Shown here in pieces: positions 1 through 41,048 of a stretch of DNA of 41,048 nucleotides. Below the pieces are notes generated by a model. That model was given only the letters and a program-made list of their open reading frames with translations, did not search any database and was not told where the DNA came from. Positions within the stretch are counted from its first letter, which is position 1. The number at the start of each line of letters is the position of its first letter. The DNA is taken from contig CALYAR010000102.1 of the NCBI GenBank assembly GCA_944393585.1, positions 1-41,048 of the forward strand, in the 5' to 3' direction. Position numbers and translations under genes: made by a program. The DNA is from an uncultured Clostridia bacterium (GTDB taxonomy: Bacteria > Bacillota > Clostridia > CALYAR01).

Positions 1-1
1 C

Positions 2-454
2 GTAATCGGAGCTTTTTTCTTCCTGCTCGTTTTGTTTGCAGCACTGACATCGTCCATTTCTTTAATGGAAACCGTTGTATCCATTGTTCGGGACAAGCTG
101 CATTGGAAACGCATACCGGCCGTTCTGGCGGTAACCGCATTGGTCTTATTGGTGGGGATTCCTTCCTGCCTTGGGTATGGCCCGTGGGCGGCGGTAGAAT
201 TACTGGGCATGAAATTCCTGGATTTCTTTGATTTCCTCTCCAATTCCGTACTCATGCCGATCGTCGCTTTCCTCACCTGCATCATGATCGGCCATGTGGT
301 AGGAACGAAGGTTGTGTCCGATGAAGTCGAGCTGTCCGGCAAATTTAAACGAAAAAAATTATTTGAAGTTATGATCCGCTGGGTTGCCCCGCTCCTTCTG
401 CTGGTCATTTTGATCGGTGAAATTTTGAAGGTAACTGGAATTTATGCCATCTGA
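2..454 (+). CDS. Sodium-dependent transporter (NSS family), C-terminal fragment
   Basis: C-terminal part of a neurotransmitter:sodium symporter-type permease, which takes up amino acids or related amines with Na+. The 5' end lies outside the window, and the frame is open from base 2. About 150 residues are visible. They include the helix and loop reading FAALTSSISLMETVV, typical of NSS helix 8 (recalled), then hydrophobic segments around LAVTALVLLVGI, SVLMPIVAFLTCIMI and WVAPLLLLVILIGEIL. A basic loop (KFKRKK) precedes the last helix. The stop is TGA, followed about 70 bases later by a strong hairpin terminator, so this is the last gene of its transcript. The substrate cannot be told from this end of the protein. 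Confidence 0.85.
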   Translation, partial: VIGAFFFLLVLFAALTSSISLMETVVSIVRDKLHWKRIPAVLAVTALVLLVGIPSCLGYGPWAAVELLGMKFLDFFDFLSNSVLMPIVAFLTCIMIGHVVGTKVVSDEVELSGKFKRKKLFEVMIRWVAPLLLLVILIGEILKVTGIYAI

Positions 455-526
455 GAAAAGCGTGAAACGCTTTCTGTGGAGAAGCGGCGATTTCGATCAT
501 TAAAAAACTTTCTATTTTCTATAAGC

Positions 527-557
527 AAAATGGCCTGTTTTATCACAGGCCATTTTT
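527..557. terminator. Bidirectional intrinsic terminator
   Basis: Stem TGGCCTGT/ACAGGCCA (531-538 with 545-552), extended by A4/T4 pairs, with a six-base loop and a T run on both strands. It lies between the convergent transporter and isomerase genes. Confidence 0.9.
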
Positions 558-583
558 ATATGGATTAATGGAAACAAACAAAA

Positions 584-1204
<621 letters not shown>

Positions 1205-1262
1205 TTAAATCAGCATTTTCCCTTTGCAGCTTTTCTCTCCGCAAAAACCGTATCCTCTTTTA

Positions 1263-3449
1263 TTATACCAACAGGCTTCCCTTCGAAGGAGCTGGTTTTG
1301 TATCGGGATAATACACAAGGGTATAGGAGGAGGTAAATTCGCCGGCGGATAAGGTCAAGGTCATCGAATCGGCGCTGACATCCGGCAGGATCGTCCGCAC
1401 CGTCGGCCCCTGCAAATTTTCCCCTGCTTTGATTTCCGGATAACGCCAATCGAGCAGGAAGATGGTTTCTTCCCCGATCTGAAGCGAAGCCGTTACCGTG
1501 CCCTCCGGCAGAGGGCTCATAGAATCATGGAGCATCCAAAGCTCTGCCTCAAAAAGCTGCCCGGCGTGATAGGAAAACCGGAAAATCCTGGCGCTGGCCA
1601 ACGTCATTCGAAGCGAGTCCCGGACGGCATAATATGCCTTTTTCGGCCGGCAGGGATAATTCAAAAGGCTGTTGTTGGCGATGGTTGTCCAGGGCTCATT
1701 GTAGCACCAGTTAATTGCCATGGAACAATGCGGCTTTTTCCGCCGCGCCTCTTCATAAATACATTTGTAGCCTTCACTCTGCATCCACTGGCTTTTTTCC
1801 ACCATTTCAGCCAGCGATTCCATCTTGCCGAAGTATTTTTCCAGGGTGTGGATGGAACACCAGGTATCGCCCGGAAGCCATGCGTCAAACGCGTGATGGG
1901 CATAGGTAGTTTCATTCGGAACCATGGGGAAGAGCTGATCTTCCGGCATTGCCGCCAGCAGCAGATCCAGATCCGACAGGGATGGGACTCCAAATTCGGT
2001 ATATGCCGTAAAATCGGACTGGATCATGGCTTCGTAGACTTCCTGTCCGTTTGGATAGACGAACAAATAGCAGCCGTGCGCCATCCCCATCAGGGGTGAA
2101 GTATTGATATACGGACGTTTTTTGTCCAGCTCATAGCAGAGCTTATTCAAAAGACGCAGGGCGTAAGACTGCTCGGTCATCTTGGACCAGCTGTTAAACA
2201 ACTCGTTTCCGCCGCACCAGAAGGCCAGGCATGCGTGTCCGCGCAGACGCCGGATGATAGCCGACGCTTCGCTTTCCAAAACCTTGAGATAGGCGTCCGT
2301 TCCCACATAATTGTTGCAGGCAAGAGGAAATTCCTGCCAAACCAATATGCCGTATTCATCACAGAGGTCAAAGAAGCAGTCTTTATCAATGAAAGCGCCG
2401 CCCCAGCAGCGAAAGATGTTCATATTCGCCTCTTTTGCCAGCTTCACTTGCGGAAGATAAGTATCGTACGTGACTGTCCCGGGAAAGATTTCCGGATTGA
2501 CAAAGTTAGTCCCTTTGGCAAAAATGCGAACGCCGTTTAATGAAATGGTAATGGGAGGCGTGCTCCTGGTTTTGGGAAAGACGTTCGGCCGCCGCCAGGC
2601 GCCTTCATTCATCACCAGCTCTATGGTGCGAAAACCGGTCTGTCCCTGTTTCTGCGCTGTAATTTCCCCGTCTTTTTTTACCGTGAGGCTCCAGCGGTAG
2701 AGCGTAGGCTCTCCATATCCATTGCACCACCATAATTGAGGATTTTCCAGCGTAAAGCTTTCCTTTTGTCCTACACCCTGGAACAGGATTTCGCCGTCCG
2801 GAGAAAAAAAGCTCCAATGCGCCTCTCCTTCCCCATCCAGTTCAGCGTCCAGACAAACTGACACAGAAGAAAAATCCGGTGCAAGATCGTAGCTTACCTC
2901 CGCAGAACGAATGGCACAGGGCGTTATTTCCAGATAAGTATCATCCCATATACCCAGTGAAATTAAGCGCGGATGCCAGTCCCATCCATAGCAGACCGGG
3001 CTTTTACAGCTCTGCGCCGCTTCTTCGCGCGTATCGGGATGAACGCAGGCTGTCTTAGGCGCCGGATAGATAAGAATCTTCAGCTCGCCGCCCTCCTGCA
3101 GGGCTTCGGTAATATCCAGCCTGACAGGGCGGAACATCCCTTCCTGATGAAAAAGGAAGCGCCCGTTCATATGGATTTCGAACTCATAGTCAATGCCGGC
3201 ACTCACAAAATAGACGCGGCACCCTTCCGTGACATCGACGGAATTGAGATCTGCCTGATAAACCCAATACACGTCTTCCATCCATTTATATTCCTTGAAG
3301 TTCAAATTGTAGTGATAATCGCCCATTCCTTCCGCCTTTGCCCAGTCCAGCTGAACGGCGCCGGGGACCTGGGCGGGAACCATTTTTTGCGGAGTAAGAT
3401 CCTTATCAGGGGTAAAGCCAACGCTCCAGCAGAGTTCCTGCTTACTCAT
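1263..3449 (-). CDS. Glycoside hydrolase family 2 beta-mannosidase
   Basis: A 728-residue GH2 enzyme that removes terminal beta-linked mannose from manno-oligosaccharides or N-glycan cores. Order: N-terminal sugar-binding jelly roll (about 1-170), immunoglobulin-like domain, TIM barrel (about 290-600) and a C-terminal beta domain. The acid/base Glu is in FWCGGNEL (Glu416) and the likely nucleophile is in YTEFGVPS (Glu485). CWGGAF and LVWQEFPLAC are beta-mannosidase-like barrel strands. The start is the ATG of MSKQELCW, preceded by GGAGAGAGG; the frame is open 36 codons further without support. No signal peptide, so it acts on imported oligosaccharides. It probably shares a transcript or regulation with the downstream isomerase. 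A beta-galactosidase or glucuronidase activity is less likely but not excluded. Confidence 0.85.
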   Translation of the reverse strand: MSKQELCWSVGFTPDKDLTPQKMVPAQVPGAVQLDWAKAEGMGDYHYNLNFKEYKWMEDVYWVYQADLNSVDVTEGCRVYFVSAGIDYEFEIHMNGRFLFHQEGMFRPVRLDITEALQEGGELKILIYPAPKTACVHPDTREEAAQSCKSPVCYGWDWHPRLISLGIWDDTYLEITPCAIRSAEVSYDLAPDFSSVSVCLDAELDGEGEAHWSFFSPDGEILFQGVGQKESFTLENPQLWWCNGYGEPTLYRWSLTVKKDGEITAQKQGQTGFRTIELVMNEGAWRRPNVFPKTRSTPPITISLNGVRIFAKGTNFVNPEIFPGTVTYDTYLPQVKLAKEANMNIFRCWGGAFIDKDCFFDLCDEYGILVWQEFPLACNNYVGTDAYLKVLESEASAIIRRLRGHACLAFWCGGNELFNSWSKMTEQSYALRLLNKLCYELDKKRPYINTSPLMGMAHGCYLFVYPNGQEVYEAMIQSDFTAYTEFGVPSLSDLDLLLAAMPEDQLFPMVPNETTYAHHAFDAWLPGDTWCSIHTLEKYFGKMESLAEMVEKSQWMQSEGYKCIYEEARRKKPHCSMAINWCYNEPWTTIANNSLLNYPCRPKKAYYAVRDSLRMTLASARIFRFSYHAGQLFEAELWMLHDSMSPLPEGTVTASLQIGEETIFLLDWRYPEIKAGENLQGPTVRTILPDVSADSMTLTLSAGEFTSSYTLVYYPDTKPAPSKGSLLV

Positions 3450-3515
3450 AATTGCATCCCTCTCTCCAATGAATTCTTTTGAAATGGATTTTCCTTTTAA
3501 ATGATAAATCAGTTT

Positions 3516-3534
3516 TACCATTGTATTTATGGTA
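3516..3534. promoter_or_regulatory. Candidate operator/promoter of the beta-mannosidase gene
   Basis: Inverted repeat TACCAT-N7-ATGGTA, 67-85 bases upstream of the mannosidase start. On the minus strand a TTGCGT (3557-3552) is 17 bases from TACCAT (3534-3529), so the repeat would cover the -10. The promoter match is weak. It differs in sequence from the repeat before the isomerase. Confidence 0.35.
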
Positions 3535-3601
3535 GCATAAATCGCAGTAACACGCAAGATTTCAAGATATTTTTATGACCGGGAATCTAAGGTTTCGCGT
3601 A

Positions 3602-3630
3602 TTGTATGGATCATGGGAGTGTGGTATAAT
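3602..3630 (+). promoter_or_regulatory. Sigma-A promoter for rdgB-mntP
   Basis: TTGTAT, 17-base spacer, TATAAT. Transcription would start near 3637 and leave a leader of about 189 bases before rdgB. Confidence 0.7.
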
Positions 3631-3825
3631 GATAGCCGTGATTTTATGAAAAAGACGGCGGTTTGCAAAAGGAAACCAGGATTTTTTGCTGAAAAATCGA
3701 ACATATCTCAAAATAATAGCCTCACGGGCTGAAACAGCGCTTTTTATCCTGATTTCAGAAAGTATCGGGTTATTGCAGCAAAAAATTTTATATAAATTGA
3801 TTGGAAAATAAATGGGAGGAGTAAT
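3631..3825 (+). other. Long 5' leader of rdgB-mntP
   Basis: About 190 untranslated bases follow the promoter. Small potential hairpins are visible (AGCC-TCAC-GGCT-like near 3719; GGTTT...AAACC near 3660). The conserved cores of the Mn-sensing yybP-ykoY riboswitch were looked for, because mntP lies in the operon, and were not seen. There is no clear terminator in the leader. Confidence 0.4.
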
Positions 3826-4434
3826 ATGAAACTATTGATTGCATCCGGAAACCACGGAAAAATCCGCGAGTTTGCCGAAATATTGTCCCAATACGGGATT
3901 GAGGTGTGCGGAGCCGCAGAAGCGGGAATTTCAATGGAGGTAGAAGAAGACGGGACAACGTTTTTTGAAAATGCTTATAAAAAAGCGCATACCATTGCAC
4001 AGCTGTCTCATACGCCTGTGCTCGCAGACGATTCTGGGCTTTGCGTATATGCGCTCTGCGGAGAGCCGGGCGTGTATTCCGCCCGCTACAGCGGAGAAGG
4101 AGCCACCGACGAGAAAAACAATGCGCTTCTTCTGGAAAAAATGAAGGATATCCCACAACAGGAACGCGGCGGGAAGTTTGTCTGTTCCATTGTGGTCTGT
4201 TTTCCCGACGGCAGCTTTGAGCAGGGATACGGTGAAACTTACGGCCGGATTTTAACCGAAGAAGCGGGACAGGGCGGATTTGGCTATGATCCCTTATTTT
4301 ATTCTGATGATTTGAACCAATCGTTCGGCGAGGCGGCGCAGGAAGAAAAGAACCGGGTAAGCCACCGTGCGCGGGCGATCATGGAAATCATACCAAAAAT
4401 CTGCGCGCGGCTTGCTGTTTCAGATCAAAAGTGA
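3826..4434 (+). CDS. rdgB: XTP/dITP diphosphatase (non-canonical purine NTP pyrophosphatase)
   Basis: House-cleaning enzyme of the HAM1/RdgB family. It hydrolyses ITP, dITP and XTP to monophosphates plus pyrophosphate, keeping deaminated purines out of DNA and RNA. The 202 residues match the family length. Signatures visible: IASGNHGKIREF at the N-terminus (substrate loop), FFENAYKKA, LADDSGLCVYAL with the catalytic Asp, GVYSARYSG, GFGYDPLFY, and the C-terminal SHRARA. The start is ATG after GGGAGGAGTAAT. It is first in an operon with mntP, 13 bases apart. The pairing has no obvious metabolic logic beyond a shared transcript. Confidence 0.95.
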   Translation: MKLLIASGNHGKIREFAEILSQYGIEVCGAAEAGISMEVEEDGTTFFENAYKKAHTIAQLSHTPVLADDSGLCVYALCGEPGVYSARYSGEGATDEKNNALLLEKMKDIPQQERGGKFVCSIVVCFPDGSFEQGYGETYGRILTEEAGQGGFGYDPLFYSDDLNQSFGEAAQEEKNRVSHRARAIMEIIPKICARLAVSDQK

Positions 4435-4447
4435 GGAGTAGGAAAAG

Positions 4448-5020
4448 ATGGATTTTACAACTTTACTGTTTCTTGCGCTTGGCTTGTCAATGGACGCATG
4501 CGCGGTTTCCATTTCCAACGGCTTAAGCTTCCGAAACTATGGAAAAAAAGAGGCTTTTCTCACTTCCCTGGCTTTTGGCTTTTTCCAGGCGCTTATGCCG
4601 GTTATTGGTTTTTTTGCCGGACAGCTGTTTGCCGGAGCCATCCAGGCAGTTGACCACTGGGTCGCTTTAATCCTTTTAGGATACATAGGCGGCAAAATGA
4701 TATTTGAGGCGGTTCGGGAGCTGCGCCATCCGCAAAACTGTGACGTCAACCGGACTTTGTCGCCCCGCATGGTACTCATGCAGGCGGTAGCAACCAGCAT
4801 TGACGCCCTGGCCGTAGGAATCAGTCTTTCGCTGATGAAGGTGAATATCGCATTTGCCGCTTCCTCCATCGGAATCATAACCTTCCTTTGCTGTATTCTG
4901 GGCTCCCTGCTCGGGAAAAAATTCGGCTCTATGCTGAAGGAAAAAGCCGAAATTGCCGGAGGACTGATCCTGGTTGTCATCGGAATCAAGATTTTTGTAG
5001 AGCATATTTTTGGACTGTAA
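4448..5020 (+). CDS. mntP: Putative manganese efflux pump MntP
   Basis: A 190-residue, six-helix inner-membrane protein of the MntP (YebN/DUF204) family, exporting Mn2+ to limit toxicity. The family hallmarks appear twice as inverted halves. The first is GLSMDACAVSISNGL near residues 13-27 and the second is ATSIDALAVGISL near 115-127; each carries the conserved acidic residue in a membrane helix. LGYIGGKMI is also typical. GAGGAG precedes the ATG, and translation follows rdgB closely. A rho-independent terminator lies about 95 bases downstream. No Mn riboswitch was recognised directly upstream, as expected for a second gene in an operon. Confidence 0.93.
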   Translation: MDFTTLLFLALGLSMDACAVSISNGLSFRNYGKKEAFLTSLAFGFFQALMPVIGFFAGQLFAGAIQAVDHWVALILLGYIGGKMIFEAVRELRHPQNCDVNRTLSPRMVLMQAVATSIDALAVGISLSLMKVNIAFAASSIGIITFLCCILGSLLGKKFGSMLKEKAEIAGGLILVVIGIKIFVEHIFGL

Positions 5021-5114
5021 TAGAAAAGCAGAAGTCCATGTGCCTGATCTCCGTGCCAAAACCGTTCAGGCGGGGCTGATTTGAAATGGGGCTTGCAATA
5101 TCATTGCATAATGG

Positions 5115-5165
5115 AACGGCACAGGCTCTGGTGAAATTGTCCATCGGAACCTGTGCCGTTTCGTT
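5115..5165 (+). terminator. Terminator after mntP
   Basis: Eleven-base stem AACGGCACAGG/CCTGTGCCGTT (5115-5125 with 5150-5160) followed by TTCGTTTTG. It also stands at the end of the minus-strand methyltransferase gene. Confidence 0.8.
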
Positions 5166-5270
5166 TTGCGCTAAAAAACATTAGCCCCTTGTGCTTTCCT
5201 TGAAAAATGCGCTCTCAGCGGCTTCAAATATACCGCAAATCTATGGTCTGTATTCCGAATATTTTCTCTG

Positions 5271-5960
5271 CTACGCTTTCCGGTATTCAGCGAAGAAAAA
5301 TAAAGGCAGGTCGCTGTTTTTATTTTTCCCATCGTATGAGACGGGTTCCGCAGTGTGCTGCAATACCAATCCGTTTTGAGCCGCAAGATTTAAATAATAG
5401 GACAGCGAACGATGGAAATGTTCCGTTTCTCCCCAAAATTGGTTCGAAAATTGATAAGGTTTAATATATTTTTCTATTACCTTCGCATATCGATAGCCAT
5501 TCGTGTCCTTCAGCCAATGGCAATCATAAAATGCAGGATGAACGATCGAATAATAAAATATGCCTCCTGTCTTAAGTACCCTTTTACATTCCGAAAAAAC
5601 AAAGTCAATGTTTTCAACATCCATTAACACCTGATTCGAAAATACAAGGTCAAATTGATTGTCGCCGAAGGGGAAAGGCATTGTGATATCCACAACAGAA
5701 AATTCTGTCAGAGGATACCGTTTTCGGGCTATCTCAATCATTTTTTCCGATCCATCAATTCCAATCGCTTCTGCCCCTATGCTCCTGAAATAATTTGTGT
5801 AGTACCCATAACCGCACCCAAGGTCTAATAGCTTTTCACCATTCAAATGCTCAAATCTGGTTTTCACTACTTTTTTATTGCCCTGCGCATATTCTGAGCA
5901 TTCCTGATCTTCCATATATTTTAAGGCAGCATGATTCCATTGGTTTATGATATCTTTCAT
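5271..5960 (-). CDS. Class I SAM-dependent methyltransferase, substrate unknown
   Basis: A 229-residue Rossmann-fold methyltransferase (Methyltransf_11/25 type). The SAM site is visible: motif I LLDLGCGYGYYT near residue 50, the acidic end of strand 2 in IGIDGSEKMI, motif II VVDITMPFPF, motif IV FDLVFSNQVLMDV, and the post-motif LKTGGIFYYS. The C-terminal half (PAFYDCHW, HFHRSLSYY) resembles small-molecule methyltransferases, but the acceptor cannot be named. The start is ATG preceded by GGGAGACAGAAAA; a TTG 15 bases upstream is in frame but overlaps that ribosome site. This stretch is visibly AT-richer than its neighbours. It stands alone. Confidence 0.85.
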   Translation of the reverse strand: MKDIINQWNHAALKYMEDQECSEYAQGNKKVVKTRFEHLNGEKLLDLGCGYGYYTNYFRSIGAEAIGIDGSEKMIEIARKRYPLTEFSVVDITMPFPFGDNQFDLVFSNQVLMDVENIDFVFSECKRVLKTGGIFYYSIVHPAFYDCHWLKDTNGYRYAKVIEKYIKPYQFSNQFWGETEHFHRSLSYYLNLAAQNGLVLQHTAEPVSYDGKNKNSDLPLFFFAEYRKA

Positions 5961-6141
5961 TTTTCTGTCTCCCAAAATAAAACAACTCTGTTTCCCTTGC
6001 TATTGCCCTTATGTGTGTCTGGAAAAGGATAAATTATGTGAAATCATCCGGCAGAGAGAAATTGCTTTGCAAAAATCTTTTCAATTTCATACGCAAGGCT
6101 CGATTCCTGTTGTATCCTGATTTTCAATTCAGCCGGTTCAT

Positions 6142-6810
6142 TTATATATAGTTTAACAGATCAAGCGGCGTTTCGATTTGCCTGAATGTTTCTTTTCTTC
6201 CTGAGGGCTGTGAAGTACCCTCTTTTAAGTACCAAACCGCTTGCACCGTATTCATTCCCAGTTCTCTGGCGGCTTCCAGCTCGCCGCCCGCTCCATCACC
6301 TACATAGAAACATTCTCCGCTGCTTACCGATAACTGCTTCATACATCTGATATAAATCTCAGGATCTGGTTTTTTTACTCCCTGTTCATACGATAAGCAT
6401 ACTGCATCAAAATAAGGAAATAAGATGCTGTTTCGAATCACAATTGCCTCTTCTGAAAAACAATTGCTGATTAAACCTATCTTGATCCTCTTCTCCTTTA
6501 AACGGGATAACAACGGAACGATTTCCGGGTGCAAATGATGAAAGCATTCTTCTTTTACTGCCACCCGTTTTTGAACAATCATTTCCATTCGTTCCTTAGA
6601 ATAGCACTGATTCATTTTTAAAATTTCTTCCAGCGCCTCTTCAAAGGTCATTTTACCTGTAGTCCGGTCGTTGTCAGTAGTTTTCCAGTCTTCTCGAAAT
6701 TTATCCGGCGGGATCTTGGCATCGATTGCTATCTGTGATCCAAAATATGGGGAACATGCAAAGAGAGTAACCAGTGTTTCGTACATATCAAAAATGACTG
6801 CTTTTATCAT
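6142..6810 (-). CDS. HAD-superfamily hydrolase with a DxYxT nucleophile motif
   Basis: A 222-residue haloacid-dehalogenase-fold protein with an alpha-helical cap. Motif I reads VIFDMYETL (Asp8), so the usual second Asp of DxDxT, the phosphatase acid/base, is Tyr10. Other motifs are present: LISN (motif II Ser), KKPDPEIY (motif III Lys), and GDGAGGELEAA (motif IV acids). A tyrosine there is known in 2-haloacid dehalogenases and some HAD relatives, so ordinary phosphatase activity should not be assumed. The start ATG follows AGGAGGTATTT. It is 66 bases downstream of the UroD-like gene on the same strand and probably cotranscribed. It shares the AT-richer composition of the methyltransferase stretch. 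Confidence 0.85.
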   Translation of the reverse strand: MIKAVIFDMYETLVTLFACSPYFGSQIAIDAKIPPDKFREDWKTTDNDRTTGKMTFEEALEEILKMNQCYSKERMEMIVQKRVAVKEECFHHLHPEIVPLLSRLKEKRIKIGLISNCFSEEAIVIRNSILFPYFDAVCLSYEQGVKKPDPEIYIRCMKQLSVSSGECFYVGDGAGGELEAARELGMNTVQAVWYLKEGTSQPSGRKETFRQIETPLDLLNYI

Positions 6811-6876
6811 AAATACCTCCTGCTCTGTTTTTCCGCACCTTCAATGGCTCGCTGCAAATAAAATTTCTACAGGTAA

Positions 6877-7980
6877 TTATCGGGAAAAAGCTTTGACTGC
6901 CCGGCACATGGCAATTAAATTTTCCGGCGGAACGTCCATCTGAACGTTATGGGAAGGCGCCGCAACAAAACCGCCGTTTTCGCCCATGATGGTCAAAACC
7001 CTTTCTACCTCCTGTTCAACCTCCGATACACTTCCATGACTGAGCAGGTTTTGCTCATCAATCGCACCCCAGAAGACCAGACGGTCTCCGAATTCAGCTT
7101 TTAAGCGGTCAGGTTCCATTTCAAACGCGCCGGGCTGAACAGGATTTAAAATATCGATTCCCGTAGCAAGCAGCTCCGGGAGCAGGCGATACACCGACCC
7201 GCAGGTGTGATGGAAAAAATAAGCCTTTGTCATGCTTTTGGTCAGCTCGATACGCCGCTTCATCCAAGGCGCTACCTGCTCACGGAAACAGGCCGGAGAG
7301 ATGAGCGGACCGGACTGCGATCCAAAATCGTCGCCGCTTGTCGTGACATGGATATAGGCGCCCAGCTTGGAATAATACGTTTCAATTACAGCTTTTTGAT
7401 ATTCATAGACCTTTTGATAGAAAAGCTCAACAAATTCAGGTTCCGCCGCCATGCGATACAAAAAATCGTCGTATCCGCACATCCAGCACCCCAGCTCCAT
7501 CACGCCGTAAACCGGGTGACCGGCTACTACCACATAGTCAGAATCATACCACAGCGTTTTGGCCTCCCGGGCGAGTTCTTCAAATACTTGAGGGGGAATT
7601 TCGGATACTTTGGGAAAAGGAAAGCGTTTCAAATCTTCTATCGTCGCATCTTTGAGCGGAGAATCCGTGATATCATAGTAAAGACCCGTCCAGGTGCGTG
7701 TCACGCCCCAGCTGTCGGTATACCAGTTCGGACCGCTCCTGCACAGGCTGTTTTGCGGATGCAGCACGTCGCCGACACAGCGAAAGTCCGTATCCAGCGT
7801 GCGTAAAATGGCTTCTTTGGCCGTGGCCGGATCTGATTTGGGCAGCCCAAGCGCCTGCGCAAGCCGTTCATAGTATTGGGGATCTGCCACAGCCGTCAGA
7901 CAGGTACCCGCAAAATCAAGCGGCACTTGTTTAACAGGTTGATGCCGCATGGTTTGATCAAAGCATTCGCGTCTGTTCAT
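6877..7980 (-). CDS. Uroporphyrinogen decarboxylase-family protein (MtaA/CmuA-like), first copy
   Basis: A 367-residue UroD-fold TIM-barrel protein. Relatives include heme HemE and the corrinoid:coenzyme methyltransferases MtaA and CmuA. Visible: N-terminal MNRRECFDQTMRHQPVKQVP (the usual opening of this subgroup), SGDDFGSQSGPLISP near 215-229, HHTCGSV near 257-263 with the His-x-Cys pair that binds zinc in MtaA-type enzymes, NPVQPGA, LVFWGAIDEQ, and a C-terminal GGFVAAPSHNVQ. No heme genes are nearby, so a methyltransferase-like role is likelier than heme synthesis. No corrinoid protein is adjacent. AGGAGG precedes the ATG. A second, divergent copy is at 30591-31862. Confidence 0.83.
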   Translation of the reverse strand: MNRRECFDQTMRHQPVKQVPLDFAGTCLTAVADPQYYERLAQALGLPKSDPATAKEAILRTLDTDFRCVGDVLHPQNSLCRSGPNWYTDSWGVTRTWTGLYYDITDSPLKDATIEDLKRFPFPKVSEIPPQVFEELAREAKTLWYDSDYVVVAGHPVYGVMELGCWMCGYDDFLYRMAAEPEFVELFYQKVYEYQKAVIETYYSKLGAYIHVTTSGDDFGSQSGPLISPACFREQVAPWMKRRIELTKSMTKAYFFHHTCGSVYRLLPELLATGIDILNPVQPGAFEMEPDRLKAEFGDRLVFWGAIDEQNLLSHGSVSEVEQEVERVLTIMGENGGFVAAPSHNVQMDVPPENLIAMCRAVKAFSR

Positions 7981-8081
7981 GATTCAATCCCTCCTGATTC
8001 ATTTGTTGTCACCATTATAATTTGCTTTCAAGCCGCGGTCAATGACGGGAATGAACTTCATTTGTAAGATAATTCAAAATG

Positions 8082-8121
8082 AAATACGCAAAGCCGTCAT
8101 TTTCTGCGGCTTTGCGTATTT
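8082..8121. terminator. Terminator after glnN
   Basis: Fifteen-base perfect stem AAATACGCAAAGCCG/CGGCTTTGCGTATTT (8082-8096 with 8107-8121) and T-rich flanks on both strands. It ends the minus-strand asnA-glnN transcript 25 bases past the glnN stop. Confidence 0.9.
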
Positions 8122-8146
8122 TTCCTGTGGTATTCCGGAATGGATT

Positions 8147-10267
8147 TTATACGAAATAGAGAAGCCTGGTATAGTTGGGAAACGGCCAATATTCTTCAGC
8201 TGTGATTGCTTCCAGTTCATCCGCATCCCTGCGCAGATCCTCCATATCCGCTAAAATGCTTCCCTCATAAAACTTGGCCCGCCGGACAGGATCATCTATG
8301 AGCGGGGCCTGCTTCAAATCCTCTTTTAAGCCAAGGAGCTTTTGATATAGAGAATCGCTGAGAGCGGACAGTTTCGAAACGGTTTCCGTTTCATAACGGC
8401 AGGCAAAAGCAGGAGAAATCTCTCTCTTTTGCAGAAGCGTTTCAGACAGGTTTTGAATATAGCGGCTCACTGCCGGGAGGATCTCGCGCTCTGCCATATC
8501 AATGGCAGTAAGGGCCTCTATGTTTAGCGTCTTGCAGTAATTTTCCGACAAAATCTCATAGCGCGATTTTAGTTCGGCAGCCGTAAAGATATGATGCTTG
8601 GTAAAGAGCTCGATATTTTTGGGAGCGATGTAATACGCAAGCGCGTCGGCAGTGGATTTCAGATTGAGAAGCCCGCGGCGTTTTGCCTCTTCTGCCCACT
8701 CCGAAGAGTAGTTGTTCCCATTAAAGATAATCCGTTTGTGTTCTTTGATGGTGGTCCGAATCAGTTTTGCCAAATCCAGCTCAAAATTCTCGGATTGTTC
8801 CAATTGATCGGCAAACTGGGACAGCTCTTCCGCCACAATGGTATTTAAGATAATATTCGGCCCCGAAATGGATGCCGCGGAACCCACCATACGAAATTCA
8901 AATTTATTGCCGGTAAAGGCAAAAGGCGAAGTTCGGTTGCGGTCTGTCGTATCTTTGGGAAAACGAGGCAGGATATGAACGCCGACCTTCATCTCTTCCT
9001 GATCCTTCCGGCTGTATATCTCCTCCCGCTCAATGGATTCTAAGATAGCCGTGAGCTCATCGCCCAAAAACATTGAAACAATGGCCGGCGGGGCTTCGTT
9101 AGCGCCGAGACGGTGGTCGTTGGAGGCACTGGCAACCGAGACGCGCAGCAAATCCTGATATTCATCCACCGCCTTGATAACGGCCGCCAAAAAAAGCAGA
9201 AACTGCGCGTTTTCCTGAGGAGAATCTCCCGGCTCGAGCAGATTGACGCCTGTATTGGTGGAGATGGACCAGTTATTGTGCTTCCCGCTTCCATTTACCC
9301 CATCGAATGGTTTTTCGTGCAGCAGACAGGCCAAATTGTGGTGTGCGGCTACTTTTTTCATAATTTCCATTGTAAGCTGGTTATGGTCAGTTGCCAGATT
9401 CGTATCGGTATAGATGGGAGCCAGCTCATGCTGAGCAGGTGCAACTTCGTTGTGCTCTGTCTTCGCAAATACGCCCAGTTTCCACAGCTCTTCGTCCAGT
9501 TCTTTCATAAAAGCGGAAACCCGCGGCTTTAAAACGCCAAAATAGTGGTCTTCCATTTCCTGCCCTTTCGGAGGTTTTGCCCCAAACAGGGTCCTGCCGC
9601 ATAAGACCAAATCCTTTCGCCGGAGGAAGAGATCGCGGTCGATCAAAAAATATTCCTGTTCCGGCCCGACTGTAGCCGTGACACGCGTGACATCCTGATT
9701 GCCGAACAGGCGAAGAATACGCAGCGCCTGCTTGTTAATCACTTCCATCGAACGAAGCAGGGGCGTCTTTTTATCCAGCGCTTCTCCGCTGTAGGAACAA
9801 AAGACCGTGGGGATGCACAGAGTATGGTCTTTAATAAAGGCGTACGAGGAAGGATCCCAGGCGGTATAGCCGCGCGCTTCAAAGGTCGCGCGCAGGCCGC
9901 CGGACGGAAAACTGGAGGCGTCGGGCTCCCCCTTCACAAGTTCTTTCCCCCCAAATTCCATAATGACTCCGCCGTTGCCGTCCGGCGAGATGAAGCTGTC
10001 GTGTTTTTCCGCAGTGATACCGGTCATGGGCTGAAACCAGTGCGTAAAATGGGTGGCGCCTTTTTCGACAGCCCAATCTTTCATTGCATTGGCTACTGTA
10101 GCGGCGATTGACTTATCCAGATGCTTGCCCAGCTCCATAGTCCGCTTCAGCGCCTGGTACGTATCTTTGGGCAGGCGTTCCTTCATGACGTGATCGTCAA
10201 ATACCATGCTGCTGAAAATTTCTGGAATCCGGTTTGGCGATTCTTGTGTATGTTTGACTACGTTCAA
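8147..10267 (-). CDS. glnN: Glutamine synthetase type III
   Basis: A 706-residue GSIII making glutamine from glutamate, ammonia and ATP in the cytosol. The length and N-terminal block ([22 protein letters not shown]) are specific to type III. Catalytic blocks: [10 protein letters not shown], the GSIII signature [54 protein letters not shown], and [22 protein letters not shown]. The start is taken as TTG after AAAGGAG with nine-base spacing; no ATG is better placed. It follows asnA by 35 bases, so both are made from the promoter at 11634-11662 and depend on the attenuator there. A second, type I enzyme lies just upstream on the other strand. Confidence 0.95.
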
Positions 10268-10302
10268 CTCACTTGTCTCCTTTCTTGCGTGGGCGGCCTT
10301 TG

Positions 10303-11316
10303 TTACAGCAAAGTAATGCCCGCCTTTTCACAGGCGGTTTTGGTTGCTTCATCCCAGATGGATACCTGCACTTCGCCAATGTGAGCTTTCCCCAGCAGGA
10401 GCATACACAGACGGGATTGACCGATTCCGCCGCCAATGGTCAAAGGAAGGGTACCGTCCAGCACCATCTTATGAAAGGGAAAAGCCCTGCGGTAATCGCA
10501 GCCTGCTTCCGTGAGCTGCCGGTCCATTGCCTCACAGTCTACCCGGATTCCCATGCTGGAAACCTCAAATGCGCAGCCTAACAGCTCGTTCCAAAACACG
10601 ATATCTCCATTCAGATTCCAATCGTCGTAATCCGGAGCACGTCCGTCGTGTTTTATCCCTGACTTGAGTTTGCCTCCAATCTGCATAATGAAGGCAGTTT
10701 TGTGGTCACGGACATAAAGGTTTTCTCTTTCTTTGGGGGTTTGATCCGGATACAGATCCTCCAGCTGCTGTGTGGTAATAAAGCTGATTTCCCGTGACGG
10801 CGCATCCGGAATGGAAGGATATTGAGCTTTCAGCATTTCGGCCGTATTGCAGATGGCGTCTACAATCTTCTGAACTGTTTGTTTCAGATAAACAAAATCG
10901 CGCCGGCCTTCCGGTATGATCGCTTCCCAGTCCCATTGGTCTACATAGATGGAATGGAGGTTATCCATTTCTTCATCCCGGCGGATGGCATTCATATCGG
11001 TACAGAGGCCGGAGCCCGGCTGAAAGCCATAACGGTAAAGGGCATAGCGTTTCCATTTTGCCAGTGAATGGACAACCTGTGCTATGGTTCCGGTTTCTTT
11101 GATATCGAAGGAAACGGCCCGTTCCACATTGTTCAAATCATCATTGAGGCCGCTGTCCTGCTCAACGAAAAGCGGAGCGGAAACGCGGGTTAAGTTGAGC
11201 GCGTTTTCTAAATTTTGAATGAAATTTACTTTGATCTGGTCAATGGCCTTTTGTGTCTGTGCAAGACTCAGGCCGCCAAAAGACGTATAACCTGCTGGAA
11301 TTGTGATTTTACTCAT
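10303..11316 (-). CDS. asnA: Aspartate-ammonia ligase (ammonia-dependent asparagine synthetase)
   Basis: A 337-residue AsnA, forming asparagine from aspartate, ammonia and ATP with AMP release, on a class II aminoacyl-tRNA-synthetase fold. Recognised blocks: [77 protein letters not shown], and the motif-3-like [16 protein letters not shown]. Length is near the family's usual 330. The ATG is preceded by GAGGAAAGGGTTGAATTCGC. It is first gene of an asnA-glnN operon with a roughly 310-base leader. Together the two enzymes fix ammonia into the two amides. Confidence 0.96.
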
Positions 11317-11578
11317 GCGAATTCAACCCTTTCCTCATTTATGTTCTCACAGCAAAGGCGAATAAAACTCTTCTACTCGTATTCATATGATTTCATAGGA
11401 CTCACGATTGTATTACAATGAAAAATTTCTGCATGTTCTCGTTTGGCTATTTTGATTGCAAACGCACCCAAGTGCGCCAAGCATCAAAAATATACATTGG
11501 GATCCCTTCCGCTGATACATACAAATTCTGCCTTTTTAATTACCGAGCGAAGCTGACGAGCAAACGACGCGGAGTAAT
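11317..11578 (-). other. Leader between attenuator and asnA
   Basis: About 260 bases of untranslated leader on the minus strand, with no coding frame that looks real. Visible structures are a hairpin CGCAC-TTGG-GTGCG nested inside TTTTGAT...ATCAAAA arms (about 11446-11491), and an imperfect ATTAC...GTAAT stem enclosing a GAGC-rich segment (about 11540-11578). The T-box core and known glutamine riboswitch elements were looked for and not seen. Confidence 0.4.
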
Positions 11579-11621
11579 AAAAAAAAGACACTGCAGGTAA
11601 AAACCTGCAGCGCCTTTGCTG
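11579..11621 (-). terminator. Attenuator: hexaloop hairpin overlapping an intrinsic terminator
   Basis: On the minus strand, starting six bases after the expected transcription start, is CAGC-AAAGGC-GCTG (11621-11608), a four-pair stem with a six-base loop. It has A at position 1 and G at position 4, the pattern bound by ANTAR proteins. Its 3' arm and part of its loop also form the 5' arm of the terminator GCGCTGCAGG-TTTTTA-CCTGCAGTGT (11613-11588, ten pairs with two G-U), followed by C and eight Ts (11586-11579). The two folds exclude each other. Only one hexaloop hairpin is seen, whereas the published ANTAR targets have two. Confidence 0.75.
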
Positions 11622-11633
11622 TTCTTTAACCTG

Positions 11634-11662
11634 ATTATATCGCTTCATTTTTCTTTTGTCAA
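11634..11662 (-). promoter_or_regulatory. Consensus sigma-A promoter of asnA-glnN
   Basis: TTGACA (11662-11657), 17-base spacer, TATAAT (11639-11634): an exact consensus match in both hexamers and spacing. The predicted start is near 11627. Confidence 0.88.
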
Positions 11663-11811
11663 TACTGACCTGCAAGGAATCTTGACTAAAATTTCAAGTG
11701 AAAACCGGAAGATGGATTGTATGTTTTCAATCAAACGCTCCCTATGGGAAATAGGTAATCGGTCAGAATGTTTTTCCACCCTAATTGTTTTCACCCGGTT
11801 TCAAAATATAC

Positions 11812-11841
11812 TTGTAAGAAGGGCGGATGCAATGGTACAAT
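11812..11841 (+). promoter_or_regulatory. Promoter of glnA-ANTAR pair
   Basis: TTGTAA, 18-base spacer, TACAAT. The start near 11848 would leave a leader of about 72 bases with no terminator visible. Confidence 0.6.
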
Positions 11842-11919
11842 AATTGCAGGAATATATCCAGCGCTGTTTTTGCGGAAAAATAAGCAGGGAAGCCAAAATC
11901 AAAAGGAAGGAAATCAAAT

Positions 11920-13242
11920 ATGATGGATACCAATTCTGAACTGATCAAATTTGTAGAAGAAAACGACATCGGATTTATACGGCTGGCATTTTGCGATGTT
12001 TTTGGAACACAGAAAAATATTTCAATCATGCCCAGCGAACTGCCGCGCGCCTTAAAGCGCGGAATCTCATTCGACGCGTCCGCAGTCGGCGGATTTGCCG
12101 GAGTGGAGCGTTCTGATTTGTTCCTGGTTCCGGACTGTTCTACGGTTTCAATCCTCCCCTGGCGGCCTTCCAGCGGACGCGTAATGCGGTTATTCTGCAG
12201 CGTCAACCAACCCGATGGGAGCCCCTGCGCGGAAGACGGACGGGCAATTCTGCGCCAGGCGGTCGAGCGCGCGGCACGAATGGGATATGTATGCAAAGTT
12301 GGGCCGGAATGCGAGTTTTACCTGTTTCAAACCGATGAAAACGAATCTCCTACCCTGATCCCGATGGATCAGGGCGGTTACTGCGATATTGCGCCGCTGG
12401 ACCGGGGCGAAAACGTCCGGAGGGAAATCTGCCTTACCTTAAACGAAATGGGAATTGCGCCGGAGTGCTCGCACCACGAGCAGGGGCCGGGACAAAATGA
12501 AGTGGATTTCCGTTACTCCGATGCCTTAACGGCGGCCGACAATCTGATTACCTTTAAGTCTGTAGTCAAATCCATTGCCCTGCAGAACGGTTTTTTTGCC
12601 TCTTTTCTTCCCAAGCCTCTTTTAGACCAGAGCGGAAATGGGATGCACATTAACCTTTCGCTGTCGAAAGCGGGGAAGAATCTGTTTCAGACGGGAGGAG
12701 ATCAGCACTCGCCGGAAGCAGAGAGCTTTCTGCAGGGAATTTTAGACGTTATTTATGAGATCACGGCCTTCTTGAATCCTTTGACCAATTCCTATGCGCG
12801 TTTGGGAGCGTATGAGGCGCCGCAGTATATTACCTGGTCGCACCAAAACCGTTCACAGCTGATCCGCATCCCGGCATCCGGCGGCGAGTACAGCCGGATG
12901 GAGCTTCGCTCACCGGATCCCGCCTGCAATCCCTATCTGGTTTTTGCACTTTTGCTGCATGCCGGATTGAACGGCATTGAACGAAAACGGCCGCTGGTAC
13001 CCGCGTGCAACCTCAACTTGTATGAAGAAGAAGCCTATGTCCAAAGCAACGGAATAACCGCGCTGCCGGTCAATCTGGAAGAAGCTGTAATTGCGGCGGA
13101 ACAAAGCTCTTTTGTACGGCAGGTGCTTCCCGAGAGCCTGCTTACCCGCTATTTTCAAAAAAAGCGGGATGAAATCGCGGCGCATCAAAATTCTGGAAAT
13201 CCCCACCAGTTCGATCTGGATACGTATTTTCGGATGATATAG
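11920..13242 (+). CDS. glnA: Glutamine synthetase type I
   Basis: A 440-residue GSI, close to the length of the Firmicutes enzyme. Blocks in order: FIRLAFCDVFGTQKNI, SFDASAVGGFAGVERSDLFLVPD, GPECEFYLF (metal Glu), HHEQGPGQNEVDF, GNGMHINLSLS (the Gram-positive version with Asn after the metal His), and RMELRSPDPACNPYLVFALLLHAGLNGI. No E. coli-type adenylylation loop is recognised, so control is likely by feedback or protein contact. Two ATGs are adjacent; either fits AAGGAAGG upstream. It is cotranscribed with an ANTAR regulator 29 bases downstream and diverges from asnA-glnN. Why the genome keeps two unrelated GS types side by side is unknown. Confidence 0.95.
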   Translation: MMDTNSELIKFVEENDIGFIRLAFCDVFGTQKNISIMPSELPRALKRGISFDASAVGGFAGVERSDLFLVPDCSTVSILPWRPSSGRVMRLFCSVNQPDGSPCAEDGRAILRQAVERAARMGYVCKVGPECEFYLFQTDENESPTLIPMDQGGYCDIAPLDRGENVRREICLTLNEMGIAPECSHHEQGPGQNEVDFRYSDALTAADNLITFKSVVKSIALQNGFFASFLPKPLLDQSGNGMHINLSLSKAGKNLFQTGGDQHSPEAESFLQGILDVIYEITAFLNPLTNSYARLGAYEAPQYITWSHQNRSQLIRIPASGGEYSRMELRSPDPACNPYLVFALLLHAGLNGIERKRPLVPACNLNLYEEEAYVQSNGITALPVNLEEAVIAAEQSSFVRQVLPESLLTRYFQKKRDEIAAHQNSGNPHQFDLDTYFRMI

Positions 13243-13271
13243 GAGGAGAGGAAGGAGAGACTGGTGGTGCT

Positions 13272-13853
13272 ATGGAAAGAATACTGATCGTTTCAAGCAG
13301 CCAAAAAGCGGCTTCGGCATTTTCATCCTTTTTTATTTCCCAATCGTTTCAAAAGCCGGTCTGCGCCAAAAGCGGCGGAGAAGCCAGACGGCTGCTTGTG
13401 GACAATAAATTTGCGCTTGTATTGATTGTAACTCCTCTCTCGGATGAATTTGGAAATGATTTTGCCAAGGCCGCAGCACAGACAACAGCCGGTGTAATTT
13501 TGGTCGTCCGGACGGACATGACGGAAGCATTTACTGAAAAGACGCGCAAAGACGGTGTGCTGGTGCTTCCGTCTGCAGTCAGCCGTTCTTTGCTCCTGGG
13601 AGCAGTCAATGCCATGCTGACGGTTTACCATCGTCTGGAAGCAGTTGTTCCGCAGAAGGAAAAGCTCCAAAACAAAATTCAGGAAATCCGGATGGTCGAC
13701 CGGGCGAAATGCCTCCTGATTCAGTATTCCGGAATCAACGAACAGCAGGCCCACCGCCAAATTGAAAAAGAAGCGATGGACCGCAGAATCACCCGCGGAC
13801 AGGTTGCGCGGGAGATTATAAATGCCTTTGAGGATCCGGATGATTTGGAGTAG
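13272..13853 (+). CDS. ANTAR-domain transcription antiterminator with degenerate receiver
   Basis: A 193-residue protein. The N-terminal part (about 1-120) has a receiver-like fold but lacks the acidic pocket: the opening reads ILIVSSSQKAA where DD is usual, and the phosphoacceptor position reads LVLIVTPL. A coiled-coil linker follows (about 120-140). The C-terminal ANTAR domain (about 140-190) has VDRAKCLLIQYSGINEQQAHRQIEKEAM. ANTAR proteins bind hexaloop RNA hairpins and prevent terminator formation. Without a phosphoacceptor it is probably switched by a protein partner, as in AmiR-AmiC. Its glnA neighbour and the attenuator before asnA make amide-nitrogen control the likely job (inference). 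Confidence 0.85.
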   Translation: MERILIVSSSQKAASAFSSFFISQSFQKPVCAKSGGEARRLLVDNKFALVLIVTPLSDEFGNDFAKAAAQTTAGVILVVRTDMTEAFTEKTRKDGVLVLPSAVSRSLLLGAVNAMLTVYHRLEAVVPQKEKLQNKIQEIRMVDRAKCLLIQYSGINEQQAHRQIEKEAMDRRITRGQVAREIINAFEDPDDLE

Positions 13854-13891
13854 AGTATAAAGTACATGGAATCAAAACGGAGAAAGAAGCT

Positions 13892-14577
13892 ATGTTCATT
13901 GCAGACAATATCATATCACAAAAACTGGACAATGTGTTTTTTATTGTTGGGAGTTCCTGCGCTGGAAAAACGACAGCAGCTTCGGAACTCAAAAGAAAAT
14001 ATGGTTTTTACTGCTATAGCAGTGACGCCATGCGCACCAACTGCTTCAAATTGGCGAATTATGCAAATCAGCCTGCCCTCTCCAGATATGTCCCGGATTA
14101 TGAAGCTTTAACTGTGGCGGAAGCACTGGAGTGGGAGAAAAATATTATCCGGGAGATGACCCCGATGATGATTGCAGATTTGATCGAGTTGAGCGGAAAA
14201 TATCAGACACTATAGTATTTGAAGGCGACATTGATACAGAAAGTCTTTTTCCCTTAATAAAATCCAATAAAGCCGTCTGCCTGTTAACTGGAAGAAAGCA
14301 AATTGTGCAGGATTTTTTCAAGCGTCCAGATCATGCTTTCATTCTTGAGAACATAGAGAAGAATGCCGCTCTCTCGGAAAGAGAAAAGCAACGGCGGATT
14401 TCCAAATGGAAAGAAATCATCTCCGGTGGTCAAAGGATGACTGATCCGGACTTGGAAATTCCAGACAACATATTGGAATATGGAATTAAATACTATATTC
14501 GCACAGAAGACAGTACGGTCAATGATATGATGAATATAATTGAAGAACACTTTGGATTGCCGGGTAGCAAAATTTAA
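13892..14577 (+). pseudogene. P-loop kinase/AAA-type protein split by a one-base frameshift
   Basis: The first frame (13892-14215) encodes 107 residues with a Walker A site, VGSSCAGKTTAASEL, and ends at TAG. The continuation lies one base out of phase and runs to 14577 (DTIVFEGDIDTESLFPLI... to GLPGSKI). Joining LSGKY to DTIVFEGDID gives a continuous protein of about 228 residues. The break is therefore a loss of one base near 14203-14206. The second part has no own start or ribosome site at the junction. It resembles small nucleoside/shikimate-like kinases but the substrate is unknown. A sequencing error would explain it equally well. GGAGAAAG precedes the ATG, and it follows the ANTAR gene by 38 bases. 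Confidence 0.72.
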
Positions 14578-14586
14578 AAAATAAGT

Positions 14587-14630
14587 ATTCCCAAACAGGC
14601 GGTGGATGACGCGCCTATTTGGGAATTTTT
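14587..14630. terminator. Bidirectional terminator
   Basis: Fifteen-base stem (14587-14601 with 14612-14626, one C/A mismatch) beginning ATTCCCAAA and ending TTTGGGAAT, then a T run. It separates the convergent kinase remnant and zinc-ribbon gene. Confidence 0.88.
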
Positions 14631-14663
14631 ACTCCTATGCTTCAACAATTTTTCTGCTGGATA

Positions 14664-15317
14664 TCAATAATAGTAATAAGAATAACCAGAGCCCATGCTT
14701 CCCAGAATAAGCAGAAAACTGATTACAATATATCCAATCGTAACAGCCAGGAAAATAGACGACAGTACAATTCCCGCAATGGACATTCCGCGGTTTTGGG
14801 AGTTGCGGCCCAAAATTCCCATCACCAGCCCAATGATCGTTGCAGGCAAACCCAAAAAGGGAAAGAGCCACAAAAAGACAGAGCAAAGCCCCAGCACCAA
14901 TGAAGCAATCGCACAGCCTGAACGTTCCCTGCGGGGCTGAGCATAAAAATAGGGGTTTGCCGGCGGTGCGTAATAGGGATTGGCCGGCGGAGCCTGGGGA
15001 TTTAAGGGGTTTTGATAGGGGGGAGCTTGATTAGGCTGCGATGCACTGTCTTGAGTAATGGCGTCAATTTCGCTCGCAGCTTCCTTCGCCTTGGCCCGAT
15101 AGAACTCTTCCTGCTCTGCAGAAGACGATTCAGCAGTCGCAACGGGGGTTGCAGAAACTGGCTTGGCCTCCTGTTCATCAAAATGGTGCGGCCATGATTC
15201 GGCGGAAGAAGTGCTGTTGGTATCTTTTAAGATAACAACTTTTTCAATGCGTTTGCCGCAGTCGGGACAAAATCTTGCCTGATCCGAAACTTCCGTTCCG
15301 CAATATTTACAAAACAC
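14664..15317 (-). CDS. Zinc-ribbon membrane protein with DUF4190-like C-terminus
   Basis: A 217-residue protein. It has an N-terminal zinc ribbon (FCKYCGTEV...FCPDCGKRI, four Cys). A low-complexity linker follows, first Ser/Glu-rich and then a Pro/Asn/Gln/Tyr-rich repeat around PPYQNPLNPQAPPANPYYAPPANPYFY. The C-terminal part has two or three membrane helices (CAIASLVLGLCSVFLWLFPFLGLPATIIGLVMGILG, then a second pair) and a Tyr-rich tail. The start is read as GTG, because GGGAGG lies at proper spacing from it, while the ATG six bases upstream is almost on top of that site. This also gives the family's usual MFCKYCG opening. The role is unknown. It is monocistronic with its own promoter. Confidence 0.8.
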   Translation of the reverse strand: MFCKYCGTEVSDQARFCPDCGKRIEKVVILKDTNSTSSAESWPHHFDEQEAKPVSATPVATAESSSAEQEEFYRAKAKEAASEIDAITQDSASQPNQAPPYQNPLNPQAPPANPYYAPPANPYFYAQPRRERSGCAIASLVLGLCSVFLWLFPFLGLPATIIGLVMGILGRNSQNRGMSIAGIVLSSIFLAVTIGYIVISFLLILGSMGSGYSYYYY

Positions 15318-15373
15318 GTACATTCCTCCCTCTGTTTTCCTTAACACTTGGAATCAGCATGTATTAAACGCGC

Positions 15374-15402
15374 ATTTTACTTTCTGAAACCATATGTTTC
15401 AA
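15374..15402 (-). promoter_or_regulatory. Promoter of the zinc-ribbon gene with embedded dyad
   Basis: TTGAAA (15402-15397), 17-base spacer, TAAAAT (15379-15374). A perfect inverted repeat TGAAAC-CATAT-GTTTCA (15385-15401) covers the -35 and spacer, a good place for a repressor. Confidence 0.6.
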
Positions 15403-15657
15403 AAAAGCTTAACGGCGCATTTTGTTACCATCACTGTATCATAAAAAGAGATAAAAATCAACAAAATATTTCTTTCTGCAGCTAAGTCTGATATGGATAA
15501 TCGAAAATAAAGATAAAGATTGAACTAAACTGCGTCAGCGAGCCCCGCAGGTCCTGCGAGGACGGTTAGGCAGCGTCATCTGTGGAGAGCGGGTATGAGT
15601 ATGCCAGTGAGCACAGGTATTTAGATCTATTTTTGCAGCTGCAAAAACGCTTACGAT
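15403..15657. other. Noncoding stretch with GC-rich insert and perfect palindrome
   Basis: There is no convincing gene. An AT-rich part is followed at about 15530-15620 by a GC-rich segment with a CGCAG-GTC-CTGCG hairpin. An 18-bp perfect palindrome TTTTTGCAGCTGCAAAAA follows at 15630-15647. The function is unknown; a small RNA or a relic are both possible. Confidence 0.35.
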
Positions 15658-15688
15658 AAAAAAGCCAGGACATCTTGTCCTGGCTTTT
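15658..15688 (-). terminator. Terminator after spoVAE
   Basis: Hairpin AAAGCCAGGACA/TGTCCTGGCTTT (15661-15672 with 15676-15687) with a T run on the minus strand, ten bases past the spoVAE stop. Confidence 0.9.
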
Positions 15689-15697
15689 CATCAACTG

Positions 15698-16060
15698 TTA
15701 TTTTTTTATTTTGGGTTTTCCCAGAATGGACATAATATATCCGAAAAAGATTGCTGCGGCAACCCCGCCGGCCGTTGCGGCAAGTCCTCCGGTAAAGATT
15801 CCCAAAAATCCGTCGGAAGCGACCGCTTCCCTAACGCCTTTGGCAAGGGAATATCCAAATCCCGAAAGCGGGATGGTTGCGCCGGCTCCTGCAAACTTCA
15901 CCAGCGGCTCATAAAGGCCCAGCAGGGTAAGCAGCGCCCCGCTGCAAACATAGATGACGACAATGCGTGCCGGGGTTAATCTCGTCTTGTCAATTAAAAT
16001 CTGTCCGACTGCACAGATTGCGCCGCCGACCAAAAAAGCTTTTAAATACATCCAGATCAT
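15698..16060 (-). CDS. spoVAE: Stage V sporulation protein AE
   Basis: A 120-residue membrane protein of the SpoVAC/SpoVAE family. It is part of the channel that moves calcium-dipicolinate into the forespore and out at germination. Hydrophobic helices: LKAFLVGGAICAVGQILI, RIVVIYVCSGALLTLLGLY, a glycine-rich loop with AGATIPLSGFGYSLAKG, and LGIFTGGLAATAGGVAAAIFFGYIMSIL. It starts with ATG overlapping the spoVAD stop by four bases (ATGA), so translation is coupled. It is the last gene before a terminator. Confidence 0.9.
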   Translation of the reverse strand: MIWMYLKAFLVGGAICAVGQILIDKTRLTPARIVVIYVCSGALLTLLGLYEPLVKFAGAGATIPLSGFGYSLAKGVREAVASDGFLGIFTGGLAATAGGVAAAIFFGYIMSILGKPKIKK

Positions 16061-17076
16061 GCCAGACTCCTTTCTATGCTTACTGCATGGGCAATGGACG
16101 GGATCGACTCTCCCTGCGTCAGAGAACCTGGGTTCATCAGAGCGCCGGTCCCAACAAAAAGCACTTTGTTGAGTTCTCCTTTTTTCAGCTTGTCCATGAT
16201 ATAAGCGCAGAACACAACCGCCGAACAGCCGCAGCCGCTGGCGCCCGCATGGACGTCCTGTTCTTTTTGGTAAAAGACCATATTTCCGCAGTCGGCGTAG
16301 TGCTCGGCGAGCTCTATGCCATCTTTGTGAAACATATCGCGTACAATTTCCGAACCGATTTGAGCGAGGTCGCCGGTTAAAATAAGATCATAATAATCCG
16401 GCGCAATGTTGTGATCGGCCAGGTGATTGTTGATCGTGTCGTAGGCCGCCGGGGCCATTGCGGCTCCCATGTTGTTTGCATCCGTAATGCCCATGTCCAC
16501 AATCCGTCCGACAGTGACTCCGGTGATATATGGCCCTTCGCCGCTCGCCGCCAGAATCGCACAGCCGGAACCGGTTACAGTCCATTGTGCTGTGGGCGGC
16601 CGCTGTCCCCCGTATTCCAGAGGATAGCGGTATTGCTTTTCCGCGCCGCAGAAGTGGCTTGACGTAATGCAGGCGGCATGGTCAGCATATCCGCCGTCAA
16701 CGATCATAGCGCCCAGCGTCATGCTTTCCGCCATGGTGGAGCAGGCGCCGTAAAGTCCCAGAAACGGCCGGGAGGTCTCGCGCATTCCATAATGGGAGCC
16801 CGCGCACTGGTTTAACAGGTCCCCTGCAAAAATGTAGTCTAAGTCGTTGAGCGAAATGCCGCCCTTGGAAACTGCTGTCATCAGCGTTTCTTTCTGCATT
16901 TTGCTTTCCGCCTTTTCCCAGGAATCCTCTCCGTAGCGTTCATCCCTTAACGTCTGATCATAATAAGATCCAAGCCGCCCCTCTGCCTCTTTGGTGCCCG
17001 CAATGGCCGCAGTCGATAAAATCGTCGGGGGATTTTGAAATTTTATACTAAAATTGCCGATTCGTTTTTGAGCCAA
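16057..17076 (-). CDS. spoVAD: Stage V sporulation protein AD
   Basis: A 339-residue thiolase-fold protein of the spore inner membrane that binds dipicolinic acid. Family blocks: the opening GNFSIKFQNPPTILSTAAIAGTKEAEGRLG, DYIFAGDLLNQ, GLYGACSTMAESMTLGAMIVDGGYAD, SSHFCGAEKQYRYPLEYG, DLILTGDLAQIG, and HAGASGCGCSAVVFCAYIM. The start is read as TTG, because AAGGAGG lies ten bases upstream and this gives the usual length; the frame is open slightly further but overlaps that site. The usual upstream gene spoVAC is not present here. No convincing sigma-G promoter was identified by eye. Confidence 0.93.
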   Translation of the reverse strand: MAQKRIGNFSIKFQNPPTILSTAAIAGTKEAEGRLGSYYDQTLRDERYGEDSWEKAESKMQKETLMTAVSKGGISLNDLDYIFAGDLLNQCAGSHYGMRETSRPFLGLYGACSTMAESMTLGAMIVDGGYADHAACITSSHFCGAEKQYRYPLEYGGQRPPTAQWTVTGSGCAILAASGEGPYITGVTVGRIVDMGITDANNMGAAMAPAAYDTINNHLADHNIAPDYYDLILTGDLAQIGSEIVRDMFHKDGIELAEHYADCGNMVFYQKEQDVHAGASGCGCSAVVFCAYIMDKLKKGELNKVLFVGTGALMNPGSLTQGESIPSIAHAVSIERSLA

Positions 17077-17311
17077 GGCTTTGTTTCCTCCTTCTTTCTG
17101 CACAAAATGGTTGGCAGAATCATAGTAATACGGTATAGATACAATTTTTGCAGTTTAGCTAGAAATATACCTGCTACTTCATAAAAAGCATAATTCAATA
17201 AAAAATGCTATAGCAGCTGTTTTTTCTTTTCAAAGCATAGAATTATTTGGGGAAAACGATGGGATAATATCATTTGGAAATATGTCTGCGTCTAAAGCAG
17301 ATTGTACAATA

Positions 17312-17341
17312 TTGACTCAAATCAGGAATAGATGGTATAAT
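17312..17341 (+). promoter_or_regulatory. Promoter of the NahK-like kinase
   Basis: TTGACT, 18-base spacer, TATAAT. The expected start is near 17348, leaving a leader of about 226 bases. Confidence 0.7.
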
Positions 17342-17573
17342 ATAGCAGTATTATCATTTTAAAATCAGCCGCATGACACTCTTTAGAATGATATTTGTAT
17401 TCTAAATTCGGTTTTGTGAAGGAATGAAAGCGGATGACTGATGTTTGAAAAAGAATAAAAGAATTGTTTGACCATACAAAATTGACCGGAAAAGAAGCAA
17501 TGTTGTATATGGAAAGGTATCAACAAATGCTTGTTTTTATAGGAAGAATCCATCGTGAAAGGAGCCCAGCAGA
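17342..17573 (+). other. Long leader with a possible short upstream ORF
   Basis: The leader holds a short frame, from a TTG at 17464 or an ATG at 17500 to TGA at 17575-17577. It encodes at most 37 residues and contains KLTGKEAMLYMERYQQMLVF. Its stop overlaps the kinase ATG (ATGA), an arrangement seen in translational coupling. The ribosome site before it is weak (GGAAAAG). The rest of the 17077-17573 gap holds no gene that I can see. Confidence 0.35.
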
Positions 17574-18671
17574 ATGACAGATCAAATCAAAAAAGTGTTG
17601 CCGCAGTTTCAGCTTCCAGAAGAATTCCAGAAAATTACTTTGTTCAATAATGGGCATATTAACAAGACATATAAAGTAACTTATGAAAAAGATGGGAAAG
17701 ATCAATCCTATATTGTGCAGGGAATTAACTCCTATGTATTTAAAAATCCAGAAGACGTTATGGATAATATTGCGGAAATCACTCAGTTTATGAAGCAAAA
17801 ACTGGAGGCATGCGGCGGCGACAGCGAGCGGGGCGTGCTCAACTTTTTAAAAACGGACAGCGGGAAAAATTATTATCAGGATGAAAACGGCGAGTATTGG
17901 CGGGTGTACCGGTTTGTCGACCATTCCAAAACGTATGATGTGATCACCGACACGCGGATTTTATACAACAGCGGGAAAGCGTTCGGCGATTTCCAGCAAA
18001 TGCTGTCCGATTTTCCCATGGAGAAGTTAAAGGAGACCATCCCGGGCTTTCATGATACGCCGGAGCGTCTGAAATATTTTGACGCTATGGTAAAAAAGGA
18101 CCCTCTGGGAAGGGCAAAGGATGCACAGCAGGAGATTGCCTTTATCCAATCGCATGCCGAAATGGCTGAGCGGCTGATTCGTATGCAGCGGACGGGCGAG
18201 CTGCCTTTGCGCGTAACGCACAACGATACCAAATTCAACAACGTCTTAATTGACACGGATACGGACGAGGCGATTTGCGTCATTGACCTGGACACGGTCA
18301 TGCCGGGGCTTTGCGCCTATGATTTCGGAGACGCCGTCCGCTTTGCGGCCAGTTCCGCGGCGGAAGATGAGGTGGATCTTTCCAAAGTGTATCTGGATAT
18401 GGATTATTATGAGGCCTTTACCAAAGGATATATGGAATCGGCCGGAAAACATCTGACGCAGAACGAAATTGAGACGATGGCTTTGGGAGCGCTTACCATC
18501 ACCTTGGAGCTTGCGTCCCGGTTTTTAGCCGACCATATTGACGGGGATCATTATTTCCACATCCACCACGAAAATCACAATTTGGAGCGGGCGAAAAATC
18601 AGCTCAAGCTGGTAGCGGATATGGAAGCCAAATACCCGCTCATGTGTGAGATCGTAAAAAAATACGCATAG
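17574..18671 (+). CDS. Phosphotransferase-family sugar kinase, NahK-like
   Basis: A 365-residue kinase of the aminoglycoside-phosphotransferase/choline-kinase fold, close in length and motifs to N-acetylhexosamine 1-kinase (NahK). NahK phosphorylates GlcNAc or GalNAc at C1 in salvage of host glycans. Catalytic loop THNDTKFNNVLID (Asp218); metal site CVIDLDTVMPG (Asp238, Asp240), followed by YDFGDAVRF. The N-terminal lobe has NGHINKTYKVTYEKDG and YIVQGIN. The ATG is preceded by AAAGGAG. It has its own promoter and terminator. The substrate is inferred from motif resemblance; other hexose or amino-alcohol kinases of the fold cannot be ruled out. Confidence 0.75.
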   Translation: MTDQIKKVLPQFQLPEEFQKITLFNNGHINKTYKVTYEKDGKDQSYIVQGINSYVFKNPEDVMDNIAEITQFMKQKLEACGGDSERGVLNFLKTDSGKNYYQDENGEYWRVYRFVDHSKTYDVITDTRILYNSGKAFGDFQQMLSDFPMEKLKETIPGFHDTPERLKYFDAMVKKDPLGRAKDAQQEIAFIQSHAEMAERLIRMQRTGELPLRVTHNDTKFNNVLIDTDTDEAICVIDLDTVMPGLCAYDFGDAVRFAASSAAEDEVDLSKVYLDMDYYEAFTKGYMESAGKHLTQNEIETMALGALTITLELASRFLADHIDGDHYFHIHHENHNLERAKNQLKLVADMEAKYPLMCEIVKKYA

Positions 18672-18674
18672 AAG

Positions 18675-18701
18675 AATCAGTGCCTTGGCACTGATTTTTT
18701 G
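18675..18701 (+). terminator. Terminator after the kinase gene
   Basis: Stem AATCAGTGCC-TT-GGCACTGATT followed by a T run. Confidence 0.88.
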
Positions 18702-18761
18702 TTGATTTGCGGCGGCAAAATGTACAAATTGAAAAATAGAGCTTAAAATAGTCGGATTTTA

Positions 18762-18770
18762 TGATATAAT
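18762..18770 (+). promoter_or_regulatory. Extended -10 promoter for ispG-polC
   Basis: TGATATAAT is an extended -10 element. The hexamer 17 bases upstream (CTTAAA) is a poor -35, so the TG extension probably matters. It lies 100 bases before ispG. Confidence 0.55.
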
Positions 18771-18869
18771 AAACTGGAATTCATTGTGAGAGAATACGAA
18801 GCGTTTTTAACTATTTGGAACAAAGAGAACATTTCGATGAAATATTCGATGAAATAGAGGTAGTTAGAT

Positions 18870-19928
18870 ATGAAAAGACAAATTCGAGTCGGATCGGTGC
18901 AGATCGGAGGCGGCGCTCCGGTTTCTATCCAGTCCATGACCAATACCGATACACGGGATGTTGAGGCTACCTGTGCGCAGATTCATGCGCTGGAAGCCGC
19001 TGGCTGCGAAATTGTGCGGCTGGGAATCCCCGATGAAGCCGCGGCTCTGGCGGTCAAGGAAATCAAGAAGCGGACGGCGGTCCCGTTGGTGGCGGATATT
19101 CACTTCAGCTACCGTCTGGCGCTGATATGTCTGGAAGGCGGGATTGATAAGATCCGGATCAATCCGGGCAATATCGGCTCCATTGAAAAAGTGCGCTATG
19201 TCGCAGACGCGGCAAAGGAAAGAAACGTACCGATCCGAATTGGCGTTAACGGCGGCTCTTTACAGAAGGATATTTTAGCAAAATATGGCGCGCCCTGTGC
19301 GGAGGCACTGGTCGAAAGCGCTCTGGCACATGCGTCTTTGCTGGAACAATGCGGATTTTACGACATCGCTTTGTCGCTCAAATCCTCCAGCGTGCCGGAG
19401 ATGATCCGCGCCTATGAGCTGGCGGACAAGGCCTGCGGCTATCCGCTGCACCTTGGCGTGACAGAGACCGGAACCTATCATATGGGTCTGGTGAAGTCGG
19501 CGATTGGCATCGGATCGCTGCTTTCACACGGGATCGGCGATACGATCCGCGTTTCTTTGACCGACGATCCGGTAGAAGAAGTCTATGCCGCACGCGATAT
19601 TTTAAAGGCCCTGGGGCTTCGGAGGGAAGGGGCGGAAATCGTCTCCTGCCCAACCTGCGGCCGCTGCAGGATTGATTTGATCCGCATGGCAAAGGAAGTG
19701 GAAGAGCGGACAAAGGATATAAAGCAAAGCGTGAAGCTCGCAGTGATGGGCTGTGCCGTCAATGGGCCGGGGGAAGCGAGAGAGGCGGATCTGGGCATTG
19801 CCGGCGGCGATGGAGAAGCATTATTGTTTAAAAAAGGAGAAATTTTATATAAAGTGCCGCAGGAAAAGGCGGTCGATGCTTTGATGAATGAGCTGGAAAG
19901 CTGGTTATTGGAGAAGGGACAGGCATGA
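18870..19928 (+). CDS. ispG: 4-hydroxy-3-methylbut-2-enyl diphosphate synthase
   Basis: A 352-residue 4Fe-4S enzyme of the MEP isoprenoid pathway, converting MEcPP to HMBPP by reductive ring opening. Visible: N-terminal TIM barrel opening [53 protein letters not shown], and RIGVNGGSL. The C-terminal cluster domain has [10 protein letters not shown] and [15 protein letters not shown], giving the three cluster cysteines and the adjacent catalytic Glu. It is the short bacterial form. ATG follows a GAGGTAG site. The last four bases overlap the polC start, coupling an isoprenoid gene to the replicative polymerase. Confidence 0.97.
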
Positions 19929-22900
19929 GAGTAATTCTAAACGATATCATTCCCCTGATCAGCGGAGAATGCGGGAATTTTTTTGTGGAGCGGGTTGCGT
20001 TTTATAAGAAAAAGAAAAACCTGCTGATCCGGCTGGACGGATCGGATGAAGTATCGGAATCCGATAAGGAGACTATCAAACGCGCGGCGGAAACCTACTT
20101 TGACGGGTTTCAGGCCGAAATTGAGGTCGCAGAGCGGGAAGATATTCCCCCCAGGACGGCAGAAGCGGAGAAAACGGATGAAGACCGCGCTCCCTGGGAA
20201 GAGCCGTCGGAAGCGGCGGAGCCGGAGCATACAGACTTGGAACAGGCAGCAGGCAGTGAAATACAGCTGGAAGAAGCCAAAGAGCCGGACGAGCCGGTAC
20301 AAGAAGAGAAAAATCAAACGCAGGACGATTACCTCTTAAAAAAGAAGGAAATGATTTTGCAGGATTTAGCCTCCCAAGCCGCTCAGGCTTCCCAGACAAA
20401 AAGCAGTCCTGCGGCCGCGCCGGCGGACGACGAATTGATTTTTGGAAAGAAGTTTAAAGACGAACCCATCCCGCTGTCTGAACTGACACTGGAATCCGAC
20501 CTCTGCTGTGTAGAAGGGGAAATTTTCTTTTTGGAAACGCGCGAGCTCCGCTCGGGGAAAACCCTGTTTACCTTTTACATAACAGACAACAAAACTTCCA
20601 TTTCCCTCAAGGTATTCTGCGATAAAAATAAAACCGAACAGCTCTCGGAAACGCTGAAAAAGGGAATGTACATCCGCGCAAAAGGGCGCGTCAGCTTTGA
20701 TACGTTTGCCAAAGAAAACGTATTTATGGCCAATTCGATTATGAAGGCGAAAAAAGAGCAGAAGATGGACAACGCTCCCAAAAAGCGTGTGGAGCTGCAC
20801 GCCCATACGGTTATGTCCAACATGGACGCGGTCGTGCCGGCGGGGGCATTGGTGAAAACCGCCGCGCGCTGGGGGCATCCGGCGGTCGCAATTACGGATC
20901 ATGGCGTGGTGCAGTCGTTCCCGGACGCGATGAAAGCGGCAAAAGGACTCGGAATTAAAGTGATTTACGGCGTAGAAGGATATCTGGTCGACGACGAGCA
21001 GGCAAACTGCGTTTTCGGAATCCAGGACAGCAGGCCGATTGCCGGCGAAGAGTTCGTCGTCTTTGACCTGGAAACAACGGGCCTCAATCCCAAAACCTGC
21101 AGCATTACGGAAATCGGTGCGGTGAAGGTCCGGGGCGGCAAAATCGTGGACACCTGGTCCACCTTTGTCAATCCTGAAATGCCGATTCCGCCTAAAATTA
21201 CAGAGCTTACGAGCATTACAGACGATATGGTAAAGGACGCGCCCGTCGTTGGCGAAGCGCTGAAAGGCTTCTTTCAGTTCTGCGAGGGATGTGTTCTGGC
21301 GGCGCACAATACCTCGTTCGACTGCAATTTTATCCGGGTACTGTGCAACCGGCTCCCGCTGAGATTGAGTTTTCGCTTTCCCTATTTGGATACTCTGGCA
21401 GTGGCGAGAAGCCTGTATCCGAATTTGAAAAACCACAAGCTCGACACGTTAACCCGGCACTTGAAAATCGTGCTGGATCACCATCACCGCGCGGTGGACG
21501 ACGCAATGGCAACGGCGCGGCTGTTCATTGCGATGACAGAGGAGCTGAAAAACAGAGGGATTACCGATTTGGCGGAGATCAACCGGAATCTGGTTTCCAA
21601 GGAAACCATCATCAAGCAGCCCCGCCGCCATGTGATTCTGCTGGTGCGTACCCAGGCAGGAATGAAGAATTTATACAAGCTCATATCGTTTTCCCATCTG
21701 GAATACTTTTACCGCAAGCCGATTCTGCCTAAAAGCCTGATTCAGCGCTACCGCGACGGCCTGATCATCGGCAGCGCCTGCGAGCAGGGAGAGCTGTATG
21801 CCGCGGTGGAAGGCGGGGCAGAGGAAGAAGAGCTCGACCGGATCGCTTCCTTTTACGATTACTTTGAAATTCAGCCCTTGGGGAACAACCAGTTTAAGAT
21901 TGAAGAAGGGATCGTGCAAAACAAGCGGGAGCTGGAGGAAATCAATATCCGGATCATTGAGCTGGGGCGTAAATACAACAAGCTGGTTGTCGGAACCTGC
22001 GATGTGCATTTTCTAAATCCTGAAGACGAAATCTACCGCCGTATCCTGATGGCCGGCCAGGGCTTTGCAGACGCGGACAAGCAGGCACCGCTTTATTTTA
22101 GAACGACGGAAGAAATGCTTGCGGAGTTTTCCTATCTCGACCCGGATCTGGCACAGGAAATCGTGGTGGAGAACACCAACAAGATTGCCGATTGGATTGA
22201 AGAGGGAATCACGCCGATTTCCCCGGAAAAATGCACGCCGGTTATGGAAAACTGCGAGCAGGACATTCAAAATATGACGATGAACAAGGCCAGGAGTATC
22301 TATGGCGACCCGCTTCCTAAGATTGTGGCCGACCGGTTGGAAAAAGAGCTCAACTCCATCATTAAAAACGGCTTTTCAGTCATGTACCTGATTGCGCAGA
22401 AGCTGGTAAAAAAGTCGCTGGACGATGGTTATCTCGTTGGCTCGCGTGGTTCGGTTGGTTCCTCTCTGGTGGCGTTTATGACCGATATTACAGAAGTAAA
22501 TTCTCTCTCGGCGCATTATGTCTGCCCCAACTGCAAGCACAGCGAATTTCCGGAAAACACCAACGGAATCTCCGGCTGTGACTTGCCGGACCGTGACTGC
22601 CCTGTCTGCGGCACGAAAATGAAAAAGGACGGGCACGACATCCCCTTTGAAACCTTCCTGGGCTTTGAAGGCGATAAAGAGCCGGATATCGACTTAAACT
22701 TTTCCGGGGATTATCAGCCGGTGGCGCACAAATATACCGAAGAGCTCTTTGGGCAGGGACAGGTATTTCGTGCCGGTACGATTGGCACCATCGCCGAAAA
22801 GACGGCGTATGGCTTTATTAAAAACTATTTTGAGGAAAAGGGCGTTACGGTTTCCAAAGCGGAAATGGAACGCCTGGTGCAGGGCTGCACCGGCGTCCGC

Positions 22901-24109
22901 CGGACGACGGGCCAGCATCCGGGCGGTATTGTCGTCGTGCCGCACGGGCATGAAATCTATGAATTTTGTCCGGTGCAGCATCCGGCAGACGATACGGGCA
23001 CGGACATCATTACCACGCACTTTGATTACCACTCCATCGATAAGAACCTGTTAAAGCTTGACATCCTCGGCCACGATGATCCGACGGTCATCCGCATGCT
23101 GGAGGACCTGACGGGAGTCAACGCCAAATCAATCGAAATCGGAGAGGAAAAAACAATGAGCCTGTTCACCTCTCCTGCCGCGCTGGGCGTAACGGAAGAG
23201 GAAATTGACAGCCCGACCGGCACGTATGGCGTGCCGGAGTTTGGGACAAACTTTGTGAGGCAGATGCTGGTAGACACAAAGCCCAAAACGTTTTCCGAGC
23301 TGATCCGGATTTCAGGACTTTCCCACGGCACCAACGTGTGGACGGGAAACGCGCAGGAGCTGATCCGAAATCAAGTGACCAATCTGTCGGGCGCGATCTG
23401 TACGCGTGACGACATCATGCTCTACCTGATTTCGAAAAACTTAGAACCCAAGCACGCTTTCTTCATCATGGAGGCTGTCCGGAAGGGAAAAGGGCTAAAG
23501 CCGGAGGATGAAGAGGAGATGCGGGCGCACGATGTGCCGGAGTGGTATATTGAATCCTGCAATAAGATTCAGTACATGTTCCCGAAGGCGCACGCAGTGG
23601 CCTATGTTACCATGGCGTTCCGGATCGCGTGGTTTAAGGTATATTATCCCAAAGAGTATTATACGACTTATTTCAGCATTCGGGCCGGAGACTTTGATTA
23701 TGAGCTGATGTGCATGGGGCGGGAAAAGGTGCTCCAGACGATGCGCGAACTCGACCAGAAAAAGGAGCGGGAGAAGCTCACCGCGAAGGAAAACGGCATG
23801 TACACGGTCCTGCAGATGTGCAACGAGATGTACTGCCGTAAAATCCGTTTTCTGCCGATCAGCCTCTATGATTCGGACGCAACCAAGTTTTTGGTCCGGG
23901 AAGACGGAATATTGCCGCCGCTCAATTCCATTTCCGGCTTGGGGGACAATGCGGCGCAGAGCATCTGCGAGGAGCGGCAAAAGAAGGAGTTCTTTTCCAA
24001 GGACGAGATTTTAGAGCGCACCAAGCTGACCAAGACCAATTTGGAAGTGCTGGAGCGGTGCGGCTGCTTAAATGGAATGAGCCAGAGCAGCCAGATGAGT
24101 TTATTTTAA
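19925..24109 (+). CDS. polC: DNA polymerase III alpha subunit, PolC type
   Basis: The Gram-positive replicative polymerase with built-in proofreading, 1394 residues. Order: an N-terminal region ending in an acidic, low-complexity linker (about 70-150); OB fold (about 180-270); PHP domain beginning [17 protein letters not shown] (about 288) with AITDHGVVQ; an inserted DEDDh exonuclease beginning [10 protein letters not shown] (about 380) and ending with [15 protein letters not shown]; then the rest of PHP; palm and fingers with [15 protein letters not shown], a zinc ribbon (CPNCKH...[11 protein letters not shown]) and catalytic [12 protein letters not shown]; and C-terminal HhH and tail. Start ATG overlaps the ispG stop. 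Slightly shorter than the Bacillus enzyme (about 1437, recalled). Confidence 0.97.
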
Positions 24110-24139
24110 TGAATCATCCATATAGAAGGGAGCAGGGAT

Positions 24140-24781
24140 TTGAAAAAGAAAGGGTATATTTTCGACATGGACGGTACGCTCATCGATTCCATGCCGATGT
24201 GGTATTCAATCAACGAAGAGTTTTTGACCAGTATGGGGGTGGAATTTAACGACGACATTGCCCGCGAAATCGGGCCGATGAGCATAGTGGGGGCCTCAGA
24301 TTATCTCATCGAGCGGTTTGGGCTGCCGGTTACGGCAAAGGAACTGACCGAAGCATTTATGACGCTTTTGTATCAGAAATACCGGACTTCTGTTACGGTA
24401 AAACCCGGCGTGGTAGAATTTTTGGAGCAGTGCAAGGCCGAAGGAATCCCCATGTGCGTAGCAACGGCAACCGAAACGCCGCTGGCTTTGGAGGCAATGA
24501 AAGCGCATGGGCTGCTTCCCTATATGGAATTTCTGATCTCATGTGAAGACGTGGGCAAAAGCAAGCGGCATCCGGCGATTTATCTGGAGGCGGCAAGGCG
24601 GCTGAACCTGGAGCCGCAGGATGCGGCCGTGCTGGAAGACGTTTACTACGGTGCGGAGACGGCAAAGAAAGCCGGATTTTATGTAGTTGGCGTTCACGAC
24701 TCCATGGTGACAGAGGAAGATACCCTGGCGCTTCAAAAGATCAGCGACTGTTATATCCAATCCTTTTGTGAACTGTTATAA
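24140..24781 (+). CDS. HAD hydrolase, beta-phosphoglucomutase-like phosphatase
   Basis: A 213-residue HAD subfamily I protein with a four-helix cap. Motif I is IFDMDGTLIDSMPMWYS (Asp9, Asp11), motif II Thr is in ATATETP, the motif III Lys is in GKSKRHPAIY, and motif IV acids are in VLEDVYYGAETA. Probably a sugar-phosphate phosphatase or mutase; the substrate is unknown. The start is read as TTG after GAAGGGAGCAGGGA; no ATG is suitably placed. It lies 30 bases after polC on the same strand and is likely on its transcript. Confidence 0.85.
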   Translation: MKKKGYIFDMDGTLIDSMPMWYSINEEFLTSMGVEFNDDIAREIGPMSIVGASDYLIERFGLPVTAKELTEAFMTLLYQKYRTSVTVKPGVVEFLEQCKAEGIPMCVATATETPLALEAMKAHGLLPYMEFLISCEDVGKSKRHPAIYLEAARRLNLEPQDAAVLEDVYYGAETAKKAGFYVVGVHDSMVTEEDTLALQKISDCYIQSFCELL

Positions 24782-24815
24782 CAATACATAATATACCAAA
24801 AAAGGAGAGAGAACG

Positions 24816-25349
24816 ATGAAGCGGAAACTCAATCAATTTTTATGGCTGATATCTGGGATCCTGTTAATCTTTGTCGGCGTCATTACCATGATATTTCCGT
24901 CGGACACTTTTCATGTTATTTCCATGATTATTGGGATTGCCGTGTTGTTGACGGGTATTTTTAACATCTTAGTCTATATGACGGCCAAAAATACAGTGTT
25001 TGGGGCCGGATGGGTGTTAATCGAAGGGATCATCGATTGCATTGTGGCGGTTTTCCTGCTTTGCGGCAATATGATCGTTGCAGAGGCGCTCCCCTTTATT
25101 TTTGCCATGTGGATTATTTTTACCGGCGCAGCCCGGGCCATTACCGCTTTTGAACTGAAAAATGCAGGGATTCTGGGCTGGGGATGGCTGGTCTTAACCG
25201 GAATTGCGGGAATGGTATTTGGATTTTTCTGCTTCTTTGAGCCGTTTGCAGCCCAAATAGCAGTCAGCATCCTATTAGGCGTTATTTTGATTCTAGAGGG
25301 CGTTATTTCGCTTCTTCTGTGGTGGTATATCCAGAAGATCGATTTATAA
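24816..25349 (+). CDS. DUF308/HdeD-like membrane protein
   Basis: A 177-residue protein with about six membrane helices, arranged as three repeats of a helix pair (LWLISGILLIFVGVITMIF; VISMIIGIAVLLTGIFNILVY; GWVLIEGIIDCIVAVFLL; ALPFIFAMWIIFTGAARAI; GWGWLVLTGIAGMVFGFFCF; IAVSILLGVILILEGVISLLLWW). This is the pattern of the HdeD/DUF308 family, some of which are tied to acid stress, though the biochemical role is unknown. AAGGAGAGAGAACG precedes the ATG. Followed by a terminator. Confidence 0.8.
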   Translation: MKRKLNQFLWLISGILLIFVGVITMIFPSDTFHVISMIIGIAVLLTGIFNILVYMTAKNTVFGAGWVLIEGIIDCIVAVFLLCGNMIVAEALPFIFAMWIIFTGAARAITAFELKNAGILGWGWLVLTGIAGMVFGFFCFFEPFAAQIAVSILLGVILILEGVISLLLWWYIQKIDL

Positions 25350-25398
25350 AAGATATAGGCATCAGTGATATCCGGTCTTAAATTACACTTTTCAAAAC

Positions 25399-25445
25399 AA
25401 AGGACTTACCGCTTTTCAATTACAAGCAGTAAGTCCTTTTTCGTT
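25399..25445 (+). terminator. Terminator after the DUF308 gene
   Basis: Stem AAGGACTTAC-C-GCTT paired with AAGC-A-GTAAGTCCTT (one mismatch), then TTTTTCGTTTCG. Confidence 0.88.
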
Positions 25446-25675
25446 TCGTTTTATGAGCAGGATTGGCGTTTCGGTTTTGGATAGATAGTTTTGAAGCTCA
25501 GCTTCCGCTGCTTTGTAAGCCTACTAAATAATAAACAATTATGCTTCCGATTTTTAACCAGAAAAAAATTTATCTCTCATTTAATTAAGTAATTTAATTT
25601 TTGGGGATTCATGTCACATATCGCAAAATATATTACTGCAATCAAATTTTATGTAAGGCGGGTAATCCCCGCCTT
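25446..25675. other. AT-rich gap with a hairpin after DUF378
   Basis: There is no gene in this 240-base stretch. It contains a GAAGCT-C-AGCTTC dyad near 25492 and a very AT-rich block near 25560-25605. At 25655-25675 a hairpin AAGGCGGG/CCCGCCTT stands 12 bases past the minus-strand DUF378 stop. It may end that transcript, though its T run is poor. Confidence 0.45.
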
Positions 25676-25686
25676 TGCGTAATCTT

Positions 25687-25902
25687 TTAACGGTGTTCGT
25701 CCGGTGCTACCTTGTCCTTAAACAGAAGCGAAATGCACCACAGGCCGGCAACGGCGACAAGTGTAAATATAATTCGAGCAATAAGCGAAGTAGTTCCGCC
25801 GCTGAGTGCTGCTACAATATCGTAATTGAAAAGGCCAATCGAACCCCAGTTCAGCGCGCCGATGATTACAAGAACCAGCGCAATATTGGTTATGACAGAC
25901 AT
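25687..25902 (-). CDS. DUF378 small membrane protein
   Basis: A 71-residue protein with two membrane helices (NIALVLVIIGALNWGSIGLF and IARIIFTLVAVAGLWCISLLF). The LNWG(S)IGLF motif and length are those of the DUF378 family, found in many Firmicutes. The function is not known. AAGGAGG stands eight bases before the ATG. It is divergent from the DUF4830-like gene, sharing a short spacer. Confidence 0.85.
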   Translation of the reverse strand: MSVITNIALVLVIIGALNWGSIGLFNYDIVAALSGGTTSLIARIIFTLVAVAGLWCISLLFKDKVAPDEHR

Positions 25903-26019
25903 GATGTTTCCTCCTTGATTTATTTTCTTTACCCTTCTTTATTCTTTGCGCTTTTTTATTTCATAAACGTGGAAATATTTTCATATGTTAAAAACAGGCA
26001 AAGAATGGAGGAAACCGCC

Positions 26020-26472
26020 ATGACTTTTTCAAAAAACCATATGCTGGTTGGAACAATTTTCATCATTGCCCTGATTGTATTTGTGTTTCTGCTGTTTGGT
26101 CCCAAAGATGAAAAATACTATATTAAAAGTATGATCCAGATTCTCAATCAGTACGGAATTGAGACGGAATCCTATCCGATCGAACGCGTTCTTGTGTCCA
26201 TTCCCGAGCAGTTTGACGACGTTTATGAAAACTACAATGCCATTCAGAAAGAAGCAGGTTTCGATCTGAAGAAATACTACGGAAAAAATGTGTGGCGCTA
26301 TACGTTTCGTGTGACCAACATGGGAACGGCACAGGAAATTCGAGCCAACCTCCTTGTTTACAAAAACAAAATAATCGGCGGAGATGTCATGAGTACCGCC
26401 TTAAACGGCTTTATGGTACCGCTGAACTTTAAAGAGCTGAATCTTGAGGAGCAAATGGGCTCTGCATTGTAA
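26020..26472 (+). CDS. Membrane-anchored DUF4830-like protein
   Basis: A 150-residue protein with one N-terminal helix (NHMLVGTIFIIALIVFVFLLFG, about residues 6-27), probably an uncleaved anchor. A soluble domain facing outward contains YIKSMIQILNQYGIE, ERVLVSIPEQFDDVYENYNAIQKEAGFDLKKYYGKNVWRYTF and NLLVYKNKIIGGDV. The domain resembles DUF4830; this is from memory and moderately sure. The start is ATG after GGAGGAAACCGCC. The frame stays open far upstream, but that part is antisense to the DUF378 gene and is not coding. Confidence 0.72.
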   Translation: MTFSKNHMLVGTIFIIALIVFVFLLFGPKDEKYYIKSMIQILNQYGIETESYPIERVLVSIPEQFDDVYENYNAIQKEAGFDLKKYYGKNVWRYTFRVTNMGTAQEIRANLLVYKNKIIGGDVMSTALNGFMVPLNFKELNLEEQMGSAL

Positions 26473-26502
26473 ACACTGCGCACTTGTCATCTTCTATTCT
26501 CC

Positions 26503-26536
26503 AAAATCAGGCTGCATAAATGCAGTCTGATTTTTT
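26503..26536 (+). terminator. Terminator after the DUF4830-like gene
   Basis: Stem AAAATCAG-G-CTGCA, loop TAAA, TGCAG-T-CTGATTTT (one mismatch), then T residues. Confidence 0.88.
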
Positions 26537-26723
26537 AATACTGCTCATTTTGTTTTATTTTTTCCAGAGCAAAAATTATTATTCCCAAATTCAGAAATTT
26601 TTAAAATGAAAAAATTGATCCCAGCGTTTGCTTTCGAAGAAAAAGTGTACCCTTATCTGTTTAAAGAACGCCATTGTATGATCGCCTTGATTGGAAAAAT
26701 GGCGGGCCTTCTGCAGCTTTCCA

Positions 26724-27401
26724 TTATGTGAGAAATTTATGAAACAGTTTTTCCTTCGAGCGATACGAATCCTTTACTTCTTTTAAAAGGCTTTCATAAA
26801 AGGAAACGGCAGACTGCTTTCGACAAAGCGCAATCTCGCTCCCTCTTTTCGTGTAAAATTTTGTATCAATCGATTCCAGTTTCCGTTTGTATTCCTGGAA
26901 AAAAGAGGGGGATGTATCATGGGAACCATCGGAAACTTCCCCATTTGGATCAAGCGAATACAATGGTTCACCCATTTTACCCTGATATAACAGCGTCCTC
27001 GCAATTCCCACTGCCCCGGTCACATCGATTTTATCCGCATCGAAAAGGATTTTTGCTTCTATGCTCTGCGGCAAATTGTCCCCTCTGTAACGATGCGTTC
27101 GGATGCAGGAGGCAACCTTTTCCGCAAAATTGACATCATATCCATTTTGAGTCAAAAAAGCATATGCCTTTTCGGCCCCAACGGCAGCATGGCACAAGTT
27201 CGGATTGTCAAATTGTTCCTGCCTTCCAATATCGTGCAGCAGACAGGCCGCGATCAAAATATCGTAGTTTACATCGTTTTCCCATTCGGCAAGTTCCAGC
27301 GCTGTGTACAGTACCCGGTAAACATGCTCCCGGTCGTGGGCACTGTCTTGCATACAAGCTGACATATAAGTTCCCATCTGCTCATATTCTGATTTGTTCA
27401 T
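26724..27401 (-). CDS. HD-domain phosphohydrolase
   Basis: A 225-residue metal-dependent phosphohydrolase of the HD superfamily. Visible residues: His22/His26 in SAHDREHVYRV, the HD pair in AACLLHDIGR (His56, Asp57), later His in CIRTHRYRG, and Asp in ILFDADKIDVTGA. This layout matches the YedJ/YpgQ-like uncharacterised HD proteins, which act on nucleotides in tested cases; the substrate here is unknown. The ATG follows GGGGGAGAAGCAG. It is on the same strand as, and 100 bases downstream of, DUF3842; cotranscription is possible. Confidence 0.85.
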   Translation of the reverse strand: MNKSEYEQMGTYMSACMQDSAHDREHVYRVLYTALELAEWENDVNYDILIAACLLHDIGRQEQFDNPNLCHAAVGAEKAYAFLTQNGYDVNFAEKVASCIRTHRYRGDNLPQSIEAKILFDADKIDVTGAVGIARTLLYQGKMGEPLYSLDPNGEVSDGSHDTSPSFFQEYKRKLESIDTKFYTKRGSEIALCRKQSAVSFYESLLKEVKDSYRSKEKLFHKFLT

Positions 27402-27503
27402 CTGCTTCTCCCCCGCTCAATTGCTGATTTTCTCTCAACCGATATGAATAAACTGCATAAAACTGCGGTATGATAAATGCAGGCTCGTTTTATGGAACAA
27501 TTC

Positions 27504-27920
27504 CTATTGATTCAGGTACTGCCCAATCAAAGCTGCTGCATCCTCCACGCTCTGCGTCAAAGAGGCAATGGAGCAGCCCGCGACATGAAATTTACATTTG
27601 CCCGTGGGAACGAATACTTTGTGCGCATTGCTCCTGGCGATGCTGGCCGCCATCGTTTCCGTAATTTCCCCATACATTGCGTCGGCAAAAGCAATGCCTA
27701 TCGGCCCTGCTATCACATCGGCGCGCCTGGCGTTGACTGCGACCGCATTTTCTCCCGTTGCGCCCGCGTCTGCGCCCGCCTTGAGCATTGCGGCCGTTGC
27801 CATGGCATTGGTGCCCACGGCAAGTACAAAGCAATCCGGATAGATCCGTTTTACCCGCTCCGTCAAGCTCTTTCCGATTCCGCCGCCCTGGCCGTCAATG
27901 ATTAACACCGTCTTCATCAT
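27504..27920 (-). CDS. DUF3842 family protein
   Basis: A 138-residue protein opening VLIIDGQGGGIGKSLTERVKR, a glycine-rich loop at the end of a first beta strand as in nucleotide-binding folds. Then AVGTNAMATAAMLKAGADAGATGENAVAVNARRADVIAGPIGIAFADAMYGEIT. The pattern and length match DUF3842 of Clostridia, whose function is unknown. Two ATGs are adjacent; the first is taken, with GGAAAGGGG upstream. The frame is open further to 27989 but without a ribosome site. Confidence 0.8.
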   Translation of the reverse strand: MMKTVLIIDGQGGGIGKSLTERVKRIYPDCFVLAVGTNAMATAAMLKAGADAGATGENAVAVNARRADVIAGPIGIAFADAMYGEITETMAASIARSNAHKVFVPTGKCKFHVAGCSIASLTQSVEDAAALIGQYLNQ

Positions 27921-28056
27921 ACATTCCCCTTTCCGTTCCATTCTAGCAGATCTTCCCTGTAAAATCAAATTGTACTTACATATCTCCACCGAAAGCCTTT
28001 TTCAAAGCCTGGAGCCGGAAAGAATACCAGGCGCATATTTTTGTATAGAATACTTC

Positions 28057-28085
28057 TTGATAATCCGGCTTTCCTGTGATAAAAT
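28057..28085 (+). promoter_or_regulatory. Promoter of the KDPG aldolase operon
   Basis: TTGATA, 17-base spacer, TAAAAT. The start near 28092 leaves a leader of about 53 bases. Confidence 0.7.
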
Positions 28086-28144
28086 CGGATTTAAGGATGG
28101 GGTTCTTCCCTTGTTCGATTCTAAATTAATGGAGGTATTTCATT

Positions 28145-28792
28145 ATGGATAAAGAGAAAGTCATTACCCGAATTACCGACTGTGGTATTGTTGCCGTAGT
28201 CAGAGCAGAAAATGCAGACCAGGCAAAACGCATTGCCGACGCCTGCATCAAAGGCGGCGTTGCAGCGATTGAAATGACCTTTACGGTTCCGGCTGCACAC
28301 AAAGTAATCGAAGAGCTTGCCAATACTTACAAACCGGAAGAAATCATTTTGGGCGCTGGTACCGTTATGGATTCCGAAACAGCCCGTATTGCAATCCTTT
28401 CCGGCGCGCAGTACATTGTAAGCCCGTATTTTGACGCAGAAACCGTCCGTCTCTGCAACCGCTACAGAGTTCCCTGCATGCCCGGCGCTATGACGATCAA
28501 AGAAGTTGTTACCGCTATGGAAGCAGGCGCAGACATTGTAAAGGTATTCCCGGGCGAGGCATTCGGCCCCGGCATTATCAAAGCAATCAAAGGTCCGGTT
28601 CCGCAGGCAAAGCTTATGCCAACCGGCGGCGTCAACGTGGACAATGTTACCCAGTGGATCAAAGCAGGTGCTGTTGCAGTCGGCGCCGGAAGCTCTCTGA
28701 TGGCTGGCGCAAAGACCGGCGATTACGAAAGCATTACCCGCCTTGGCCGCGAATTCAGAGAAAAGATTCAGGAGGCCCGCGCTTCCAAATAA
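28145..28792 (+). CDS. eda: KDPG/KHG aldolase (2-dehydro-3-deoxy-phosphogluconate aldolase)
   Basis: A 215-residue class I aldolase that splits KDPG to pyruvate and glyceraldehyde 3-phosphate, the last step of uronate and Entner-Doudoroff catabolism. Active site residues are visible: Arg20 in VAVVRAENA, Glu43 in AAIEMTFTVP, and Schiff-base Lys133 in DIVKVFPGEAFGPG, plus the phosphate loop LMPTGGV and GAGSSL. The strong GGAGG site and uniform codon choice suggest high expression. Uronate isomerases or KDG kinase are not in the window, so the upstream pathway is elsewhere. The amidohydrolase follows 28 bases on. Confidence 0.95.
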   Translation: MDKEKVITRITDCGIVAVVRAENADQAKRIADACIKGGVAAIEMTFTVPAAHKVIEELANTYKPEEIILGAGTVMDSETARIAILSGAQYIVSPYFDAETVRLCNRYRVPCMPGAMTIKEVVTAMEAGADIVKVFPGEAFGPGIIKAIKGPVPQAKLMPTGGVNVDNVTQWIKAGAVAVGAGSSLMAGAKTGDYESITRLGREFREKIQEARASK

Positions 28793-28820
28793 GGAATGAA
28801 TATTCAGAAAGCTGGTGCGT

Positions 28821-30419
28821 ATGAAAACACTGTATTATGGAGGAGAAATCCTCACCATGGAACAGCCGCTTTATGCAGAAGCGATGCTGGAAGAGGACGG
28901 AATCATTCGGGCTCTGGGGAAAAAGGACGAGCTTTTGGATCTGGCCGATGCGGACACCGTTCGTTTTGATCTGAACGGCCATACCCTTCTGCCTGCGTTT
29001 TTGGATCCCCACAGCCACATCACCAGCTTTGCCAATACGTTATCCCTGGCCCATCTCGACGGAGTTCAGAGCTTCGAAGAGCTGGGCTCTCGTTTACTTG
29101 CTTTCCAAAAGGAGCATAACGTTTCCGAAGGCGAATGGATTATTGCGTTTGGCTACGACCACAATTTTTTACAGGAAGGCCGGCATCCGGACAAGTTTGT
29201 CTTAGACCGCTTTCTTCCCCGCAATCCGGTTCTTGTTACCCATGCGTCCGGCCATATGGGCGTTATGAACTCCGCCGCTCTGTCGCAGGCGGGAATCGGT
29301 TCGCAGACTCCGGATCCGGAAGGCGGGCTGATCGGCCGCATTCCCGGCAAACAGGAACCGAATGGTTATCTGGAGGAAACTGCCTTTACTGCGCTGGCTT
29401 CAAAAATAGCCTCTCCGTCTCTTGAGCAGCTTTGCCGCCAGGTGGAAGCTGCCGAGGGCATTTATCTCTCACACGGGATTACTACCATTCAGGAAGGACT
29501 TACCAAACAGGCGGAATGGGCTGTTTTGCAGGCGATGGCTAAGCAGAAACGGCTGCGCTGTGATGTTGTCAGCTTTGTCGATCTGGCCGAAAGCAAAGCG
29601 CTTGTAAAAGAGAATCCTGATTTTGTGGGGCACTATCAAAATCATCTGAAAATCGGCGGCTATAAGATTTTCCTCGACGGTTCTCCCCAGGGGCGGACCG
29701 CATGGATGACAGAGCCTTATCTGGGAGACGATCCGAATTACCGGGGCTATCCCATTCATTCCGGCGAGGCCGTGATTTCCTTTCTGCAGCAAGGCCTCAG
29801 CGACCGGCTGCAGGTGCTCGCCCACTGCAACGGCGACGCGGCGGCGCAGCAGTTTTTAGACGCATATTCCGCCGCCCGGAAGGCAAATCCCGATGCTCCG
29901 GACATCCGGCCGGTCATGATCCATGCCCAACTGCTGCGGCCCGATCAGCTGCCGGCTTTGCGCGGACTCAACATGACTGCCTCCTTCTTCGTGGCACATA
30001 CCCATTATTGGGGCGATGTGCATTTGAAAAATTTTGGCCCGGAGCGGGCCGGAAGAATCAGCCCGGTCAAAAGTGCAATCCGCGAAGGGGTCAACTATAC
30101 TTTTCACCAGGACACGCCGGTACTTCCGCCGAATATGCTCGATACGCTTTGGTGTGCGGTAAACCGTATTACGAAAGAGGGAGTCGTTTTAGGGGAGGAA
30201 GAGCGTATCACGCCGCTTGAAGCACTTCGGGCTGTGACCGTCCATGCCGCCTATCAATATTTTGAAGAGAATCAAAAGGGATCGCTTGCTCCCGGAAAGC
30301 TTGCCGATCTGGTGATTCTGGATCGTAATCCTTTAACAGCCGATCCCGCTTCCCTGCGGGAAATTCGGGTTCTTAAAACCATAAAGGAAGGGCAAGTGGT
30401 TTATCAAAAACATTCATAA
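28821..30419 (+). CDS. YtcJ-like amidohydrolase (amidohydrolase family 3)
   Basis: A 532-residue metal-dependent hydrolase of the YtcJ/amidohydrolase-3 group. It has a small N- and C-terminal beta sandwich around a TIM barrel. Metal ligands: HSH at 64-66 in LDPHSHITSF; carboxylated-Lys candidate in GGYKIFLDGSPQGRTAWM; His in VLAHCNGDAAAQQ and PVMIHAQLL; Asp in TFHQDTPVLPP. C-terminal KGSLAPGKLADLVILDRNPL is typical. The substrate is unknown. ATG is preferred, but a GTG six bases upstream is in frame; neither has a good ribosome site, so translation may depend on eda. Ends in a terminator. Confidence 0.86.
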   Translation: MKTLYYGGEILTMEQPLYAEAMLEEDGIIRALGKKDELLDLADADTVRFDLNGHTLLPAFLDPHSHITSFANTLSLAHLDGVQSFEELGSRLLAFQKEHNVSEGEWIIAFGYDHNFLQEGRHPDKFVLDRFLPRNPVLVTHASGHMGVMNSAALSQAGIGSQTPDPEGGLIGRIPGKQEPNGYLEETAFTALASKIASPSLEQLCRQVEAAEGIYLSHGITTIQEGLTKQAEWAVLQAMAKQKRLRCDVVSFVDLAESKALVKENPDFVGHYQNHLKIGGYKIFLDGSPQGRTAWMTEPYLGDDPNYRGYPIHSGEAVISFLQQGLSDRLQVLAHCNGDAAAQQFLDAYSAARKANPDAPDIRPVMIHAQLLRPDQLPALRGLNMTASFFVAHTHYWGDVHLKNFGPERAGRISPVKSAIREGVNYTFHQDTPVLPPNMLDTLWCAVNRITKEGVVLGEEERITPLEALRAVTVHAAYQYFEENQKGSLAPGKLADLVILDRNPLTADPASLREIRVLKTIKEGQVVYQKHS

Positions 30420-30425
30420 AAGTCC

Positions 30426-30454
30426 AAAGCCTCCGCTTTGCGGAGGCTTTTTTT
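30426..30454 (+). terminator. Terminator after the amidohydrolase gene
   Basis: Stem AAAGCCTCCGC-TTT-GCGGAGGCTTT and a T run. Confidence 0.93.
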
Positions 30455-30512
30455 ATCCTGATCCGGCAAAAATCAACTGACTAAATGATGAAAGAGTAAA
30501 ACGCATGAATCT

Positions 30513-30577
30513 ATGCCCGCGTTTGTGGGCATGTACTTTTTTCAAGCCAAACAAACGGCGGCAAAAAGCCGCCGTTT
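30513..30577. terminator. Two hairpins after the second UroD-like gene
   Basis: ATGCCCGC-GTTT-GTGGGCAT (30513-30532) is followed by T6 on the plus strand. AAACGGCGGC-AAAAA-GCCGCCGTTT (30553-30577) lies 14 bases past the minus-strand stop. The second likely ends the UroD-like transcript. Confidence 0.75.
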
Positions 30578-30590
30578 TAAATAATTTTCT

Positions 30591-31862
30591 TTACGCAAGA
30601 CCGCGGATCCAATCCAGTTCATCGAGCATAGCAACGATATTTTCCACCGGCGTATTCGCCTGAATGTTGTGGACGGGGTTAAACACAAACCCGCCGTCTT
30701 TTCCAAAAATATCGACCCGGTCACGTACCATTTGCCGCACCTCTTCCGGCGTACCAAAAGGCAGGGTCTTTTGCGTGTCCATTCCGCCGCCCCAAAACAC
30801 CAGCTTGTCGCCGAATTTTTCCTTCAGCATAACCGGATCCATACCGGCCGCCGAGCACTGCACCGGATTAATAATGTCAACGCCTGCTTCGATAAAATCC
30901 GGAATCAGCTCTGCAATAGCGCCGCAGGAATGGTAAAATGTTTTCCATTTTGTGTTTTTATGCACCCATTCATTGACGATCTTCCAATAGGGCAGATAAA
31001 AGGTGCGGAAATCCTCCCGCGAGATCATGAGGCTGTTTTGCGTGCCAAAATCCGTACCGCCCATGACAATAGCGCAGATTTTCTCCCCGACAGCCTGATG
31101 GTAAATCTCCAGATTTTTTAATCCCACTTCCAGCTGGTACTGGAAAACGCCATGAATATAATCAGGACAGATTTTATGCGCCATGATCCATTCTTCCATG
31201 CTTCGGATCCCGCGGGGATTTTTCAGAGAAGCTCCGGGAAGCTGGGCCACATCTCCAAAGCCTGCTACCGACATATTTCCGATCAAAGCAAAACGGGTAT
31301 TTTGATAGAGACGGTCGGCCTGTTTTTCATAAAATAAGGCTACATCGTCCCCCATCACGCCGAAGGAGTCCTTATAATCCCGAACCGGATCCAGTCCTTC
31401 CGTATCGACCGTATCAGGGCTTCGGTTAATATTATCAAAAAAATATCCGCCGCTTGGCATCACCAAAGAGGGGGAACAGCTTCGGTCCCCCTGCGGATAG
31501 GCATATGTCCGGCCGCTTTTTTCGTCTTTCATAAATTCAAAGTCCTTGGGGCACAGCGCCGGAATACCGTAATTGGTTTCATAGGGCTTCCACTCGGTAC
31601 ATTTCGCGCCGCAGGCATTCCGATACGAGATAATTCCAAATACATCAATGTGAAGCGCCTGCGCATCATCTGGTTCGATGAATCCCAGCTGCTGCAATAT
31701 CTCATGCACTTTAATGGGTTTCTCCGGCAGATTTCTTGCCTTCCGCAAGCGGTAGAGCGCCAGTGCATGAATCCCCGTAATGCCTGTAGATCCCAAATCA
31801 AAGGGAACTCGGTCCGGCTTTTGATGATTGAGGGCCGCAATGACCCGTTCTCTCGAATTCAT
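30591..31862 (-). CDS. Uroporphyrinogen decarboxylase-family protein (MtaA/CmuA-like), second copy
   Basis: A 423-residue UroD-fold protein, related to but longer than the copy at 6877. Motifs: MNSRERVIAALNHQKPDRVPFDLG, GGTDFGTQNSLMISRE (268-283), YHSCGAIAELIPDFIEAG (His311-x-Cys313, zinc type), INPVQCSAAGMDP, LVFWGGGMDTQKTLPFG, and GGFVFNPVHNIQANTP. Both copies share the HxC and the C-terminal HNIQ/HNVQ block, so they belong to the methyltransferase-like rather than the heme branch. The middle is longer, with several Cys (ACGAKC, ALCP). ATG is taken after AAGAAGGAA; another ATG is six bases upstream. No corrinoid partner is next to it. Confidence 0.83.
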   Translation of the reverse strand: MNSRERVIAALNHQKPDRVPFDLGSTGITGIHALALYRLRKARNLPEKPIKVHEILQQLGFIEPDDAQALHIDVFGIISYRNACGAKCTEWKPYETNYGIPALCPKDFEFMKDEKSGRTYAYPQGDRSCSPSLVMPSGGYFFDNINRSPDTVDTEGLDPVRDYKDSFGVMGDDVALFYEKQADRLYQNTRFALIGNMSVAGFGDVAQLPGASLKNPRGIRSMEEWIMAHKICPDYIHGVFQYQLEVGLKNLEIYHQAVGEKICAIVMGGTDFGTQNSLMISREDFRTFYLPYWKIVNEWVHKNTKWKTFYHSCGAIAELIPDFIEAGVDIINPVQCSAAGMDPVMLKEKFGDKLVFWGGGMDTQKTLPFGTPEEVRQMVRDRVDIFGKDGGFVFNPVHNIQANTPVENIVAMLDELDWIRGLA

Positions 31863-31985
31863 TCTCATTTCCTTCTTTCTTAAAACGCAAAATGGGTCTG
31901 CCAATGGTTTCAATTTATCATAAAGTTGAAATTGTTTCAAGACACAATTTGAACCGATAAAAGGCTTTTGCTCAAGTTTGCTTTG

Positions 31986-32894
31986 TCATTCTGCCGATTC
32001 CTTTTCCGTCTCTATCTGCATGGAATTTTTTCCATCGGTGGAAAAATGAATGGTTCCATCCTGATCCGTTCGGTATACCGTTACAGAGAACGACAGCAAG
32101 TTCTCCAGCGTAACCGGCTTGGGATGGCCATAGGAATTGCCTTCGCCGCACGAGATCACGGCATACTGCGGGGAAACCCGGCGGAGAAATTGCCTGGTAG
32201 TGGACGTATCAGAGCCGTGATGGCCAACCTTCAGGACATTTGCGCTAAGATCCATTCCCGACAGAAGCATATCCTCTTCCGATTCGTTTTGCGCATCGCC
32301 GGTAAAAAGGAAGCTCTTTTCCTGGTATTGAAGCCGCAAAACCACCGAAGCATCGTTGACATCGCTGTAATTGTCCTGCAAAGGCGCAAGGACGTCCATC
32401 ACGATCCCATCCCCTTCCGCGATACGCATCCCGCCGGAAACCGTCTCTGTCGGGATTTCTTCCTCTTCTAAGTGCTCCATCAGATTTTGATACGTTTCGC
32501 TGTCCGACTCCTGATCCGGAAGGTAAAAGCATTCCGCCTCTACCTGTTCCAACACCTCTTCCATCCCGCCGATGTGGTCGGCATGAGGGTGGGTAGCAAT
32601 CACATAATCCAGTTTTTCCACATTTAACTCATCTAAAAATGAAATGATCTCGGGTGCAGCGTAGCTTTCACCTGCGTCAATCAGCAGCGTTTCCCCATTG
32701 GGAAGCAGAATAAACTCACTGTCTCCCTGTCCCACGTCCAAAAACCAAACGTTTAATTCTCCTTCCACCGCTTCATAGCTGGGCTCCGGTGCTATAGCCT
32801 CCAAAAGAGGCCCGATCCACTCCATCTGCAGCTCACAGCCGGACAGAAGTATGAGCATTGCGCCAACCAACAGCAGTTTTATTTTTTTCTTCAT
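31986..32894 (-). CDS. Secreted lipoprotein with ComEC-like metallo-beta-lactamase fold
   Basis: A 302-residue lipoprotein. Signal peptide MKKKIKLLLVGAMLILLSGC puts the lipidated Cys at 20. The MBL domain follows: FLDVGQGDSEFILLPNGETLLIDAG (51-75), metal site THPHADHIGG (His102, His104, Asp106, His107), FTGDA (Asp200), and KVGHHGSDTSTT (His225/226), with SYGHPKP near 255. This is the ComEC/Rec2-type MBL domain without the DNA channel. In Firmicutes such stand-alone secreted forms may be nucleases or phosphodiesterases; the substrate is unknown. The ATG with GGAG six bases upstream is chosen; the frame is open 15 more codons. Confidence 0.87.
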   Translation of the reverse strand: MKKKIKLLLVGAMLILLSGCELQMEWIGPLLEAIAPEPSYEAVEGELNVWFLDVGQGDSEFILLPNGETLLIDAGESYAAPEIISFLDELNVEKLDYVIATHPHADHIGGMEEVLEQVEAECFYLPDQESDSETYQNLMEHLEEEEIPTETVSGGMRIAEGDGIVMDVLAPLQDNYSDVNDASVVLRLQYQEKSFLFTGDAQNESEEDMLLSGMDLSANVLKVGHHGSDTSTTRQFLRRVSPQYAVISCGEGNSYGHPKPVTLENLLSFSVTVYRTDQDGTIHFSTDGKNSMQIETEKESAE

Positions 32895-32950
32895 CTTAAA
32901 CTCCATATTACTTGGAAGACGTCTCTTCCTTTCTTTCAAACAACAGTTCT

Positions 32951-32979
32951 ATTTTACCGCAAAAAAAATCAAAATGCAA
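32951..32979 (-). promoter_or_regulatory. Promoter of the MBL lipoprotein gene
   Basis: TTGCAT (32979-32974), 17-base spacer, TAAAAT (32956-32951). Confidence 0.65.
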
Positions 32980-33063
32980 CAAAAGAATGGCACTGTCTAC
33001 AAATCCAGACATATATTTAAGAACATTTATTTGAAAATAATTGGGCAAATTTCGAAAAAACAC

Positions 33064-33092
33064 TTTACAAGAACTTTTGTTCGATATATAAT
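33064..33092 (+). promoter_or_regulatory. SOS-controlled promoter: LexA box inside the spacer
   Basis: TTTACA (33064-33069), 17-base spacer, TATAAT (33087-33092). The spacer contains GAACTTTTGTTC (33071-33082), which fits the Gram-positive LexA (DinR) box GAAC-N4-GTTC with perfect arms. LexA bound there would block RNA polymerase. The predicted start is near 33099, about 14 bases before the ATG. Confidence 0.8.
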
Positions 33093-33112
33093 AAGCCTAC
33101 GAGGTGGAAACA

Positions 33113-34417
33113 ATGGATTTATTTGACAAGCTCACGATTCTGGCGGATTCGGCGAAGTACGATGCGGCCTGCACCAGCAGCGGGATTGACCGCGGCTCGT
33201 CGCCCGGGAAAATCGGAAATGCGGTTGCCTGCGGGATCTGCCATAGCTTTGCCGCAGACGGAAGGTGTATCTCCCTGTTAAAGGTTTTGCTCAGCAATTC
33301 CTGCATGTACGACTGTCAGTACTGCGTCAACCGGCGCTCCAACGATACGCCCCGCGCGACCTTTACGCCCAGGGAACTGGCCGATCTTACCATGCAATTC
33401 TACCGCCGCAACTACATTGAAGGCTTATTTTTAAGCTCCGGAATCCTGAAAAACCCGGACTATACCTGTGAAAAAATGATTGAAACCCTGCGCATTCTGC
33501 GGGAGGAGTATGGTTTTGCCGGATACATTCACGCAAAAGCAATCCCCGGCGCGGACAGCGCACTGATTCTGCGGCTGGGACAGCTGGCCGACCGGATGAG
33601 CGTCAACATTGAACTGCCGTCACAAAAAAGTCTTGCTCTGCTGGCGCCGGACAAGAGCAAAACTGCGATCCTGCGCCCAATGGGACTGATTACCGGAAAA
33701 ATTCAGCAAACCCAAACCGAAATGGTTCGCTATCGTCATGTCCCCCGCTTTGCCCCGGCCGGACAGAGCACACAGATGATTGTCGGCGCTACGGCTGATA
33801 CGGACTACCGCATTTTAACCCTGTCAGAGGCGCTTTATAAAAAGTACGGGCTCCGGCGTGTTTTCTATTCCGCCTATGTACCGGTTTCGGACAACCCGCT
33901 CCTGCCCGCGCTCCAGACAAAGCCGCCGCTTCTGCGGGAGCACCGCCTTTATCAGGCGGACTGGCTTCTGCGGTATTACGGGTTTTCCGCCCGCGAAATC
34001 CTGGACGAAGAGCACCAAAGCCTTCATCCCTATCTCGATCCCAAATGCAACTGGGCCATCAACCACATGGATCTCTTCCCTGTGGAGGTCAACCGCGCCT
34101 CCCGGGAAATGCTGCTGCGCGTGCCGGGAATTGGGGTCAACAGTGTAAACCGCATTCTCGCCGCGCGGCGCCATTCTGCGCTCGACTTTGCCGCGCTGAA
34201 AAAAATCGGCGTCGTGCTAAAACGCGCCCAATACTTTATTTTATGCAGGGGAAAAGCCGCAGAGGGAGTCTCCATCACGCCGGACAGCGTGCTGCGCGCC
34301 CTGGTCTCAGAGCGCAGCCGGCAGATGGCGTTTTCAGGGCAGTATGAGCAGATGAGCCTGTGGCAGGAGCAAATTACCAGAGAGGATGTGGTACAGTGCC
34401 TCAGCGGACAGATTTGA
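33113..34417 (+). CDS. Putative DNA modification/repair radical SAM protein (TIGR03916-like)
   Basis: A 434-residue radical SAM enzyme. The 4Fe-4S motif is CMYDCQYC (Cys64, Cys68, Cys71), with further N-terminal cysteines at 20, 40, 43 and 52. The barrel includes GLFLSSGI and FAGYIHAKAIPGAD. The C-terminal part has a helix-hairpin-helix DNA-binding motif (MLLRVPGIGVNSVNRILAARR, about 337-357). Families with this layout (rSAM linked to uracil-DNA glycosylase, TIGR03916) occur beside TIGR03915, as here; the reaction is not known to me. The ATG with AGGTGG upstream is used. The SOS promoter supports a role in DNA damage. The 3' end overlaps the next gene by 22 bases. Confidence 0.86.
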   Translation: MDLFDKLTILADSAKYDAACTSSGIDRGSSPGKIGNAVACGICHSFAADGRCISLLKVLLSNSCMYDCQYCVNRRSNDTPRATFTPRELADLTMQFYRRNYIEGLFLSSGILKNPDYTCEKMIETLRILREEYGFAGYIHAKAIPGADSALILRLGQLADRMSVNIELPSQKSLALLAPDKSKTAILRPMGLITGKIQQTQTEMVRYRHVPRFAPAGQSTQMIVGATADTDYRILTLSEALYKKYGLRRVFYSAYVPVSDNPLLPALQTKPPLLREHRLYQADWLLRYYGFSAREILDEEHQSLHPYLDPKCNWAINHMDLFPVEVNRASREMLLRVPGIGVNSVNRILAARRHSALDFAALKKIGVVLKRAQYFILCRGKAAEGVSITPDSVLRALVSERSRQMAFSGQYEQMSLWQEQITREDVVQCLSGQI

Positions 34418-35229
34418 TTTATGAATACGACGGCTCTTTGGAGGGGATGTATTCGTGCATTTTTGAGAGCTTTGAAAAAAAGGAGCTTCCTATGGAAATC
34501 CGCCCCGAAGGGATTTCCCAGACAAGCCTGTACCCGGTCAAATACATTTCGACCGATCTGATACGGGCAGAGCGGGTCAAGACGGGAATCCGGCGTAAAA
34601 TATCGCGGTCCGTCCAGCAGCTTACAGAGCTTGTTTATTATACCTGTCATCCGGAAAAGGAAATGCTGGCCCTGCGTTTTGTCCAGCTGGGCATGCGCTG
34701 CGGCGCAGGCGTCGAAACCATGTATGCGGACGAGACCGTTCATGCGCTCACGCGCGCAGTAAAGCATCTGACACAGGAAAGCCATCAGCTGAAGGGCTTT
34801 GTGCGCTTTTCCATTCGGGAAGGAATCATGACGTCCGTCATTGAGCCGAAAAACTTTGTCCTTCCCCTGCTGGAGCCGCATTTCTGCGACCGGTATGCCC
34901 AGGAGACGTTTTTGATCTATGACAAAACACATCAGAGCGCGCTCTTTTACCGCCCCGGTCAGTCAATCATTGCGCCTGTCCCCGAATATGAGCAGCCGGA
35001 GGCGGACGATCAGGAAATGAAATACCGCTCCCTCTGGAAGGCATTTTACCAGACGATCGCCATATCATCCCGATACAATCCGCGCTGCCGGATGTCCCAC
35101 ATGCAAAAACGCTACTGGAGCCATCTGGTTGAAATGGATGAATCGATTCCCACCCGCTGGGAGGCTGGGCAGGCCAAAAAGAAGCTCTGCCAATCAGGAA
35201 TGGAGGACTGCAACGAGAAAACGACATGA
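34396..35229 (+). CDS. TIGR03915/DUF4130 DNA metabolism protein
   Basis: A 277-residue protein of the TIGR03915 (DUF4130) family, the regular partner of TIGR03916 radical SAM proteins. Recognised features: LIYEYDGSLEGMYSCIFESFEKK near the start, a middle RHLTQESHQLKGFVRF-like block (here KHLTQESHQLKGFVRFS), IEPKNFVLPLLEPHFCDRY, FLIYDKTHQSAL, and the C-terminal NPRCRMSHMQKRYWSHLVE. In some bacteria it is fused to a family 4 uracil-DNA glycosylase; here it ends without one. The start is read as GTG (VPQRTDL) after GAGGAT, inside the previous gene. Its biochemistry is unknown; it is expected to act with the rSAM protein on damaged DNA. Confidence 0.85.
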   Translation: MPQRTDLIYEYDGSLEGMYSCIFESFEKKELPMEIRPEGISQTSLYPVKYISTDLIRAERVKTGIRRKISRSVQQLTELVYYTCHPEKEMLALRFVQLGMRCGAGVETMYADETVHALTRAVKHLTQESHQLKGFVRFSIREGIMTSVIEPKNFVLPLLEPHFCDRYAQETFLIYDKTHQSALFYRPGQSIIAPVPEYEQPEADDQEMKYRSLWKAFYQTIAISSRYNPRCRMSHMQKRYWSHLVEMDESIPTRWEAGQAKKKLCQSGMEDCNEKTT

Positions 35230-35548
35230 AAAACTGGTGCGCGGCAAAATCCCGGATTTGATCGCCGGAAGCGGGGATAAGCCCTGCTGTTCCGTCCTGG
35301 ATGCAGACGAATACGAAAAAGCGCTGCGCTGGAAGCTCTGCGAAGAAGCCGCAGAATATTAAAAGAGCGGCGATCCTGCCGAACTGGCCGATCTGATTGA
35401 GGTAGTGGAAGCCATCTGCGCAAACCGCGGCCTTACCTGGTCAGATCTCACAGCCTGGAAAGTAGAAAAGCTTGAACAGCGCGGCGGATTTCGTTTTTTT
35501 CCTAATACAGGTGCAGTCCAACATACCTTTTTACACCAAACAACTTGA
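35226..35548 (+). pseudogene. MazG-like NTP pyrophosphohydrolase (COG4997 type), decayed
   Basis: The translation in phase 2 gives KLVRGKIPDLIAGSG, DADEYEKALRWKLCEEAAEY, stop, then KSGDPAELADLIEVV and TWSDLTAWKVEKLEQRGGF. This is the whole fold of the small KLVRDKIP...EERGGF pyrophosphohydrolases, broken by TAA at 35360-35362. The ATG overlapping the previous stop (35226-35229, ATGA) is one base out of phase with this frame. One base lost from the A run just after it would restore MKKLVRGKIP. Two independent lesions argue for true decay rather than a read error. The family removes unusual NTPs, fitting a DNA-repair operon. Confidence 0.8.
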
Positions 35549-35603
35549 ATCATTTCTCCAAAACATCCTTTTTCTTCTTTCTCTGCACCTGTCTTGGAAA
35601 CGC

Positions 35604-35638
35604 ACTGCCGCCGGAAAAAATTCCGGCGGCAGTTTTTT
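35604..35638 (+). terminator. Terminator after the SOS operon
   Basis: Stem ACTGCCGCCGGAA-AAAA-TTCCGGCGGCAGT and seven Ts. Convergent with the opp operon end. Confidence 0.93.
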
Positions 35639-35654
35639 TAAAACAGCAGGTTTT

Positions 35655-35816
35655 TTAAAACAGAATGACGATTAAAAGCGCGACGATTCCAAACGCCAAC
35701 AGCACAACCGGCAGCATAACCGTTAAAGCGGCAATCAAAAGGGCCAGTGTATCGCCTTTTTCTACCGGTGTTACGTCGAACGCTTCCAATTCTATTTTCT
35801 TTTTTCTACGAATCAT
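35655..35816 (-). CDS. Small membrane protein encoded at the end of the opp operon
   Basis: A 53-residue protein: a basic start ([22 protein letters not shown]), then one long hydrophobic stretch [31 protein letters not shown], one kinked or two short helices. The ATG follows GGGAGAGATTACCT and overlaps the end of oppF by 11 bases, so coupled translation is likely. The positive N-terminus predicts an inside orientation. I do not recognise a family. It could be a transporter accessory peptide or a chance frame; its codon pattern and ribosome site favour a real gene. Confidence 0.6.
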
Positions 35817-36795
35817 AGGTAATCTCTCCCGCAAAGTGGCAGGCAGCACAGTGCTGCGGTTTGACTTCCCGCAGGGGCGGAACCTCCTGCTCACATATTT
35901 TTTGTGCATAAGGACAGCGCGTGTGAAATTTACAGCCGGACGGCAGATTTACGTTTCCCGGGATCTCTCCCCGGAGGAGCTTCGGTTCTTTTTTCACCGA
36001 AGGGTCTGGAACCGGGACGGCGGATAACAATGCCTGGGTATAGGGATGGAGCGGATTTTCATACAACTCGCTCCGCGGAGCCAATTCCACGATCGATCCT
36101 AAATACATTACGCCTACGCGCGTACTCAAATGACGTACCACTCCCAAATCGTGAGAAATAAACAGATAAGAAAGCCCCATTTTTTCCTGCAGTTCCATCA
36201 TCAGATTAATGATCTGCGACTGAATCGATACATCCAAAGCGGAAACCGGCTCATCGCACACAATAAATTCCGGATTCAGCGCCAGTGCGCGCGCAATCCC
36301 GATCCTTTGCCGCTGTCCGCCGGAAAACTGGTGCGGATAGCGGTATTTGTGTTCCGGCGCCAGACCGCAAAGCGTTAAAAGCTCGTCCACGCGCTCGTTT
36401 GTCTCAGCTCCTTTCTGCGTGATTCCGTGTTCGATCATTGCCTCGGAAATAGCGGCGAAGACGTTCATGCGGGGGTTTAAGGAGCTGTAAGGATCCTGAA
36501 AGATAATCTGCATTTTCGAGCGGAGCTTCTTGCTGCCGCGGGATGATAGATGGGTGATTTCCTCTCCCCGGTAAAAAATCTGGCCCGACGTCGGTTCATA
36601 CAGCCGGATGGCCGTTCTTCCCAGCGTCGATTTTCCGCAGCCGGATTCGCCGACCAGCGACAGCGTCTCTCCCTGGCGAATGGAAAAGGATACGCCGTCT
36701 ACCGCTTTCACCTCCCCCTTTCCCTTTCCCCAAAATCCGCCGCGTATGGGAAAGTATTTGCACAGCTCCCGTACTTCCAAGAGTGTTTCATTCAT
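35806..36795 (-). CDS. oppF: Oligopeptide/dipeptide ABC transporter ATP-binding protein (OppF)
   Basis: A 329-residue ATPase. Walker [11 protein letters not shown]-loop [15 protein letters not shown], signature [15 protein letters not shown], Walker [15 protein letters not shown]-loop FISHDLG. The C-terminal oligo/HPY region [17 protein letters not shown] is followed by a Cys cluster ([15 protein letters not shown]...HCAACHF), which in some DppD/OppF proteins holds an iron-sulfur cluster. ATG at [11 protein letters not shown] follows AGGAGGAAG and overlaps oppD by eight bases; longer frames upstream lie inside oppD. Confidence 0.92.
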
Positions 36796-37774
36796 TGGCT
36801 TCTTCCTCCTGTGAATAGAGATAGCAGCGCACGGCCCTTTTTTTATCCGATCCGGCAAGGGCCGGCTTGGCTTTCCAGCAGTGCTCCATGGCATGCGGAC
36901 AGCGCGGGGCAAAATAACAGCCCCGGGGCAGATCAGCCGGACTGGGAACCGTCCCCGGAATGGTATAGAGCTTTTTCCCCTCCTGTGATACGTTAGGAAC
37001 GGAAGCAAGCAGTCCCTGCGTATAGGGGTGCAGCGGCCTTTCAAACAATTCTTCCACAGGCGCGGACTCTACGACCTTTCCTGCATACATCACGATCACA
37101 TGGTCGGCCATCTGTGCGACGACGCCTAAATCATGCGTAATCAGCATAATAGCGGTATTGGTCTTTTGCTTGAGCCGGTTCATCAGCGACAGGATCTGTG
37201 CCTGAATGGTCACATCCAGGGCAGTGGTCGGCTCATCCGCAATCAAAAGCTCCGGACTGCATGCTAAGGCCATCGCGATCATGACGCGCTGACGCATGCC
37301 GCCGGAAAGTTCGTGCGGATAACAGCGGCTGACCTCTTCCGGCCGCGGAATTCCCACTTCCCCCAAGAGGGCTGCGGCCGCCCGCCAGGCCTCTTTCTTC
37401 TCCATATGGCGGTGAAGTATCAATACCTCGCCGATCTGGTCCCGAATCCGAAAGACCGGATTGAGCGATGTCATGGGTTCCTGAAAAATCATCGAAATTT
37501 CATTCCCCCGGATGGCGCGCAGGCGGTCGCCGGACGCCTCGGCAATGTTTTCGCCCTTAAACCGGATCTGTCCGCCGACAATCTTTCCCGGCGCTTCTAC
37601 CAGATTCAGAATGGACATCGAGGTCACGCTTTTTCCGCAGCCGGATTCGCCGACAATTCCAAGCGTCTCTCCCGCCGAAACGGAGAAGGAAACGCCGTCG
37701 ACTGCGCGGACTGTATTTTTATTGGAAAAGAAATAGGTTTTAAGACCCCTTACCTCTAACAACGGTTTTTCCAT
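36788..37774 (-). CDS. oppD: Oligopeptide/dipeptide ABC transporter ATP-binding protein (OppD)
   Basis: A 328-residue ATPase pairing with OppF. Walker [15 protein letters not shown]-loop [13 protein letters not shown], signature [15 protein letters not shown], Walker [15 protein letters not shown]-loop [13 protein letters not shown]-terminal [14 protein letters not shown] and the Cys cluster [18 protein letters not shown] at MEKPLLEV has AAGGAGG seven bases upstream. Ten bases separate it from oppC. Confidence 0.92.
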
Positions 37775-37784
37775 ACAATCCTCC

Positions 37785-38672
37785 TTATCTGATTTCTTTG
37801 GGATCAAACGCATCGCGAAGTCCCTCTCCCAAAAGGTTAATGCTTACGACAGTCAAAATAATCATGATGCCCGCCGGGAGCCACATCCAGGGATAAGAGC
37901 GGAAGGTATGAAAATCGCGCGCCGTTTCGATAAGATTTCCCCAGGTAGGAACCGGCGGCGTCACGCCGAGCCCTAAAAACGACAGGCTCGCTTCTGTCAG
38001 GATAGCGCTTGCCATTGCCAGCGTAGCGTTTACAATAATAAAAGCGAGAGTATTGGGAAGAAGATGCCGGAAAATTTTCGAACGGTCGGATAAACCAAGC
38101 GCACGGGTTGCCAGCATAAATTCCTGCTCGCGCAGGGAAAGAATCTGTCCCCGCACCATTCTCGCCAGGCTGGGCCAGCCGAGTGCGCCGATCAGGAACA
38201 TGACTACCAGCATTTTCTGTTCCGAAGGAACGCGCCAGGTCAAAGCGGCGGAAAGCGTAATGACAATCGGAATGAACGGCAGGGAATACACGATTTCGGC
38301 AAACCGCATGAGAACGTTATCGACCTTCCCGCCGTAAAATCCGGCAATCGCACCAATGGCAGCGCCAATGACGACCGTGACAATAGCCGCCAGAAGCCCT
38401 ACCAGGATGGAAATTCGCCCGCCCAGCATGAGCCGCGTCAGACAGTCGCGCCCCTGCGAATCGGTACCAAGCCAGTGCGCCGCACTCGGCGGAAGCTCTT
38501 TATCAGCCAGATTGAACTGGTTGAGCCCATAGGGCGAAAAAAGAGGTCCAATCACGACAAACAAAACAATGATTCCAAATAAAATTGCCCCGGTCATGGA
38601 AATTTTATTGTGGACAAACCGCTCCATGGAAACCTTCCAGGGGCTTTTGGCCTGAGATTTCTCCTTTTTCAT
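37785..38672 (-). CDS. oppC: Oligopeptide/dipeptide ABC transporter permease (OppC)
   Basis: A 295-residue inner-membrane permease with about six helices and an N-terminal OppC_N helix (MTGAILFGIIVLFVVIGPLFS). The LGTDSQGRDCLTRLMLGGRISI block is typical of OppC/DppC. The cytoplasmic EAA loop reads EFMLATRALGLSDRSKIFRHLLPNTL and contacts the ATPases. C-terminal LSFLGLGVTPPVPTWGNLI and NLLGEGLRDAFDPK. ATG follows AAGGAGGGG. Confidence 0.93.
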   Translation of the reverse strand: MKKEKSQAKSPWKVSMERFVHNKISMTGAILFGIIVLFVVIGPLFSPYGLNQFNLADKELPPSAAHWLGTDSQGRDCLTRLMLGGRISILVGLLAAIVTVVIGAAIGAIAGFYGGKVDNVLMRFAEIVYSLPFIPIVITLSAALTWRVPSEQKMLVVMFLIGALGWPSLARMVRGQILSLREQEFMLATRALGLSDRSKIFRHLLPNTLAFIIVNATLAMASAILTEASLSFLGLGVTPPVPTWGNLIETARDFHTFRSYPWMWLPAGIMIILTVVSINLLGEGLRDAFDPKEIR

Positions 38673-38686
38673 CACGCACCCCTCCT

Positions 38687-39670
38687 TCAGCTTGTTTTGA
38701 CGCGCGGGTCTACCAACGCGTAGCAAACGTCTGCCAGCAAATTCCCAAGCAGTGCAAGCGCCGCATAAAACGTGTTGGCCGCCATGACCACCCAGATATC
38801 CCGGTCCATCACGGAAGTATAGAGGATATTTCCAATGCCGGGCCATAAGAAAACCGTCTCCAGGATGATCGCTCCCATAAAGAGCGCCGGAATCTGAAAT
38901 CCCAGCAGTGTTACCAGCGGGATCAAGGCGTTGCGAAAGGCATGCCGGTAAATAACGACCTTTTCTTTCAATCCTTTTGCCCGCGCCGTCCGGATGTAGT
39001 CCTGCCGGATGACGTCAAGCATGCTGTTTCGCACATATTTAATGAAACCGGCCAGGCTGATCACTGTCATAACGGTTACCGGAAGGATCAAGTGGCGCGC
39101 CACATCTCCGATTTCGTCCCATATGCTGTCATACCCAATCGCGAGCTTAATCGCATCGTGCATTCCGTTGAGCGGGATAAATGAGCTGAACGGAACCGCC
39201 ACAAAAAAGATCAGGCACAGCGCAAAGAAAAAAGACGGCATGGAGAAGCCGATGAGCGAGAACACGGTCCACGCATTATCGAATGCCCCATACTTTTTTA
39301 CCGCAGACCGGATTCCAACCGGAATGGCGATGAGAAGCGCCAAAACCAGTGCGATGATGTTGATCAAAAACGTATTCCAAATGTAAGAGCCAATCACCTC
39401 GGTTACCGGCTGACGGAATTTAAACGACATGCCAAAATCGCCGGTCAGCGTCCTTCCCAGCCATTTTGCGTATTGGACGACGATATTGTCGTTCAAACCC
39501 AGCTTCTCTTCGATATTCTCCCTCTGTTCCTGCGTAATGTTGGAATTCGTCCCCAGATAGGCAGAAACCTCGTCTCCCGGCATGAGCTTGAGCAGGGCAA
39601 ACAGCACGATGGTGATCACCAGCAAAACCGGTATGAGGTGAAGCAGCCGTTTTACAATGTAACGAAACAT
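38687..39670 (-). CDS. oppB: Oligopeptide/dipeptide ABC transporter permease (OppB)
   Basis: A 327-residue permease, first gene of the operon. Opening FRYIVKRLLHLIPVLLVITIVLFALLKLMPGD is the standard OppB/DppB helix 1. Then YAKWLGRTLTGDFGMSF, the EAA loop DYIRTARAKGLKEKVVIYRHAFRNALIPL, and C-terminal AIILETVFLWPGIG and LADVCYALVDPRVK. ATG follows GGGAGG; a TTG six bases upstream is less likely. No substrate-binding protein gene lies in the 300 bases upstream, where one is often found. A weak -10 with TG extension (CATAAT) may lie near 39730 on the minus strand. Confidence 0.93.
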   Translation of the reverse strand: MFRYIVKRLLHLIPVLLVITIVLFALLKLMPGDEVSAYLGTNSNITQEQRENIEEKLGLNDNIVVQYAKWLGRTLTGDFGMSFKFRQPVTEVIGSYIWNTFLINIIALVLALLIAIPVGIRSAVKKYGAFDNAWTVFSLIGFSMPSFFFALCLIFFVAVPFSSFIPLNGMHDAIKLAIGYDSIWDEIGDVARHLILPVTVMTVISLAGFIKYVRNSMLDVIRQDYIRTARAKGLKEKVVIYRHAFRNALIPLVTLLGFQIPALFMGAIILETVFLWPGIGNILYTSVMDRDIWVVMAANTFYAALALLGNLLADVCYALVDPRVKTS

Positions 39671-39974
39671 GATCAAACCTCCCTGTATGCTTTCCGATTG
39701 ATTAAAAACCGGCGAAGCTATAAATTTATTATGTCAAGAATTCATCAGGACATGTATGCTAACGAAAAAAAGAACAACTCTCCTGGTTTTTGGGAAAGGC
39801 TAAAAAGTTTGCCGGATGAAAACCCTTCTATGGGAAAAAATATTGAGATAAGAAGAATATTATGGTATGATTCCAATGAAAGAGGGAAAGCATCGCTGAA
39901 CTTTTCGAAATATTCCCATGAATTCGGCGAAGAAAAAACCACTAAAATGACTGGAAAAGAAAAGGAAGATTGCA
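39671..39974. other. Divergent intergenic region oppB/sdaAB
   Basis: It holds the start regions of both divergent operons. The sdaAB promoter is listed separately. A plus-strand frame through the region does not look like protein. No operator or riboswitch was recognised. Confidence 0.4.
39843..39871 (+). promoter_or_regulatory. Promoter of sdaAB-sdaAA
   Basis: TTGAGA, 17-base spacer, TATGAT. The start near 39878 leaves a leader of about 97 bases. Confidence 0.6.
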
Positions 39975-40646
39975 ATGCAGGATATCAGCGTATTTGACGT
40001 CATCGGCCCCGTTATGGTCGGGCCGTCCAGCTCCCACACCGCCGGGGCGGACCGAATTGGACTGTTGGCCGGCAAATTAATGAAGGATAAAATTGTAAAG
40101 GCAGACTTCATCCTCTATGGTTCCTTTGCGCGTACTGCGGAAGGGCACGGAACCAAACGGGCGCTGCTCGGCGGCGTGTTAGGCTTTGCGCCGGAAGACG
40201 TCCGGATCCGCGATTCCTATCATTACGCAAAAGAGCAGGGAGTGGAATACAGCTTCAAGGAAAACTTGGAAGAAAACGGCCTTCACCCTAACACAGCCGA
40301 CATTACCTTGACCGGCCAGAGCGGAAAAGTGCTGAAGGTACGCGGCAAGTCCACCGGGGGCGGCAAAGTCGTCATTGAAAACATCAACGGAATTGAGGTC
40401 GATTTTACCGGGAATTATTCTACAATCCTGGTCGAACAGCGCGATACGCCGGGCGTACTGAATTTTATCACCCGCGTGCTGAGCGCGCGCAAGATCAACA
40501 TCGCCTTCATGCGGCTTTACCGGGAGGCCAAAGGTTCGAAAGCCTATACCATTATTGAAGCCGACGAAAAAATTCCCGAAATCGTCGTTTCCGATATTGA
40601 ATCGCACAGCGAAATTCAAAACGCTACGCTTTTGGAGGTGGAATAA
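39975..40646 (+). CDS. sdaAB: L-serine dehydratase, iron-sulfur dependent, beta subunit
   Basis: A 223-residue subunit of the anaerobic two-subunit L-serine deaminase, which converts serine to pyruvate and ammonia. The N-terminal SDH_beta domain has DVIGPVMVGPSSSHTAGADRIG (the serine-binding-like loop), GSFARTAEGHGTKRALLGGVLGF. The C-terminal ACT-like domain (about 150-223) begins ILVEQRDTPGVLNFITRVLSARKINIAFMRLYR and may bind an effector. ATG follows AAGGAAGATTGC. Translation passes straight into sdaAA: the TAA stop is directly followed by its ATG. Confidence 0.95.
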   Translation: MQDISVFDVIGPVMVGPSSSHTAGADRIGLLAGKLMKDKIVKADFILYGSFARTAEGHGTKRALLGGVLGFAPEDVRIRDSYHYAKEQGVEYSFKENLEENGLHPNTADITLTGQSGKVLKVRGKSTGGGKVVIENINGIEVDFTGNYSTILVEQRDTPGVLNFITRVLSARKINIAFMRLYREAKGSKAYTIIEADEKIPEIVVSDIESHSEIQNATLLEVE

Positions 40647-41048
40647 ATGAATTTTGTCCGCGGGGAAGAATTGCTTGCTCTCTGCAAGCAGGAGAACAAA
40701 CAAATTTCTGAAATCATGCGTCTGCGGGAGAAAACCTACTTGGAACAGCCCGCCTCCGCTACAGAGGAAAAAATGCGGCGCGCCTGGCAGATCATGCAGA
40801 ATGCGGCCAAACAGGCTCTGGAAACCGAAATCCGCTCGATGGGCGGTTTTCTCGGCGGGGAAGCGCGCAAGCTGGCGGAGCACCGGAAAAAGGCCGCCCC
40901 GGTCTGCGGCGGTATTGTGTCCAAAGCCATCACCTATGCCTGCGGCGTTTTGGAAGTCAACTCTGCCATGGGGCTGATCGTCGCCGCCCCGACGGCGGGC
41001 GCCTCCGGCGTATTGCCCGGCGTCCTGCTCGCGCTTTCTGAGGAATGG
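40647..41048 (+). CDS. sdaAA: L-serine dehydratase alpha subunit, N-terminal part
   Basis: The first 134 residues of the catalytic subunit; the gene runs off the window. Visible: an N-terminal helical region (LCKQENKQISEIMRLRE), GGEARKLAEHRKK, and the conserved NSAMGLIVAAPTAGASGVLPGVLLAL. Cysteines for the iron-sulfur cluster lie further on and are not visible. The start codon abuts the sdaAB stop, with GGAGGTGG inside the end of sdaAB as the ribosome site. Confidence 0.93.
   Translation, partial: MNFVRGEELLALCKQENKQISEIMRLREKTYLEQPASATEEKMRRAWQIMQNAAKQALETEIRSMGGFLGGEARKLAEHRKKAAPVCGGIVSKAITYACGVLEVNSAMGLIVAAPTAGASGVLPGVLLALSEEW

Follow-up and report, generated by a model that had tools for sequence, protein, structure and literature searches.

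The DNA upstream of asnA-glnN in the window (the whole stretch of 41,048 nucleotides analysed here, from an uncultured Clostridia bacterium) probably carries a NitR-type ANTAR antitermination switch, belonging to a regulon, which uses one hexaloop at the 5' end of the RNA; we give this reading a probability of about 0.8. The element is a variant working like the dual-hexaloop antiterminators and not a member of that family, because the defining two-hairpin feature fails. The arrangement recurs upstream of nitrogen genes in many Clostridia from gut and soil.

Promoter, hexaloop and terminator in the window

The switch and the genes around it are as follows.

11579-11662, minus strand: whole arrangement of promoter, hexaloop and overlapping terminator, upstream of asnA-glnN
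11657..11662, minus strand: -35 element TTGACA, 12/12 together with the -10 element, conserved in relatives
11634..11639, minus strand: -10 element TATAAT, 17-nt spacer from the -35 element, perfect sigma-70 match
11608..11621, minus strand: single hexaloop hairpin CAGC-AAAGGC-GCTG, A1 at 11617 and G4 at 11614
11584..11617, minus strand: intrinsic terminator stem-loop, whose 5' arm includes the hexaloop along with its 3' arm
11579..11586, minus strand: T-run of the terminator, eight T, read in the sequence
10303..11316, minus strand: asnA, aspartate-ammonia ligase, nearest gene downstream of the switch (PF03590, 335 bits)
8147..10267, minus strand: glnN, type III glutamine synthetase, GSIII (PF12437, 274 bits)
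11920..13242, plus strand: glnA-type glutamine synthetase, divergent, adjoining the ANTAR gene on its upstream side
13272..13853, plus strand: ANTAR gene, proposed antiterminator with an AmiR-like pseudo-receiver (PF03861)

The earlier note on this DNA had placed a TTGACA-N17-TATAAT promoter on the minus strand, and both boxes were found at 11662-11657 and 11639-11634 with all 12 positions matching. The CAGC-AAAGGC-GCTG hexaloop with A1 and G4 was confirmed at 11621-11608, 12 nt from the -10 box. The same note had described a ten-pair terminator with eight Ts sharing the 3' arm of the hexaloop; the overlap and the eight Ts stood, but the fold gave 15 pairs, A-U pairs from AAA included. The two amide ligases it had named behind the switch are indeed asnA and glnN, and the ANTAR gene it had seen 1.6 kb away starts at 13272 (+). 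Its view that there is one hairpin only was borne out, since no second A1/G4 hairpin, even with 2-bp stems, was present in the about 100 nt upstream within the window. The Rfam comparison it had proposed returned no family above the gathering score at the element, with a chance rli40 match only.

The terminator folded at -24.5 kcal/mol (z -6.0). The hexaloop folded alone reached -4.8 kcal/mol (z -0.9) and is unremarkable by energy; the terminator thus outweighs the hairpin by about 20 kcal/mol, which counts against a model in which the hairpin is held. The relaxed pattern gave two matches in the genome of the window versus five in the reversed control, and because it is not enriched there, the single site by itself is not significant. 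The case therefore rests on the comparison with relatives. Transcription starts about 7 nt downstream of a -10 box, and the predicted 5' end of the RNA would lie at the hexaloop hairpin or a few nt from it. Between the terminator and asnA, no other promoter-like site of at least 9/12 was found on the minus strand. A near-perfect promoter (TTGACC-N17-TATAAT, 11/12) lies at window positions 8014-8042 (-), just downstream of glnN, and precedes a uroporphyrinogen-decarboxylase-like gene.

Conservation among Clostridia and the downstream genes

The strict pattern was found in 40 of 291 Clostridia genomes versus three reversed-control matches in all, and the site is significant because of this conservation. 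Relatives carry the same arrangement also before asnA, and a cultured relative, Sedimentibacter saalensis (L202, L168), has the element. The covariance model of promoter and hexaloop recovered 108 genomes at E<=0.01. In the hexaloop stem, 41 cells were altered on both sides versus 17.3 in shuffles, none of 500 shuffles being as high, and slid versions of the stem had far lower covariation scores. The earlier note had staked its reading on the conservation of A1/G4 and of the alternative pairing; both proved to be conserved, with a covarying stem, an overlapping terminator and an adjacent promoter. The named set comprised 120 instances from other species, gene identity not being a selection criterion. 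The terminator sequesters the hexaloop's 3' arm in 118 of these 120 (median z -6.2), a -10 box of at least 4/6 stands in place in 111 (31/120 when shuffled), and the -10 box is 13-17 nt from A1 in 110. This 13-17 nt distance would place the hairpin at the 5' terminus of the RNA and leave a first hairpin no room.

The downstream genes were tallied from hits taken without any gene condition. For 113 named elements, the nearest downstream gene encoded GSIII (64), AmtB (18) or a glutamine amidotransferase (10), the remainder being AsnA, CTP synthase (PyrG), the CPS small subunit (CarA), GOGAT and others, and at about 100 of the 113 named loci the element lay immediately before nitrogen genes and on their strand. 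A second strong element of the window's genome (G000:C205:3458-3537, L103, minus strand) precedes purA, the adenylosuccinate synthetase gene recognised from its sequence. In its terminator, pairing involves only the 3' arm of the hairpin and the sequence beyond, and the AAAGGC loop stays unpaired outside the terminator stem; this terminator does not need AAAGGC, and the loop is therefore kept for its own sake. Back-to-back switches on opposite strands were seen at L069, L070, L071, L101/L109, L325 and L335, one before asnA or glnN and the other before a divergent gene, which at L109 encodes a glutamate-synthase-type amidotransferase.

A further search upstream of glnN accepted any A1/G4 hexaloop overlapping a terminator and required neither a promoter nor AAAGGC. 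Such elements were found in 25 of 43 ANTAR+ genomes versus 4 of 36 ANTAR- genomes (p 1.6e-5). When the 16 pairs of first and fourth loop letters were compared, AG led with 25 loci, followed by GG with 9, among which about four were true G1 variants of the same element. In the ANTAR+ genomes of L323, L327, L332 and L338, switches that are otherwise similar have G in place of A as the first loop base (gatggc, gacggc, gaaggc). Loop position 3 (A versus T) was dropped as a specificity mark, as both occurred in one genome. An upstream A1/G4 first hairpin was found in 0 of 18 promoter-adjacent switches, and the compact one-hairpin variant suggested in the earlier note holds across the regulon. At one further locus, L318, an A1/G4 hairpin does lie upstream. 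The same search recovered the classical tandem hairpins that precede eutA next to EutV and EutW (L358), so the missing first hairpin is not a failure of the method.

The ANTAR protein and its co-occurrence with the element

Presence of the R1 model and of an ANTAR gene was associated across the 291 genomes (66/10/78/137, odds 11.6, p 7e-15, phylogeny ignored). Ten genomes were R1+ at E<=1e-3 and had no detected ANTAR gene, the contigs ending near the element in two of them, and 78 ANTAR+ genomes had no R1 element, some having other loops or spacings. The element lay within 12 kb of the ANTAR gene in 27 of the 66 genomes, where about one was expected. The ANTAR gene of the window is the sole one found in its genome. 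No hexaloop-terminator was seen in the leader of glnA-ANTAR, which counts against the model. Behind the ANTAR gene, an AAA-type ATPase/kinase-like gene (window 13892-14577, +) appears to be split over two overlapping frames, which suggests a frameshift or an assembly error.

The ANTAR domain of the window protein (PF03861) scored 54.5 bits versus a curated cut-off of 27.3, and the modelled fold matches EutV 6WW6 (TM 0.75) and AmiR. In its receiver, LIVTPL replaces ILDLNM and the phospho-acceptor Asp is absent, which sets it apart from an EutV-type response regulator; AmiR is likewise a pseudo-receiver (PMC3369936). The window protein groups with the ANTAR proteins of the genomes that carry the switch in a single supported clade. 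Its members have a degenerate receiver, in which Asn usually takes the place of the acceptor Asp, and His at the position of EutV Tyr164, which the window protein also has. In the ANTAR protein of an Elusimicrobiota MAG (L181), Tyr and Asp stand instead. EutV Tyr164 stacks on G4 (PMC8934654). The His was rejected as proof of single-loop specificity, AmiR having it too; on the sequences compared, it is a mark of AmiR-like proteins. The genome of G262:C55 (L355) encodes a His164-type ANTAR protein and has no R1 model match.

Proposed mechanism, known systems and rival explanations

In the proposed mechanism, RNA polymerase would start at the consensus promoter, and the first stable RNA structure would be the 4-bp hairpin with a six-base loop at the 5' end. 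By default the 3' arm of this hairpin would be captured by the much stronger terminator, and transcription would stop at about +45, as estimated from the folds. Under nitrogen shortage, the pseudo-receiver ANTAR protein encoded beside glnA would bind the A1/G4 loop, hold the hairpin and block the terminator, and asnA-glnN would be transcribed. We infer from sequence the start site, the ANTAR protein as ligand of the hairpin and the sufficiency of one hexaloop; nitrogen limitation as the signal is suggested by the NitR precedent. Since the receiver has no phospho-acceptor, a partner protein probably exerts the control, in the way that AmiC acts on AmiR. Next to the gene of the window protein, no gene for an AmiC-like partner was recognised, and glutamine synthetase is a candidate partner by inference only.

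NitR is the closest system, and the window most likely contains a system of NitR type with one-hexaloop leaders. NitR of Clostridium saccharobutylicum (glnA-nitR-gltAB; Stutz 2007 per review PMC6316151) is an ANTAR antiterminator reported to induce GS/GOGAT genes on nitrogen limitation, and nitR of C. acetobutylicum is cited in PMC4676874. According to the same review, the ANTAR gene stands beside glnA, as in the window, and the targets serve nitrogen assimilation, but the regulon here is wider (GSIII, AmtB, AsnA, PurA, amidotransferases). The EutV/eut system (PMC3369931, PMC8934654) shares the ANTAR domain, the six-base A1/G4 loop and a hairpin that overlaps and excludes an intrinsic terminator; however, its leader has a tandem pair of hairpins at a required spacing and its receiver is phosphorylated, in contrast to one 5' hairpin and a pseudo-receiver here. 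Of the traits of the dual-hexaloop ANTAR target RNA (Ramesh 2012), the A1/G4 six-base loop and the terminator overlap were found and the P1 and P2 pair was not. AmiR-AmiC of Pseudomonas (1QO0) resembles the window protein in its pseudo-receiver-ANTAR build, the His at EutV Tyr164 and the fold, whereas the amiE leader is described as a dual hairpin (PMC3369931). In the structural work of Walshe et al. 2022 (PMC8934654), the minimal site was reduced to a single A1/G4 hexaloop, the part contacted by an ANTAR dimer, and the natural function of single sites was left as a question. The authors expected single sites where the transcribing polymerase sets no time limit, whereas the sites here overlap terminators.

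The one-hairpin model has to be weighed against eutP of E. faecalis, where both hairpins are required (PMC3369931). The dual motif is also the only experimentally established form (PMC3369931, PMC8934654), and L318 and L358 are two dual examples within the Clostridia, so a classical dual leader might be assumed, with its first hairpin supplied by longer transcripts of an upstream promoter. But the first hairpin was missing both in the window and in the 18 promoter-adjacent relatives, and its place is occupied by the -10 box, which makes a dual leader very improbable. A factor other than ANTAR, such as another RNA-binding protein, PII or GS, or a small ligand, might read the hairpin-terminator instead; ANTAR binding is only predicted, and the ten R1+ genomes without a detected ANTAR gene would fit such a reader. 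The co-occurrence and linkage with ANTAR genes, the A1/G4 preference, the single ANTAR clade and the lack of any Rfam family match argue against it, and we regard it as unlikely.

A perfect promoter followed by an immediate strong terminator would yield an abundant short RNA with an ANTAR site, and this RNA could be the main product, serving, like EutX/Rli55, as a trans-acting decoy of the ANTAR protein and not as a cis switch. The same-strand position immediately before nitrogen genes and the absence of another promoter-like site of at least 9/12 before asnA speak for the cis switch, and a decoy seems highly doubtful. That the AAAGGC arm of an ordinary terminator is flanked by complementary bases by chance was also considered, as AAAGGC..GCCTTT stems are common in terminators and the window's genome alone shows no enrichment of the relaxed pattern; this explanation is refuted by the conservation, with covariation and the dependence on ANTAR presence also against it, and its likelihood is close to nil.

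Published searches for ANTAR RNAs (PMC3369931, PMC8164766) required two hairpins. It is fairly likely that the ANTAR antitermination switch proposed here represents a widespread, so far undescribed class in Clostridia, also present in a Spirochaetaceae and a few other MAGs, in which a single hexaloop at the extreme RNA 5' end, in fixed register with the promoter, would be read by a dedicated pseudo-receiver ANTAR clade controlling ammonia assimilation and glutamine-using enzymes, one hexaloop being enough for antitermination. The natural candidates in which a single hexaloop overlaps a terminator number well over a hundred and have a defined register with the promoter, which makes the single-site question directly testable, and a nitrogen regulon (GSIII, AmtB, AsnA, GOGAT, PurF, PyrG, CarA and others) is predicted for many uncultured gut and rumen Clostridia.

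Pattern matches outside Firmicutes were seen in a Spirochaetaceae (L251), the Elusimicrobiota MAG (L181) and an Actinomycetota MAG (L148). At L251 the switch stands before GSIII and is accompanied by an ANTAR protein that falls in the same clade, a finding suggestive of horizontal transfer.
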